This document shows positions 1-64,000 of a DNA stretch of 64,000 bases, in pieces. Origin of the DNA: Mannheimia haemolytica (lineage in GTDB: Bacteria; Pseudomonadota; Gammaproteobacteria; Enterobacterales; Pasteurellaceae); assembly GCA_900638155.1 (NCBI GenBank), contig LR134495.1, forward strand, positions 496,001 to 560,000. The letters run 5' to 3'. Numbering within the stretch: the stretch's first letter is position 1; each line of letters opens with the position of its first letter. The position numbers and the translations under genes were made by a program. Under the pieces are notes generated by a model. That model saw only the letters and a program-made list of their open reading frames with translations. It was not told the DNA's origin and searched no databases.

Positions 1-2
1 TT

Positions 3-1925
3 GCTGATGTTCGCCCGGAAAGCTTTGCCACCATTGAAGGCTATGTGCAACTTACTGAAGTGCAGTTTGGTAAACGACCGATTTTATCGGTTACACTCTC
101 CGACAGCACCAGCAAAATTATGCTTAAATTCTTCAATTTCAATGCCGGAATGAAAAATAGCCTCGCTACCGGCGTTCGGGTAAAAGCCTTTGGGGAAATT
201 AAGCGTGGGCGATTTATGGCGGAAATTCACCACCCCGAATATCAAATTATTCGGGATAATCAACCGCTTGTGCTGGCTGAAACCCTAACCCCTATTTACT
301 CCACCACAGAGGGGTTAAAACAAACCTCTTTACGGAAATTAACCGAGCAAGCCCTCGCTTTATTAGAGAAAGTGAAAGTTGCCGAGCTGTTGCCTGATGA
401 ATACAATCCGCACAAATACAGCCTAAAAGAGGCGTTGCAGTTATTGCACCGTCCACCGCCGACCATTTCTGCCGAAGTATTGGAAAAAGGCGACCACCCT
501 GCTCAAAAAAGGCTGATTTTTGAAGAACTGCTGGCACACAATTTGGCGATGCAGCAACTCCGTTTAGGAGTAAAACAGCAATATGCAGAGGCACTCACTT
601 ACCAAACCGATATAAAACAGCGTTTTCTCGACAGTTTGCCTTTTAAACCGACCAACGCACAAAGCCGAGTAAGCGCAGATATTGAGCAAGATCTTGCCAA
701 ACCGCACCCGATGATGCGACTGGTGCAAGGCGATGTTGGCTCGGGCAAAACCTTAGTAGCCGCATTAGCGGCACTATTGGCGATTGATAACGGCAAGCAG
801 GTGGCATTAATGGCACCGACCGAAATTCTTGCCGAACAGCACGCCAATAATTTTGCCAACTGGCTTAATCCCTTTGGGATTGAAGTCGGTTGGCTTGCCG
901 GTAAAGTAAAAGGCAAGGCGAGAACCGCACAACTTGAGGCAATCAAAAACGGTGATGTGCAGATGATTATCGGCACTCACGCCCTGTTCCAAGACAATGT
1001 GGAATTTCACCATTTAGCACTGGTGATTATTGATGAACAACACCGTTTTGGCGTACATCAACGGCTGACCTTGCGGGAAAAAGGAGCGAAAGAAAATAAC
1101 TATCCGCACCAGCTCATTATGACGGCGACCCCCATTCCTAGAACACTGGCAATGACGGTCTATGCTGACCTTGATACCTCCATTATTGACGAACTGCCAC
1201 CGGGTAGAACGCCAATCACGACCGTGGTGATTTCTGAAGATCGGAGAGCAGAAATCGTCCAACGGGTGTACCAAGCCTGTAAGCAAGAAAACCGCCAAGC
1301 CTATTGGGTCTGCACCCTGATTGATGAGAGCGAAGTGTTGGAGGCTCAAGCCGCAGCGGCGATTGCCGAAGATTTACAGCGAGCCTTGCCGGATTTACGC
1401 ATCGGGTTAGTACACGGACGGCTGAAACCACAGGAAAAACAAGCAATTATGGCGGAATTTAAGGCAGCGAATTTAGATTTGCTGGTTGCAACTACCGTAA
1501 TTGAAGTAGGCGTGGACGTGCCGAATGCCAGTCTGATGATTATCGAAAATTCCGAACGACTCGGGCTGGCTCAACTCCACCAGTTGCGTGGACGGGTTGG
1601 GCGAGGGGCAACCGCCTCGCATTGCGTATTAATGTACAAACCACCGCTCGGGAAAATTTCCAGCAAGCGGTTACAAGTAATGCGTGATAGCCAAGACGGT
1701 TTCTACATTGCCGAAAAAGATTTGGAAATTCGAGGCACAGGTGAAATTCTCGGCACGAAACAGACCGGAATGGCAGAATTTAAGGTGGCGGATTTAATGC
1801 GAGACCGCAAAATGATTCCGCTGGTGCAACGTTACGCCAAGCAAATTATTAGCGAAAATCAACCGCTTGCAGAGGCATTAATTAAGCGTTGGTTAGACAA
1901 CAAAGCGGAATACACCAACGCTTAA
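3..1925 (+). CDS. recG: ATP-dependent DNA helicase RecG (5' end outside window)
   Basis: RecG remodels stalled replication forks and Holliday junctions. The reading frame is open from base 3, so the true start lies upstream; about 50 N-terminal residues of a roughly 690-residue protein are missing. The first visible residues belong to the wedge/OB domain (strand ending FFNF, then HPEY). The helicase core follows: Walker A GDVGSGKT near base 727, the DEQH box near 1030, and TATPIPRT near 1130. The C-terminal helicase domain carries the QLRGRVGRG motif near 1575. An in-frame GTG at base 45 sits inside the conserved OB domain and is not the real start. The gene ends 22 bases before a convergent nucleoside hydrolase gene. 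Confidence 0.96.
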   Translation, partial: ADVRPESFATIEGYVQLTEVQFGKRPILSVTLSDSTSKIMLKFFNFNAGMKNSLATGVRVKAFGEIKRGRFMAEIHHPEYQIIRDNQPLVLAETLTPIYSTTEGLKQTSLRKLTEQALALLEKVKVAELLPDEYNPHKYSLKEALQLLHRPPPTISAEVLEKGDHPAQKRLIFEELLAHNLAMQQLRLGVKQQYAEALTYQTDIKQRFLDSLPFKPTNAQSRVSADIEQDLAKPHPMMRLVQGDVGSGKTLVAALAALLAIDNGKQVALMAPTEILAEQHANNFANWLNPFGIEVGWLAGKVKGKARTAQLEAIKNGDVQMIIGTHALFQDNVEFHHLALVIIDEQHRFGVHQRLTLREKGAKENNYPHQLIMTATPIPRTLAMTVYADLDTSIIDELPPGRTPITTVVISEDRRAEIVQRVYQACKQENRQAYWVCTLIDESEVLEAQAAAAIAEDLQRALPDLRIGLVHGRLKPQEKQAIMAEFKAANLDLLVATTVIEVGVDVPNASLMIIENSERLGLAQLHQLRGRVGRGATASHCVLMYKPPLGKISSKRLQVMRDSQDGFYIAEKDLEIRGTGEILGTKQTGMAEFKVADLMRDRKMIPLVQRYAKQIISENQPLAEALIKRWLDNKAEYTNA

Positions 1926-1947
1926 ACAGGAGAGAGGATTATTTAGA

Positions 1948-2880
1948 TTACGGCAGGTTTTTCACCGACTCAATGACCAAATCCCAAAAACGGGATTTGT
2001 CTAATTTTTTCGCTACCCAAGTATTACACTGTTTTGGCGGGTAGCGGAAATCCGCCACCGTCATACCCAATGTGTGCGTGCCTGTGAGCTCAATATTGAC
2101 GGGCACTTGCTGAACTTCAATCAGGCTTGGGTCAATCACATACGCCACCGCACAGGCATCGTGAACCGGTGGAGCATCAAAGCCTTGAGCCTGTTTATAC
2201 ATTTTGGCAAAGAACGCCAGCAATTCTACCACAAATTGCCCCGATTGGCTGTTTAATGCCTTAAAGCGTTCAACCACATCGGGGGTCGCAAGAGCTTGGT
2301 GAGTTAAGTCTAAGCCGACCATTGTCACTTTCCAACCGGCATTAAACACAATATGAGCAGCTTCCGGGTCAATTTTAATATTAAATTCTGCCACCGCACT
2401 CCAGTTGCCGGTGTGATAACCACCGCCCATCAGCACCACTTCTTTCACTCTTTCAATAATACTAGGCTCAAGGCGGGCAGCTAAACCAATATTGGTTAGC
2501 CCACCGGTCGGCACTAAGGTAATGCTTTTCTCCGGGTGCGACATTACCAAATCAATAATTAATTGAGCAGCGTGTTTTTCCTCAAATTGTCGGGTAGATT
2601 CTGGGAGTACAGGCCCATCCATTCCCGAATCACCGTGAATATCCGGGGCATTTTCCACTTCACGCACCAGCGGTCTGGCACAACCTTTGGCAAAAGGAAC
2701 GTTGCAAATATGAGCAATTTCCGCAACCGCCAACGCATTACGCGATACTTTTTCTAAAGTTTGATTGCCTACCACCGTAGTCACTGCCAACAAATCAATA
2801 TTAGGATTCCCCCAAGCGAGCATCATCGCAATCGCATCGTCATGCCCCGGGTCACAATCTAAAATAATTTTTTGAGCCAT
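1948..2880 (-). CDS. Ribonucleoside hydrolase (RihA/RihB, IunH family)
   Basis: This is a 310-residue member of the nucleoside N-ribohydrolase family, which splits nucleosides into base and ribose for salvage in the cytoplasm. The N-terminal DCDPGHDDA motif (residues 8-16) supplies the calcium-binding aspartates. IHGDSGMDGP, LVPTGGLTNI, AEFNIKIDPEAA and the late PVHDACAV motif complete the family signature. It resembles both E. coli RihA and RihB, which prefer pyrimidines, so I leave the symbol blank. The ATG is preceded by a good AGGAG. It is convergent with recG and lies downstream of the phosphohexomutase gene on the same strand, with about 50 bases between them. Confidence 0.9.
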   Translation of the reverse strand: MAQKIILDCDPGHDDAIAMMLAWGNPNIDLLAVTTVVGNQTLEKVSRNALAVAEIAHICNVPFAKGCARPLVREVENAPDIHGDSGMDGPVLPESTRQFEEKHAAQLIIDLVMSHPEKSITLVPTGGLTNIGLAARLEPSIIERVKEVVLMGGGYHTGNWSAVAEFNIKIDPEAAHIVFNAGWKVTMVGLDLTHQALATPDVVERFKALNSQSGQFVVELLAFFAKMYKQAQGFDAPPVHDACAVAYVIDPSLIEVQQVPVNIELTGTHTLGMTVADFRYPPKQCNTWVAKKLDKSRFWDLVIESVKNLP

Positions 2881-2932
2881 TATTGTCTCCTTTAAAAAAG
2901 GGAGAGCCTAAGCTCTCCCTAAATTAATGCCA

Positions 2933-4585
2933 TTAGCAGTCTTGTTTGCCGTATTCTTCTTGGCGAAGCAGCGAACGCACGCTTTCGTCAAACTGAGCCA
3001 ACACTTGCTCTGCGTTTTCAGCGTCTTTGCCTCGAGCATCTAAATAGAATTTAATTTTCGGCTCAGTACCTGAAGGGCGAGCAATCAAGCGGCTGCCATT
3101 TTCCAACACAAACACTAAAATATCATTTTGGCGTGTGGTTTTGGTATGGTCGATAAACTCAGCCACTTTAAAGCCACCAATTTCGCTTGGCGGATTGTTG
3201 CGTAACGCCGTCATTAATTTGCCGATTTCGGCTAAATCGCAAACTCTTATCGAAATTTGACCGCTTACATAAGCTCCAAACTCTTTTACAAACTCGGCGG
3301 TGTAATCCGCAAGGGTTTTGCCCTCTTGTTTGAGGCTGCAAACTAAGTCTAAGAACATAATAGCAGCGGAAATACCGTCTTTATCACGCACTTTGTCTGG
3401 GTCAACCAAATAACCTAAGGCTTCTTCAAAACCAAATAATAGGTTTTCGACTTTGCCGATATATTTAAAGCCGGTTAAGGTTTCTTCCGAGCTTAGACCA
3501 TATTTTTTCGCAATTTCAGCTAACGCCGGAGAGGATACTAACGAGCAAGCCAACACGCCTTGTTTACCTTGTGCGTGGAATTGTTTGGCTAAATACCAGC
3601 CTAAGAAGCAACCGATCACGTTGCCGTGCAGTGGTTTCCAATTGCCTTGTGCATCAGGCACGGCTACCGCTAAACGGTCAGCATCCGGGTCGTTGGCGAT
3701 AATAAATTCGGCATTTTTCTCTTTCGCCAGTTTAATCGCTAAATCTAACGCCCCTTTCTCTTCCGGGTTCGGGAAATTAACCGTTGGGAATGAACCGTCC
3801 GGCTGAATCTGCTCACTAACTAAATGCGGTTGTGGTAAGCCGGCTTTTTCTAACGTTTTGCTTAACACTTCATAGCCCACACCGTGCATTGCGGTGTAAA
3901 CGTAGTTTATTTCGGCTTTTGGCTGTTTGGCTAGTGAGGCGGTTTTCTCAATATAAGCATTTACCACTTCATCGTCTAACACCGTGAAATCTTGGCTACG
4001 AGGTAAATCACGAATATCGCCTGCTGCTACTTTATCAATCAGAGCAGCAATTTCTTTATCTGCCGGCGAAACAATTTGTCCACCACCGTTGGCTTTACCT
4101 AAATAAACTTTATAGCCGTTATCTTCCGGTGGGTTGTGGCTTGCTGTTACCATCACACCGGCTGTGGTATCAAAATATTGAATCGCATAGGCAAGCACTG
4201 GTGTTGGCAATTTGCGAGGAAGCAGGTACGTTTTAATGCCTGCCGCTGCCATAATTTCAGCGGTGTCACGGGCAAACACATCGGAATTTTTACGACCGTC
4301 ATAACCAATCACAATTGACGGTTCTTTATCATAACCTTTAATAAACTCAGCTAAACCACCGGCAGCTTGTGCCACTAAAACACGGTTCATTCCCATTGAG
4401 CCGGCTTGTAAGCGACCACGTAAACCCGCCGTACCAAACTGCAGACGTCCGTCAAAACGAGCGGTTAATTCTGCTTTTGCTTTCTCATCCGATTCTGCCG
4501 CTTGAATTAACTGCTCTAATTCCGCACGGGTTTCCGCATCGGGGTCTTGGGCAAGCCAGTTTTGGGCAACGTCAAAAATAGTCAT
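2933..4585 (-). CDS. Phosphomannomutase/phosphoglucomutase family (YhxB/ManB-like)
   Basis: A 550-residue alpha-D-phosphohexomutase, the long form related to H. influenzae HI0740 and the PGM2 group. The phosphoserine motif TASHNPPEDNGYK is near residue 146, the metal-binding NDPDADR near residue 299, and the C-terminal phosphate-binding RPSGTEPKIK near 505. These enzymes interconvert hexose (or pentose) 1- and 6-phosphates. It directly flanks the capsule locus and could help supply sugar-1-phosphate for UDP-galactose, but it looks like a conserved housekeeping gene with normal base composition. Substrate preference cannot be read from the sequence. Confidence 0.9.
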   Translation of the reverse strand: MTIFDVAQNWLAQDPDAETRAELEQLIQAAESDEKAKAELTARFDGRLQFGTAGLRGRLQAGSMGMNRVLVAQAAGGLAEFIKGYDKEPSIVIGYDGRKNSDVFARDTAEIMAAAGIKTYLLPRKLPTPVLAYAIQYFDTTAGVMVTASHNPPEDNGYKVYLGKANGGGQIVSPADKEIAALIDKVAAGDIRDLPRSQDFTVLDDEVVNAYIEKTASLAKQPKAEINYVYTAMHGVGYEVLSKTLEKAGLPQPHLVSEQIQPDGSFPTVNFPNPEEKGALDLAIKLAKEKNAEFIIANDPDADRLAVAVPDAQGNWKPLHGNVIGCFLGWYLAKQFHAQGKQGVLACSLVSSPALAEIAKKYGLSSEETLTGFKYIGKVENLLFGFEEALGYLVDPDKVRDKDGISAAIMFLDLVCSLKQEGKTLADYTAEFVKEFGAYVSGQISIRVCDLAEIGKLMTALRNNPPSEIGGFKVAEFIDHTKTTRQNDILVFVLENGSRLIARPSGTEPKIKFYLDARGKDAENAEQVLAQFDESVRSLLRQEEYGKQDC

Positions 4586-4732
4586 TTTTTTACTCCTATG
4601 TAATTTAATTATCCTGTTTAGATTAGACTAAAGTGCCTTGATTTAAAAGGCTCTCTTTGCTTTTTTGTGATCTAGTTATCAAATAAAAAACAAGCAAACG
4701 GTTGCTATTTCTATTTTAGATGATAAAAAAGA

Positions 4733-4790
4733 ACAAGCGGTCATATTTCACAAGTTTTTCGCAAAAAACTCTCAAAATATAACCGCTTGT
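4733..4790. repeat. 58-bp inverted USS pair at the left capsule boundary
   Basis: An inverted pair of uptake signals (ACAAGCGGT ... ACCGCTTGT) forms an imperfect hairpin just downstream of the kpsS stop codon, with T-rich sequence, so it probably ends that transcript. Its right arm (4761-4790) is identical over 30 bases, in the same orientation, to the right arm of the hairpin at 18498-18555 on the other side of the capsule locus. Confidence 0.85.
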
Positions 4791-4804
4791 ATAACCTTGT
4801 ATCG

Positions 4805-6022
4805 TTATGATTTATTGTAAGGATATCGAAGAATCACTTTATTATAAAAATTACCGTTAATGTGTGTTTTATGTAAATGATATTGCCTATATCCTTTAAA
4901 AACCTCAGTATTTGGTGGTTGTGGATTGATCCAAAAAGCAGCTAAGTCTTGTTGATCTGTTAAGCCATCAAAATCATAGTTAGCTCTACCTAAGGTTTTC
5001 ACCGGCATATTGTGTAACAATGCGGAAAGGCCACTTGTTGAATTCAATGTCACCATACCTTTTCCATGTCGTAAAAATACCGGTAAAGGAACATCGTGAA
5101 TATAAAAAACTCTGCCGTTTAATTGAGGATATTTTTCCAAGAATTCATAAATCACTATTTTATAATCTATAAACCCTCTATCCATTGGGTGATGTTTAAT
5201 AATTAAATTCAAATGTGTTGGTGCGAACTTAGCAAAGGAATTTAATACTTCTCTTAAAAAAACCTCAACGCTTTTTTGGTCACAATGTACTCTCACTTGA
5301 GTATCATCATAAACCTGTAATGGCACGATGAAAAATTCACCGAACTCGCCTTGCTCAACCCGCTTTGCAAAACCACTATCATGTACCCAGTAACGAAGTC
5401 TCTTAATAGCCGATCTTGTCCACAAATTAACGTAATATCCTATATTGATAAAACGGTGATGTTGATATTTAGAGTAAATTTTTCGCTTTTTATAGGCATT
5501 CCAATAATAGAATATTGCTTTGCTTGCCATCTTTTTAAAACCTTTAGACACTTTTTCAGGCTCATTTAACTTAGGTAATGTCGAATAAGGCAAAAAGAAA
5601 GATGAATTTCTTTGTAGAGGAGAAAATGCGTTTACACCCCATTTTTCAAGTGTAATATATTCGGGGCGGAAATATCCTTCTTCAAACGCCCAGAAAATAA
5701 TATCCAATTTTTGGCAAACATTTTTAGCTACCTTATGGTAATAACGATTATCGCCAAAACATAATATATTATCTATTTGATGCTTTTTACAAAAATCAAT
5801 TAAATAATCTTCAAAACTATCTAAGTTTTCATAATAAGGAAATGTATTAGCTTTATTATTTGGATAAAAATACTCATCTCCACCATTAAAATTTAATTTG
5901 AATACCGTTTTTTTCTCACTTTCTAGCCAAAGTGCAAAATCAGTAAAAAAAGAACCTATTGGGCCTTGCAATAATAAAATACGCTGACTATTATTAATTA
6001 GCTCATCTAAATAATGTTCCAT
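4805..6022 (-). CDS. kpsS: Capsule lipid-linker Kdo transferase, KpsS/LipB/HcsB family
   Basis: A 405-residue KpsS-type protein. In E. coli, KpsS adds the first beta-Kdo to phosphatidylglycerol, starting the poly-Kdo linker that anchors ABC-exported capsules. The family signature EEGYFRPEYITLEKWG is near residue 112, KHHPMDRG near 278, and a conserved TLNSTSGLSALLH block near 328. The start follows AAGGAAT. It is the last gene of the leftward capsule transcript, 18 bases after kpsC. The Pasteurellaceae names phyB (M. haemolytica) and hcsB (H. influenzae) denote the same role. Confidence 0.9.
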   Translation of the reverse strand: MEHYLDELINNSQRILLLQGPIGSFFTDFALWLESEKKTVFKLNFNGGDEYFYPNNKANTFPYYENLDSFEDYLIDFCKKHQIDNILCFGDNRYYHKVAKNVCQKLDIIFWAFEEGYFRPEYITLEKWGVNAFSPLQRNSSFFLPYSTLPKLNEPEKVSKGFKKMASKAIFYYWNAYKKRKIYSKYQHHRFINIGYYVNLWTRSAIKRLRYWVHDSGFAKRVEQGEFGEFFIVPLQVYDDTQVRVHCDQKSVEVFLREVLNSFAKFAPTHLNLIIKHHPMDRGFIDYKIVIYEFLEKYPQLNGRVFYIHDVPLPVFLRHGKGMVTLNSTSGLSALLHNMPVKTLGRANYDFDGLTDQQDLAAFWINPQPPNTEVFKGYRQYHLHKTHINGNFYNKVILRYPYNKS

Positions 6023-6040
6023 TCCAAATTCCTTGCACGG

Positions 6041-8131
6041 CTATTTAGTATTAGATGTATATTTAAACGCTCGATAAAGATGTTGTAGCTTCCCATACTG
6101 TTTACTTACCCAAGAACGTTTAATTTCTTGATTCACTAGATTATTTTTTTGTTTTTCCAATAAATTTATTGCTTGATTGGCATCAATAAATCTTCCTTGT
6201 ATCGGATCAACATACAGAGGATAATATATTAATGTTGCTGCAATTAACTGTGGTAATGTTAAAGATTTACCCCTGCGTTCCAACTTCAATAAATCTTCCG
6301 TCAATCCCCAACCTGCATAGAACGGTAACCCATAACAATATACTTTTTTACCTCTTAATAGTGCCTCAAAACCGGCTAAAGAAGTCATTGTATGTACTTC
6401 ATCAACTTTAAGAATACAATCTAAAATATTGGCGTTATCTATAATTTGATCAGCAAACTGAAGTGTTTCCTTCGTTACAATTTGGCCAACCCGATTACCA
6501 CTTACGACATCAGGATGAGGCTTATAAATAATATACGCATCCGGATTCAATTCCCTGACTTTTCTCAGTAAATCCGCATTTTTCTTAATTTGTGGAGAGC
6601 CTGATTTGATCGAAGCGTCATCTTCTACCTGCCCCGGTACAAGAATTATTTTTTTACCTTGAGCATTAAATTTTACATCGCCACCGCCCACATTATATTT
6701 TCCAATATGGCTAACCACTAATTTCTGCCTTAATGTTTCAGCATAAGACAAATCAGTTTCAGAAAAATGCTCTGCACTCAATAAAATTTGTTCTAATCGT
6801 GAAGTGTTCTCTGCATTAAAATAAATGCCTAAATCATCGACTACTAAAGAAAGCGGTGCAACTAAATTAGCGCCTAGTCCGACAGAGCGAATGAATCCAT
6901 CTTCCATTCTTAACAATGGAATATTATTCTGCTGTGCAAATTGCAAGACATCCGCTTTACCATTGCTCCAAACTAAAATTTTTGCATTATCTGCAAGCGG
7001 TCGTTTTTTTAAAGAATTTAGCGAACGAACAAAATGTAATCGACATTGTGGCAAATTAAAAAACGGCTTAATTACCGCCTGTTTCCATAGCGACATACCA
7101 ATACAGTATAGATTCCCACTTAAGCGCTGATTTAATCTTTTGGCTTTATATAGATAATCGATGACATCAAAAATAGAGCCTTTCTCACCGGTATTCGGAT
7201 TAATATAACGGCTGTAATCAAAATACGCCGCATAAAAAAGTTGCAGTAATGAACGATCTTTCCGTCTATTTTGTTGAACTAATAGTTGAACAGCTTCGTT
7301 ACGATCATCTGTTACCCCCCAACCGGCAAACCAAGGCACACCAAAGGTAATCACTTTTTTGCCTAAGAGTAACGCTTCAAACCCCATTTGCGAAGTTACG
7401 CAATAGACTTTCTCACACCATTTAATCAAACTTGCAGGATTCACATCTTCGGTGATAATACGGACTCTCTCAGCATATTGTGACAAATCGGTCAAGTAGC
7501 CTTTTTTCTTGCCACTTAATACATCAGGGTGGGTTTTTACCCAAATTTGAGCCCCTGGATTTTCACGGATTGCCGCTTCCAACATTTTATTGAAATCAAC
7601 TTCACTTGCCTGACCATATTTCACCGCCATATCTCCAAAGGTTTGGTCAATAACTAACACAATTTTTTCTTTGGCAGAGGGGATTTCACTAAAATCTAAT
7701 GCGTGATTATATTTAGAAAGCTGATAAGTTAAGATTTGGTACAAAGCTTTCTCTGCAAGCTTAATTTGCTCTTGATCCTGCAAAGGTTGTTCAAGCAGGA
7801 ATTTTTCTAAACGGGAAGGACGAGTAGTATCGTAATAAATCCCAATATCGTCATACACTAAAGAAAAAGGCGGATAGCCTTTTACACCTAATCCTAATGA
7901 GCGTAAAAAGCCGTCCTCTAATGCGACATAGGGAATGTGGTGTTTTTTTGCATAATCCCTTGCTTTTACCGTTGAAGGGCGAAGCCCCCAGCCGATGATT
8001 TGATCTACTTTAGTTTTAGAAATAAACTTAACAGTAAAATAAGATTTTTGGATTAGAATGCTTTCAGGTAAAAAACTCTGCAAAAAAGGGATTTTAAAAA
8101 TCCCTTGAGAAAAGATAAAAGAATGATACAT
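6041..8131 (-). CDS. kpsC: Capsule poly-Kdo linker transferase, KpsC/LipA/HcsA family
   Basis: A protein of about 696 residues made of two tandem related modules, as in E. coli KpsC, whose halves alternately add beta-2,4 and beta-2,7 Kdo to the lipid linker. The duplication is plain: EDGFLRSLGLG near residue 72 and EDGFIRSVGLG near 410; SLVYDDIGIYY and SLVVDDLGIYF; then GFEALLLGKKV...FAGWG and GFEALLRGKKV...YAGWG. I chose the ATG at 8131; an in-frame TTG two codons upstream is possible. It lies 25 bases downstream of glf and upstream of kpsS, forming region 3 of the capsule locus. Confidence 0.92.
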   Translation of the reverse strand: MYHSFIFSQGIFKIPFLQSFLPESILIQKSYFTVKFISKTKVDQIIGWGLRPSTVKARDYAKKHHIPYVALEDGFLRSLGLGVKGYPPFSLVYDDIGIYYDTTRPSRLEKFLLEQPLQDQEQIKLAEKALYQILTYQLSKYNHALDFSEIPSAKEKIVLVIDQTFGDMAVKYGQASEVDFNKMLEAAIRENPGAQIWVKTHPDVLSGKKKGYLTDLSQYAERVRIITEDVNPASLIKWCEKVYCVTSQMGFEALLLGKKVITFGVPWFAGWGVTDDRNEAVQLLVQQNRRKDRSLLQLFYAAYFDYSRYINPNTGEKGSIFDVIDYLYKAKRLNQRLSGNLYCIGMSLWKQAVIKPFFNLPQCRLHFVRSLNSLKKRPLADNAKILVWSNGKADVLQFAQQNNIPLLRMEDGFIRSVGLGANLVAPLSLVVDDLGIYFNAENTSRLEQILLSAEHFSETDLSYAETLRQKLVVSHIGKYNVGGGDVKFNAQGKKIILVPGQVEDDASIKSGSPQIKKNADLLRKVRELNPDAYIIYKPHPDVVSGNRVGQIVTKETLQFADQIIDNANILDCILKVDEVHTMTSLAGFEALLRGKKVYCYGLPFYAGWGLTEDLLKLERRGKSLTLPQLIAATLIYYPLYVDPIQGRFIDANQAINLLEKQKNNLVNQEIKRSWVSKQYGKLQHLYRAFKYTSNTK

Positions 8132-8156
8132 TTTCAATGTAAATAATTCAGGTAAT

Positions 8157-10287
<2,131 letters not shown>

Positions 10288-10293
10288 TTTTTA

Positions 10294-11016
10294 TTATCTA
10301 CAAGTCCTTGGGCGAGGTTTGCCTGTTTTTAAAATAACATCAGGAGCATATCCTAAATGCTCATATAATTCTCGATGTTTAGGTATTCTCATCTTTAGCA
10401 TTCCCTCTATATTATTAATATGATTATATACAATCTCTTGAGATTTAATATAATCAAGATGATGATCATCATTTTTTCTAACAAAGCGAGGAGCACTAAT
10501 TGGGTTATTATTTGAATCTATTAATGCATATAAGCAATTAATGGTTGGAATAATCTCTGAAATTCTATTTGCAAAATCTAACATCAAATTTCCTCTTACT
10601 TTGTATGGTAAAGGAGGATAATCCCAGTAACCATCTTTAAGACCTGTTGGGGGGGCTGTGAAAACAGCAAAAATATTATAAAATCCCATATTATTCAAGA
10701 ATTTCTTCAGTTCTAATAGTCCTTCACACATTTCATTTAAAAAAAGAGGAATATCATAATAATGTTGATGATACATTTTATAAGGTAAATTAAAATCAAT
10801 ATCTACATTACCAAAATGAAGAAATATATTTGTGTCTTTAGAAAGACTTTTAAGATAAGGAATATAAGGCTCCATATCTTTATTAGATTTTTTCAAATTT
10901 CTTAATCCTCTTGCACTCCAACCAGATGCCCAAAATGGGTAATATTGAGGATTATTCCCAAATATATAATCAAACACTTCGGAGGAAGATGAACCAAAAA
11001 CAATAATATTACGCAT
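10294..11016 (-). CDS. SGNH-like capsule-locus protein, paralogue A
   Basis: A 240-residue protein I do not recognise by name, the last of three tandem paralogues. A GDS-like block I reads FGSSSSE (residues 7-13), where the first aspartate is replaced by Ser. The shared block FWASGWSARGL is at 28-38, a G-x-x-D block (FGNVD) at 68-72 and DDHHLDY at 183-189. The order matches SGNH/GDSL hydrolases and the GDSHT...GEID proteins of glycan loci. It ends in Thr-Cys-Arg, as do both neighbours. There is no signal peptide or membrane segment, so it is cytoplasmic. It may modify capsule precursors (for example O-acylation), but that is inference. Confidence 0.6.
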   Translation of the reverse strand: MRNIIVFGSSSSEVFDYIFGNNPQYYPFWASGWSARGLRNLKKSNKDMEPYIPYLKSLSKDTNIFLHFGNVDIDFNLPYKMYHQHYYDIPLFLNEMCEGLLELKKFLNNMGFYNIFAVFTAPPTGLKDGYWDYPPLPYKVRGNLMLDFANRISEIIPTINCLYALIDSNNNPISAPRFVRKNDDHHLDYIKSQEIVYNHINNIEGMLKMRIPKHRELYEHLGYAPDVILKTGKPRPRTCR

Positions 11017-11046
11017 AATTAATCTAAATGATACCTTTTAATAACA

Positions 11047-11766
11047 TTATCTACAAGTCCGTATTCTAGGAGAATTATCCCTTAAAATAGATTTAATATG
11101 CTTAGGCACATGTACATACAATTCAGTATGTTTAGGACTCCTTTGTTCTAAAATCCCATCAATTTCTAATAAATTAGAATAAATTACATCTTGTGCTTTT
11201 ACATAATCAATATGGTGATCATTCTTATTTCTAAAAAATGAATAAGCACAAACAGGATTATCTACCGATTCAATTAAAGAATAAAAACAATCAATCATAG
11301 GAATAGACTGAGATAAAATTTTTACAAAATTTAAGTATAAATTTCCTCTTGTTTTATGAGGTAGAGAAGGATATGCCCAATATACATCAGGTAATCTTAT
11401 AGGAGCTATAGGAAGAGCCGCATATATATTTGAAAAACCTAATTTATTCAGGTAATCTCTCAATGCTAAAATACCTTCACACATTTCCTCTATAAATTTA
11501 GGAAAGTTATAAAATCTTTGATTATGGATTTTATAAGGTAGATTAAAATCTACATCTCCAAAGCACAGGATTATATTTGCATCTTTTGATATTTTTGATA
11601 AGTAAGGAATATAAGGCTTCATTATATTATTAGACTCTTTTACTTCTCTCAATCCTCTTGCACTCCAGCCAGATGCCCAGAACGGATAATAACTAGGATT
11701 GTCACCAAAAATATAATCGAATACCTCAGCTGATGATGTTCCAAAAACTACTAATTCTTTATACAT
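11047..11766 (-). CDS. SGNH-like capsule-locus protein, paralogue B
   Basis: A 239-residue paralogue, closest to copy A along its whole length. Block I reads FGTSSAE (residues 8-14), then FWASGWSARGL at 29-39, FGDVD at 69-73 and NDHHIDY at 182-188, ending PRIRTCR. The candidate serine and the paired histidines are kept, but the usual block III asparagine is not. It is cytoplasmic by sequence. It lies 17 bases after copy C and 30 bases before copy A on one transcript. Function is unknown; the alternatives are a capsule acyltransferase or esterase, or a non-catalytic partner. Confidence 0.6.
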   Translation of the reverse strand: MYKELVVFGTSSAEVFDYIFGDNPSYYPFWASGWSARGLREVKESNNIMKPYIPYLSKISKDANIILCFGDVDFNLPYKIHNQRFYNFPKFIEEMCEGILALRDYLNKLGFSNIYAALPIAPIRLPDVYWAYPSLPHKTRGNLYLNFVKILSQSIPMIDCFYSLIESVDNPVCAYSFFRNKNDHHIDYVKAQDVIYSNLLEIDGILEQRSPKHTELYVHVPKHIKSILRDNSPRIRTCR

Positions 11767-11783
11767 AAATAATCCAACTTAAT

Positions 11784-12524
11784 TTATCTACAGGTATTTT
11801 CCCTTGGTTTCTGCTCTTTTCTTACAGTATCAATCCCGACATTTTTATGAATATAATGTACTGTATGTTTAGGATTTCTTTGTGACAGCATACCTTCTAA
11901 TTCAGATAAGGCAGAATAAATAAGGTCTTGAGCCTCAATAAAATCAATATGGTGGCTAACTCTAGCTCTAGTATAATCAGGCGAACAAACAGGATTTTTA
12001 TATGATACTATCAGTTTATCTAAGCAATTAATACTAGTTGTCAATTTGCTTACTTCACTCGCAAAATCTAACAACATCTGCCCTCTTATTTTTAGTGGGA
12101 AAGGCTTAAACTTAAAACAATTTTCCCAATGGCTATTAGGTAACCAAATAGGAGGAGAAGTAAATATAGGATATATATTTTTAAAACCATAATTATCTTG
12201 TAAAAATGATTTAAAAATAATTATGCCATTAATCATTTCTTTTAAAAAAAGAGGGAGATTATAAAATCCAGTATCTCTTGCTAGTATCGGCAAGCCAAAT
12301 TCTATATCTGTCATACCAAAATGAAGTAGTATAATAGTATCTTTAGGTAACCCTTCTAGAGTAGAAGCATAAGGCTTAATATCTATATCAGAATGTTTAA
12401 TTTGGTTTAAGCTTCTCGCACTCCAACCCGATGCCCAAAATGGGTAATAGTTTTTATTCTTTCCAAAAATATAATCAAATATTTCTGCGGAAGAGTCTCC
12501 AAAAACAACTAGTGGTTTTTCCAT
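11784..12524 (-). CDS. SGNH-like capsule-locus protein, paralogue C
   Basis: A 246-residue paralogue and the most divergent of the three. It alone keeps a canonical GDS in block I (FGDSSAE, residues 8-14). It has FWASGWSARSL, FGMTDIE as block III and SHHIDF as block V, and ends ENTCR. The start is the ATG at 12524, preceded by AAGAAGGAA; an upstream ATG at 12566 lacks a ribosome-binding site. Between the blocks an insertion near residue 128 distinguishes it from A and B. The retained GDS makes it the best candidate for catalysis. Role in capsule modification is inferred from position only. Confidence 0.6.
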   Translation of the reverse strand: MEKPLVVFGDSSAEIFDYIFGKNKNYYPFWASGWSARSLNQIKHSDIDIKPYASTLEGLPKDTIILLHFGMTDIEFGLPILARDTGFYNLPLFLKEMINGIIIFKSFLQDNYGFKNIYPIFTSPPIWLPNSHWENCFKFKPFPLKIRGQMLLDFASEVSKLTTSINCLDKLIVSYKNPVCSPDYTRARVSHHIDFIEAQDLIYSALSELEGMLSQRNPKHTVHYIHKNVGIDTVRKEQKPRENTCR

Positions 12525-12630
12525 TAATATATTCCTTCTTACTAGCGTATAAATTTTTGAAATCATAGCATCTATAGTTTATTGCTATTAAATATACATC
12601 CTACTATAAATAATAGAATGTATATAGGCA

Positions 12631-14391
12631 TTATGAAAATATAGTCTTCCAGAAACTAAATTCCTTATATTCGCTGATTTTACTCCAATTATTTTCTTTA
12701 ATTGCATTAATATAAGTTTTTCTTGCCTTTAATATTTCTGAAAGTAATTGACGGAAAGTTTCCTTATCAGGTGAATATAGGTATAAATAGCTTTGGATTC
12801 CATTAGTCTTAATATAAGGTTTGCAGGAAACATTTTGAGGAGCAACATCTCTATCCCATAAATGTTTAGCTTTATGTTTAGAAAAATCATTCATATAGAG
12901 TAACATTGTCTGTTTGGCGAAATTAATTCTCCGCTCTGTCGAAATCCATTTTGGCTTTAATTCATTGTTACTAGTTGGATTAAATACTGTGCTTTCTAAA
13001 CTTACTGGAGCAAATTTTTTGGCTATATCACTAACCTTTTTATGAATTTCATTCGATGGAACATCAAATAATGCAGTTCCTTTAGCAAAATCATTAATAG
13101 CCTCTAAAATTAATTTAACAGACTGATAATCATGGCATAATAAAAGATTATAAATTTTTAAGAATAATTTATTCACATTTTCACTTTTTAATTGCTCATA
13201 GCTACTTGTTAAAATCATTCTATTTCTAAAATCATAATAAGTTTGCCAGCCCCCTATTTTGGCATAGAATGGTTCGTGCCATAAAGCAACTCCAGGCAAA
13301 CCGACAGTTTCTACACCACTATTTTTTAATCGCAATCCATACTCTAAGTCATCACCACGAATAAAAATTGGAGCTGGAAGATTAATTTCTGCTATTTTCT
13401 TAGTAGGAATCATACAGAACCACCAAGCATTATAATCAATCTTTGTTACTTTATTGAATAGATGAAAATTCGCCATATCAGCAACATCTAAATTATGAAA
13501 AATTGCTTTTATATTGCCATTATCATCTAATTTTCCACCATATTCGTGCATAAAGTTAGGTCTTAATAGGTCTAACATTTGTCCACCGACTGCGATTTCT
13601 TTTTTAGATAGACTTGCAAAACAAAATGCTGTTTTGATGACATTTGCATCAAGTATGATGTCATCGTCCATTAACAAATGGAGATCAGATATCTCATTTT
13701 GAGAGGCTTCATACAATGTTCTAGTAAATCCTCCTGCTCCACCTAAATTATCTTGTTTATAGACTTGAATTAGGGTTGGATTAGACTCTATTAATTTAAC
13801 TAGCTTCTTATTGGAAAATAGATTTCCTTGGTTAACAATAATAATCTTACTTAAGTTTGGAAGCTTTTTAGAAAGATCTAATAATGACTCTAAATTCTGA
13901 CACAAGAAATCTTCCTTATTAAAAGTACATAATCCAATACTTAATTTTTTCTCAATAGTATCAGGAATACAAAATTCAATAGATTCAATTTCAGTATTAG
14001 TATTTCTAGAATCTATATCAATAAAGATGCGACCAGTATCAGGAATTAAATCATCCAAAGATAAATTCAACTCTATTGTTTTCATTTCAGATGAAATCAA
14101 ATGCGAGTCTAATAGTAGGTAGCATCCATTCATAGGGCTATCTCTATAAATAGATACAACACAATCGCCTTTAAATTTTACAGATAGGATAACAGATGAA
14201 AGAGTAGTATATTGCTTCCAATAACTTTCATAAAAAGAATTTAAGTAACTATTAAAAGATACTTTTGAGTTAGGATGTAAAATCAAAGAAGAATTGAGCA
14301 AATCATAACGACCATATAGAAGATTTAAATATAATTTTTTAACCTTTTCTAAATTAGATCTAGGAAATTGTAAAGATTGAATAGAAAACAT
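12631..14391 (-). CDS. GlfT2-like polymerising galactofuranosyltransferase
   Basis: A 586-residue protein with the three-part build of mycobacterial GlfT2: an N-terminal beta-rich domain (about 1-148), a GT-A domain, and a helical C-terminal region. Matching motifs are CTFNKED at 155-161, NLGGAGGFTR at 215-224, metal-binding DDD at 242-244, VGGQML at 268-273, YNAWWFCMIP at 320-329, GDD at 346-348 and WHEPF at 371-375. The 24-residue spacing between the GDD aspartate and His372 equals that of GlfT2 Asp372/His396. GlfT2 polymerises Galf processively, so this is the likely capsule polymerase. It is first in the leftward transcript and very AT-rich. Confidence 0.82.
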   Translation of the reverse strand: MFSIQSLQFPRSNLEKVKKLYLNLLYGRYDLLNSSLILHPNSKVSFNSYLNSFYESYWKQYTTLSSVILSVKFKGDCVVSIYRDSPMNGCYLLLDSHLISSEMKTIELNLSLDDLIPDTGRIFIDIDSRNTNTEIESIEFCIPDTIEKKLSIGLCTFNKEDFLCQNLESLLDLSKKLPNLSKIIIVNQGNLFSNKKLVKLIESNPTLIQVYKQDNLGGAGGFTRTLYEASQNEISDLHLLMDDDIILDANVIKTAFCFASLSKKEIAVGGQMLDLLRPNFMHEYGGKLDDNGNIKAIFHNLDVADMANFHLFNKVTKIDYNAWWFCMIPTKKIAEINLPAPIFIRGDDLEYGLRLKNSGVETVGLPGVALWHEPFYAKIGGWQTYYDFRNRMILTSSYEQLKSENVNKLFLKIYNLLLCHDYQSVKLILEAINDFAKGTALFDVPSNEIHKKVSDIAKKFAPVSLESTVFNPTSNNELKPKWISTERRINFAKQTMLLYMNDFSKHKAKHLWDRDVAPQNVSCKPYIKTNGIQSYLYLYSPDKETFRQLLSEILKARKTYINAIKENNWSKISEYKEFSFWKTIFS

Positions 14392-14690
14392 AATAACCCT
14401 AATAAAAATTTAGACTTAATGAAAATACTAGTTAACAATATCTTCAATTAGAATTTAGCTACAATTTTATCTTGTAAAAAACTTGTAAAAAAGATATTAC
14501 TAAATATCTAGTTTGTAGATAAGACAATGTTATACCATATTATCCCTCAAAGAAACATACTTTAAAATCCCTTGAAATATTGATAAATCGACCTTACCTT
14601 TTATGGATGGATTTAATATCAATATGTTCCCTAGAATAAAAAGATATATGGTATACTATTCATACTCATACCTCAATAGTAGTTAAAATT
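14392..14690. promoter_or_regulatory. Divergent capsule promoter region
   Basis: This AT-rich, 299-base gap separates the leftward specific block from rightward bexD and must contain both promoters. A TATACT at 14652-14657 is a plausible -10 for bexD, but I see no good -35 at 17 bases. An 11-bp tandem direct repeat (CTTGTAAAAAA) occupies 14471-14492 and runs into a small hairpin (AGATATT/AATATCT, 14492-14509). I found no JUMPstart/ops element. Regulation is otherwise unreadable. Confidence 0.5.
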
Positions 14691-15875
14691 ATGCATATGA
14701 ATATTAACAAAATAACCTCTATTTTAGTAATGATAACCTTACTTTCTGCTTGTTCTAGCTTACCTACCTCGGGTCCAAGTTATAGTGAAGTCTTATCAAG
14801 TAATGAAAATACATCTGAAACACAGTTGCCTGAAGTCAATTTAATCAAGTTAGATAACATCACCGTACAAAACTTATACCAAGCTCAACAATCTCAACGT
14901 TTTTCCGGCTTTGATGGAACAATGGGTGTAGGAGGTTATGCCGGAACAGTGAATGTCGGTGATGTGTTGGAAATATCAATTTGGGAAGCTCCACCTGCCG
15001 TGCTATTTGGTGGAACATTTAGTGCTGAAGGGCAAGGTAACGGGCATTTAACCCAATTACCACAGCAAATGGTAAATAAAAACGGAACAGTTACAGTGCC
15101 TTTTATCGGTAACATTAAAGTGGCAGGGAAAACACCTGAAGCAATTCAGAACCAAATTGTCGGAACATTGAGCCGTAAAGCCAATCAGCCTCAAGCATTA
15201 GTTCGTATTGCGAATAACTTATCGTCTGATGTTACGGTTATCCGCCAAGGAAATAGCATTCGTATGCCATTAAGTGCCAATAATGAGCGTATTTTAGATG
15301 CAGTTGCGGCAGTAGGCGGTACAAGCGAAAATATTGAAGATGTAACAGTTCGTTTAACACGTGGAAATAAAGTGCGTTCAATGGCGTTCGAAACATTAAT
15401 TGCCGACCCCTCACAAAATATTACATTACGTTCAGGTGATGTTGTAGCCTTAATGAATACCCCTTATAGCTTTACCGGATTAGGTGCTGTAGGTAATAAT
15501 CAACAAATGCGTTTTTCAAGTAAGGGGATAACGCTTGCCGAAGCTATTGGTAAAATGGGGGGATTAATTGATGAACGTTCAGACCCTCGAGGTGTTTTTG
15601 TATTCCGCCATATTCCATTTACGCAATTAGATTATAACGATCAATCTTTATGGCGTGAAAAAGGTTATACAGAAGGAATGGATGTGCCAACCGTTTATCA
15701 GGTGAATTTATTAGAACCACAATCAATGTTTTTATTACAGCGTTTCCCAATTCAGGATAAAGATATTGTTTATGTATCAAATGCACCTTTGTCTGAATTC
15801 CAAAAATTCTTAAGAATGATTTTTTCGATTACATCACCTATTACAGGTACAGCAAATACGATCAGAACTTTTTAA
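14691..15875 (+). CDS. bexD: Capsule outer-membrane export lipoprotein (BexD/CtrA/Wza-like)
   Basis: A 394-residue OPX-family protein, the outer-membrane channel through which the capsule leaves the cell. A signal peptide ends in a lipobox LLSAC, giving a predicted lipidated Cys near residue 21. The poly-export motif is visible as VNVGDVLEISIWEAPP, followed by VPFIGNIKVAGKT and two SLBB-like segments. It is first in the bexDCBA operon and equals CpxD of A. pleuropneumoniae. The ATG at 14691 and one two codons later are both possible. Base composition is close to the genome norm, unlike the specific block across the promoter. Confidence 0.92.
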   Translation: MHMNINKITSILVMITLLSACSSLPTSGPSYSEVLSSNENTSETQLPEVNLIKLDNITVQNLYQAQQSQRFSGFDGTMGVGGYAGTVNVGDVLEISIWEAPPAVLFGGTFSAEGQGNGHLTQLPQQMVNKNGTVTVPFIGNIKVAGKTPEAIQNQIVGTLSRKANQPQALVRIANNLSSDVTVIRQGNSIRMPLSANNERILDAVAAVGGTSENIEDVTVRLTRGNKVRSMAFETLIADPSQNITLRSGDVVALMNTPYSFTGLGAVGNNQQMRFSSKGITLAEAIGKMGGLIDERSDPRGVFVFRHIPFTQLDYNDQSLWREKGYTEGMDVPTVYQVNLLEPQSMFLLQRFPIQDKDIVYVSNAPLSEFQKFLRMIFSITSPITGTANTIRTF

Positions 15876-15947
15876 TCATTGATTAAAAATATATTTGCAA
15901 AAAAGCCTAAAAAAATAACCGCTTGTAATCTATTTATTGAGGACATT

Positions 15948-17051
15948 ATGTCAAAAAAGAAAAAAAGTTTTTTAGCCAATCCATTACTTTGGCTAACAGT
16001 AATTATTCCAACAGCTTGTGCGAGTATCTATTACACGTTATTTGCTTCTGATATTTATATTTCAGAATCAAGTTTTGTTGTGCGTTCTCCTCGTAATCAA
16101 TCTAGCTTAACCGGTGTGGGGGCAATATTACAAAACTCAGGCTTTGCCCGTTCACAAGATGATACTTATTCTGTACAGGAATATATGCGTTCGCGTACAG
16201 CTTTGGAGCAGCTTGAAACAGAATTACCTGTAAAAAGCTTTTATAGCACACAAGGTGATATTCTAAGCCGTTTTAATGGCTTGGGTTTAAATGATTCGCA
16301 AGAGGCATTTTATCGTTATTTTAGAGAGCGTCTTAATATTGATGTTGATGCAATTTCCGGTATTGCTACTTTACGTGTGAGAGCCTTTAATGCTGAAGAA
16401 GGGCAACAAATTAATGAAAATCTTCTCAGACAAGGTGAAGATCTGATTAATCGTCTGAACGAGCGAGCCAGAAAGGATACTGTTGAGTTTGCCGAGCATT
16501 CAGTTCAAGAAGCTGAAAAAAATGTAGGTGATACAGCTCTCGCATTAAGCCAGTACCGTACAAAAAATAAAATTTATGACTTACCTGCTCAGTCAGGTGT
16601 TCAACTTTCGTTAATTTCAACTTTAAAAAGTGAATTAATTCGTGTTGAAACTCAGTTAGCACAACTGCAATCTATTACGCCGGATAATCCTCAGGTAGCC
16701 GCACTACAAACAAGACAAAAGAGCTTAAGAAAAGAAATTGATGAGCAATCAAAACAGCTTTCGGGTGGAAGTACATCTGTTGCTACGCAAACCGCTGAAT
16801 ATCAACGTTTAGTATTGGCAAATGAGCTTGCTCAGCAACAACTTGCAGCCGCAATGACTTCATTACAAAATACGCGTAGTGAAGCTGATCGCCAGCAGCT
16901 TTATTTAGAGGTGATTGGTAAACCAAGCAAGCCGGATTGGGCATTGGAACCCTACAGAATTTATAATATTATATCAACTTTTTTTATCGGCTTAATTCTA
17001 TTTGGAGTATTAAGTTTGTTAATAGCAAGTATCAGAGAGCATAAAAACTAA
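15948..17051 (+). CDS. bexC: Capsule export inner-membrane PCP protein (BexC/CtrB/KpsE-like)
   Basis: A 367-residue polysaccharide co-polymerase that spans the periplasm between the ABC transporter and the outer-membrane channel. A transmembrane helix lies near the N terminus (LLWLTVIIPTACASIYY). A long coiled-coil periplasmic region follows, with many Gln/Leu heptads around residues 170-310, and a second helix near the C terminus (ISTFFIGLILFGVLSLL). I chose the ATG at 15948 with GAGGA upstream; an in-frame TTG at 15879 would add 23 residues without support. The last bases overlap the bexB start. Confidence 0.92.
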   Translation: MSKKKKSFLANPLLWLTVIIPTACASIYYTLFASDIYISESSFVVRSPRNQSSLTGVGAILQNSGFARSQDDTYSVQEYMRSRTALEQLETELPVKSFYSTQGDILSRFNGLGLNDSQEAFYRYFRERLNIDVDAISGIATLRVRAFNAEEGQQINENLLRQGEDLINRLNERARKDTVEFAEHSVQEAEKNVGDTALALSQYRTKNKIYDLPAQSGVQLSLISTLKSELIRVETQLAQLQSITPDNPQVAALQTRQKSLRKEIDEQSKQLSGGSTSVATQTAEYQRLVLANELAQQQLAAAMTSLQNTRSEADRQQLYLEVIGKPSKPDWALEPYRIYNIISTFFIGLILFGVLSLLIASIREHKN

Positions 17052-17848
17052 TGAGATATGGTGATAATACAACCTTTAAACGTTCCTGTGTGATTCAAAA
17101 ACGGGTGATTCACGCTCTTTTAATGAGGGAGTTAATTACTCGTTATGGGCGTAAAAATATTGGTTTTTTGTGGCTTTTTGTTGAACCTCTACTATTAACT
17201 TTACTTATTGCATTATTATGGACATATAGCAAAGCCGATCAATTTTCTACTCTAAATATAATTGCTTTTATGATTACGGGATACCCTATTACTATGATGT
17301 GGAGAAATGCATCTAATCGAGCCAAAGGAGCTATTGAGGCAAATATTAGTCTTCTGTATCATCGAAATGTAAGAGTATTAGATACTATTTTTTCTCGTGT
17401 TTTACTGGAGATAGCAGGTGCAACAGTCGCACAAATTTTCATAATAATAGCATTTATTATCCTAGATTGGATTGAGCCTCCTAACGATGTTTTCTATATG
17501 CTAGTAGCTTGGATATTAATGGCATTTTTTGCCTTTGGATTAGGATTGATTATTTGTGCTATTACATATTATGTCGAAGCTTTCGGTAAAATATGGGGAA
17601 TTTTGAGTTTTGTGTTGTTTCCTCTATCTGGTGCAATGTTTTTTGTCCATAATCTCCCCCCTAAAGTACAAGAAATAGCTCTTTGGTTTCCTATGATTCA
17701 TGGTACAGAAATGTTCCGTAACGGTTATTTTGGAGAAACAGTAATCACTTATGAAAATATTAGCTTTATTATTGTTAGTGATATTATTTTTATTTTCTTG
17801 GGATTATTACTAGTGAGGAATTTTAGTAAAGGAATTGAACCAAGATGA
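17051..17848 (+). CDS. bexB: Capsule ABC transporter permease (BexB/CtrC/KpsM)
   Basis: A 265-residue ABC-2 type permease with about six hydrophobic segments, carrying the lipid-linked capsule chain across the inner membrane. The N-terminal [19 protein letters not shown] is the usual cytoplasmic entry segment, and [15 protein letters not shown] precedes the last helices. Its start overlaps the bexC stop (TAATGA) and its stop overlaps the bexA start (ATGA), so the three are translationally coupled. Confidence 0.93.
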
Positions 17849-18492
17849 TTAGTGTTAAAAATGTAAGTAAGCAATATCGAACTAATAATGGTTGGAAAAC
17901 AGTACTGAAAGATATTAACTTTGACTTACAAAAAGGCGAAAAAGTGGGGATTTTAGGAAGAAATGGCGCGGGAAAATCAACCTTAATTCGTTTAATGAGC
18001 GGAGTAGAGCCACCATCAACAGGATCGATAGAACGCAAAATGTCTATTTCTTGGCCCCTGGCATTTAGTGGAGCTTTCCAAGGAAGTTTAACCGGTATGG
18101 ATAATCTACGGTTTGTAAGTAGAATTTATGGCGCAGACTTCGATTATGTAAAATCCTTTACTGAAGAATTTTCTGAGCTAGGAGAATACTTATATGAGCC
18201 GGTCAAAAGCTATTCTTCCGGTATGAAAGCTAGACTTGCTTTTGCCTTATCGCTTTCTATTGAATTTGATTGTTATTTAATTGATGAAATAATAGCTGTT
18301 GGAGATGCCCGATTTGCAGCAAAATGTAAGAATGAGCTGTTTGAAAAACGCAAAGACCGATCATTGATATTGGTTTCCCACAGTCCGACATCTATTAAAG
18401 AGTATTGCGATTCCGCAATGGTGCTTGAAGAAGGGATAATGCATACCTTTGATTCCATTGAAAGTGCGTATAATTTCTACAACAAAAAGTAA
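17845..18492 (+). CDS. bexA: Capsule ABC transporter ATPase (BexA/CtrD/KpsT)
   Basis: A 215-residue ATPase that powers capsule export with BexB. Walker A GRNGAGKS is at residues 38-45, the signature [13 protein letters not shown] near 122-134 and Walker B with CYLIDEI near 142. The His switch is in VSHSP. Length and the short C terminus match the BexA/KpsT group, which exports by recognising the Kdo-lipid terminus; longer Wzt proteins have an extra carbohydrate-binding domain that is absent here. It is last in the operon and ends 5 bases before a perfect 58-bp palindrome. Confidence 0.94.
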
Positions 18493-18497
18493 AAAAA

Positions 18498-18555
18498 ACA
18501 AGCGGTTATATTTTGAGAGTTTTTTGCAAAAAACTCTCAAAATATAACCGCTTGT
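18498..18555. repeat. Perfect 58-bp USS palindrome at the right capsule boundary
   Basis: A perfect inverted repeat with 28-base arms around a central GC, whose ends are the uptake signal ACAAGCGGT. It separates the convergent bexA and DUF533 genes and should act as a two-way terminator. One half is identical over 30 bases to 4761-4790 at the other end of the capsule locus. Confidence 0.92.
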
Positions 18556-18579
18556 CGCTAAAAATTATGTCGAATAAAA

Positions 18580-19209
18580 TTAGAAACCTGCATCTTTTTC
18601 TAATTGTTCAACTAATGCCTCTGCTAACCCTAGAGCTTCAGCTAGATTAGCTAAGAAAACTATTTCTTTGCGTTCTAAATTGGTACATACTGCCCGGGCA
18701 GCTAAGTACACTTGAGTAGCCAATGCTTGATCATTACCTACTTGACGGGCAATCTCTTCAACTGTAGCCGGAGTGTTCATTTCTTGACGAATCCACTCAA
18801 TGACTTCTACATCATCTCCAACTTGAGAAACGATAGCCGCTTTTTCATCTTCAGTAATAAGGCCATCAGCGGCAGCGGCTGCAATCATGGCTTGTAAAAT
18901 CACTTTACTTGCTACATTTTGATCAACATTCTCAAAACTATTTTGGCTTAACTCTGATGCTGATGCATTTTGTGCTTGGTATTTTTGATATGCCTGATAA
19001 GCAAGGCTACCTAAAGCAGCTAAAGAGCCTAATTTAGCTAAGCTCGAACCACCATTGCGTCCAAAAAGCATTGAAATTAAACCAATGGCTGCTGCACCAC
19101 CACCAATTTTAGCAATTTGATCATTTTTTGAATTACCTTTAATTAATCCGTTTGTAGCGGCATCTTTTGCTGTATCCAACACTTGGCTTAAAATCTTACT
19201 GAAATCCAT
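18580..19209 (-). CDS. DUF533 family protein (YebE-like, TerB fold)
   Basis: A 209-residue protein with the DUF533 layout: an N-terminal segment starting MDFSKILSQVL, a glycine/alanine-rich hydrophobic stretch around residues 36-67 (GGGAAAIGLISMLFG) that may associate with the membrane, and an acidic alpha-helical TerB-like C-terminal domain (IAAAAADGLITEDEKA). The start at 19209 has AGAGGA upstream; an upstream in-frame ATG would add 13 residues. Biochemical role is unknown; E. coli YebE is linked to envelope stress. Confidence 0.8.
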   Translation of the reverse strand: MDFSKILSQVLDTAKDAATNGLIKGNSKNDQIAKIGGGAAAIGLISMLFGRNGGSSLAKLGSLAALGSLAYQAYQKYQAQNASASELSQNSFENVDQNVASKVILQAMIAAAAADGLITEDEKAAIVSQVGDDVEVIEWIRQEMNTPATVEEIARQVGNDQALATQVYLAARAVCTNLERKEIVFLANLAEALGLAEALVEQLEKDAGF

Positions 19210-19283
19210 TTTTTGGTTCCTCTTGGTAAGTGAATAAAATCTATTCACTTAGTCCTTACAACGCAAGAAGAGTTCAATTCAAA

Positions 19284-19745
19284 TTAAAGATAATTGCCAC
19301 AACAATGTTTAAATTTCTTTCCTGAGCCACACACACAAGGTTGTTTTTGATTGGGTAACTGTACCGTTGGGTCAACAAAATACCATTTTTCATTGATGTT
19401 CACAAAAAGAGAGCTTTCGTGGTGAACTTGCTTGCCTTCTTCTGTTTCAAAATAGGCTTTAAACTCCACTAAGCTGTGTATTTTCGATAGATTAGGCAGA
19501 TGTTTGATAATGTCTAAACCCACCCAGTTTGTATTTTCTGCCCATTTTTTCATTGCTGTTTTTTTAAGCAACCCCTGCTGACTAGGTACAGTCGTTTCTA
19601 CAATGTAAGGAATGTTAACTAAAGTATAAGCACAGTAACGGGAACGCATAAGTTGCTCTGCGGTTTCCGGTATTCTGGCTTTTAAATGAAAAGGTTCACA
19701 ACATTCGGTATAGTTTTTGCCTGATTGGCAGTAACAAGCGGTCAT
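19284..19745 (-). CDS. YchJ-like SEC-C motif protein
   Basis: A 153-residue UPF0225/YchJ family protein. It carries a Cys cluster at each end: [14 protein letters not shown] at residues 3-16 and the C-terminal SEC-C zinc-binding motif [13 protein letters not shown]. The middle has the NTF2-like YchJ core ([24 protein letters not shown]). Function is not established. It is monocistronic by spacing and reads away from the oriC region. Confidence 0.85.
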
Positions 19746-19829
19746 TTTTACTTACTTTTTTGCATCTCAAATTGGCGTAAAATTTTAGCGTAGAAATAAG
19801 AGAAAAGGAATGAGCTCTAAAAAACGTGA

Positions 19830-20140
19830 CACACCCTTTGTGGATAACTTATGAAAAAAGTGTTGCATTTTTTGGGGGTTATTCTGTTTGTAATGTATTT
19901 ATTTTGCCCTATGTGGATAACTTTAGATTTTATCCACAGGTTAATGGATTGAATTATTGATAGTATTCACCTATTTAAATTTTGCTAACTCATTGTTTTA
20001 AAATAAAAAGATCTTTTATCCCCTGTTATTTTAGGATCTAATAAGAGTAAGAATAAAGATCTTTATATAGATCTATATTATATTTAGTGTCGCTTTTAGA
20101 TCTTAACCTCTCTAAAAATCTATTTCCCAGATGATCCCTT
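19830..20140. other. oriC: Probable chromosomal replication origin oriC
   Basis: The 450-base gap before mnmG has the hallmarks of a gammaproteobacterial origin. Three perfect DnaA boxes (TTATCCACA or its complement) are at 19839-19847, 19912-19920 and 19930-19938. Six GATC sites occur in only 127 bases (20010, 20035, 20058, 20070, 20099, 20133), with AT-rich 13-mer-like GATCT-T-rich tracts around 20010-20085 as a likely unwinding element and SeqA/Dam target. The position next to mnmG (gidA) matches E. coli. Known of the family: DnaA opens such regions. Origin activity itself is inferred. Confidence 0.82.
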
Positions 20141-20197
20141 TTTACGCTAAAATATGCGTTTATTTTTCAGCAGAATTTGTAAGATAGTAGAAGAGAT

Positions 20198-22090
20198 ATG
20201 ATTTACAACCAAATTTACGATGTTATCGTGGTCGGCGGTGGTCACGCCGGCACAGAAGCGGCCCTAGCACCGGCACGAATGGGCTTAAAAACCCTGCTTT
20301 TAACCCATAATGTAGATACCTTAGGGCAAATGTCGTGTAACCCTGCCATCGGTGGGATCGGCAAAGGCCATCTGGTTAAAGAGATCGATGCGATGGGCGG
20401 TTTAATGGCAAAAGCGACTGACGTTGCCGGGATCCAATTCCGCACCCTAAACAGCTCGAAAGGGCCGGCTGTGCGTGCTACTCGAGCACAAGCAGACCGT
20501 GTGCTTTACCGCAATGCAGTGCGTACAGTATTAGAAAATCAACCGAATTTAGATATTTTCCAGCAAGAAGTGGTCGATATTTTGGTGGAAAACAACCGTG
20601 CAGTGGGTGCAGTCACCAAAATGGGCTTAACGTTTAAAGCCCGTGCGGTAGTTTTAACCGCAGGTACGTTCTTAGCGGGTAAAATACACATTGGATTAGA
20701 TAACTATGCAGGAGGTCGTGCCGGCGATCCTGCTGCAACAATGTTGGCAGATCGTCTGCGTGATCTTAATTTGCGTGTTGATCGCCTTAAAACCGGCACA
20801 CCACCTCGCCTCGATGCCCGTACCATCAATTTTGACGTACTTGCCAAACAACATGGTGATGAAGTGTTACCCGTCTTCTCTTTTATGGGCGATGTTTCAC
20901 AGCACCCACGCCAAATTCCGTGCTACATCACTCATACTAACGATCAAACTCACGATTTAATTCGCAACAGTCTTGATCGCAGCCCGATGTACACCGGTAT
21001 TATCGAAGGTGTCGGCCCACGTTACTGCCCGTCTATTGAAGATAAAGTAATGCGTTTTGCCGATCGTAACAGCCACCAAATCTACCTTGAACCGGAAGGC
21101 TTAAATACGATTGAGGTTTACCCGAACGGGATCTCTACCAGCTTGCCGTTTGATGTGCAAATGGGAATTGTGAACTCAATGAAAGGCTTGGAAAACACCC
21201 GTATCATCAAACCGGGCTATGCGATTGAGTACGACTACTTCGACCCGCGTGATTTAAAACCGACCCTTGAAACCAAAGCGATTGATGGCTTATTCTTTGC
21301 CGGACAAATTAACGGCACGACCGGTTACGAAGAAGCAGGTGCGCAGGGGTTATTGGCGGGGATTAACGCTGCGTTACAAGTTCAAGGCAAAGAGAGTTGG
21401 TATCCAACCCGAGATCAAGCTTACATCGGCGTATTGGTGGACGACCTCTGCACATTAGGCACTAAAGAGCCGTACCGTGTGTTCACTTCCCGTGCCGAAT
21501 ATCGCCTGTTACTGCGTGAAGACAATGCCGATATCCGCCTCACGCCAAAAGCCCACGAACTTGGCTTGATTGATGAAGCTCGTTGGGCAAGATTTAATCA
21601 AAAAATGGAAGCTATTGAGCAAGAAAGAGCCCGCTTGAAATCCACTTGGGCACATTTACAAATGCCAAATCTGGATGAACTGAATGCGTTACTCAATAAT
21701 CCATTGACTCGTGAGGCAAGCGGCGAAGATTTAATCCGTCGTCCGGAAATGAGCTATGAAAAACTGACCCAAATTGCCCCATTTGCCCCGGCGATTGAAG
21801 ACAAAGAAGCGGCAGAACAGGTGGAAATTGCGATCAAATATCAAGGCTATATTGAACATCAATCGAACGAAATTGAACGCCATAAACGCCACGAAAACAC
21901 CCTGATTCCGGCAGAGTTTGACTACGACAAAGTCGAAAGCCTCTCCAACGAAGTGCGAGCTAAATTGATGCAACACCGCCCTGTCTCCATCGGGCAGGCA
22001 AGCCGCATTTCCGGTATCACACCGGCAGCAATTTCCATTCTTTTGGTTAATTTGAAAAAACAAGGAATGTTGAAACGGGGTGAGTTGTAA
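20198..22090 (+). CDS. mnmG: tRNA U34 carboxymethylaminomethyl synthase subunit MnmG (GidA)
   Basis: A 630-residue FAD enzyme that, with MnmE, modifies U34 in tRNA anticodons. The N-terminal FAD motif [10 protein letters not shown] is at residues 13-22, followed by [20 protein letters not shown], the catalytic-region RLKTGTPPR and a late [12 protein letters not shown]. The C-terminal helical domain ends with [17 protein letters not shown]. Length is standard. Transcription through the adjacent oriC-mnmG boundary is a classic arrangement. Followed by a USS hairpin and a fic remnant. Confidence 0.98.
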
Positions 22091-22095
22091 ATACT

Positions 22096-22141
22096 ACAAG
22101 CGGTTGATTTTGCAGAATTTTTTGCAACCTTGACCGCTTGT
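22096..22141. terminator. Inverted USS pair after mnmG
   Basis: An inverted ACAAGCGGT/ACCGCTTGT pair with a T-rich centre directly follows mnmG and probably ends its transcript. The right USS copy abuts the first bases of the fic remnant. Confidence 0.7.
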
Positions 22142-22406
22142 ATTCTTTGGAGAAGGAAATACCCGAACTACCGCCGTATTTTTAATTAGATATCTGCATA
22201 ACCTCGGTTTTTTGCCGTTCGATCACCAAATGTTTGCCCAACATTCGTGGTATTTCTGCAATGCATTTGTTCATACCAATTATGAAAATCTGCGACAAGG
22301 TGTATTTGCGACTACAGATTTAGTGATGTTTCTTGAAAATTTATTGTTTGAAAAAAGTCATTCGTTAAGTAATCGGGCATTGCGTATTAATGAAAATAAT
22401 GATTAA
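22142..22406 (+). pseudogene. Fic-domain AMP-transferase, 3' remnant
   Basis: Reading the frame that ends at 22406 back to the USS hairpin gives EGNTRTTAVFLIRYLHNLG, the C-terminal part of the Fic active-site loop (HxFx-[D/E]-GN-x-R), then the typical Fic tail with FCNAFVHTNYENL and LENLLF. The catalytic His and everything N-terminal are missing, so the fragment (about 88 codons) cannot be an active AMP transferase. A TTG at 22212 could start a 64-residue peptide but has no ribosome-binding site. It lies between mnmG and rsmG, 12 bases from the latter. Confidence 0.75.
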
Positions 22407-22418
22407 GGAATTTGCAAA

Positions 22419-23033
22419 ATGTTAGCTAAATTAAACCGCTTGCTTGCTCAAGCAGAAATAAATTTGACCGATCAACAAAAAGAGCAGTTAGTTGGTTTTG
22501 TGCGATTATTGGATAAATGGAATAAGGCGTATAACCTCACTTCTGTTCGTAATCCTGATGAAATGTTGGTTAAACACATTTTAGATAGCCTTGTGGTTAG
22601 CCGCCATTTACAGGGCGAAACGTTTATTGATGTGGGAACAGGTCCGGGCTTACCGGGGATTCCGCTGGCAATCGCAAATCCGGATAAACAATTTGTATTG
22701 CTCGACAGCCTTGGCAAACGGATTAGTTTTATTAAAAACGCGTTGCGTGAGCTTGGGATTAAGAACGTTACCCCGGTGCAAAGTCGAGTGGAAGAATACA
22801 GCGAAAGCCAATTTGACGGCGTATTAAGCCGAGCTTTTGCCTCACTTAATGATATGGTGAGCTGGTGCTACCATTTACCGACGGAAAACGGAAAATTTTA
22901 TGCGTTAAAAGGCGTGTATGACGAGCAGGAAACAGCTGAAATTAAACAGCCTATTCAGTTGGTGGAAGTGATTAAGCTTGAAGTACCTGAGCTGGTTGGG
23001 GAGCGGCATTTAGTGGTGTTGAAAAAGCCCTAA
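22419..23033 (+). CDS. rsmG: 16S rRNA (guanine527-N7)-methyltransferase RsmG (GidB)
   Basis: A 204-residue SAM-dependent enzyme that methylates G527 of 16S rRNA. The SAM-binding motif [15 protein letters not shown] lies near residues 68-82, [16 protein letters not shown] upstream of it and [11 protein letters not shown] near 139. Length is normal. In E. coli rsmG leads into atpI; here the next genes are glycerophosphate genes and atpI is about 15.6 kb away. Confidence 0.97.
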
Positions 23034-23099
23034 CAGAAAGCGATATGCAAAAAGTAGAAGCTATTTATAATTGCTTAATTCTCCCAACAGTACATCACT

Positions 23100-23117
23100 T
23101 GTGGATAAATTTATCCA
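23100..23117. other. DnaA box overlapping a 16-bp palindrome
   Basis: A perfect DnaA-box complement (TGTGGATAA) at 23100-23108 runs into the 16-base palindrome TGGATAAATTTATCCA at 23102-23117, just after rsmG. It may be an isolated DnaA site near oriC or a chance match. Confidence 0.4.
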
Positions 23118-23125
23118 ATTCTATA

Positions 23126-23157
23126 AAAAATGGAACTCTAACCTGAGTTCCATTTTT
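23126..23157. terminator. Bidirectional terminator between rsmG and the OPA antiporter gene
   Basis: The 13-base arms AAAAATGGAACTC and GAGTTCCATTTTT enclose a 6-base loop, giving a strong stem with A/T tails on both sides between two convergent genes. Confidence 0.85.
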
Positions 23158-23170
23158 GTCAATTTTTACT

Positions 23171-24511
23171 TTAAACATCTAACTGTTTAGAGGTTTTCTT
23201 AAACAGGGTTAGCGCAATAAAGCCGAAGGCTAAGAAACAAGAGATGATTAGCGCATAGAAACCGCCGTCCCAGCCGAACATATCAACCAGTTTACCCATC
23301 ACATAACCTGCACTTGCAGAGCCTAAGAGGTAACCGAATAAGCCGGTTAAACCTGTTGCGGTGCCGGTTGCAACGCGTGGCACTAAATCAGCCGCTTGTA
23401 AACCGATCATCATCACCGGGCCGTAGATTAAGAAACCAATCGCTACTAAGCAAATGTTGTCGATTAACGGGTTGCCGGCAGGGTTTTTCCAGTAAACCAC
23501 AATCGCAATTAATACCCCAACAAGGAATAATAACATCGGTGGCGCACGGTGGCCTTTGAACACTTTGTCGCTTAAATAACCGCTTGCAAGCATACCGAAG
23601 ATACCGGCATATTCATACAAGAAGTACGCCCAGCTCTGTTTATCTACTGAGAAGTGTTTCACTTCTTTGAGGTAAGTCGGCGCCCAGTCGATAATGCCGT
23701 AGCGAATAAAGTACACAAACACGTTCGCAATCGCAATCGCCCAGAGGAATTTGTTGTTTAAAATGTATTTATAGAAAATGTCTTTTGAAGAAAGGGTGTG
23801 TGCGGATTCCACTTTTTCAACGATTTTCTCCCCTTTCCATTGATCAACCGGTGGTAAACCTTGTGACTCTGGCGTATCACGCATTAAATAGAACATCACA
23901 AATGCCAACACAATTGCAATCAGCGCAGGTAGATAGAACAGTGATTGCCACACACCAAAAATCGACAAGCCTAAAATCGCCAACGGCCCGATTAAACCAC
24001 CGCCCAAGTTGTGCGATACGTTCCACCAGCTCCACCAAACACCACGTTCAGAGGTCGAGAACCAGTTAGTCATTGTTTTCGCACCCGGTGGATAGCCCAT
24101 ACCTTGGAACCAGCCGTTCAAGGCAGAGAGTAAAATCATCAACGGAATGGAGGCAAGTACGCCCGGTACTAAGCCGAAAATCAGGCTGACAATCGCTGAA
24201 CCAAGTAAGCCGATAGTGATAAAGTATTTCGGGTTAGAACGGTCGGAAACGTTACCCATAATAAATTTACTGAACCCGTAAGCAAGCGATAACGCTACAC
24301 CAACTGTCCCTAAATCGGCTTTGGTAAAGCCATATTCATCAATCAAATACGGCATTGCCAACGAGAAGTTTTTACGAATTAAATAATATGCCGCATAGCC
24401 GATAAACACGCCTGCAAACACTTGCCAACGCAATTTGCGATACTCTGCATCAACTCTGCTTGATTCCACTTTTTGTTCTGCCGGTGGAGAGGCTTTTAGG
24501 AAGGAAAACAT
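23171..24511 (-). CDS. OPA-family organophosphate:phosphate antiporter, GlpT paralogue
   Basis: A 446-residue, 12-helix major facilitator protein close to GlpT but distinct from the true glpT nearby. It keeps the phosphate-binding arginines (YYLIRKNFSL and VYFIRYGIIDW, equal to GlpT R45 and R269) and the helix-5 His (WNVSHN, equal to H165). The GlpT segment CGRTMVHWW, however, reads PGAKTMTNWF here, and RGVWWSWWN resembles UhpC. Substrate may therefore be a different phosphate ester. The start at 24511 has AAGGAG; it is third in the glpT-glpQ run. Hexose-phosphate transport is an alternative. Confidence 0.82.
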   Translation of the reverse strand: MFSFLKASPPAEQKVESSRVDAEYRKLRWQVFAGVFIGYAAYYLIRKNFSLAMPYLIDEYGFTKADLGTVGVALSLAYGFSKFIMGNVSDRSNPKYFITIGLLGSAIVSLIFGLVPGVLASIPLMILLSALNGWFQGMGYPPGAKTMTNWFSTSERGVWWSWWNVSHNLGGGLIGPLAILGLSIFGVWQSLFYLPALIAIVLAFVMFYLMRDTPESQGLPPVDQWKGEKIVEKVESAHTLSSKDIFYKYILNNKFLWAIAIANVFVYFIRYGIIDWAPTYLKEVKHFSVDKQSWAYFLYEYAGIFGMLASGYLSDKVFKGHRAPPMLLFLVGVLIAIVVYWKNPAGNPLIDNICLVAIGFLIYGPVMMIGLQAADLVPRVATGTATGLTGLFGYLLGSASAGYVMGKLVDMFGWDGGFYALIISCFLAFGFIALTLFKKTSKQLDV

Positions 24512-24627
24512 CTTACTACTCCTTAACAATGAAATCCTATGCTCAATTTAGCACTTCATTTGGAGTATAAAAAGCAGATTTTTTCAAATTTGTGAGCAAG
24601 ATCAAAATTTTTTTGAGCGAAATCGAA

Positions 24628-24683
24628 AAGCGGTTGAATTTCTCCCTTCTTTTGCAAAAAATTTGAGAAAACCAACCGCTTGT
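24628..24683. terminator. Inverted USS pair between glpQ and the second antiporter gene
   Basis: AAGCGGTTGAATTTCTC pairs with GAGAAAACCAACCGCTT around a T-rich centre, just after the glpQ stop. It may end the glpTQ transcript or cut expression of the gene that follows. Confidence 0.6.
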
Positions 24684-24698
24684 CAGGTTAAAAAGAGG

Positions 24699-25772
24699 CT
24701 ATTTCTGTTTTTTCAAAAACGCTACACCGGTATCAGGGAAATCGGTAAAGACGCCGGTTGCGCCCGCTTTGTTCAGCAACGCATCGTACATTTCATCAAC
24801 ATTCTGGAAAAAGTCCGGCAGTGCATCTTTACGCACAGTGTATGGGTGAAGTTCCATTTTGTACTTCGCCAACTCTTTCACTAACGGTGTGTAAACAATG
24901 TTGCCGACTTTGGATTTTTCTTTATCAACCAACATATACCAACCCGGGCCAACACCATCGGCATATTTGGCGACTTCTGCCATCGCACCGTCTTTGAACA
25001 TCCAGTCGTAGTCGTAATTGACCCAGTTGCCGTTTTTATCTTTCTCTTCGGTTTCGTGCCAATCGGTGTAGGCAACTAACTGCACCAATTTTACGTCCAT
25101 TCCCAGTTTCGGCAGTAATTCGGTTTTGATCCGTTTCAGCTCGTTGAAATCGAAGGTTTGTAGATAAATCGGTGAGGTTTTACTGTCGTAGCCGTATTTT
25201 TTCAACACTTTTAGGGTTTCCAGTGCAATGTCTTTGCCCTCTTTATGGTGTAACCACGGCGCTTTGATTTCAGGGTAGATCCCGACTTTTTTGCCGGTCG
25301 ATTTTTCCAACCCTTGAATAAATTCCAGCTCCTCTTCCAAAGTGTGAATGGTGAAATGGGACTGCCACATCGGGAAACGGTTCGGGTAAACCTGTGCCTG
25401 CTTGCCGTCTTTCACCTCAAAATTCTCGGTCATTTCTAAACTTTTGATCTCATCAAGCGTGAAATCAATCACATAATAGCGACCGTCTGCACGTTTACGA
25501 TCAGGGAATTTTTTCGCGACATCAGTTAAGCCGTCTAAAAAGTGGTCGTGGATCACAATCAGGCGGTTATCTTTGGTCATTGCAAGATCTTGCTCTAAAT
25601 AGTCTGCTTGTTGCCCGAATGCTAAGGCTTTGGATTCCAGCGTATGCTCAGGTAAATAACCGCTTGCACCACGGTGGGCAATCACTAATTTATCTGATTG
25701 TTGTGCATAAGCACTCAATGTAATAGTTGACAATGTTAATGCAGCAACCAATGTTTTGAATTTAAATTTCAT
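24699..25772 (-). CDS. glpQ: Periplasmic glycerophosphodiester phosphodiesterase (GlpQ, protein D homologue)
   Basis: A 357-residue enzyme that splits glycerophosphodiesters (for example glycerophosphocholine) to glycerol-3-phosphate and an alcohol. The catalytic HRGASG starts at His33, with PEHTLES, EQDLAMTKD and IHDHFLDGL following. It is very close to H. influenzae protein D, but protein D is a surface lipoprotein, whereas this signal peptide ends AYA|QQ after residue 23 with no lipobox Cys, predicting a soluble periplasmic enzyme. It lies 69 bases downstream of glpT, whose product would import the glycerol-3-phosphate. Confidence 0.95.
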   Translation of the reverse strand: MKFKFKTLVAALTLSTITLSAYAQQSDKLVIAHRGASGYLPEHTLESKALAFGQQADYLEQDLAMTKDNRLIVIHDHFLDGLTDVAKKFPDRKRADGRYYVIDFTLDEIKSLEMTENFEVKDGKQAQVYPNRFPMWQSHFTIHTLEEELEFIQGLEKSTGKKVGIYPEIKAPWLHHKEGKDIALETLKVLKKYGYDSKTSPIYLQTFDFNELKRIKTELLPKLGMDVKLVQLVAYTDWHETEEKDKNGNWVNYDYDWMFKDGAMAEVAKYADGVGPGWYMLVDKEKSKVGNIVYTPLVKELAKYKMELHPYTVRKDALPDFFQNVDEMYDALLNKAGATGVFTDFPDTGVAFLKKQK

Positions 25773-25841
25773 AGAATTACCTCATATAGTGTAAAAAATA
25801 AAAGGAAGAACAAAATGTCCTTCCTTTTGATAAGTTACGTA

Positions 25842-27287
25842 TTATTTACCATAGCGATCTTCTAATTTCGCTTTATGTTTGCCTTCTTCAACCATTACGA
25901 TGAAGGTTAAGAGAATGGCTAATACACCGCCGCCGATCATTACATAGAAACCGCCGTCCCAACCGAAGGTATCGGCTGCCCAGCCAACAACTGCTGAGGC
26001 TGCAACTGTACCGCCTAAGTAACCGAATAAACCAGTGAAACCTGCTGCTGTACCTGCTGCTTTTTTCGGTGCAAGTTCAAGAGCGTGTAAGCCGATCAAC
26101 ATTACCGGACCGTAGATTAAGAAACCGATAGTCGTCATCCAGATGAAGTCCATCAATTGATATGGGTTTTCATACCAAGCGTGACCTGCATATTGTGCAA
26201 TTTCAGATTCCGGTGTGGCTGGGTTGAGCCAGAACGCAACCACTGCTGCGGTGGTGAGAATCATAAAGATGAAACCAGTTAAACCACGTTTGCCTTTAAA
26301 CACTTTATCAGATACCCAGCCGCAGAGTAATGTACCCGGAATGGCGGCTAATTCGTAAATGGTGTATGCCCACGCTGTGCCTTTGATGTTGAAGTGTTTC
26401 ACTTCACCTAAGTAAACCGGAGACCATTTCAATACGCCATAGCGGATTAAGTAAACGAATACGTTCGCAATCGCAATGTACCATAACAATTTGTTTTTAA
26501 ACACATATTTCACAAAAATTTCTTTAGTAGTTAAATCGTGTTCGTAAGTTTTTTCGTTATAGTCGTCTGGGTAGTCGTTACGCCATTTTTCAACCGGCGG
26601 TAAACCGCAAGATTGTGGGGTATCTTTCATTACAAGGTAGATTGGAATAGCTGCGATCATCGCTGCAATACCCGGGAAGTAAAGGGCTTGTTGCCAAATA
26701 TCTTTCGCTTTCGCCTCAACACCAAACTCGCTGAAATAGAGCGCACTCGCTAATAGCACCATTGCACCCGGCACCATACCACCTAAGTTGTGAGCGGTAT
26801 TCCAGATAGAAACGATTGTGCCACGTTCAGATTTAGACCACCAGTGAACCATTGTCCGTCCGCACGGTGGCCAGCCCATACCTTGGAACCAACCGTTTAA
26901 GAAGATCATCACCCACATTACCAGAATGCTAGATGTTGCCCAAGGCATTAAGCCCATTAGAGTCATACATAAACCGGAAAGTAATAAACCAAACGGTAAG
27001 AATACTTTCGGGTTAGAGCGGTCAGACATACCTGCCATCACGAATTTTGATAAACCGTAAGCCAGACCGGCAGCCGTACCAATGACACCAAGATCGGTTT
27101 TGGTGTACATACCGGCTTCAATCAAACCTTTTTGTGCTAAGTCGAAGTTAGCACGCACGAAATAGTAAGCGGCGTAGCCGAAGAAAATCCCTGCAAACAC
27201 TTGCCAACGCAAGAATTTATATCTTGCATCAACTTTGTCCGCCGGAAGTTCCGCAATATGCGGAGCGGGTTTAAATGGACCAAACAT
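25842..27287 (-). CDS. glpT: Glycerol-3-phosphate:phosphate antiporter GlpT
   Basis: A 481-residue, 12-helix transporter matching E. coli GlpT almost motif for motif: FKPAPH at the N terminus, YYFVRANFD with the first phosphate-binding Arg, [22 protein letters not shown] with the helix-5 His, and [11 protein letters not shown] with the second Arg. It is about 30 residues longer than E. coli GlpT, through a loop near [15 protein letters not shown]. The ATG at 27287 is preceded by GGAG. It is first of three leftward genes and divergent from glpD. Confidence 0.95.
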
Positions 27288-27646
27288 AGTATTCTCCAAT
27301 ATTACTTAGTAAAACCTCTGAATAATTCCTTTTTAGGAAATTAGGGAAGCAATAATAAATGAAAATAAAAAATGACAAAGTTATTTTTTATAAAAATGTG
27401 ATTCATTTCACAAAAAATTTACCTTAAGTTATAAAAAAATGATTGAAAAAGAAAATTAAATATCAGCCTCTCTAGCGATAAAATGTTCTTCCTATGTGAA
27501 GAGGAATAGCCATAAAAAGCACAATATAGAAATATTTTGTGACATAGATCTAATTTTTAAACAAATGTCTTTGAAGTCATTTTGTTTTCGTTTATGCTAA
27601 TTAAGTAATGATTAAATGTTCTAATTCGAGCAAAAGGAGCAAAAAA
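27288..27646. promoter_or_regulatory. Divergent glpT/glpD regulatory region
   Basis: This AT-rich 360-base gap holds the promoters of the leftward glpT operon and rightward glpD. Besides the strong CRP site listed separately, a weaker CRP-like sequence (TGTGA at 27538 with a two-mismatch right half) lies about 100 bases before glpD. No GlpR operator could be assigned with confidence, and no gene is seen. Confidence 0.55.
27397..27412. promoter_or_regulatory. CRP-binding site upstream of glpT
   Basis: TGTGA-TTCATT-TCACA is a perfect match to the CRP core (TGTGA-N6-TCACA), flanked by AAA and AAA. It sits about 110 bases upstream of the glpT start and 235 bases upstream of glpD, which fits catabolite control of glycerophosphate use. 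Confidence 0.8.
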
Positions 27647-29242
27647 ATGCAAAGACATGAACAGCTAGCTCAAGTGCAACAAACGCAAAAATGGGATTTT
27701 ATTATTATTGGTGGTGGTGCAAGTGGTTTAGGAATTGCGGTAGATACTGCTTCACGTGGTTATAAAACCTTATTATTAGAAAGCCATGACTTTGCGAAAG
27801 GTACATCGAGCCGAAGCACAAAATTAGTCCACGGTGGCGTTCGCTATCTTGCAAATGGCGATGTTGCACTCGTGAGAGAAGCATTGCGTGAACGCGGTCG
27901 CTTAGCTAAAAATGCCGCTCACTTATTTAAAAACCAAAGCTTTATTATTCCAAACTACAAATTTAAGGACTGTGTAATGTATCGCGTTGGTTTGGGCTTA
28001 TACGATATGCTTTCAGGCAACCTGAGTTTAGGAAAGACTGAAAACATCAGTAAAACTGAAGCAAAAAGACGTTTACCAACCTTAAATGATACTGGTTTAC
28101 GTACAGGCACTGTTTATCAAGATGGGCAATTTGATGATTCACGGCTTGCAGTGAATATGGCACAAACGGTAGTAGAACACGGCGGTACAGTACTAAATCA
28201 TGCCAAAGTGACTTCATTACACAAGACTGCTCAAGGCAAAATTGATGGTGTGACTTTCTACGATGAACTTAATCAACAAGAATACACTATTTTCGGTACA
28301 GCAGTTATTAACGCAACCGGCGTATTTATGAATGATATTTTAAGTATGGATCATGGTAGCACGAAAAAATTTGTCGTACCAAGCCAAGGGATTCACTTAG
28401 TATTAGATAAATCATTCTTACCAAGCAATGATGCGTTAATGATTCCAAAAACCTCTGACGGACGAGTGTTATTTGCTGTACCTTGGCACGAAGTGTTAGT
28501 AGTAGGGACAACAGATACTCTGATTGAAAATCCTTCTTATGAGCCAATTCCATTGGAACAAGAGGTGAACTTTATTTTAGATACAGCCGCACAATATCTG
28601 ACAAAAAAACCAACTCGTGATGATGTAAAAGCGGTCTTTGCCGGTCAACGCCCACTTGCGGCACCGGAAAAAGAAGGTCAAAGTACTAAAGAAGTCTCGC
28701 GCAGCCATAAAGTTCTCACCGATGCAACCAGCGGTTTAATTACGATCACAGGTGGTAAATGGACAACTTATCGTCAAATGGCGGAAGATACCGTAGAAGA
28801 GGCGTTAAAAGTCCACTCTGAACTAGGTAAAAAAACTTGTGTAACCGTCAACTTACCGATTCACGGCAATATTCCAGCAGCGCAAGTGAATCTACAAGAT
28901 CATCTATATGTATATGGCTCAGATATTCCGCAACTACGTGCGTTAATGGCAGACAACCCAGAATATGCACAAAAACTTCACCCAAGACTCGATTATACCG
29001 TTGCAGAAGTGATCTGGGCAGTTCGCCACGAAATGGCATTCACCGTGGAAGATGTACTGGCTCGCCGAGTTCGTCTGCTGTTTACCGATGCAAGAGCTGC
29101 AATCGATAGCGCAGCGAAAGTGGCTGCCATTATGGCAAAAGAATTAGGTAAAGATGAAGTATGGCAACAACAGCAAGTAACACAATTCCTTGATGTCGCC
29201 AGAAACTACTTATTAGTAGATTATCAGCCACAAGCAATCTAA
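27647..29242 (+). CDS. glpD: FAD-dependent glycerol-3-phosphate dehydrogenase
   Basis: A 531-residue membrane-associated flavoenzyme that oxidises glycerol-3-phosphate to dihydroxyacetone phosphate and feeds quinones. The FAD motif IIIGGGASGLGIA lies near residues 20-32, then GTSSRSTKLVHGGVRYL, INATGVF and TITGGKWTTYRQMAED. The single-subunit form is shown by the complete length and C-terminal DUF-like helical domain. I chose the ATG at 27647 because AAGGAG precedes it by 7 bases; an ATG at 27608 would add 13 unlikely residues. With glpT and glpQ it completes a glycerophosphodiester pathway. Confidence 0.94.
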   Translation: MQRHEQLAQVQQTQKWDFIIIGGGASGLGIAVDTASRGYKTLLLESHDFAKGTSSRSTKLVHGGVRYLANGDVALVREALRERGRLAKNAAHLFKNQSFIIPNYKFKDCVMYRVGLGLYDMLSGNLSLGKTENISKTEAKRRLPTLNDTGLRTGTVYQDGQFDDSRLAVNMAQTVVEHGGTVLNHAKVTSLHKTAQGKIDGVTFYDELNQQEYTIFGTAVINATGVFMNDILSMDHGSTKKFVVPSQGIHLVLDKSFLPSNDALMIPKTSDGRVLFAVPWHEVLVVGTTDTLIENPSYEPIPLEQEVNFILDTAAQYLTKKPTRDDVKAVFAGQRPLAAPEKEGQSTKEVSRSHKVLTDATSGLITITGGKWTTYRQMAEDTVEEALKVHSELGKKTCVTVNLPIHGNIPAAQVNLQDHLYVYGSDIPQLRALMADNPEYAQKLHPRLDYTVAEVIWAVRHEMAFTVEDVLARRVRLLFTDARAAIDSAAKVAAIMAKELGKDEVWQQQQVTQFLDVARNYLLVDYQPQAI

Positions 29243-29255
29243 ATTGTGCTAACTA

Positions 29256-29328
29256 ACAAGCGGTTAAAATCGATAAAAATATTGCAATTACGTTATTTGC
29301 AACTTTTTAAACCATTTTAACCGCTTGT
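29256..29328. terminator. Inverted USS pair after glpD
   Basis: Fifteen-base arms ACAAGCGGTTAAAAT and ATTTTAACCGCTTGT lie between convergent glpD and the yqjK-like gene and can terminate both. Confidence 0.75.
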
Positions 29329-29331
29329 ATA

Positions 29332-29622
29332 TTAGCTATCATCTCTTTTATGTTTCTGTTTCTGTTGTAATAAAAAGAATGCTGTTAACCCCAATACAGA
29401 AAAGCTAATTCCTTTCATACTCAATAATCTTTTTACCAAAAAATCTAATGCAATGGTTTTAACTGCCGGTGAATTGACCAGTGCAAGCCCTGTTTGTTTC
29501 ACTTGTTTAAAAGGCTGCATAATCTCGTTTTTGGTTTTATTGGTTTCCGCTTTAAATCGCATTCTAAGTGCATTACCTTTTAGAATTAGAAGTTCCTTTT
29601 CGGTTAATTTAAGCTCTTCCAT
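29332..29622 (-). CDS. Small YqjK-like protein
   Basis: A basic, about 96-residue protein with one hydrophobic segment near the C terminus (ISFSVLGLTAFFLL) and a charged tail KQKHKRDDS. Recognition as YqjK-like rests mainly on its place after a YqjE-like and a YqjD-like gene, as in the E. coli yqjCDEK order. I placed the start at 29622 with GGAG upstream; an in-frame ATG at 29637 overlaps the preceding gene. Function is unknown. Confidence 0.6.
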   Translation of the reverse strand: MEELKLTEKELLILKGNALRMRFKAETNKTKNEIMQPFKQVKQTGLALVNSPAVKTIALDFLVKRLLSMKGISFSVLGLTAFFLLQQKQKHKRDDS

Positions 29623-29623
29623 T

Positions 29624-30019
29624 TTAATGTTCTCCATTCTGTTTCAAAGTTAAAGCACTCTTAAATGCGGCAATATCTAATTTTAGCTCGGTTAATGTAC
29701 TTTGCATAAAATGGCGTTGTTTTTTCAAGGCAGAAAGTATCATCACTCCGCAAATAATCACAGCAATAAACATAATAATGGCAATAGAAAAGAATACTTT
29801 AACTTTCTGTTCGGGTAACAAATAATTATCTAAACCAAATAATAAACTAACAAAAGAAACTAATAAAAATATAAAAGCCAATAAGATAAATATAAGCACT
29901 GAAATTAATTGATTTTTTTGCTCATTAATTTCAATTCTTGCCATCTCACCACGCACTTGAGCTATTTCCAATAATGTAATGAGACTATTTCTAAGTCCGG
30001 ATTTAATATTATCTAACAT
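29624..30019 (-). CDS. YqjE-like membrane protein (holin-superfamily type)
   Basis: A 131-residue protein with two strong membrane helices (ISVLIFILLAFIFLLVSFVSLLF and an FFSIAIIMFIAVIICGVMIL stretch), between basic/amphipathic ends. This is the build of YqjE/Phage_holin_3_6 proteins. The start at 30019 has AAGGA about 8 bases upstream. It is translationally coupled with the following yqjK-like gene. Confidence 0.72.
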   Translation of the reverse strand: MLDNIKSGLRNSLITLLEIAQVRGEMARIEINEQKNQLISVLIFILLAFIFLLVSFVSLLFGLDNYLLPEQKVKVFFSIAIIMFIAVIICGVMILSALKKQRHFMQSTLTELKLDIAAFKSALTLKQNGEH

Positions 30020-30098
30020 TATAACCATTCCTTATATTAAATAATAAGCCACACCATATATGGCGTGGCTTAATGACTTAATGACGAATTACAGATAA

Positions 30099-30410
30099 TT
30101 ATCTTCTAGAAATTAAAACACCTAATAATAACCCGACCACACCGGCAACTGTAATTGCTTTATACGGATTATCTTGAACTAAGGTATCAGTTTGTTTAAC
30201 TACAGTTCTTGCACTATCAATGGTATCATCTTTTAATGTTGCAAAACGATCTTTTACATCATCAAACTGTTTTGCTAATTTATCTTTTAACTTTTTATAT
30301 TCTTCCGTAGAAGAATCAGATGTTTCATTAAATAATTCCTCTGCATTTTTCAAAATATCGCGAATCTCGTTTGTTAACTCTTCACGTTTTGCATCTAAGC
30401 TTTTAGCCAT
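30099..30410 (-). CDS. DUF883 family protein (ElaB/YqjD/YgaM-like)
   Basis: A 103-residue tail-anchored protein: a soluble charged helical part with heptad character (residues 1-75), then VQDNPYKAITVAGVVGLLLGVLISRR, the DUF883 C-terminal membrane anchor with a GxxxGxxxG-like face. In E. coli, YqjD binds inactive ribosomes at the inner membrane in stationary phase. It is first of three genes in this small operon. Confidence 0.88.
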   Translation of the reverse strand: MAKSLDAKREELTNEIRDILKNAEELFNETSDSSTEEYKKLKDKLAKQFDDVKDRFATLKDDTIDSARTVVKQTDTLVQDNPYKAITVAGVVGLLLGVLISRR

Positions 30411-30619
30411 AACTGCTCTCCTTATTTAATTAAACGTAATCTATAAAAATAAAACATAATTGATTTATGTTTCATAATTAAAATACAGGCCACATTTAAT
30501 AATGTCAACCTTTAATTTAAAGATTATTTAATTAAATTCATAAATTAAATAAACAAAAATGCAGTAATTTTTGCAAAAAAGTAACCAGATATTACCGCTT
30601 GTAAAGGCACAAATTCAGG

Positions 30620-32077
30620 TTAAATCATTGTATTTAATGCTTCAGTTAATTTTTGGTAACGCTGATATTTTGTCTGATAAGCCGCATAATTTTCCAGATT
30701 TGGCTCAAACACCTGCATTTCATTATTTAGGGCTTGAACTTGGCTTATATCCAGTCCAGCTTCTTGAATTGCCATTAATGCTGCTCCTAAGCAGCCGGTT
30801 TCTTCCATTTGTGGCACTTCGAGTCGCATTCCGGTTAAATCCGCCAACATTTGCATCCAAACTTTAGATTTCACCGGCCCACCGGTAACTCGCAACACAT
30901 CAGCCTTTGGAAAGCGGATAAACATACGGTTTAAATGGGTCATCAAGCTAAACAACACGCCTTCGTAAATTGCCTGCAAGAGATGGGCTTGGGTATGGTG
31001 GGCTTGCATACCGTAGAAACCGGCTTGCATTCCTAAGCCTGCATTCGAACCATACAAAAACGGCACAAACAGCACCGAACTTGCCGCTGGCGGTAATTGG
31101 GCAACTGCTTGGTTGATTTCTGCATAATCGAGTTTCCACTGCTTCATAAACCACTCTAAATTACCGGAAGAAGTCGGGCTTGCCTCGTGGACGATAAATT
31201 TCCCTGCCTCTGCATAACGCCCATAAACAAAAGGTAACTCTTGGCTTGCATCAATATTATCGGTAATGCCGCTCACCACCGACCACGTCCCCAGCACAGC
31301 ATTGAGTTTGGTTTCATCATCTAAATTAGCACAACGTGCGGTAGAAACCACATCGAATAGACCACCGACAACAGGTGTACCCACCGCTAATCCGGTTAAT
31401 TTAGCGGCATTTTCCGTTACATATCCTGCAATTTTATTTGGCTCAATCACCGGCGGTAATTTCTCCAACACATCTGACATTCCCAATAAATCGGCTAACT
31501 GTTGGTCGTATTCGCCTTTTTCCATATTATAGAAATTGCTTTCGGAAATGTTGGTTTCTTCGCAATGCAGCTCACCGGTTAAGCAAAAACGCAGATAGTC
31601 GTGCGACATCAACACCGCCCCGATTTGTGCATAACGCTCAGGTTCATTTTTTTGCACCCATTTCAAAATCGACACAGGGTGTCCTGTCCAAAGAGTTTGG
31701 CGGGTAATAGGGTAAAGTTTTTGCGGAATGCCTTCAGCCTGCCACTGTTTAACAATCTCAAGCGAGCGTTGGTCGGAAGATAAAATTGCACGCCCCAACG
31801 GTCGATTCTGCTTATCCAGTAAAAACGCCCCTTTGCCTTGGGCGGAAATGCCCACACCTTTGATATCAGAAGGGCTAACACCGCTTTTTTCAATCGTTAG
31901 TCGCACTACTTCCGCACACACAGCCCACAGCTGCGACATATTACGCTCGGCATAACCAGCATATTCGCTGATTACCGAAACATTTTCACGATGAAGGGCT
32001 TGAATATTACCTTGTGTATCAAAAAGAGCGGCTTTGATAAAAGTCCCGCCACAGTCAATACCGAGAGTGTAGTTCAT
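30620..32077 (-). CDS. lyxK: L-xylulokinase (FGGY family)
   Basis: A 485-residue carbohydrate kinase very similar to E. coli LyxK and H. influenzae HI1027. The N-terminal phosphate-binding GIDCGGTFIKA, SAQGKGAFLLD, TRQTLWTGHPVS, a central PVVGGLFDVVSTA and late LRVTGGPVKSKVWMQMLAD and EETGCLGAA are all present. It phosphorylates L-xylulose (and probably 3-keto-L-gulonate). It is the last gene of the dlgD-yiaLMNO-lyxK run; the sgbH/sgbU/sgbE genes that usually follow are absent here. Confidence 0.93.
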   Translation of the reverse strand: MNYTLGIDCGGTFIKAALFDTQGNIQALHRENVSVISEYAGYAERNMSQLWAVCAEVVRLTIEKSGVSPSDIKGVGISAQGKGAFLLDKQNRPLGRAILSSDQRSLEIVKQWQAEGIPQKLYPITRQTLWTGHPVSILKWVQKNEPERYAQIGAVLMSHDYLRFCLTGELHCEETNISESNFYNMEKGEYDQQLADLLGMSDVLEKLPPVIEPNKIAGYVTENAAKLTGLAVGTPVVGGLFDVVSTARCANLDDETKLNAVLGTWSVVSGITDNIDASQELPFVYGRYAEAGKFIVHEASPTSSGNLEWFMKQWKLDYAEINQAVAQLPPAASSVLFVPFLYGSNAGLGMQAGFYGMQAHHTQAHLLQAIYEGVLFSLMTHLNRMFIRFPKADVLRVTGGPVKSKVWMQMLADLTGMRLEVPQMEETGCLGAALMAIQEAGLDISQVQALNNEMQVFEPNLENYAAYQTKYQRYQKLTEALNTMI

Positions 32078-32105
32078 TTTTATTTTCCTTTAGCAGTTTA
32101 AAGGT

Positions 32106-32152
32106 AACAAGCGGTCTGATTTTGCAAAAAAATTGCAATTTCTTACCGCTTG
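32106..32152. terminator. Inverted USS pair between yiaO and lyxK
   Basis: ACAAGCGGT and ACCGCTTGC flank a T/A-rich centre in the gap between yiaO and lyxK. With the second stem at 32166-32186 it could terminate or reduce read-through into lyxK. Confidence 0.6.
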
Positions 32153-32165
32153 CCAGATTTATTGA

Positions 32166-32186
32166 CAAGCCCCTACACAAGGGGCT
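32166..32186 (-). terminator. GC-rich stem after yiaO
   Basis: AAGCCCC and GGGGCTT pair around a 7-base loop just after the yiaO stop. It lacks a clear U-tract on the transcript, so it may protect the mRNA end as much as terminate it. Confidence 0.55.
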
Positions 32187-32201
32187 TCGATTAACAATAG
32201 A

Positions 32202-33188
32202 TTACTGTGCTAACGCATCTACTTTTTTCAATAATTCATCGCCGTGTTTTTCCACGAAGGCTTTACGGACTTCCGCTTCAATCGCTGCTTTGAACGGGGC
32301 GTTATCCACTTGTTCGATCACTTCGATGCCTTGTTTGCGTAATTTTTCGATGATCTCTTTTTCGTTTTTCACGTTGAGATCACGTTGGAATTGACCGGCT
32401 TCTTTCGCCGCATCTAATAATGCGGTTTGTAACTCAGGGGCTAAGCCGTCAAATTTTGCTTTGTTCATTACTACGATTAACGGGGTGTAGCCGTGGTTGG
32501 TTAAACTTAAATGTTTTTGTACTTCAAACAGTTTTGCTGACCAGAAAATGCCGATTGGGTGTTCTTGTGCATCAACGGCACGAGTTTCTAATGCGGTGTA
32601 AAGCTCAGAAAGTGGCATTGGCACCGGGTTGCCGCCTAGCAAGGTGAAGGCTTGAATGTACATCGGGTTTTGGTTGGTGCGGACTTTTAAGCCTTTGATG
32701 TCTTCCGGCTTAGTCACCGGGTGTTTTGAGTTAGAGAAGGCACGGAAACCCACGTCCCAGAAGGCTAAGCCTTTTAAGCCTTGAGCCTCTAAATCTTTTA
32801 ATAAGCCTTGACCGACTTCGCCATCTAATACTTTGTAAACGTGTTCACGATCTTTAAAAATAAACGGAATATCAATCACATTTAATTTTGGCTCTAAGCC
32901 GGTGAAGTTTGGTGAGCCAGACATTTCAATGTCAATAGTGCCGCCACGCACGCCGCTGATCATCGTTTGAGCATTACCTAAGGTGCTGTCCGGAAACAGT
33001 TTTAATTTAATTTCACCTTTGGTTTTTGCTGCCAATAATTCATCGAATTTTTTGGCGGCGATGTGTTGGGTATCGGAACGTGGGGCTTCATAACCGAAAC
33101 GTAGCGAGGTTTCTGCCATTGCAGAGCCACTCATGACTGCCACGCCTGCCACTAATGCTGCTAAGGTTTTTAAATTAAATAATTTCAT
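32202..33188 (-). CDS. yiaO: TRAP transporter 2,3-diketo-L-gulonate-binding protein
   Basis: A 328-residue DctP-type periplasmic receptor with a signal peptide ending SAMA|ETS. Stretches such as LRFGYEAPRSDTQHIAAKKF, LFPDSTLGNAQTMISGVRGG and DAQEHPIG match E. coli YiaO closely; the Arg in VRTNQNPMY is the usual carboxylate-binding residue of DctP proteins. It delivers the sugar acid to YiaMN. It follows yiaN by about 100 bases containing a USS hairpin. Confidence 0.93.
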   Translation of the reverse strand: MKLFNLKTLAALVAGVAVMSGSAMAETSLRFGYEAPRSDTQHIAAKKFDELLAAKTKGEIKLKLFPDSTLGNAQTMISGVRGGTIDIEMSGSPNFTGLEPKLNVIDIPFIFKDREHVYKVLDGEVGQGLLKDLEAQGLKGLAFWDVGFRAFSNSKHPVTKPEDIKGLKVRTNQNPMYIQAFTLLGGNPVPMPLSELYTALETRAVDAQEHPIGIFWSAKLFEVQKHLSLTNHGYTPLIVVMNKAKFDGLAPELQTALLDAAKEAGQFQRDLNVKNEKEIIEKLRKQGIEVIEQVDNAPFKAAIEAEVRKAFVEKHGDELLKKVDALAQ

Positions 33189-33217
33189 AGGGTTCTCCTG
33201 TGATTAAAAATTGAGTT

Positions 33218-33275
33218 GCAAGCGGTCTGTTTTTTCAAAAATTTTGCAAATTTTTGCGTAAATTCGACCGCTTGT
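33218..33275. terminator. Inverted USS pair between yiaN and yiaO
   Basis: GCAAGCGGTC and GACCGCTTGT form a dyad in the yiaN-yiaO gap. Since the binding protein needs higher expression than the permease, a separate promoter or mRNA processing here is likely. Confidence 0.55.
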
Positions 33276-33289
33276 TTACATTCAAATAA

Positions 33290-34567
33290 TTACTGCATCC
33301 AGCTTAACGGCACTAACACCAGTGACGGGAAGAACACGAACAACAGTAGTAAACAAATCATCATTAAGAGGTAAGGCATTACGCCCTTAGCCGCTTGGTC
33401 GAACGGCAATTTTGACACGCCGGTAATCACGTTGAGTACGTTGCCGACCGGTGGTGTAATCAAGCCGATGGAGGTGTTAAGGATAAACAGCACACCGAAG
33501 TAAACTGGGTCAATGCCTGCCTCTTCCACCAACGGCATCAGTACCGGAGTTAAAATCAGCACGGTTGGGGTTAAGTCCATCACCATTCCGATAATAAACA
33601 CCGCTAACATAATCACCAATAATAGCGTTGTCGGGCTTTCAATTAACGGCTCTAAAAGCTCGGTGAGCATCATCGGCAATTCCGCTACAGTAATCAGCCA
33701 GCCGGTTACATTTGCCGCTGCGACTAAGAACATCACCACTGCCGTAGTTTTCGCTGCCGCTAACACGACTTTGTATAAATCTTTGAACTTCATTTCACGG
33801 TAAACAAACAGTGAAACAATTAAGGCATAGAAGGTTGCGACCGCACCAGCCTCGGTTGGGGTGAACATTCCCGAGCGGAAACCGCCGATAATGATGACAG
33901 GCAACAATAACGCCCAAATACTGTTTTTAAATGAAATGCAAAGTTCTTCTTTGGTTGCTTTGGAGAAGGTCATTAAATCCAAACGTTTTGCCTGCCACCA
34001 CCAAAGGGCTGCCAAGCAGATCCCCATAATAATGCCCGGGAAAATACCGGCTAGGAACAGTTTGGTAATGGACACGCCACTAGCCACACCAAAGACGATA
34101 AACGGAATGCTTGGCGGAATGATTGGGGCGATAATCCCTGCCGTACCGATTAAACCGGCAGAGCGGTCAATCGGATAGCCAGTGGTTTTCATCATCGGCA
34201 GTAGCATTGCGGCTACCGCTGCGGTATCCGCAACCGCCGAACCGGAAAGGCTTGCCATAATCATCGCCGCTAAAATTGCTACAAAACCTAAACCGCCTCG
34301 TTTATGACCGACTAATTTCATCGGTAGGTCGATAATCCGTTTGGAGAGACCGCCCTCGTTCATAATTTCACCGGCAAGAATGAAGAACGGAATTGCCATC
34401 AGCGAGAAACTATCTGCACCGCTCACAATTTGTTGTGCCAAAATTTGGGCATCAAACAGGTCTAAATGTAGCATTAACGCCACACCACACACCAATAGGG
34501 CGAAGGCGACCGGAATGCCCAATAAAATCGAGCCAAGCAACACGGAAAGAAAAATTACCACAGTCAT
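33290..34567 (-). CDS. yiaN: TRAP transporter large permease (DctM family)
   Basis: A 425-residue, highly hydrophobic protein with about 12 helices, the catalytic subunit of the Na+-coupled 2,3-diketo-L-gulonate TRAP transporter. Family marks include LLGIPVAFALL, SLSGSAVADTAAVAAMLLP, GIIAPIIPPSIPFIVFG and the late TPPVGNVLNVITGVS. Its start follows immediately after the yiaM stop, indicating translational coupling. Confidence 0.94.
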   Translation of the reverse strand: MTVVIFLSVLLGSILLGIPVAFALLVCGVALMLHLDLFDAQILAQQIVSGADSFSLMAIPFFILAGEIMNEGGLSKRIIDLPMKLVGHKRGGLGFVAILAAMIMASLSGSAVADTAAVAAMLLPMMKTTGYPIDRSAGLIGTAGIIAPIIPPSIPFIVFGVASGVSITKLFLAGIFPGIIMGICLAALWWWQAKRLDLMTFSKATKEELCISFKNSIWALLLPVIIIGGFRSGMFTPTEAGAVATFYALIVSLFVYREMKFKDLYKVVLAAAKTTAVVMFLVAAANVTGWLITVAELPMMLTELLEPLIESPTTLLLVIMLAVFIIGMVMDLTPTVLILTPVLMPLVEEAGIDPVYFGVLFILNTSIGLITPPVGNVLNVITGVSKLPFDQAAKGVMPYLLMMICLLLLFVFFPSLVLVPLSWMQ

Positions 34568-35047
34568 CTATTTTTCTCCTTTTGCAATCACGCCAACCGT
34601 TGCCACAATGCGGGCAATAATTAACAAGCCGATTAATACCCCTGCCACCGTACTGGCAAGGAAAGTGATGCCTTGCGGTAAGCCTGAAATCGGGGCAAAG
34701 TTATTCAGGTTGAGGTTAAATTGAATCCAGCTACCGTCCACAATTAAGTAACAGCAGAACAACATCGCTAAATCGGTTACGATGCTGAGTAAATTTCTGG
34801 CAATCGGTGAGAGTTTATCGGTTAGCATAGTAACTCGAACGTGTTGATTTTCGCTAAATGCCAACACTGCCCCTAAAAACGCCAACCAAACAAACATATA
34901 GCGAGAGACCTCTTCGGTGACGCTAATGCTGCTGTTAAAACCGTAACGCAGTACCACATTGACGAACACCAAAATCGACATTGCAGATAAAATCACCACA
35001 ACAATCAGTTCTAACAGTTTGCCGACTAATTGAGCTAAGGCTTTCAT
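34568..35047 (-). CDS. yiaM: TRAP transporter small permease (DctQ family)
   Basis: A 159-residue protein with four membrane helices and the DctQ motif TEEVSRYMFVWLAFLGAVLAF. It partners YiaN. Its start overlaps the yiaL stop by 4 bases and its stop abuts the yiaN start. In H. influenzae the equivalent subunits are fused; here they are separate genes. Confidence 0.9.
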   Translation of the reverse strand: MKALAQLVGKLLELIVVVILSAMSILVFVNVVLRYGFNSSISVTEEVSRYMFVWLAFLGAVLAFSENQHVRVTMLTDKLSPIARNLLSIVTDLAMLFCCYLIVDGSWIQFNLNLNNFAPISGLPQGITFLASTVAGVLIGLLIIARIVATVGVIAKGEK

Positions 35048-35517
35048 AGTTGCTCCTCAATTTCGCTCATCGCAATTTTTACCACCACTTTGCGAATGGT
35101 TTCTGTACCGTCAAAAATTGCCGTTCTGTGGCAATCTTCGGGGAAAAATACCGCAAAATTGCCTTCAACACAGCGAAATTCATTTTCGTTGGCAGCCGAT
35201 TGATAATATTGAATATCCCGCTCAGGGTTGTATTCCACCGCAATCGGATTGGTGCCGTTATCCACCGCCGCAGCCATCATTTCTTTGCCACAATGTAAAT
35301 ACTGCACATCAAGATAATTGCGATGCACTTCCGGCTGAAATTCGTGTTTCGGTTTGGTGTTCAAATCCAACACCTGCACATAAATTTGTCTGCCTTTGAG
35401 TTCGTAAACCCCTGCCTCCATCGCATCAAAATCGGTATTTTTCAGATAATTTAATGCTAACTGAATGGCAGGCGGATACTGTTTTAAATTGACTTTGGAA
35501 ATATGCCCGAAAAACAT
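35044..35517 (-). CDS. yiaL: YhcH/YjgK/YiaL family protein
   Basis: A 157-residue cupin-like DUF386 protein beginning MFFGHISKVNL. Conserved HRNYLDVQYLHCGKE and FFPEDCHRTAIFDG carry the metal-binding His/Glu set. Relatives such as NanQ open or epimerise sugars; YiaL's exact reaction is unsettled. The start at 35517 has GGAGG upstream; a 21-residue extension reading into the inverted repeat is unlikely. It is coupled with yiaM. Confidence 0.86.
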   Translation of the reverse strand: MFFGHISKVNLKQYPPAIQLALNYLKNTDFDAMEAGVYELKGRQIYVQVLDLNTKPKHEFQPEVHRNYLDVQYLHCGKEMMAAAVDNGTNPIAVEYNPERDIQYYQSAANENEFRCVEGNFAVFFPEDCHRTAIFDGTETIRKVVVKIAMSEIEEQL

Positions 35518-35559
35518 AATGCCTCCGTTTTGTAAAATTCTGCGGAAAAATGACCGCTT

Positions 35560-35626
35560 GTAGGGTGGGCGTAAGCCCACGTCATCTTATGATTGTGTCT
35601 AATGCGTGGGCTTACGCCCACCCTAC
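35560..35626. repeat. 22-bp perfect inverted repeat inside the yia operon
   Basis: Two perfect 22-base arms (35560-35581 and 35605-35626) contain the core GTAGGGTGGGC and enclose 23 bases. The arms are further extended by TGACCG/CGGTCA across a short bulge, one side coming from a USS. GC content is far above the surroundings. It looks like a dispersed REP/MITE-like element between dlgD and yiaL. Confidence 0.85.
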
Positions 35627-35640
35627 CGGTCAATTTGCAA

Positions 35641-36645
35641 TTACAACGCCTGCAATTTCGCCCAAACGGTGTCGTCCACCGGAATGCCGTTGGCTTTGTT
35701 ATCGGCAAGAATTTGGGTGAACTCGTGGCCCGGTAAACGTACTGCGACATCAGGGTCGGCACGTTCTGCGGTTTTCACGTATTCCATAATGCGGTTGAGT
35801 TTTTCGTCTTTAGTTTTGCCGTCAATTAAGCGATCTACTTCAATCGCGATATAGACTTGCGACACGCAATATTCATCGTCTTTATCTTCGGTGACTGCCG
35901 CCGTGGATTCACCGTTAGAAAGCAAGGTGGCGATCATATCTAACACAATCGACAAGCCCGAACCTTTCCAGAAGCCCATCGGCATTAAACGGCGGTTTTT
36001 CTCGACCGTTGCCGGATCACGGGTCGGGTTGCCGTCATCATCAAAACCGGCATCGACAAAGGTTTGACGACCGGCAAGGCGATGAACTTCCAACATTCCG
36101 TATGAGTACATTGAGCAAGACATATCCACCATCGTGATTGGGTTAGTCGGCACGGCAATGATTAGCGGGTTCGTCCCGATACGGCACTCTTTCGCCCCCC
36201 AAGGTGGCATTACCGCAAGGGCATTCGTCCAGCAGATCCCGATATAGCCTTTCTCCGCTGCCTGCCAGCCGTAAGAACCGCCACGCATCCAGTGGTTTGC
36301 ATTACGCAACGCTACCACTCCAATGCCGTTTTGTGAGGCAAGTTCCATCGCTCTGTCCATCATTTTTTTTGCGGTTAAGTTACCGATGGCTTGGTGAGCG
36401 TCCCACTGCTCAATCGCCCCCAGTGAAAGCACTTTAGTCGGCACCGCTTCCGGCACAATATCGCCATTTTCTAACTGCTGAATAAAGCGTGGAAAACGGT
36501 TTACCCCGTGTGAATAAGCACCCGCTTGGGTGGTGTCGGCAAACACGGTGGCACACTCTTCGGCAATCTCTTCACGCACATTGCGAGCCAACAGAACACG
36601 TTTAAATTGAGCTTTTAATTCTTCATAGGAAACTCGAATAGTCAT
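35641..36645 (-). CDS. dlgD: 2,3-diketo-L-gulonate reductase
   Basis: A 334-residue member of the malate/L-lactate dehydrogenase-like (YlbC/YiaK) family that reduces 2,3-diketo-L-gulonate to 3-keto-L-gulonate with [15 protein letters not shown] with the catalytic His near residue 45, [13 protein letters not shown], and [14 protein letters not shown] are diagnostic. It is the first gene of the leftward dlgD-yiaLMNO-lyxK operon, with a CRP site about 130 bases upstream. The usual neighbour regulator YiaJ is not present. Confidence 0.93.
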
Positions 36646-36775
36646 CTTGAATACCTCAATATTTCAAATAGTAAAATCACGTTTCATAAGTTACTCTTAA
36701 GACAAATTAAAGTCAATTAAAGGAAAAATATAAAAAACATTTTAAATCAATTGGTTACAAAATTTTTTGTAAATT

Positions 36776-36791
36776 TGAGAGGTAGATCACA
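36776..36791. promoter_or_regulatory. CRP-binding site upstream of dlgD
   Basis: TGAGA-GGTAGA-TCACA differs from the CRP core at one position. It lies in the dlgD promoter gap, consistent with catabolite control of the yia operon; it once may also have served araA. Confidence 0.65.
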
Positions 36792-36805
36792 CTTTAGAAA
36801 TGGCA

Positions 36806-36842
36806 ACAAGCGGTCATTTTTTTGCAAAATCTGACCGCTTGT
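36806..36842. repeat. Inverted USS pair abutting the araA remnant
   Basis: ACAAGCGGTCA and TGACCGCTTGT enclose a T-rich centre. The right arm ends exactly where recognisable araA homology begins, as at the fic remnant. Confidence 0.75.
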
Positions 36843-37633
36843 ATAATGTAGAGAATAGCTTGCAAGAAAATGGTTCGGCAAGAGAATCTCTCGCATATTC
36901 CGCTCGCATTGAAATAGGCTTAAAAACATTCTTAGATAATGGTGGATTCAAAGCTTTTACTGATAATTTTCAAAATCTAAATGGAATAAAACAATTGCCG
37001 GGCTTGGCTGTTCAACGTTTAATGGAACAAGGCTACGGATTTGGTGGTGAAGGAGATTGGAAGAGCGCGGCTCTTGTGCGTGCAGTGAAAGTGATGGGGT
37101 ATGGCTTACCAAACGGTTCTTCCTTTATGGAAGACTACACCTATGATTTAGATGAACAAAACCAAGTGGTATTGGGGGCTCATATGCTTGAAGTTTGTCC
37201 ATCTATTGCCAAAGAAAAATCAACATTAGCCATTCGACCGCTAGGTATTGGAGGCAAAGCAGATCCTGTTCGCTTAATTTTCAGTAGTAAGGCAGGAAAA
37301 GCAGTGAATGCAACAGTTGTAGATATGGGAGACCGTTTTAGAATGGTTGTTGCGGATTTAGAAGCTATCGCCCCTCCAAATCCAATGCCAAATTTACCGG
37401 TTGGGCACGCTTTTTGGAAGCTTCAACCCAATTTTGATGTCGGCACTCAAGCATGGATTTTAGCTGGCGGTGCTCATCATAGTGCATTTAGTTTAGATAT
37501 TGATGCCGATATGCTACGAACTTTTGCTGAATATTTTGGTATTGAGTTTATCCATATCAACCAAAATACCGAGCTACCACAACTTAAAAATGAATTACGC
37601 TGGAATGATTTGGCATATAAATTTTCAAAATAA
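36843..37633 (+). pseudogene. araA: L-arabinose isomerase, 3' half only
   Basis: The frame matches only the C-terminal half of AraA (about 500 residues when complete): ARIEIGLKTFLDNGGFKAF, QLPGLAVQRLMEQGYGFGGEGDW, SFMEDYTYD, LGSHMLEVCP-like LGAHMLEVCP and WILAGGAHHSAFS, ending at the normal C terminus. The N-terminal half, including much of the active site, is gone; what precedes is a USS hairpin. A start at 36800 would read through the hairpin into a 277-residue product that cannot fold as AraA. No other ara gene is in the window. Confidence 0.85.
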
Positions 37634-37650
37634 TTAAAAAGGAATTGAGT

Positions 37651-37705
37651 AAGCGGTTATCTTTCCTTAAAAAACTTACACTTTTTGAGCAAAATATAAC
37701 CGCTT
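37651..37705. terminator. Inverted USS-like pair after araA remnant
   Basis: AAGCGGTTAT and ATAACCGCTT flank an AT-rich centre between the convergent araA remnant and the MerR-type gene. Confidence 0.6.
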
Positions 37706-37727
37706 TTTATAATAAGCTACGAAAGCA

Positions 37728-38366
37728 TCATTTTTCCGATTGTTGATAGGTTTTCAAGGTTTCCATATTAAAAAAATAAGGTTTTAATATCAGTAGTATA
37801 TCGAAAAAATGTTTAAGCTTTTCATCTTGTTGAACGCTATTTGATAGACTTTCTAAGGTTATATTTACCTCAAATTGTGCTAGTTTTTTTGCTACATCAA
37901 TGTAGGTTTGGAGTAGGTTTAATTCTGTTTCATTACAGCGGCGGATAATCGCTAAAATATCTCTCTCCTTCCAGGTGAAAATTCCTTCGCGTGGGTTTAA
38001 TAATCCCTTTTCTATATATTCATTAAGCATTTGCTCACTTATTTTAAATTCATTGCATAGCTGCGCTGAGTCAAAGGTTTCATTTCTTTCCCCAAGCATT
38101 AATGAGAAGGTATGAATTAGACTTTCATAAGGGTTGTTTTTATCAAAATCAGGTTGTAAAAAAAGAGTCTTTATTTGAGAAATGCTTGCATTGCAATTAG
38201 TTTGTAAATATTTGATAAATTCGAGGAGTTTTACATTACTTTCATCATAGAGGTGAAAATTAGGTTTATCTTTATAGGGTTCAGGTAAAATTCCCTCCTT
38301 GATGTAATATAGAATAGTAGATTTTGGAGTATTACTAAGCTTGACTAAGTCGTTCATTTTTAGCAT
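37728..38366 (-). CDS. MerR-like transcriptional regulator with two HTH-like domains
   Basis: A 212-residue protein with an N-terminal MerR winged helix (MNDLVKLSNTPKSTILYYIKEGIL, then a wing with FHLYDESNV, residues about 4-50). A second, weaker MerR-like segment follows at about 103-145 (CNEFKISEQMLNEYIEKGLL ... WKERDILAII). The C terminus is helical and lacks a recognisable metal-binding Cys set. It resembles no named regulator to me. It stands alone, convergent with the araA remnant and divergent from the atp operon, so its target is unclear. Confidence 0.75.
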   Translation of the reverse strand: MLKMNDLVKLSNTPKSTILYYIKEGILPEPYKDKPNFHLYDESNVKLLEFIKYLQTNCNASISQIKTLFLQPDFDKNNPYESLIHTFSLMLGERNETFDSAQLCNEFKISEQMLNEYIEKGLLNPREGIFTWKERDILAIIRRCNETELNLLQTYIDVAKKLAQFEVNITLESLSNSVQQDEKLKHFFDILLILKPYFFNMETLKTYQQSEK

Positions 38367-38658
38367 GAATTACGTCCTTCTTTTCATTCTTTATTTTATA
38401 CACAAGTGTAAAGTAAAACTTTATAGTTTTGATTATAAATTTAAACTAAATTGTTTGTTTTTTACAATAGTTTCTTTACTTTTTTGTAAAAAGTAGTCAC
38501 TTTTTTTTAAAAGTGTGAAGAATGCCTCGTTTTCACAAGTTTTGGGGTTGCAACTCTTAATTTGTGACGTATAATTTATGGCTGATTTTCATTGATTTAA
38601 CAGTGGTTAATTATTAATCTCATTGAGTGGAAGGTTTACTGCAAAATAAGGATGAAAG

Positions 38659-39042
38659 GTGTCTGCTGTAATCAATAAAGCAAAATCACAGTATAAACAA
38701 GCATTAAAGACTGAGTTTTTTATCTTGTGTCTTTTGGTAGTTGGACTGTCTTGTTGGAAAATGAATCTTTATTTTTCCTTTTTAGGCGGTGCTTTAGCAA
38801 GTTTTTTACCACATCTTGTGTTTGTATATTGGATTTTTTTCAAAAAATCGGCAAAAAATCAATCAAAAATGGCCGCTTTCTATCGTGGTGAAGGAATGAA
38901 ATGGTTGGTTACTATTATTTTGGTGATCGGCTGTTTTAAATTAATACCAAATCTAGATTTTGTTTGGTTTTTTGTTGGATATTTTATCGCATTATTTTTA
39001 AATAATATGATTCCGTTTGTGTTAAGCAAACATCACCGCTAA
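38659..39042 (+). CDS. atpI: ATP synthase subunit I
   Basis: A 127-residue membrane protein with four hydrophobic segments, starting at GTG. AtpI assists assembly of the c-ring. The pattern LGGALASFLPHLVFVYW and a C-terminal NNMIPFVLSKHHR fit gammaproteobacterial AtpI. It is first in the atp operon, 21 bases before atpB. The 290-base AT-rich upstream region should hold the operon promoter; I see no certain -35/-10 pair. Confidence 0.88.
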   Translation: MSAVINKAKSQYKQALKTEFFILCLLVVGLSCWKMNLYFSFLGGALASFLPHLVFVYWIFFKKSAKNQSKMAAFYRGEGMKWLVTIILVIGCFKLIPNLDFVWFFVGYFIALFLNNMIPFVLSKHHR

Positions 39043-39048
39043 TTTTAA

Positions 39049-39852
<804 letters not shown>

Positions 39853-39861
39853 ACTACCCTT

Positions 39862-39908
39862 GCAAGCGGTAGGTTTTTTGCAAATTTTTGCAAAATATTG
39901 ACCGCTTG
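39862..39908. repeat. Inverted USS pair between atpB and atpE
   Basis: GCAAGCGGT and ACCGCTTGA flank a T/A-rich spacer inside the atp operon. A stem here could stabilise or process mRNA so that the c subunit, needed in many copies, is made in excess. Confidence 0.6.
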
Positions 39909-39946
39909 AATTTATATTTTTATCAACAACCTAGCCTTCGGGCTAA

Positions 39947-40225
<279 letters not shown>

Positions 40226-40285
40226 GTCGGGATTTGATTAACCGTTATTCAGTTGAATAACTTTACCGGCTTTTAGGAGGGCGTT

Positions 40286-40756
40286 GTGAATTTAAATGCA
40301 ACACTAATTGGTCAACTGATTGCGTTCGCACTTTTTGTTGCGTTCTGTATGAAGTTTGTATGGCCACCGCTAATTCGAGCGATAGAAGAGCGTCAGGCAA
40401 ATATTGCTAGCGCATTGGCTTCTGCCGAAAAAGCGAAACAAGAACAAGCTGATTCTAAAGCGGCTGCGGATCAAGAAATCCTTAGAGCGAAAGAAGAAGC
40501 ACAAAATATCATTGATTTAGCAACAAAACGTCGTAATGAAATTTTAGAATCTGTACAAGCAGAAGCTGAAGTGGAACGTCAACGTATTATTGAACAGGGT
40601 TACGCGGAAGTTGAAAGCGAACGTAAACGTGTTCAAGAAGAGCTTCGTCAAAAAGTGGCTGCATTGGCTATTGCTGGTGCAGAAAAAATCGTGGGTCGTT
40701 CGGTGGATGCTGCTGCGAACAACGATATTATTGATAAGCTAGTTGCGGAACTATAA
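40286..40756 (+). CDS. atpF: ATP synthase Fo subunit b
   Basis: A 156-residue peripheral-stalk subunit: one N-terminal membrane helix ([22 protein letters not shown] region) followed by a long charged coiled coil (residues 30-125) that dimerises and contacts F1. It starts at GTG with a strong AGGAGG just upstream. Confidence 0.96.
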
Positions 40757-40769
40757 CTAGGAGGGGCAG

Positions 40770-41303
40770 ATGTCAGAATTAAGCACAGTAGCTCGCCCCT
40801 ATGCTAAAGCGGCTTTCGATTTTGCTTTAGAACAAGGTCAATTGGAACAATGGCAGCAGATGTTAACTTTTTCTGCCGCCGTCGCTAGCGATGAGCAAGT
40901 AGCTAGTTTTCTTAACTCATCACTTGCAAGCGGTCAGATTTCTGAGACGTTTATCAAGATTTGTGGCGAACAATTAGATCAATATGGGCAAAATTTCATT
41001 CGCGTAATGGCTGATAACAAGCGTTTAGCAGTATTACCTGCGGTATTGAATGCATTTTTAGAATTAAGAGCAGAACAGGAATCAATTAAAGATGTTGAGG
41101 TTGTTTCTGCAGATAAATTAACAGATGCACAAGAAGCAAAAATTGCCAATGCGATGGAAAAGCGACTCGGAACGAAAGTACGTATTACTTCATCAATAGA
41201 TAGTTCATTAATTGCGGGTGTGATCATTCGTTATGATGATGTAGTGATTGATGGTAGTAGTCGTGGACAGCTAAACCGCTTGAGTCAAGAGTTGAGCTTG
41301 TAA
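40770..41303 (+). CDS. atpH: ATP synthase F1 subunit delta
   Basis: A 177-residue stalk subunit linking b to the top of alpha3beta3. The N-terminal [15 protein letters not shown] and the C-terminal [19 protein letters not shown] are the family's ends. It sits 13 bases after atpF with AGGAGG before the start. Confidence 0.96.
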
Positions 41304-41315
41304 GAGGAATAAAAA

Positions 41316-42857
41316 ATGCAACTAAATTCAACTGAAATTAGTGAATTGATTAAAAAACGTATTGCCCAGTTTAATGTGGTGAGTGAAGCTCAAAGCACAG
41401 GGACAATCGTTTCGGTAAGTGACGGGGTTATTCGTATCCACGGCTTATCTGATGTAATGCAAGGTGAAATGATTGCATTACCGGGCAATCGTTATGCGAT
41501 TGCATTAAACTTAGAAAGAGATTCTGTTGGTGCAGTTGTAATGGGACCTTATGCCGATTTAGCAGAAGGTATGCAAGTACAATGTACCGGTCGTATTTTA
41601 GAAGTGCCGGTTGGTCGTGGCTTATTAGGTCGTGTTGTAAATACCTTAGGTCAGCCAATCGATGGTAAAGGCGAAATCCAAAATGACGGTTTCTCACCAA
41701 TCGAAGTGATCGCACCGGGCGTTATCGACCGTCAATCGGTTGATCAGCCGGTTCAAACCGGTTACAAAGCCGTTGACTCAATGGTACCAATCGGTCGTGG
41801 TCAGCGTGAATTGATTATCGGTGACCGTCAAACCGGTAAAACCGCATTAGCGATTGATGCGATCATCAACCAACGTGATTCAGGCATTAAATGTATCTAC
41901 GTTGCAATCGGTCAAAAAGCATCAACTATCGCTAACGTGGTGCGTAAATTAGAAGAGCACGGTGCATTAGCGAACACTATCGTGGTTGTAGCATCTGCAT
42001 CTGAATCTGCTGCATTACAATACTTAGCACCTTATGCAGGTTGTGCAATGGGTGAATACTTCCGTGACCGTGGTGAAGATGCGCTAATCGTGTACGATGA
42101 TTTATCTAAACAAGCGGTTGCTTACCGTCAAATTTCATTGTTATTACGCCGTCCACCGGGTCGTGAAGCATTCCCGGGTGATGTGTTCTATCTACACTCT
42201 CGCTTATTAGAGCGTGCATCTCGTGTAAATGCAGACTATGTAGAACGTTTCACTAACGGTGCTGTGAAAGGTCAAACCGGTTCTTTAACCGCATTACCGA
42301 TCATCGAAACCCAAGCAGGTGACGTTTCAGCCTTCGTACCGACTAACGTAATTTCAATTACCGATGGTCAGATTTTCTTAGAATCAGGCTTATTCAATGC
42401 TGGTATTCGTCCTGCGGTAAACCCGGGTATCTCGGTTTCTCGTGTAGGTGGTTCTGCACAAACTAAGCTGGTTAAAAAACTTGCTGGTGGTATCCGTACC
42501 GCACTTGCTCAATACCGTGAATTAGCTGCATTCGCACAGTTCGCATCAGATCTTGATGAAGCAACACGTAAACAGCTTTCACACGGTCAGAAAGTAACTG
42601 AGTTGTTGAAACAGAAACAATTCGAGCCGATGTCTGTTGCACAATTAGGTTTATCATTAGCAGCAGCTGAATACGGTTACTTAGATGATATTCCGGTTGA
42701 GCGTGTTGGCTCATTTGAAGCAAACTTATTAGCTTATGCTCAAAGTAACTACGGCGAGTTTATGCAAGAACTGTCAAAATCCGGCAATTTCAATGATGAA
42801 ATTAAAGATAAATTGAACGAGATTTTATCTGGTTTCAAAAAGAACAGTGCTTGGTAA
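41316..42857 (+). CDS. atpA: ATP synthase F1 subunit alpha
   Basis: A 513-residue nucleotide-binding subunit. The P-loop GDRQTGKT is at 169-176, the Arg finger region in [15 protein letters not shown], and the family stretch [20 protein letters not shown] is intact. Length equals that of E. coli. Codon use is biased, as expected of a highly expressed gene. Confidence 0.98.
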
Positions 42858-42882
42858 TCTAACTTTTTAGCGGAGAAATAAT

Positions 42883-45143
<2,261 letters not shown>

Positions 45144-45170
45144 TTTTGTTCTAAACTAAAGGAGAACAAC

Positions 45171-45590
45171 ATGGCATCTCAATTTGAACTCACAGTGGTG
45201 AGCGCAGAACGTAAAATCTTTGAAGGCACTGTTACCAGCGTGCGTGTTTCAGGAACAGACGGTGAATTAGGGGTGTATGCAGGGCATGCACCGTTATTAA
45301 CCGCAATTAAACCGGGAATGGTTAAATTCACTTTAGCTGATGGCAAAGAAGAGTTTATCTACGTTTCAGGCGGTTTCCTTGAAGTACAACCGACAGTAGT
45401 AACAGTGTTGGCTGATACCGCAATTCGAGGCGATGAGCTGGACGAACAACGTATTCTTGCCGCAAAACGCAAAGTAGAAGAAACACTTTCAAAAACTAAC
45501 GATGCGGATATGACCGCGAAGTTAGCGAGAGAAATTGCGAAACTGCGTGTTTACGAACTCACAAAAACCAAATTAGCGAATAATCGTTAA
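45171..45590 (+). CDS. atpC: ATP synthase F1 subunit epsilon
   Basis: A 139-residue rotor subunit and intrinsic ATPase inhibitor. An N-terminal beta sandwich ([31 protein letters not shown]) is followed by a two-helix C-terminal domain. It is the last atp gene, with a strong terminator 6 bases downstream. Confidence 0.97.
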
Positions 45591-45595
45591 TATCG

Positions 45596-45625
45596 AAAAC
45601 CCCACGAAAGTGGGGTTTTGTTTTT
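45596..45625 (+). terminator. Rho-independent terminator of the atp operon
   Basis: AAAACCCCAC and GTGGGGTTTT pair around a GAAA loop, followed by a T-run. Confidence 0.95.
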
Positions 45626-45672
45626 ACAAGCGGTCAAAAACAGTCAATTTTTTGCAAAATCTGACCGCTTGT
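45626..45672. repeat. Inverted USS pair between atpC and asnA
   Basis: ACAAGCGGTC and GACCGCTTGT flank a T/A-rich centre, placed between two conventional terminators of convergent genes. Confidence 0.75.
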
Positions 45673-45679
45673 GAACGTT

Positions 45680-45705
45680 AAAAGCGAACCCTAAGGTTCG
45701 CTTTT
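45680..45705 (-). terminator. Rho-independent terminator of asnA
   Basis: AAAAGCGAACC and GGTTCGCTTTT pair around a 4-base loop, with T/A tails on both strands; it lies 6 bases after the asnA stop. Confidence 0.92.
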
Positions 45706-45711
45706 TTATGA

Positions 45712-46704
45712 TTAAAGAATATTCTCAAACTGTTCAAACACTTCTTTTGGCCAAACGCTGGATTGCACTTCGCCGATGTGTTTTTTGCGTAGTAAGAACA
45801 TCACTAAGCGAGACTGACCGATACCGCCGCCGATAGAAAGCGGGAGCTTGCCGGCTAATAAATCTTTGTGCCAATCCATTTCGAGACGGTCTTCGTCGCC
45901 GGTTAAATCAACTTGTAAGCGTAAGGCGGTTTCATCTACACGAATACCCATTGAGGAAAGTTCAAAGGCTGTGCCGAGTTCTTCGTTCCAAACTAAAATA
46001 TCGCCGTTTAAGCCTTTGTAGCCTTGTTCGGACTCGGTTGTCCAGTCATCATAGTCCGGAGCTCGTCCATCGTGAGGTTTACCGTCTGATAATTTGCCGC
46101 CGATACCGATTAAGAACACCGCTCCGCACTCTTTACAGATAGCATTTTCACGCTCTTTGCTGGTCATATTCGGATAGCGTTGCACTAAGTCTTCGCTGTG
46201 AACGAAAGTAATTTGTTTAGGCAATACAGATGGAATATCGAAACGAGCTTCCACCGCTAATTCGGTTAAACGAATTGCTTTATAGATTTCGTTTACGGTT
46301 TCTTTTAAGAAATCGAAGTTGCGGCGACCTTCAGGAATGACTTTTTCCCAGTCCCATTGGTCAACATATACCGAGTGTGTGCGATCTAAAGAATCTTCAT
46401 CAGGGCGAAGAGCTTTCATATGAACAAATAACCCTTCTCCTTCTTTAAATCCAAAGCGAGCTAAGGTGTGGCGTTTCCATTTTGCAAGAGAATGAACCAC
46501 TTCATAAGTAGAGCTTGGAATACATTTTACGTTTACTTTTACCGCTTTTTCGATACCGGAAAGGTTGTCTTGCATACCGTTGCCGACTTCGCTCAAAATA
46601 GGACCTTGTACTTCGATAATGCCTAATTTATCAATAAGGTATTGCGTAAAGGTGTTTTTAACGAAACTGATTTCTTGTTGCTGTAAAATAAAAGATTTTT
46701 TCAT
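45712..46704 (-). CDS. asnA: Aspartate--ammonia ligase (asparagine synthetase A)
   Basis: A 330-residue class-II synthetase-like enzyme making asparagine from aspartate, ammonia and [48 protein letters not shown] and a late [16 protein letters not shown] are family hallmarks. It is divergent from its presumed regulator asnC across a 199-base AT-rich gap. Confidence 0.98.
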
Positions 46705-46903
46705 TGTTTGCTTTCCTAATTAAAGAATGTTGATTTTTATTTCTCGTGCTTGATTGCATTTAAGAATTGATGAGTGCTAATTTAAAGAAATATCTAAAAA
46801 ATGCAATATTTATCAAATAAAAAAGCATTTGTGATAAATTTCATTTAAAATATTTGCAATATTTTTAAATGTTATCTAATTAGTTTGATTTTGAGGAGAA
46901 AAA

Positions 46904-47377
46904 ATGTACAGTAAAAACACGACTAAATCGGAAATTGATAAGCTGGATCAAAAAATTTTACGTTGGCTAATTAAAGATGCTCGCACGCCTTATGCGGAAA
47001 TGGCAAAAGTTTTTGGTGTGAGTGCCGCAACTATCCATGTCCGTGTTGAAAAAATGCGCCAAGCCGGCATTATTGAATCTACCAAAATCGTAGTGGACGA
47101 GCGTAAGGTTGGGTATGACGTGTGTTGCTTTATTGGCATTATTTTAAAATCAGCCAAAGATTATGATAAAGTAATTGCTAAACTTAGTGAATTTAATGAA
47201 GTTGTTGAGGCGTACTATACCACTGGTAATTATTCTATTTTTATTAAAGTAATGACCCATACCATCGAAGAGTTGCATTCGGTATTAGCAGGAAAAATTC
47301 AGTCTATTGATGAAATTCAGTCAACAGAAACGCTTATTTCACTTCAAAATCCGATTTCAAGAGATATTCTCCCTTAA
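46904..47377 (+). CDS. asnC: Transcriptional regulator AsnC
   Basis: A 157-residue Lrp/AsnC protein. The N-terminal helix-turn-helix (LDQKILRWLIKDARTPYAEMAKVFGVSAATIHVRVEKM, given as two parts: residues about 12-30 and 31-50) precedes a RAM ligand-binding domain with AYYTTGNYSIFIKV. In E. coli it activates asnA when asparagine is low, and the divergent arrangement here supports the same job. Confidence 0.95.
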   Translation: MYSKNTTKSEIDKLDQKILRWLIKDARTPYAEMAKVFGVSAATIHVRVEKMRQAGIIESTKIVVDERKVGYDVCCFIGIILKSAKDYDKVIAKLSEFNEVVEAYYTTGNYSIFIKVMTHTIEELHSVLAGKIQSIDEIQSTETLISLQNPISRDILP

Positions 47378-47456
47378 AAGAGTTAAGTAAAAGATAAGAC
47401 CACTTGTATTGGGTTACAAGCGGTCGTTTTGTTTTGGTTTTTTGCAACTATTCTGC

Positions 47457-47624
47457 CTATTTTTCCAAAATAGTCTTAATTAATAGCATTAATGCGGTGG
47501 CATCATCAACCAAACCGAGTGGGCCTAAAATTGCTTCGGGTAGAATATCTACAGGGCTGAACATATAGATTAAGATAATAGCAATTTTAATCCACTTCGC
47601 CTTATTTGCACTGATTTTGTTCAT
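47457..47624 (-). CDS. Short DUF1232/YkvA-like membrane protein
   Basis: A 55-residue reading frame too small for usual cut-offs. It begins MNKISANKAKW, has one hydrophobic segment (IKIAIILIYMFSPVDILPE) and the DUF1232 signature SP-x-D-x-LPE followed by GPLGLVDDATALMLL. Members are small membrane proteins of unknown role. It follows mioC on the same strand by 11 bases, so it is probably co-transcribed. The ATG is preceded only weakly by AAGTAT. Confidence 0.75.
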   Translation of the reverse strand: MNKISANKAKWIKIAIILIYMFSPVDILPEAILGPLGLVDDATALMLLIKTILEK

Positions 47625-47635
47625 TGATACTTAAG

Positions 47636-48076
47636 TTATAATTGTTCAACAAATGATGGTAACCATTCTTCAGCACTGCCATCGTGGTCGAAATTATTCA
47701 TTACATCAATTCTCAGTGATTCGCAAACTTGGCTTGCCCCTTTCGCTTTGAGAGCTTCTTCAACAATATTTACTGCATTGCAGAAGGTGTCATAGTCGGA
47801 GCTACCTAAACCGATTACACCAAATTTCATACTGCTGAAATCAGCCGAGCTATTTGCTAAATCATCAAATAACGGCTGGATATTTTCGGGTAGCTCGCCG
47901 GCTCCGTGGGTAGAGGTAACGACAATCAGATTGGCTTTACCTTCAATATCGGCAAGGGTGGCTTGGTTAAACAGTTCCACTTCAAAACCTTGTTCGCTTA
48001 ATACCTCATTAATGTGATCGGCAACATATTCTGCACCGCCTAAGGTGCTGCCGGTGATGATACAAATTGATGTCAT
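47636..48076 (-). CDS. mioC: MioC flavodoxin-like protein
   Basis: A 146-residue FMN-binding flavodoxin-domain protein. The phosphate loop is TGSTLGGAEYVAD at residues 8-20, then TSTHGAGELPENIQPLFDDL and GLGSSDYDTFCNA. E. coli MioC supports biotin synthase and lies beside oriC; here it is about 27 kb from the predicted origin but still next to asnC. Confidence 0.94.
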   Translation of the reverse strand: MTSICIITGSTLGGAEYVADHINEVLSEQGFEVELFNQATLADIEGKANLIVVTSTHGAGELPENIQPLFDDLANSSADFSSMKFGVIGLGSSDYDTFCNAVNIVEEALKAKGASQVCESLRIDVMNNFDHDGSAEEWLPSFVEQL

Positions 48077-48232
48077 AATAAATCTCTCGTTTAAAAAACT
48101 GCCAATATTCTAGCCAAGAATCATTGGTTTGCAACTGATTATTCTGATTATAAATTATAACCTTTAGTTATTTTGAAAATACCGCAATGCCGAGTAAGTT
48201 ACCTCTAATATACTTACTTTAAGGAGTTTTTT

Positions 48233-49822
48233 ATGCGTCTTTCTACGTTTGCTTTAACGGTAGCATTTTTCAGTGGTGTCGCTTATGCTGCACCGGCAAA
48301 TACGCTGATTAATTGCGTGGCAACCCCACCGATGAAACTGAGCCCTGCAATTACCAACGATGCCAATGATTTCAATGCCAGCTCACAACAAATTTATAAT
48401 CGCTTATTAGCGTTTAAAGCCGGTGAACTAACGGTTGAGCCGAGTTTGGCAGAACATTGGGAAATCAGTGACGATGGCTTAAGTTACACATTCCATTTAC
48501 GTAAAGATGTGAAATTTCATTCCAATAAACAATTTATGCCAACTCGAACGCTGAATGCGGATGATGTGGTGTTCTCGTTCCAACGCCAGATGGATTCAAA
48601 CCACCCTTACCATAAGGTCTCTGACGGTACTTATTTCTATTACCATTGGATGAATTTGCCGAAGATTTTAAAAACAGTGGAAAAAGTGGACGATTACACC
48701 GTTAAAATCACGTTACAGCAACCTAACGCTCCGTTTCTCACGACTTTAGCGATGGACTTCTTGTCGATTTATTCAAAAGAATATGCGGATAAATTGCTGG
48801 CGGAAGGCAAGCCGGAATTGTTGGATCAAGCCCCGATTGGCACCGGGCCTTTTGTGTTCCAAGTTTATCAAACCGACCAAGCAGTGCGTTATGTTGCAAA
48901 TCCGGAATATTTCCAAGGTAAAGCAAAATTTGAGAAACTGATTTTTAGCATTACCCCTGATGCCGGCACTCGTTATGCCAAATTGAAAGCGGGTGAATGT
49001 GATGTGATTGATTTCCCGAATATTTCCGATATTGCCCAAATGAAACAAGATCCGAAGGTGAATTTATTACAGCGAGACGGGCTGAATTTAGCTTATATCG
49101 GCTTAAACAGCACCAAACCGGCATTAAATAACGCCAAAGTTCGCCAAGCCTTGCATTATGCAGCCGATAAGAAAGCGATTGTCGAGGCTGTTTATCAAGG
49201 CGGTGGCACGGTAGCAAGTAATCCGTTCCCTGATTCGGTGTTGGGCTATAATCCAAATTTACCGCAATATGAATTTAACCTTGAAAAAGCCAAAGCCCTA
49301 TTAACAGAAGCCGGCTTTGCCGATGGTTTTGAAACAGAAATTTGGGTGCAGCCGGTTGTGCGACCTTCCAATCCGAACCCACGCCGTACCGCAGAAATTA
49401 TTCAAGCAGATTGGGCGAAAATCGGGGTGAAAGCGAAATTAGTGACCCACGAATGGGCGGATTTCAACAAACGCACCCGTGAAGGCGAGTTCTCTGCCGG
49501 CACTTATGGCTGGACAAGCCGTAATGGTGATCCGGATAACTTCCTTTTCCCATTATTGAGCAAAGCCAATATTCCCGGCACTAATTATGGACGTTGGACA
49601 GATGAGAAATTTGAGCAGTTATTGGCTCAAGCCGTACAAACCCAAAACCGTGGCGAACGGGCGAAGCTCTATCAACAAGCGGTGGAAATTGCCAACGAGC
49701 AAACGCCATTTATTCCGCTGGCTCACGCTATCAACTATGTACCGCTTAGCAAACGGGTGCAAGGTTTTGTGCAAAATCCATTTGGCTACACGCCATTTTA
49801 TGGGGTGAGTTTATCGGAGTGA
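48233..49822 (+). CDS. Family 5 extracellular solute-binding protein (DppA/HbpA/GbpA-like)
   Basis: A 529-residue periplasmic binding protein with a signal peptide cleaved near AYA|APA. It shares long stretches with H. influenzae HbpA/GbpA and DppA: NASSQQIYNRLLAFK, WEISDDGLSYTFHLRKDVKFH, ADDVVFSFQRQ, GTGPFVFQVYQTDQ and KVRQALHYAADK. Ligand could be dipeptide, glutathione or heme. Unlike HbpA it has no lipobox Cys. No permease or ATPase genes are adjacent, so it probably uses a Dpp transporter encoded elsewhere. Confidence 0.85.
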   Translation: MRLSTFALTVAFFSGVAYAAPANTLINCVATPPMKLSPAITNDANDFNASSQQIYNRLLAFKAGELTVEPSLAEHWEISDDGLSYTFHLRKDVKFHSNKQFMPTRTLNADDVVFSFQRQMDSNHPYHKVSDGTYFYYHWMNLPKILKTVEKVDDYTVKITLQQPNAPFLTTLAMDFLSIYSKEYADKLLAEGKPELLDQAPIGTGPFVFQVYQTDQAVRYVANPEYFQGKAKFEKLIFSITPDAGTRYAKLKAGECDVIDFPNISDIAQMKQDPKVNLLQRDGLNLAYIGLNSTKPALNNAKVRQALHYAADKKAIVEAVYQGGGTVASNPFPDSVLGYNPNLPQYEFNLEKAKALLTEAGFADGFETEIWVQPVVRPSNPNPRRTAEIIQADWAKIGVKAKLVTHEWADFNKRTREGEFSAGTYGWTSRNGDPDNFLFPLLSKANIPGTNYGRWTDEKFEQLLAQAVQTQNRGERAKLYQQAVEIANEQTPFIPLAHAINYVPLSKRVQGFVQNPFGYTPFYGVSLSE

Positions 49823-49927
49823 TATGCCATACAAGCGGTCTATTTTTGCCACTTTTTTGCAAAATGTGGTAGAGAATAGACTGCTTTTCTTTTAGAATGA
49901 GTCACCTTTCTATACGGATAAATCTAT

Positions 49928-50722
49928 ATGAAAAAGATACTCCTCTTAGTTCTTTTACTTACGCTTGCAACTCAAATAAAAGCAGATGAAGGTAATAACA
50001 CACAGGTTTGTGCTGAGCAACAACATCAAATTATTGCTCATTACTTTAAGATTTCTCAAGAGAAACTTTCTGCTCGTACTTTAGCTTCTGCCTGTAAAAC
50101 AGCTCCTAACAATTCAACGGAAACCTTAGTGAGTTATGCGGTAATAGAGCCTAAATACAGCAAAGAAAATTATCAAAACGACGAAAACACACCTAAGTGG
50201 ACGCTTTTTGTTGCTCGTGTGAATGATAATGCGATATTGCAATCGTGGGAGCAGGATATGGAGATCGATGCCTCTATTGATGTGAATGCAGATAGCCTTA
50301 AAATTGATACCTCCCGTTATATTCTAAACGACAAAGTAAGAGCTTTCGGCGTGAGGTTTAATAACGCTGCTCGTGGTCCAAGTGCTCCGGAGTATTCTGC
50401 AAATGATCATTTGATGTTATTTGTGCCGGAAAAAGAAAAGTTAAAACTTGTTTTTGATTATCCGATGACTTTTTGGTCTATTTTAGATGATAAAGAAACC
50501 AAAACCGAAACAGCAAACTTGGTATTGCAAATGGATAACAAACAGACCAACGGCTTCAATGATATTATTGTAAAAGCGGATATTACCCAAAATATCTGGA
50601 GTACTGGGTTTTATGATATAGGTAGAGAGTTGAAATCAGAAAATACTCGCCAAGAAAAAGTGCGATTAAAATATAATGGTGACCGTTACACCGTGGTAGA
50701 AAAAGCAGAATGGCTTCATTAA
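49928..50722 (+). CDS. Secreted protein of unknown function
   Basis: A 264-residue protein I do not recognise. A clear signal peptide (MKKILLLVLLLTLATQIKA) is followed by a soluble, charged chain with beta-rich character and two Cys near residues 33 and 55 that could form a disulfide. Notable segments are VRAFGVRFNNAARGPSAPEY and LMLFVPEKEKLKLVFDYPM. It is probably periplasmic. It stands alone between the binding-protein gene and the nan genes, with a hairpin just downstream. Confidence 0.7.
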   Translation: MKKILLLVLLLTLATQIKADEGNNTQVCAEQQHQIIAHYFKISQEKLSARTLASACKTAPNNSTETLVSYAVIEPKYSKENYQNDENTPKWTLFVARVNDNAILQSWEQDMEIDASIDVNADSLKIDTSRYILNDKVRAFGVRFNNAARGPSAPEYSANDHLMLFVPEKEKLKLVFDYPMTFWSILDDKETKTETANLVLQMDNKQTNGFNDIIVKADITQNIWSTGFYDIGRELKSENTRQEKVRLKYNGDRYTVVEKAEWLH

Positions 50723-50740
50723 TTGCAAGTCGTTGAGAAA

Positions 50741-50772
50741 AAATCACCGCTTGTTACTCCAAGCGGTGATTT
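50741..50772. terminator. Outward-facing USS hairpin between convergent genes
   Basis: AAATCACCGCTT and AAGCGGTGATTT pair perfectly around an 8-base loop, ending both the secreted-protein gene and the nan operon. The two USS cores face the opposite way from the other pairs. Confidence 0.85.
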
Positions 50773-50796
50773 TCGTTTAGCCTTTTGCAACTTAAA

Positions 50797-51675
50797 TTAC
50801 AAGAATTTAGCTTTTAACTGTTTGGTCACTTCTTTTTGTGCCGGAGTTTGTTCTTTCGTCATCGGCTCACGGCAGTAACCTGCTTGCACACCTTCTAACT
50901 CTAACAAGCCTTTGATGGTTTGGTATAAACCGTTGCCTAAAATGCCTTCGATTAAATCGTTGGTTACATTTTGGATTTCAAACGCTTCTTTGATTTTGCC
51001 TTGTTGGGCTAATTCAAAGATTTGTCTTGCACGAATACCGTTTACGTTAAAGGTTGAGCCGATTGCACCGTCCACACCTAATACCGTTGCCGGTAGCATC
51101 ATTTCATCGAAACCTGCGTAGATTAAGTGGTTCGGGAACGCTTTGCGTAAACGCTCTAACAGGTAGAAATCGCCGGCGGTGAATTTCACACCGATGATTT
51201 TTTCGTTCTCAAATAATTCAGCGAATTGGCTCACACCGATGTTTACGCCGGTTAAGAACGGAATGGAGTAAACGATCATTTTGTTGCCGGTTTCACGAAT
51301 AATGGTTTCATAGAAGTTTTTGATTTCCGGGAAGCTGAATTTGTAGTAGAACGGTGTCACCGCTGACAAGCTGTCATAGCCTAATTCGGTCGCATATTTA
51401 CCCAGTTCTACCGCCTCTTTTAAGTTTACGCTACCCACTTGGGCGATAAGGGCGATTTCATCTTTTGCTTCATCTTTGGCGATACGGAAAATCTCTTTTT
51501 TCTCTTCGGTAGAAAGCATAAAGTTTTCACCGGTTGAACCGCCCACATATAAACCGTCCACTTTCATTTTGTCGATGTTGTGGCGGATAATTTGGCGTAA
51601 GCCTTTTTCATTGATGGTGCCGTCTTCGTTGAAAGAGACTAATAACGCACTAAAAATACCTTTTAAGTTTTTCAT
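50797..51675 (-). CDS. nanA: N-acetylneuraminate lyase
   Basis: A 292-residue class I aldolase that splits sialic acid into N-acetylmannosamine and pyruvate. [10 protein letters not shown] (residues 45-54) binds the carboxylate, Tyr136 lies in VYSIP, and the Schiff-base Lys164 in GVKFT. The start at 51675 has GGAG upstream; an in-frame TTG four codons earlier is less likely. It is the last gene of nanE-nanK-nanA. Confidence 0.96.
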
Positions 51676-51699
51676 TTGGATCTCCAAAGTTAGAATTTG

Positions 51700-52602
51700 T
51701 TAAAGAGTTACACCTTGTTTCAGTTGGTTTTCCGCCCACCAAGCCGCACCGATTAAGCCGGCATCTTGCCCGGATTGAGCATTTTCCAATACGCAATGAT
51801 ATACACTCGGCATTTCAGCTAAATAGTCGGACACCAGCGGTAAATACCCCTCCGCTAAGCCCACGCTGCCGCCTAACACGACTTTTTGTATATCTAAACT
51901 GATTTTTAAATCGGCAATCAAGTTGGCAATCGCTTTTGCAGATTTTTGCACTAATTCGACCGCTTGCGGGTTGCCTTGGCGGAATCGCTCGAACACCTCT
52001 TTTGGTGAACAAGGCTTTTCCCATTGGCTGGAAACTGCCTCTATTGCACGCCCTGCTGCGACTGCTTCGACACAGCCGACTCGTCCACAACCACAGAGAG
52101 GCCCGTTCGGATCGGCTAGAGTATGCCCGATATGTCCTGCAATGCCGTTACTGCCGATTTGCAGTTCGCCGTTTAAAATAATGCCGCCGCCTACGCCGGT
52201 GGAAACGGTAATAAATACAAAATGTTTGACCGCTTGTTGGTCTTCATTTAAATATTCGGCACACACCGCCGCTTGCACGTCATTTAATAATGCAATCGGC
52301 TTATCGGTATGCTTTGCAATGCTTTGTTTCAACGGAAATTCTGCCAATCCGCCTAAATTTTTTGGATTTAGTGCAGTAAGCACCCCTTTATTGATAATGC
52401 CTGTTGAGGCAACTGCCACAAAATCAAATTGCCCTTGATAATGTTGCATTATCTCACCAATCGCTTGATGCAAACTGCCTGCCTGATCAGCTTGTGGTTT
52501 ATCAGTCGGGGTCTGAATTTGTTGGCGTTGTGACACTTGATTGTGTTGCACAATTGCCGTGGCAATTTTCGTGCCACCGATGTCTATTGCTAAACAACGC
52601 AT
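51700..52602 (-). CDS. nanK: N-acetylmannosamine kinase (ROK family)
   Basis: A 300-residue sugar kinase making ManNAc-6-phosphate. The N-terminal phosphate loop DIGGTKIATA is at residues 7-16, VSTGVGGGIILNG is central, and the ROK zinc site GPLCGCGRVGCVEA is complete. It lies 9 bases after nanE and 24 bases before nanA. Confidence 0.94.
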   Translation of the reverse strand: MRCLAIDIGGTKIATAIVQHNQVSQRQQIQTPTDKPQADQAGSLHQAIGEIMQHYQGQFDFVAVASTGIINKGVLTALNPKNLGGLAEFPLKQSIAKHTDKPIALLNDVQAAVCAEYLNEDQQAVKHFVFITVSTGVGGGIILNGELQIGSNGIAGHIGHTLADPNGPLCGCGRVGCVEAVAAGRAIEAVSSQWEKPCSPKEVFERFRQGNPQAVELVQKSAKAIANLIADLKISLDIQKVVLGGSVGLAEGYLPLVSDYLAEMPSVYHCVLENAQSGQDAGLIGAAWWAENQLKQGVTL

Positions 52603-52611
52603 AAGCAGCTC

Positions 52612-53301
52612 CTATTTTTGAGCCGATTTTACAGAGTCGGCAAACCAGCTCACAATATGCTCTAAGCGGGTCAATGCCGATCCAACGGTAACGTAATCCG
52701 CCCCGATTTCAATCGCCGTTTTTGCTAGTTCAGGCGTGTTGTAGCGACCTTCCGCCATAACATTACAGCCGGCAGCTTTTAAACCTTTCACTAATTGATA
52801 GTCCGGCTCATCAGGCACTTCGCCACCGGTGTAGCCAGACATTGTACTACCCACAATATCAAAGCCTAATTGTTGGCAATGTAAACCTTCTTCAAGGGTG
52901 GAGCAATCCGCCATTGCCAAGCAACCTTTTTCGTGAATGCGTTTTACCGCCTCTTCAATGCTGACCGGGCGGGTGCGGAATGTGCCGTCCACCGCAATAA
53001 TATCGGCACCGGCTTCGGCTAAGGCATCAATATCTTCTAAAAATGGCGTAATACGCACAGGGGAATCTGGCAAATCACGTTTTACAATGCCGATAATCGG
53101 CACATCAACAACGGCACGAGTTGCTTTTAAATTTTCTACGCCCTCAATGCGAATGCCCTTTGCTCCACCAATAACAGAAGCAGCCGCCATAGCAGCCACA
53201 ATTTCAGGTTTATCCATGGGGCCGTCATCAACCGGTTGGCAGGAGGCAATCAGCCCGTTTTGAATTTGACTTAAAATAGAATCACGAGATAGTGTTGACA
53301 T
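52612..53301 (-). CDS. nanE: N-acetylmannosamine-6-phosphate 2-epimerase
   Basis: A 229-residue TIM-barrel enzyme converting ManNAc-6-P to GlcNAc-6-P. The family marks [45 protein letters not shown] and [10 protein letters not shown] are present. It is first in the leftward nan operon, with a CRP site about 120 bases upstream. No siaPT transporter or siaR regulator is adjacent. Confidence 0.95.
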
Positions 53302-53417
53302 AACAGTTCCTTTTTTATGTTCAAAAGGTAGTCAATGGACTAGATTTTGTTTGTGAAGAAATACTCCAAATAATTATAATTTAATAAATTTTTACTACAA
53401 ACAGAAAAATAAAAAAA

Positions 53418-53433
53418 TGTGAGCTAAGTCTCA
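53418..53433. promoter_or_regulatory. CRP-binding site upstream of nanE
   Basis: TGTGA-GCTAAG-TCTCA matches the CRP core with one mismatch, flanked by A- and T-runs. CRP control of sialic acid catabolism is known in H. influenzae. Confidence 0.7.
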
Positions 53434-53474
53434 TTTTTTATCAAAACGGAAAGAGAGAATGTGGCAGAAATGCA

Positions 53475-53501
53475 AAAAGCCGTTAAATATTAACGGCTTT
53501 T
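53475..53501 (-). terminator. Terminator of selC
   Basis: AAAAGCCGTTAA and TTAACGGCTTTT form a perfect 12-bp stem with a 3-base loop, 6 bases past the tRNA 3' end. Confidence 0.88.
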
Positions 53502-53507
53502 GAAATG

Positions 53508-53602
53508 TGGCGGAAGTGCATGGGAGTTGAACCCACCCGAGAACGCTGGCGTCCTCAACAGGATTTGAAGTCCTGCCACCTCACCGGAGATGACGCACTT
53601 CC
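53508..53602 (-). tRNA. selC: tRNA-Sec (anticodon UCA)
   Basis: A 95-nt gene with the long acceptor/D-stem geometry and large variable arm of selenocysteine tRNA, closely matching E. coli selC. The acceptor stem starts GGAAGTGC, the anticodon TCA is read from bases 53568-53566, the TPsiC loop is GGTTCAACTCC, and the 3' CCA is encoded. It inserts selenocysteine at UGA with SelB. It is divergent from selA, 67 bases away. Confidence 0.97.
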
Positions 53603-53669
53603 GAAAAATTGGCAATATTGTACTTTATTTATTAGAATTGTCCAAAATATTCTCTCAATCATTCACATT

Positions 53670-55049
53670 ATGCAACAACTATTTCGCCAAATTCCCTCGC
53701 TCGACCTCTTGTTGAAAAAGCCACAAGCGGTCGAATTATGCCAAAAATTTGCATATTCCAGCGTGGCTGAACAAGCTAGGAGTTTGCTTACTCAAGCACG
53801 TCAATTTATTTCCCAACAGCAAGCCTTGCCGGATTTTATTGCTGATGAAAACCTGTTTTTTACAAGTCTGGAGCAAAAATTGCAAGCGTTGAGTGAGGTG
53901 AAAATCCGCTCCGTGTTCAACTTAACCGGCACGGTGCTACACACCAACTTAGGGCGTGGGTTGTGGTCGGAAAAGGCGATACAGTCAGCAACCAACGCAA
54001 TGCGAAATAATGTGGCGTTGGAATTTGATATTGAAGCAGGCAAACGCTCGCACCGAGATAATTACATTTCCGAGTTGTTGCAAATGCTTACCGGAGCGGA
54101 GGCAGCTTGCATTGTGAATAATAATGCGGCGGCAGTGTTGTTGATGTTAGCGACATTCGCACAGGGCAAGGAAGTGATCGTTTCCCGTGGTGAGCTGGTG
54201 GAAATTGGCGGGGCATTTCGTATTCCGGATATTATGGCTCAAGCCGGTTGCAAATTGGTGGAAGTCGGTACGACTAATCGCACTCATTTAAAGGATTATC
54301 GCAACGCGATCACTGAAAATACCGCATTTTTAATGAAAGTTCACACCAGCAACTACCACATTCAAGGTTTTACCAGTTCGGTGTCGGAAGAGGAGTTGGT
54401 GGCTCTCGGCAAAGAATTTAATCTGCCGGTGATTACCGACTTAGGTAGCGGTTCGCTGACCGATATGCAAGCCCTTAATTTGCCTACTGAGCCAATGGTT
54501 CAGCAAAAAGTAGCGGCTGGGGTAGATTTGGTTTCCTTCTCGGGCGATAAATTATTAGGCGGTCCGCAAGCCGGCATTATTGTCGGTAGCCAAGCGATGA
54601 TTAGCCAGCTGCAACAACACCCGCTGAAACGGGTGCTACGTTGTGATAAAGTGATTTTATCGGCACTTGAGGCAACGCTACGCCACTACTTATTTCCGGA
54701 GCAATTAACCGATAACTTGCCGACTCTTCATTTACTCACTCAACCTCTTGAAACCTTGCAACACAAAGCAGAGCGATTAAAACAGGCACTACACAAGCGG
54801 TTAAATTCTGCTTATATTTTGCAAATTGAGCCAAGCTTCGCCCAAATCGGCAGTGGTGCGTTACCCACAGAAACCTTGCCCTCAGTGGCAGTAACGATTT
54901 CTGCTGAAAAACAGAGTGATTTAATTGCATTGGAGCAACAATTTAAAACCTACCCAAGCCCAATAATCGGGCGTTTTGCTCAGCAGAAATTTTGGTTGGA
55001 TTTACGCTCGGTTGCGGAGTTTGAAAAGTTGATTGAGATGTTGGATTAA
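53670..55049 (+). CDS. selA: L-seryl-tRNA(Sec) selenium transferase
   Basis: A 459-residue PLP enzyme that converts Ser-tRNA(Sec) to Sec-tRNA(Sec). [50 protein letters not shown] and the PLP-binding [14 protein letters not shown] (Lys294) are all typical. I start at the ATG 53670, giving the expected N terminus [12 protein letters not shown]; longer versions read antisense through selC. It is followed not by selB, as in E. coli, but by a small peptide gene and pdxH. Confidence 0.97.
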
Positions 55050-55198
55050 GTAAAAATATTACATTTAATTATGTTAGAATAAATCAGGTTTAAGCAGTAA
55101 GTGCTTGAGCTAGGTGGGTCTGCTAAACAGTCCCACCAGTAGCCGCTAGTGGGGCTGTTATTGCAGATCTTGTGATTCTCATCAACAAGGGAGCGAAA

Positions 55199-55285
55199 AT
55201 GAATCGTAAAACATTTTTACGCTTGATTATCGTGATTCTGCTTTGCCTACTACTGAAAAGTAGTACAGCGACTATTGGAATGTAG
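55199..55285 (+). CDS. 28-residue hydrophobic peptide (candidate type I toxin)
   Basis: A short frame with a good ribosome-binding site (AGGGAG, 6 bases before ATG) encodes a basic N terminus (MNRKTFLR), a hydrophobic core LIIVILLCLLL and a short polar tail. This resembles type I toxin peptides in size and layout but matches no named family I know. Its leader (about 55085-55198) is GC-richer and highly foldable (GGTGGG/CCCACC stem at 55113-55141 region), and a strong terminator follows at 55302. Alternatives are a leader peptide for pdxH or a chance frame. Confidence 0.5.
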   Translation: MNRKTFLRLIIVILLCLLLKSSTATIGM

Positions 55286-55301
55286 TAGCAGATTCTAACC
55301 G

Positions 55302-55337
55302 AAACGCTCAAGATTAGCCGTCTTGAGCGTTTTTATT
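55302..55337 (+). terminator. Rho-independent terminator before pdxH
   Basis: AAACGCTCAAGA and TCTTGAGCGTTT form a perfect 12-bp stem with a 7-base loop, followed by T-rich sequence. It ends the small-peptide transcript 43 bases before the pdxH start, so pdxH probably has read-through or its own promoter. Confidence 0.9.
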
Positions 55338-55379
55338 GTATGTGTTTTCGACAAAAATAGCAACTTAGGAGGATTCATT

Positions 55380-56012
55380 ATGGATCTGCACCACATTCGA
55401 GAAGATTACACCAAAAAAGTGCTTTCAATCCAAGATTGTCACCCAAACCCAATTACCCAATTTGAACAATGGTTGAGTGAGGCAATCAATGCCAAAGTGA
55501 ATGAGCCGACTGCAATGAATATTGCTACCGTTGCAGCAAACGGGCGACCAAGTAGCCGAATGGTGCTATTGAAAGAGGTAAGTTCACAAGGCTTTGTGTT
55601 CTTTACCAATTATCAAAGTCGTAAAGGGCGGGAAATTGCCGATAATCCGTTTGGTTGTTTAACCTTCTTTTGGGCGGAATTACAACGCCAAGTGCGGATT
55701 GAGGGGAAAATAGCAAAAATTCCAGCAGCAGAATCCGATGCCTATTTTGACTCCCGTCCTTATACCAGCCGTTTGGGAGCTTGGGCGAGCGAGCAAAGTC
55801 AGCCTATCGAAAACTACAAGGCTTTGTTGCTAAAATCAGCTCAATTTGCATTGAAATATCCACTTTCAGTGCCTCGCCCACCGCATTGGGGTGGCTATAT
55901 TCTGATTCCCGACAGCATTGAATTCTGGCAAGGCAGAAGCAGCCGATTACACGACCGTATTCATTATTGGTTGGAAAATAATGAGTGGAAAAAAGAGCGG
56001 TTATCGCCTTAA
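55380..56012 (+). CDS. pdxH: Pyridoxamine/pyridoxine 5'-phosphate oxidase
   Basis: A 210-residue FMN enzyme making pyridoxal 5'-phosphate. [43 protein letters not shown] and the C-terminal [14 protein letters not shown] are diagnostic. The start at 55380 has TAGGAGG. It sits between selA, whose product needs PLP, and selB. Confidence 0.97.
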
Positions 56013-56058
56013 ATTCTTGCTTGTTATCAATCACAAGAACATTAAATAAGGACTATCA

Positions 56059-57906
56059 ATGATCATCTGCACTGCCGGTCACGTTGACCACGGCAAAACA
56101 TCGCTTTTACAAGCCTTAACCGGCACTAACACCGCCCATTTGCCCGAAGAACAAAAACGTGGGCTAACCATTGATTTGGGCTATGCCTATTTACCGATTG
56201 AGAACGATATTTTAGGGTTTATTGATGTGCCGGGTCATCAGCGTTTTTTATCTAATATGCTGGCAGGGCTTGGCGGCATTCAACACGCCCTGTTGGTGAT
56301 TTCAGCCGAAGAAGGGATTAAGCCACAAACCGACGAGCATTTGGATATTCTCCGCTTGCTGAATTTTCAGCATATTATGGTTGTGATTACCAAGGCAGAT
56401 CGAGCGGAAGAGGCTCAAATCAGCCATTTAATTGAGCAGGTGAAAACAAGCTATCCGTTTTTAGCGGAAGCAAAAACCTTTGTTACTTCGGCAAAAACGC
56501 AACAAGGGATTGAAGAATTAAAAGCACACTTAATCCAATTAAATCAACAACATACCCAAACCCATAAACCGTTCCGTTATGCGATTGACCGTGTGTTTAA
56601 TGTGAAAGGAGCAGGGTTGGTCGTTACCGGCACAACGGTGGCGGGCAAAGCGAGCGTTGGCTCTGAGTTATTTTTGTCGAATGGTAAAAAAGTGCGGGTC
56701 AAAGCCATTCACGCCCAAAATACGCCTTCGGAAACGGGAGTGGCAGGGCAACGTTTGGCGTTAAATATCGCTAACGTGGAAAAAGAGGAAATCAAGCGAG
56801 GCGATTGGATTACCGAGCTTGAGCCGAAATTTGCCACCGATCGCATTACGGTTCAACTAACCGCCAATCAAGCCTTCAAAGAAAACAGCATTGTGCATCT
56901 TTACCATTTTGCCTCGCACATTACCGGCAAATTGAATTTGCTTGAGGGGCAACAAGCGGTCAAAAATCAGCAATTTTTTGCAGAAGTGATTTTAGATGAA
57001 CCACTCCATATTGCCGTTGGTGATAAATTGATCATCCGAAGCGGTGATGACAGCCAAACTTTAGCAGGGGCAGATGTGTTGGAAATTCACTCACCAAAAC
57101 GGCATAAACGCACGTATGCTCGTTTGGCGTTGGTAAAAAATTTAGCAAAAACCACCGCTTGTAATGACTTTGCAGCACGCCTTGATCTCTATCTGCAAAA
57201 CAGAGCGATGGATTTATCCTTGCTGTTATGGGCGGAGCAATGTTTTGCGGAGGATATTGCAAAACAGGGGTTTGATGTCTCGTCTAAATGGTTATTTAAT
57301 TCGGATTTTAAAGCCCAAGCCCAGCAACGGGTGTTGGAAAAAATGGCAGAATACCACCTGCAACATCAAGATCAAATCGGCGTGACCAAAGCCCGTTTAT
57401 ATCGCATAGCGTTATTGGATTTGCCTGAAAACTTGGCAAATCAATTTATTGAGGATTTGGTGGAGCAAAAAGCCTTAATTAATAGCCGTGGTTGGTTGCA
57501 TCTGCCGGAACATCGAATCGAATTGAACGCCGATGAATTGCAAATTTGGCAACAAATTCGACCGCTGTTTGAGGCGACCAATCAAGCTCTTTGGGTACGA
57601 GATATTGCAAGCCAGCTCTCGATTGATGAAACCCAAATGCGGAATTTATTGTATAAAGCCGGGAAATTGGGGTATTTAATCCCAATCGTTAAAGATAGAT
57701 TTTTATTAAGCGAGCAAATCGGACAATTTGCAATGTTAATTAAAGATTTTATCGCCCAACATGGCAGTATTTCGGTGAATCAGTTGCGAGATGAGTTGCA
57801 GTATGGGCGAAAATTGACGGTGCAATTAATTGAATATTTTGATCGTAGCGGTTTTTTAAGACGAAAAGGCGATGTGCATTTGTTAAGAGATAGTGAAACA
57901 TTTTAG
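56059..57906 (+). CDS. selB: Selenocysteine-specific elongation factor SelB
   Basis: A 615-residue translation factor bringing Sec-tRNA(Sec) to UGA codons marked by SECIS hairpins. The GTPase motifs GHVDHGKT (residues 7-14), DVPGHQRF and TKAD are followed by EF-Tu-like domains II/III. A C-terminal set of winged helices binds SECIS (for example LRDELQYGRKLTVQLIEYFD near 580). Length matches E. coli SelB. Confidence 0.97.
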   Translation: MIICTAGHVDHGKTSLLQALTGTNTAHLPEEQKRGLTIDLGYAYLPIENDILGFIDVPGHQRFLSNMLAGLGGIQHALLVISAEEGIKPQTDEHLDILRLLNFQHIMVVITKADRAEEAQISHLIEQVKTSYPFLAEAKTFVTSAKTQQGIEELKAHLIQLNQQHTQTHKPFRYAIDRVFNVKGAGLVVTGTTVAGKASVGSELFLSNGKKVRVKAIHAQNTPSETGVAGQRLALNIANVEKEEIKRGDWITELEPKFATDRITVQLTANQAFKENSIVHLYHFASHITGKLNLLEGQQAVKNQQFFAEVILDEPLHIAVGDKLIIRSGDDSQTLAGADVLEIHSPKRHKRTYARLALVKNLAKTTACNDFAARLDLYLQNRAMDLSLLLWAEQCFAEDIAKQGFDVSSKWLFNSDFKAQAQQRVLEKMAEYHLQHQDQIGVTKARLYRIALLDLPENLANQFIEDLVEQKALINSRGWLHLPEHRIELNADELQIWQQIRPLFEATNQALWVRDIASQLSIDETQMRNLLYKAGKLGYLIPIVKDRFLLSEQIGQFAMLIKDFIAQHGSISVNQLRDELQYGRKLTVQLIEYFDRSGFLRRKGDVHLLRDSETF

Positions 57907-57983
57907 CTTGTGGCATTAGGCATAGATTTTTTTATGCGAAAAAATAAATTTACTAATTATAAAATCTATGCTAAAAACAAGCT
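57905..57983. terminator. Nested inverted repeat after selB
   Basis: GCATAGATTTT (57920-57930) pairs with AAAATCTATGC (57961-57971), and an outer AGCTTG pairs with CAAGCT (57978-57983). It starts at the selB stop and is a plausible, AT-rich terminator or mRNA-end stem. Confidence 0.55.
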
Positions 57984-58089
57984 CTAAGAGGCAAATGCAA
58001 CTCAAAGAAGTTTTGTATCTCTTGTAGTGTGAGCGGTGGCTCAAAACGATAAATCTTTGTTTTCTGATCCTTAATTTTAGGAGTTAAAA

Positions 58090-59052
58090 ATGAAAAAATT
58101 AGTCAAACTTTCTTTCCTTGCAAGCCTTGTGATGGGAACAGCATCTGTTCAAGCGGCTGAAACATTTGTGACTATCGGAACAGGCGGTCAAACCGGTGTT
58201 TATTATGTTGTGGGTCAATCTATTTGCCAATTAGTAAACCGTGATTCAGCAAAAACAGGTTTAAAATGTAACGCTCCTTCAACAGGGGCATCGGTTGCAA
58301 ACTTAAATGCGATTGCAGCAAAAGAAATGGATATGGGGATTGCACAATCAGACTGGCAATACCACGCCTATAACGGCTCAAGCTCATTTGAAGGTAAGAA
58401 AAACGATAAAATTCGCGCCATTTTCTCGCTTCACCCGGAACCGTTTACAGTAATGGCTCGTACCGATTCAGGCATTAAGTCGTTCGATGATTTAAAAGCA
58501 AAACGTGTAAACGTGGGCGACCCGGGTTCCGGTACTCGTGCAACAATGAACGTGATTTTAGCGGCAAAAGGCTGGACGGATAAAGATTTCAAAGTGGCTT
58601 CTGAATTGAAACCGGCAGAAATGGCATCTGTAATGTGTGATAACAACTTAGATGCGATCACTTATAACGTAGGTCACCCGAATGGTGCGTTAAAAGAAGC
58701 AGCCGCTTCTTGCGATGCGAAATTAGTGCCGGTAACCGGCCCTGAAATTGATAAATTAGTGGCAGATCACTCATATTATGCCAAAGCTACGATTCCGGGC
58801 GGTTTATATAAAGGTTCAGATGAGCCGACAGAAACTTTCGGTGTATATGCAACGTTAGTAACTTCTGCCGATGTGGATGCAGATAAAGTGTACAATGTAA
58901 CCAAAGCGGTATTTGATAACTTTGATCGTTTCAAACGTTTACACCCGGCGTTTGAACACTTAAAACAAGAAGAGATGATCAAAAACGCTCTTTCTGCTCC
59001 GTTACACGAGGGTGCAATTCGTTACTATAAAGAGAAAGGTTGGATTAAGTAA
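58090..59052 (+). CDS. TRAP transporter substrate-binding protein, TAXI family
   Basis: A 320-residue periplasmic receptor with a signal peptide ending VQA|AET. The family-naming TAXI-type start reads FVTIGTGGQTGVYYVVGQSIC, then CNAPSTGASVANLNAIAAKEMDMGIAQSD, split here over residues about 57-85, and GDPGSGTRATMNVIL. TAXI proteins bind small carboxylates such as glutamate or 2-oxoacids; this ligand is unknown. It precedes the fused permease gene by 201 bases holding three stem structures. Confidence 0.9.
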   Translation: MKKLVKLSFLASLVMGTASVQAAETFVTIGTGGQTGVYYVVGQSICQLVNRDSAKTGLKCNAPSTGASVANLNAIAAKEMDMGIAQSDWQYHAYNGSSSFEGKKNDKIRAIFSLHPEPFTVMARTDSGIKSFDDLKAKRVNVGDPGSGTRATMNVILAAKGWTDKDFKVASELKPAEMASVMCDNNLDAITYNVGHPNGALKEAAASCDAKLVPVTGPEIDKLVADHSYYAKATIPGGLYKGSDEPTETFGVYATLVTSADVDADKVYNVTKAVFDNFDRFKRLHPAFEHLKQEEMIKNALSAPLHEGAIRYYKEKGWIK

Positions 59053-59079
59053 TATTTCCTTTCTGTAATTTGATTCAAT

Positions 59080-59108
59080 CAGCACGTTTTTTAGCGTGCT
59101 GGTTTTTT
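59080..59108 (+). terminator. Terminator after the TAXI binding-protein gene
   Basis: CAGCACG and CGTGCTG pair around an 8-base loop, followed by a T-run. It would separate abundant binding-protein mRNA from the permease message. Confidence 0.85.
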
Positions 59109-59120
59109 GCTTTTTTGAAA

Positions 59121-59169
59121 CTGTTGATAAGTTATCGATTTTCACCTTTAATTGATAACTTATCAACAG
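59121..59169. repeat. 20-bp inverted repeat in the TAXI-permease gap
   Basis: CTGTTGATAAGTTATCGATT and AATTGATAACTTATCAACAG pair with a single G.T position around a 9-base loop. It has no T-tail of its own and directly follows a terminator, so an operator or mRNA-stabilising stem is possible. Confidence 0.85.
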
Positions 59170-59180
59170 TGTTTTCACGA

Positions 59181-59237
59181 GCAAGCGGTTGTTTTTTGAG
59201 GAAATTTGTAAAATTTAATAAGAAAATGACCGCTTGC
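59181..59237. repeat. Inverted USS pair before the TRAP permease gene
   Basis: GCAAGCGGTT and GACCGCTTGC flank an AT-rich spacer and end 17 bases before the permease ATG, overlapping its leader. Confidence 0.65.
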
Positions 59238-59253
59238 GTTTTGAGGAGTCTTT

Positions 59254-61890
59254 ATGTCAGTTGAATCTAAGGTTGATTACGATGACCTACAAGATATGGT
59301 TGCTTCCAATGACAGTGGCGGTCGAACCCCGTCCGGTCTTGCGAAGAAAGCCATTGTGTATGTCGCCATTCTTTGGTCTGTGTTCCAAATTTATTATGCT
59401 TCTCCATTGCCGTTTGTATTCCAAGAATGGCTTACTCACGCAGGCATTAATTTGAATGTGGTGGTGGACGACACCAAAGCTCGTTCTATCCATTTAGCCT
59501 TTGCAATGTTCTTGGCGTTCCTTTCTTATCCGGCATTTGCCAGTTCGCCTAAGCACCATATTCCGAAAATAGATTGGGTGTTTGCCATCGTAGGAGCTGG
59601 GTTAGCGTTGTACTATATTTTCTTCTATGAAGGTTTGGTGAAACGTTTTGGAGCGCCAAATACGCAAGATATTATCGCCGGCTGTTTAGGGATTTTATTG
59701 GTGCTGGAAGCAACCCGCCGTAGTCTTGGCTTGCCGTTGGTCGTGATTGCGATTGTGTTCCTTATCTATAACTTCTTCGGGCAATATTTCCCTGCCGATT
59801 GGATCGTAAGCCACCGCTCAGGTTCGCTTTCTCAAATTATCAACCAACAATGGATTACCACTGAAGGCGTGTTTGGTGTAGCCCTTGGGGTTTCGACCAA
59901 ATATGTGTTCCTGTTCGTATTATTCGGCGCCTTGCTCGATAAAGCAGGAGCAGGTAACTACTTTATTAAAACTGCCTTTGCCTATTTAGGGCATTTGCGT
60001 GGTGGTCCGGCAAAAGCGGCGGTGGTGTCTTCCGCTTTAACCGGTTTGATTTCAGGATCATCGATTGCGAACGTAGTAACGACAGGTACTTTCACCATTC
60101 CAATGATGAAACGGGTTGGCTTTACCAAAGAAAAAGCCGGTGCGGTGGAAGTTGCCTCATCAGTAAACGGTCAAATTATGCCACCGGTAATGGGGGCGGC
60201 GGCGTTCTTGATGATCGAATATGTGAATATGCCGTATAGCCAGCTGATTACTCACGCTTTCTTACCTGCGTTAATTTCGTATATTGCGTTGGTGTATATC
60301 GTGCATTTAGAAGCTTGTAAGATGAATTTACAAGGCTTACCAAGAGCCGAAGAGCCAAGCCCGATTTTAGTCTTCTTGCTAAGAACCGTAGCTTCAATTT
60401 TAGTGATCGTAGGATTAGCGATTGGCGTTTACTACGGCTTAGGTTGGATTCGTGATGTGGCAGAAGATTATGCGTTTATGATTGTCTGTGCTTTCTTAGG
60501 CTTATGGTATCTACTGGCTATTCGCCGTGTGGCAAGCTACCCTGATTTAGAAGCGGACGATCCAAACTCAGAAATTGTTTCTCTACCAAAAAGAAAACCA
60601 ACCGTAAATGCAGGTTTACATTACCTTATTCCTGTGGTTGTGCTACTTTGGTGCTTAATGGTGGAAATGCTTTCGCCGGGCTTATCCGCATTCTGGGGAA
60701 CCATTACCTTAATTTTTATTCAATTAACCCAACGCCCGTTACTCAATTTCTTCCGCAAAGAGAGCGTAACCAAAGAGATTATCAAACAAGGTGTTCGAGA
60801 TGTGGTAGATAGCCTTGAGGCTGGCGGTCGTAATATGACCGGTATCGCCCTTGCTACCGCAACAGCAGGGATTATTGTCGGCGTTGTGGCACTAACGGGC
60901 TTTGGGGTTCAGCTTTCAAGTGTGATTGAACTCCTATCAATGGGTAACATTGTGCTAATGTTGATCTTGGTAGCCGTATTCAGCTTAATTTTGGGAATGG
61001 GCTTGCCGACAACTGCAAACTACATTGTGGTGTCATCATTAATGGCAACGGTTATCGTGGAAGTCGGGCGTCAAAACGGGTTAATCGTGCCGTTGATTGC
61101 GGTGCATTTATTCGTATTCTATTTCGGGATTATGGCAGATGTGACTCCACCTGTTGGTTTAGCCTCGTTCGCTGCGGCAGCAATTTCAGGCGGTAGCCCG
61201 ATTAATACCGGTATGGTGGCATTTAAATATAGTTTAAGAACCGTCATTTTACCGTTCTTGTTTATCTTTAATACCGACTTGTTATTAATTGATCTGCGTT
61301 ATCCGGGGCACGGTTGGGTGGTATTTATTACCGCAACCATTGGGGTGCTCGCCTTTACCTCTGCTACAATGCAATATATTGTGACCAAAAACAAATGGTG
61401 GGAAACGGTGTTGCTTGTTGTGGCTGCTTTCGCCTTGTTCCGCCCGGGCTTCTTTATGGACAGAATTTATCCGTCTGAACGTCATATCGAGCCGGTGCAG
61501 TTTGAAGAGCAGCTGCTTGAAAGCAAGGTGGGTCAAAACGTTACCTTAAAAGTGGAAGGCTTAAATCCTTACGGTAAAGAAATCGAGTTCTACGCTCAGT
61601 TACCTGTGCCTGAAGGTTCAACTGGCGAAGAACGGTTGAAAAATTTAGGCTTAACGCTGATTCAAACCGATGAGAAAATAGAAGTTGATGGCGTAGAAAC
61701 ACCAAAAGTGGTGATCGATATGGTAGAAATTGATTCTCCTGCCGCAAAAGCAGGCTTAAACTGGGATCAAACCATTCACTACATTGCCGTACCGCAAGAT
61801 GCTCCTTCTAAAGATTGGATCTTCATTCCTGCTTTATTGTTGGTATTTGGCATTGTGGCAAACCAACGCCGTAGAGTGAAAAAACAGTAA
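59254..61890 (+). CDS. TRAP transporter fused 4TM/12TM permease (TAXI type) with C-terminal DUF3394 region
   Basis: An 878-residue membrane protein fusing the small (DctQ-like) and large (DctM-like) subunits, typical of TAXI-TRAP systems. Large-subunit motifs include SGSSIANVVTTGTFTIPMMK, VNGQIMPPVMGAAAFLM and MADVTPPVGLASFAAAAISGG. After the last transport helix, residues about 735-850 form a soluble part with a PDZ-like VVIDMVEIDSPAAKAGL, then a final helix and a basic tail. This matches the DUF3394 extension. It works with the TAXI receptor upstream. Confidence 0.92.
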   Translation: MSVESKVDYDDLQDMVASNDSGGRTPSGLAKKAIVYVAILWSVFQIYYASPLPFVFQEWLTHAGINLNVVVDDTKARSIHLAFAMFLAFLSYPAFASSPKHHIPKIDWVFAIVGAGLALYYIFFYEGLVKRFGAPNTQDIIAGCLGILLVLEATRRSLGLPLVVIAIVFLIYNFFGQYFPADWIVSHRSGSLSQIINQQWITTEGVFGVALGVSTKYVFLFVLFGALLDKAGAGNYFIKTAFAYLGHLRGGPAKAAVVSSALTGLISGSSIANVVTTGTFTIPMMKRVGFTKEKAGAVEVASSVNGQIMPPVMGAAAFLMIEYVNMPYSQLITHAFLPALISYIALVYIVHLEACKMNLQGLPRAEEPSPILVFLLRTVASILVIVGLAIGVYYGLGWIRDVAEDYAFMIVCAFLGLWYLLAIRRVASYPDLEADDPNSEIVSLPKRKPTVNAGLHYLIPVVVLLWCLMVEMLSPGLSAFWGTITLIFIQLTQRPLLNFFRKESVTKEIIKQGVRDVVDSLEAGGRNMTGIALATATAGIIVGVVALTGFGVQLSSVIELLSMGNIVLMLILVAVFSLILGMGLPTTANYIVVSSLMATVIVEVGRQNGLIVPLIAVHLFVFYFGIMADVTPPVGLASFAAAAISGGSPINTGMVAFKYSLRTVILPFLFIFNTDLLLIDLRYPGHGWVVFITATIGVLAFTSATMQYIVTKNKWWETVLLVVAAFALFRPGFFMDRIYPSERHIEPVQFEEQLLESKVGQNVTLKVEGLNPYGKEIEFYAQLPVPEGSTGEERLKNLGLTLIQTDEKIEVDGVETPKVVIDMVEIDSPAAKAGLNWDQTIHYIAVPQDAPSKDWIFIPALLLVFGIVANQRRRVKKQ

Positions 61891-62029
61891 GATATTCCTT
61901 TAACTCTCTCCCTTTGTGGGAGAGAGATTAAATGGCATTCAGCCATTTTATCAGTGAGGAAAACAATGCAAAATTTTATAAAAAAATGACCGCTTGTCTT
62001 TTCAAAAGCGGCAGTAAAAGGAAATAACG

Positions 62030-62455
62030 ATGTATAACAAATTACTTATTGCGATTGATTTAGCCGACCTAAAAAGTGCTAAATATGTGGTAGATACGGC
62101 ATTACAAATTACGGCAAAAAATCCGAATGCGGTTTATCGGGTTGTGTCTATTATTGAGCCGGTGGATAACAGCTTAATTTCCGCATTCTTGCCGAAAAAT
62201 TTCGATAAAGAAGTGGTGGCAGAGGCGAACCAAAAATTGCACGAATTTACCAAAAAACATTTTCCTGAAGGTTCAAAAGTGCAGCACATTGTGGCGTATG
62301 GTACGATTTATGAAGAAATTTGCCGTATCGCCGATGAAAAGTCGGTGGATTTAATTATGATGCTGGCAAGCAGCAAACCAAATGCGAAGGGCTTAAGCTC
62401 TAATACGGTTAAAGTGGCTCGCAACACCACCAAGCCAATTTTAGTTTTAAGATAA
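62030..62455 (+). CDS. Universal stress protein (UspA family)
   Basis: A 141-residue Usp-fold protein beginning MYNKLLIAIDLADLKSAKYVV and ending with the ATP-binding-type SSNTVKVARNTTKPILVLR. The G-2x-G-9x-G(S/T) motif is partly altered (LASSKPNAKGLSSNT), so nucleotide binding is uncertain. Genes of this family often accompany TRAP permeases; TeaD of Halomonas regulates the TeaABC transporter, and the position here suggests a similar role. Confidence 0.85.
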   Translation: MYNKLLIAIDLADLKSAKYVVDTALQITAKNPNAVYRVVSIIEPVDNSLISAFLPKNFDKEVVAEANQKLHEFTKKHFPEGSKVQHIVAYGTIYEEICRIADEKSVDLIMMLASSKPNAKGLSSNTVKVARNTTKPILVLR

Positions 62456-62506
62456 TCCCGCATTCAGTTACAATAGTGCCATTCTGTCGGAATGGCATTT
62501 TTATTT

Positions 62507-63838
62507 ATGAAAAAACAATCGTTCAAAGCACTTTCTTCTAGAGCAATAAGTGCAACCATTATTTTACAGGTGTTAGATCAAGGTAAATCACTTTCCACCT
62601 TGATTCCTGACGCTCAAAAACAGCTTGAACCAAAAGATTTACCCTTAGTGCAAGAAATCACCTTCGGAGTGTGCCGTGTGCTGCCTCGCTTGGAATCGAT
62701 CATCAAATTATTAGTTGAAAAACCGCTGAAAGGCAAAACCCGTTTGGTGCATTGCTTACTGTTAGTGGGTTTATACCAACTGCTTTATATGCGAGTGCCG
62801 GCACACGCTGCGGTTGATGAGGTAGTGAATGCAACTAAAACGCTAAAATTGGATAGCTTCCGAGCCTTGACCAACGGTGTGCTACGCCGTTTTCTGCGAG
62901 AGCAAGAAGAAATCTTAGCGAAGGTAGATAAACATTGGCAGACGCTTCATCCTGAATGGTTGGTCAATAAACTTAAAAAAGCCTATCCGAACTGGCGAGA
63001 AATTGTTGAAGCAAACAACCAACGCCCGCCAATGTGGATTCGAGTCAATCAACAACATATCAAGACCAATGATTATGCGGTGTTGATTAGCAAGCTGGTT
63101 GAGCCTGAATTTGCAAAAAATTCAGCAAATCCGACCGCTTGCCTGCCAAACTGTGCCTTATTGCTGGAGAAAGCGGTAAATGTGAATCAACTGCCTCATT
63201 TCGAGCAAGGCTGGGCAACAGTGCAAGATGCTCACGCACAATGGTCGGCGGAGTTGCTTGGGGCAGAAAATGGTGAAACTATTTTAGATGCCTGTGCCGC
63301 ACCGGGTGGCAAAACTACCCATATTTTAGAAAAAGCACCAAAGGCAAGCGTCATTGCATTGGATATTGAAGAGAGCCGTTTAAGCCGAGTGCGTGAAAAC
63401 TTAGCCCGGCTTGGGCAAACCGCACGGGTGATTTGTGGCGATGCCTCCAAGCCTGAGGAATGGCTTGAAGAGGGCGTAATGTTCGACCGCATTTTACTCG
63501 ATGCCCCTTGTTCCGCAACCGGCGTTATTCGCCGCCACCCCGATATTAAGTGGCTGCGTAAAGAGAGCGATATTGCAGAATTAGCCGAATTACAGGGCAA
63601 GATTCTTAAGGCATTATGGCAAAGGTTAAAGCCAAACGGCATTTTGTTGTATGCCACGTGTTCTGTTTTACCGCAAGAAAACAGCGAGCAAATTCAACGA
63701 TTTTTGCAGACCACACCAAATGCAAAACAACTTGAAATTGATTTTAACGGCGAAAAAGTGTTAGAAAAACAGTTCTTCCCACAACCAAACGGTGGTGATG
63801 GTTTCTTCTACGCAAAACTACAAAAAGTGGCAGAGTAA
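62507..63838 (+). CDS. rsmB: 16S rRNA (cytosine967-C5)-methyltransferase RsmB
   Basis: A 443-residue enzyme with an N-terminal NusB-like RNA-binding domain (to about residue 140) and a SAM-binding RsmB/NOP domain. [15 protein letters not shown] is motif [21 protein letters not shown] is motif IV, and [11 protein letters not shown] is motif VI with the catalytic Cys. I start at the ATG 62507 (MKKQSF), which matches the E. coli N terminus; an ATG five codons upstream is possible. Confidence 0.96.
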
Positions 63839-64000
63839 TGAAAGTAATTATTTTAGGGGCAGGACAAGTTGGCTCTACGCTGGCAGAAAATTTGGTGAGC
63901 GAAGACAATGATATTGTCTTAGTGGATAATGACCCAACTCGTTTAGACAAGCTCAAAGATAAACACGATTTACAAGTGATTCGGGGCGAATATGCTTCAC
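63838..64000 (+). CDS. trkA: Trk potassium uptake protein TrkA (3' end outside window)
   Basis: The first 54 codons of TrkA, the NAD-binding regulatory subunit of Trk K+ channels. The N-terminal Rossmann motif [15 protein letters not shown] and an acidic [14 protein letters not shown] strand are clear. The start overlaps the rsmB stop (TAATG), as in the conserved rsmB-trkA pair of gammaproteobacteria. Confidence 0.94.

What the first reader, a model, noticed from the sequence alone, without database searches (positions are those of the whole stretch)
10294..12524. Three tandem, divergent SGNH-like paralogues sharing a Thr-Cys-Arg C terminus in a capsule locus
Seen: three adjacent, co-directional genes of 239-246 residues share a GDS-like N-terminal block, FWASGWSAR, a G-x-x-D block and a paired-His block near residue 185, and all end in TCR. 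Only copy C keeps GDS; A has GSS and B has GTS, and block III lacks the usual Asn. Known: SGNH enzymes in glycan loci include O-acetyltransferases and esterases. Inferred: duplication produced a small family for modifying the same capsule at different positions, or a complex of one active and two supporting subunits. The conserved TCR tail suggests a docking or metal/thiol role.
Basis: partly seen in the sequence, partly recalled or inferred. Interest (0 to 1): 0.8.

Follow-up and report, generated by a model that had tools for sequence, protein, structure and literature searches.

The report
Three capsule sugar-decorating enzyme genes
A Mannheimia bacterium carries, in its capsule gene cluster, three related copies of an uncatalogued enzyme-like protein that travels with the genes for a rare galactofuranose polymer and probably attaches small acyl groups to that polymer before it leaves the cell.

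Summary

New here: (1) the family goes with GlfT2-type galactofuranan genes: adjacent in 7 of 11 genomes, elsewhere in 3 more. (2) Nine of 79 relatives carry a CBM42-like, furanose-binding type trefoil. (3) The active site departs from SGNH (no Block III Asn, no DxxH) but resembles the O-acetyltransferase BcPatB1: D/N-H-H plus an invariant Block II Arg. (4) Leisingera has its own tandem pair, decayed in two relatives.

Best reading: cytoplasmic O-acyltransferases decorating nascent galactofuranan. GSS is the family norm, so 'one active, two supporting' is not favoured. The tail is family-wide but its Cys is replaceable. Catalysis, capsule structure and active-site geometry are untested.

The parts
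10294..11016 (-). copy A, SGNH-fold protein, 240 aa, GSS block I
11047..11766 (-). copy B, 239 aa, GTS block I; two residues shorter in Block III than its orthologues
   Evidence: fold inferred from 55% identity to A, not modelled
11784..12566 (-). copy C, 246 aa (ATG 12524) or 260 aa (ATG 12566), GDS block I
   Evidence: fold inferred from 47% identity to A, not modelled
12631..14391 (-). GlfT2-like galactofuranosyltransferase, probable galactofuranan polymerase
   Evidence: Pfam Glft2_N 65.3 bits against a cut-off of 26.1
9358..10287 (-). GlfT1-like GT2 glycosyltransferase, probable priming or second Galf transferase
   Evidence: best NCBIfam match GlfT1, E 1.8e-43, 148.9 bits, below its cut-off of 330; GT2 in Pfam
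8157..9308 (-). glf, UDP-galactopyranose mutase (makes UDP-Galf)
   Evidence: TIGR00031 330.6 bits against a cut-off of 303.75; Pfam GLF
6041..8137 (-). kpsC-like Kdo linker transferase
   Evidence: Pfam Capsule_synth, 3 stretches; the kpsC name is recalled
4805..6022 (-). kpsS-like Kdo linker transferase
   Evidence: Pfam Capsule_synth; NCBIfam KpsS E 2.1e-110, 369.7 bits, below its cut-off of 600
14691..18492 (+). four capsule export genes (outer-membrane lipoprotein, inner-membrane/periplasmic protein, ABC permease, ABC ATPase)
   Evidence: ORFs, not scanned against families; gene types recalled from sequence (Walker A GRNGAGKST visible); conserved order in L007

Best explanation
A, B and C are cytoplasmic SGNH-fold O-acyltransferases (most likely O-acetyl) that decorate the galactofuranose polymer of this capsule while it is still on its lipid-Kdo anchor inside the cell. 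Proposed order: Glf makes UDP-Galf; KpsS/KpsC make the Kdo linker; the GlfT1-like enzyme primes; the GlfT2-like enzyme polymerises; A, B and C modify different hydroxyls or positions; the ABC system exports. Proposed chemistry: Ser10 attacks the acyl donor with His186 as base (assisted by Asp/Asn184), the oxyanion is held by backbone amides and Arg36 in place of the missing Block III Asn, and His185 helps to place the acceptor. Shown: gene order, predicted fold of A, residue conservation, association with GlfT2-like/glf genes, the CBM42-like fusion in relatives. Inferred: the catalysis, the acyl group, the donor, the positions, the cytoplasmic place (no signal peptide by reading only) and the polymer itself.
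Against: No activity and no capsule structure are known. The canonical Block III Asn (1 of 79) and DxxH Asp (1 of 79) are missing, so the protein could be inactive. In PMC9558356 (passages) the SGNH domain of OatA cannot use acetyl-CoA by itself, and I saw no membrane acyl carrier between 4805 and 18492 (by reading; the genome was not searched for one). The Arg/DHH likeness is by motif only: no coordinates were available to test geometry, and DHHW proteins are circularly permuted. In 3 of 11 genomes the GlfT2-like gene is on another contig, and in 1 none was found. The GlfT2-like calls in L075 and L106 rest on BLAST and on Pfam matches under the cut-off, that beside the gene in L014 on BLAST alone. 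A comparison with three GDSL proteins showed no sequence relationship (probability 0.1). The single-sequence PDB search with the P0018 N-terminal domain gave 10 matches at E 0.45-1.1, none a CBM42.
Confidence: 0.5

Rival explanations
1. Cytoplasmic O-acetylesterases that trim or proofread acyl groups on the Galf polymer or on a precursor.
For: Nearest folds include sialate O-acetylesterase and GDSL acylhydrolases; Ser10 and His186 could suffice as a dyad, as described for CE2 esterases (PMC9487903 passages).
Against: No other acyltransferase is seen in the locus by reading to make the substrate; the Arg/DHH pattern is described for a transferase; three esterases for one polymer need more explaining.
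Confidence: 0.2
2. Acylating or capping enzymes acting on the non-reducing Galf end, which stop GlfT2 and set chain length, rather than decorating along the chain.
For: BcPatB1 is described as exo-acting; the CBM42-like domain could hold a terminal furanose (inference); several of the linked loci have ABC export genes (window, L007, L011, L013, L015, L106).
Against: GlfT2-like genes without the family exist, so capping by it is not needed in general; three copies are odd for one cap; no length data.
Confidence: 0.15
3. Non-catalytic SGNH-fold proteins that bind galactofuranan or the GlfT2-like polymerase as scaffold or export adaptors.
Against: Strict conservation of Ser10, Arg36 and the His pair across 79 rows fits catalysis better.
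Confidence: 0.1
4. Another chemistry on the same polymer or its lipid, for example transfer of a non-acetyl acyl or phosphate-like group.
For: Invariant E13, D16, Y17, W29 and W33 are not explained by the SGNH blocks.
Against: No direct evidence for a different donor.
Confidence: 0.05

Closest known systems
BcPatB1 / DHHW family, secondary cell wall polysaccharide O-acetyltransferase
   Same: Block V D-H-H; a Block II Arg conserved while Block III Asn is not; glycan locus
   Different: DHHW is circularly permuted (His before Ser) and works outside the cytoplasm with a membrane partner; here Ser comes first, no signal peptide is seen by reading, no membrane partner is seen in the locus, and no DHHW match is among the 24 Pfam families listed for 79 members at E up to 1
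SGNH/GDSL esterases of known structure (4hf7, 4iyj, 6njc)
   Same: Fold over residues 1-208, Block I Ser, Block II Gly
   Different: No Block III Asn, no DxxH, extra conserved Trp/Arg block and a C-terminal tail (209-240) outside the aligned part
AT3-SGNH and stand-alone AT3 O-acetyltransferases (OatA, WciG, WcjE; WciG/WcjE acetylate Galf in pneumococcus, PMC9558356 passages)
   Same: Likely outcome, O-acetylated glycan, in some cases Galf
   Different: Those are membrane proteins acting outside the cytoplasm; A, B and C look soluble and no AT3 gene was seen in the locus by reading
Kingella kingae pamABC galactan (PMC12269835)
   Same: Galf homopolymer from a mutase plus a GlfT2-like synthase
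   Different: LPS-linked there; the five pam genes are described as four glycosyltransferases and a mutase, and 'acetyl' does not occur in that main text (passages)
CBM42 arabinofuranose-binding modules
   Same: The relatives' N-terminal domain shares the trefoil fold and one His/Asp motif
   Different: Sequence matches stay under the Pfam cut-off; the motif is seen once rather than three times; fused to SGNH; absent from A, B and C themselves

Membership tests
SGNH hydrolase superfamily | alpha/beta/alpha SGNH fold | tested here: met
SGNH hydrolase superfamily | Block I catalytic Ser | tested here: met
   Ser10 in 79 of 79 rows; placement by sequence and secondary structure, not by coordinates
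SGNH hydrolase superfamily | Block II oxyanion Gly | tested here: met
   Gly32 in 75 of 79 rows
SGNH hydrolase superfamily | Block III Asn | tested here: not met
   position 71: V 42, T 18, A 15, M 2, Q 1, N 1 of 79
SGNH hydrolase superfamily | Block V DxxH | tested here: not met
   Asp three before His186 in 1 of 79; D/N-H-H instead
DHHW (BcPatB1) family | Block V DHHW | tested here: not met
   D 50/N 23, each His 78 of 79, but the next residue is W in 0 of 79 (A 33, P 19, I 16, others 11)
DHHW (BcPatB1) family | circular permutation, His before Ser | tested here: not met
   Ser10 precedes His186 in the sequence
DHHW (BcPatB1) family | Block II Arg in the oxyanion hole | tested here: inconclusive
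   Arg36 79 of 79 in the Block II stretch; geometry not testable without coordinates
GlfT2 (for the gene at 12631-14391) | Glft2_N domain over the curated cut-off | tested here: met
   65.3 bits against 26.1
CBM42 (for the N-terminal domain of relatives such as P0018) | beta-trefoil close to CBM42 | tested here: met
CBM42 (for the N-terminal domain of relatives such as P0018) | sequence match over the curated cut-off | tested here: not met
   AbfB best E 0.028 in 3 of 79 members; 13.2 and 12.5 bits against a cut-off of 22.8 in the two shown
O-acyltransferase | acyl transfer to a glycan | not testable with these tools
   needs enzyme assay or capsule NMR

The most novel reading that the evidence does not exclude
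A family of SGNH-fold acyltransferases, without a curated family model, that works in the cytoplasm on galactofuranan before export, using an Arg-based oxyanion hole and a D-H-H block in an unpermuted SGNH fold, with furanose-binding trefoils fused on in some species, and multiplied independently in Mannheimia and Leisingera so that each copy marks a different position or the chain end.
Probability: 0.35. Interest if true: 0.8.

Novelty: new variant of a known kind. Interest (0 to 1): 0.62.

Why it matters
Soluble cytoplasmic SGNH acylation of a capsule before export would differ from the extracytoplasmic AT3, PatB and AlgX routes, and would give a ready test of whether an SGNH protein alone can use a cytoplasmic acyl donor. 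The family also offers a genomic marker for galactofuranan systems in Mannheimia and its kin and in some Alphaproteobacteria, and a natural furanose-binding type fusion to test for Galf binding.

Tried and rejected
Direct annotation failed: no Pfam or NCBIfam match for A, B or C at E up to 1; over the 79 rows the best Pfam match is Lipase_GDSL_2, E 4.8e-7, which lies in the extra C-terminal domain of P0074 and under the cut-off, and the best NCBIfam match has E 0.0029 (FusH, 5 members). No PDB sequence match for A; two chance-like chains for the family profile (best E 0.043). Viral origin: no relative in viral contigs. A profile comparison with PF13472 proteins was tried to map blocks by sequence: my extraction gave 1 protein from 30 loci, then 8, several in wrong frames, and the comparison with 3 clean ones gave probability 0.1; this neither supports nor excludes homology. 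The search for more CBM42-like N-terminal domains returned only P0018 itself and P0017; a single-sequence PDB search with that domain gave no CBM42. DHHW and AlgX structures were not among the 50 rows shown in each, which excludes nothing. 'GDS means active' was rejected: position 9 is S in 72 of 79. A metal/thiol tail was rejected on the replaceable Cys. A published account was sought (PMC open-licence library only). In the titles and abstract starts listed I saw none that links SGNH proteins or CBM42 to galactofuranan synthesis; two searches listed only 20 of 483 and 15 of 554 papers, and most subscription papers are not held.

Full report
WHAT IS THERE. The window lies in a 2.34 Mb single-contig genome (G000). 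The genome that matches Mannheimia sp. USDA-ARS-USMARC-1261 by coordinates (G002, L007) is given as the same genus, and its A copy is 91% identical. On the minus strand, read in the order GlfT2-like GT, C, B, A, GlfT1-like GT, glf, kpsC, kpsS (14391 down to 4805), runs a packed cluster with gaps of 6 to 64 bases; the four export genes follow on the plus strand from 14691. The glf match is over its curated cut-off, the GlfT2-like gene is over the Glft2_N cut-off, the GlfT1-like and KpsS names are best matches under theirs. By the known roles of these families only UDP-Galf and CMP-Kdo would be needed as sugar donors, so a galactofuranose polymer is the likely capsule (inference).

THE THREE COPIES. 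A, B and C share 132/238 (A-B), 114/240 (A-C) and 112/239 (B-C) residues. L007 has the same trio in the same order, 91, 87 and 86% identical with gaps counted, with dN/dS 0.106, 0.136 and 0.072; for comparison glf 0.064, GlfT2-like 0.059, GlfT1-like 0.166, kpsS 0.083, kpsC 0.103. The tree (83 rows, quick method, SH-aLRT only) joins the A and B clades (95, starred), keeps C apart (100, starred), and puts metagenomic relatives with each, so the duplications are older than the split of the two species. In 140 genomes of the window's taxonomic family (Pasteurellaceae, inferred) the family profile matches 3: three copies in each of two of the same genus, and a short remnant in G070 (E 2.2e-4, L020).

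FOLD AND ACTIVE SITE. The model of A is confident and SGNH; B and C were not modelled. Position 9 is unlikely to be catalytic in this family, being S in 72, D in 4 and T in 3 of 79. Ser10, Glu13, Asp16, Tyr17, Gly20, Trp29, Trp33 and Arg36 are in 79 of 79, His185, His186 and Asp72 in 78. Position 71, where the Block III Asn should be, is N in 1 of 79; position 183, where the Asp of DxxH should be, is D in 1 of 79, while 184 is D in 50 and N in 23. I assigned His186 to Block V by its place just before the last long helix; the model's coordinates were not open to me. The review PMC9487903 (section 13, part 1 of 2) describes BcPatB1 with TDHHW and a Block II Arg in place of the Block III Asn, and, in passages, CE2 enzymes with Ser-His dyads and SASA enzymes without the Asn. 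So the departures here are of kinds known in active enzymes, and the combination points most to a transferase. It is a likeness by motif, not a membership: the order of Ser and His is unpermuted and the Trp of DHHW is missing.

LINK TO GALACTOFURANAN. The scan of one genome for each of 84,980 species found 9 loci (510 pattern stretches, 10 confirmed). With the window and G480 (L075) that makes 11 genomes. A GlfT2-like gene lies within about 2.6 kb in 7 (window, L007, L011, L013, L014, L015, L075), on another contig in 3 (L072 with glf and a KpsS-like gene, L073 with glf, L074 with ABC export genes), and was not found in 1 (G167, a MAG). L015 holds only remnants of the family. PF17994 misses L011 and L015, whose GTs match by BLAST at E near 1e-22 to 1e-25, so its counts are low estimates; conversely the calls in L075 and L106 rest on BLAST and sub-threshold Pfam matches, and that beside the gene in L014 on BLAST alone. 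By PF17994 alone 4 of 7 Rhodobacterales holders are positive against 28 of 394 (Fisher p 0.001); at least two of the seven (G168, G170) are among the 394 and the groups are not matched by genus, so this is a guide. The family itself is in 3 of 394, and 9 of 11 genomes of the window's family with a GlfT2-like match lack it (one of the 11, G132, matches only in the GT domain). It thus looks like an accessory of galactofuranan systems rather than part of synthesis.

INDEPENDENT TANDEMS AND DECAY. On a Leisingera sp. NJS204 plasmid two members, 55% identical, lie side by side just before glf, with a GlfT2-like gene 2.5 kb away. P0066 is the second of them and P0037 is 75% identical to the first; both fall in a starred 25-row clade without A, B and C, so duplication happened at least twice. 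In Leisingera M527 and L. aquimarina both copies are deleted in part while glf and the GlfT2-like gene stay. In the window strain B lacks two residues in Block III beside position 75, which is F in 77 of 79; whether B still works is unknown. Such loss fits a dispensable surface decoration.

THE TAIL. Of the 53 rows without a C-terminal extension 52 end in R-x-x-T-x or close, 31 of 79 rows end exactly in TCR, and 26 of 79 have an extension. Cys is in 44 of 79 at the aligned place and L007-C ends in TCI. The structural matches reach at most about residue 209, so the rest is a family-specific tail; Tyr218 (78 of 79) is its firmest residue among those counted.

VERDICT. A real, conserved family for which I found no account (searches and their limits under Tried and rejected), with a strong case for the fold, a good case for galactofuranan as target, and a moderate case for O-acylation. 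Papers: PMC9487903 passages and one section part; PMC12269835, PMC11666461, PMC9558356, PMC3989065 and PMC12493170 passages; all others in search listings only. PMC3989065 places an O-acetyl group, likely on Galf, in a Haemophilus parainfluenzae O-antigen and assigns it to a Pfam01757 enzyme (AT3 by recall).

Noticed in passing
window 4805-18492; L007 2510-16211: The capsule cluster sits at different chromosomal places in the two Mannheimia genomes: in L007 it lies between homologues of window genes ending at 30410 and starting at 30620, beside a short ORF that may belong to a transposase (name recalled).
   Followed up: partly
window 11047-11766: Copy B of this strain is two residues shorter in Block III than its orthologues; possibly impaired.
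   Followed up: partly
L015 9252-10228; L107 5969-6696: Both tandem copies are partly deleted in Leisingera aquimarina and in Leisingera sp. M527 although glf and the GlfT2-like gene remain.
   Followed up: yes
P0074 (445 aa): A relative fused at its C end to a second SGNH domain (Lipase_GDSL_2 E 4.8e-7, residues 319-424).
   Followed up: no
P0082 (458 aa): A relative with long low-complexity ends that reads like a eukaryotic or protist protein; source unknown.
   Followed up: no
L020 1249-1557: In G070 (same family) a short ORF begins with a remnant of the family's C-terminal tail next to a priming-glycosyltransferase-like ORF (name recalled).
   Followed up: partly
L014 and G171 C1:403455-403790: Sphingobium seems to hold three GlfT2-like genes near the family member, one of them with a Glft2_N match just beyond the fetched stretch.
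   Followed up: no
window 9358-10287: The GlfT1-like gene differs more between the two Mannheimia genomes (79% identity) than glf (95%) or the GlfT2-like gene (93%).
   Followed up: no
window 53508-53602: tRNA-Sec gene (anticodon tca), the only tRNA found in the window.
   Followed up: no
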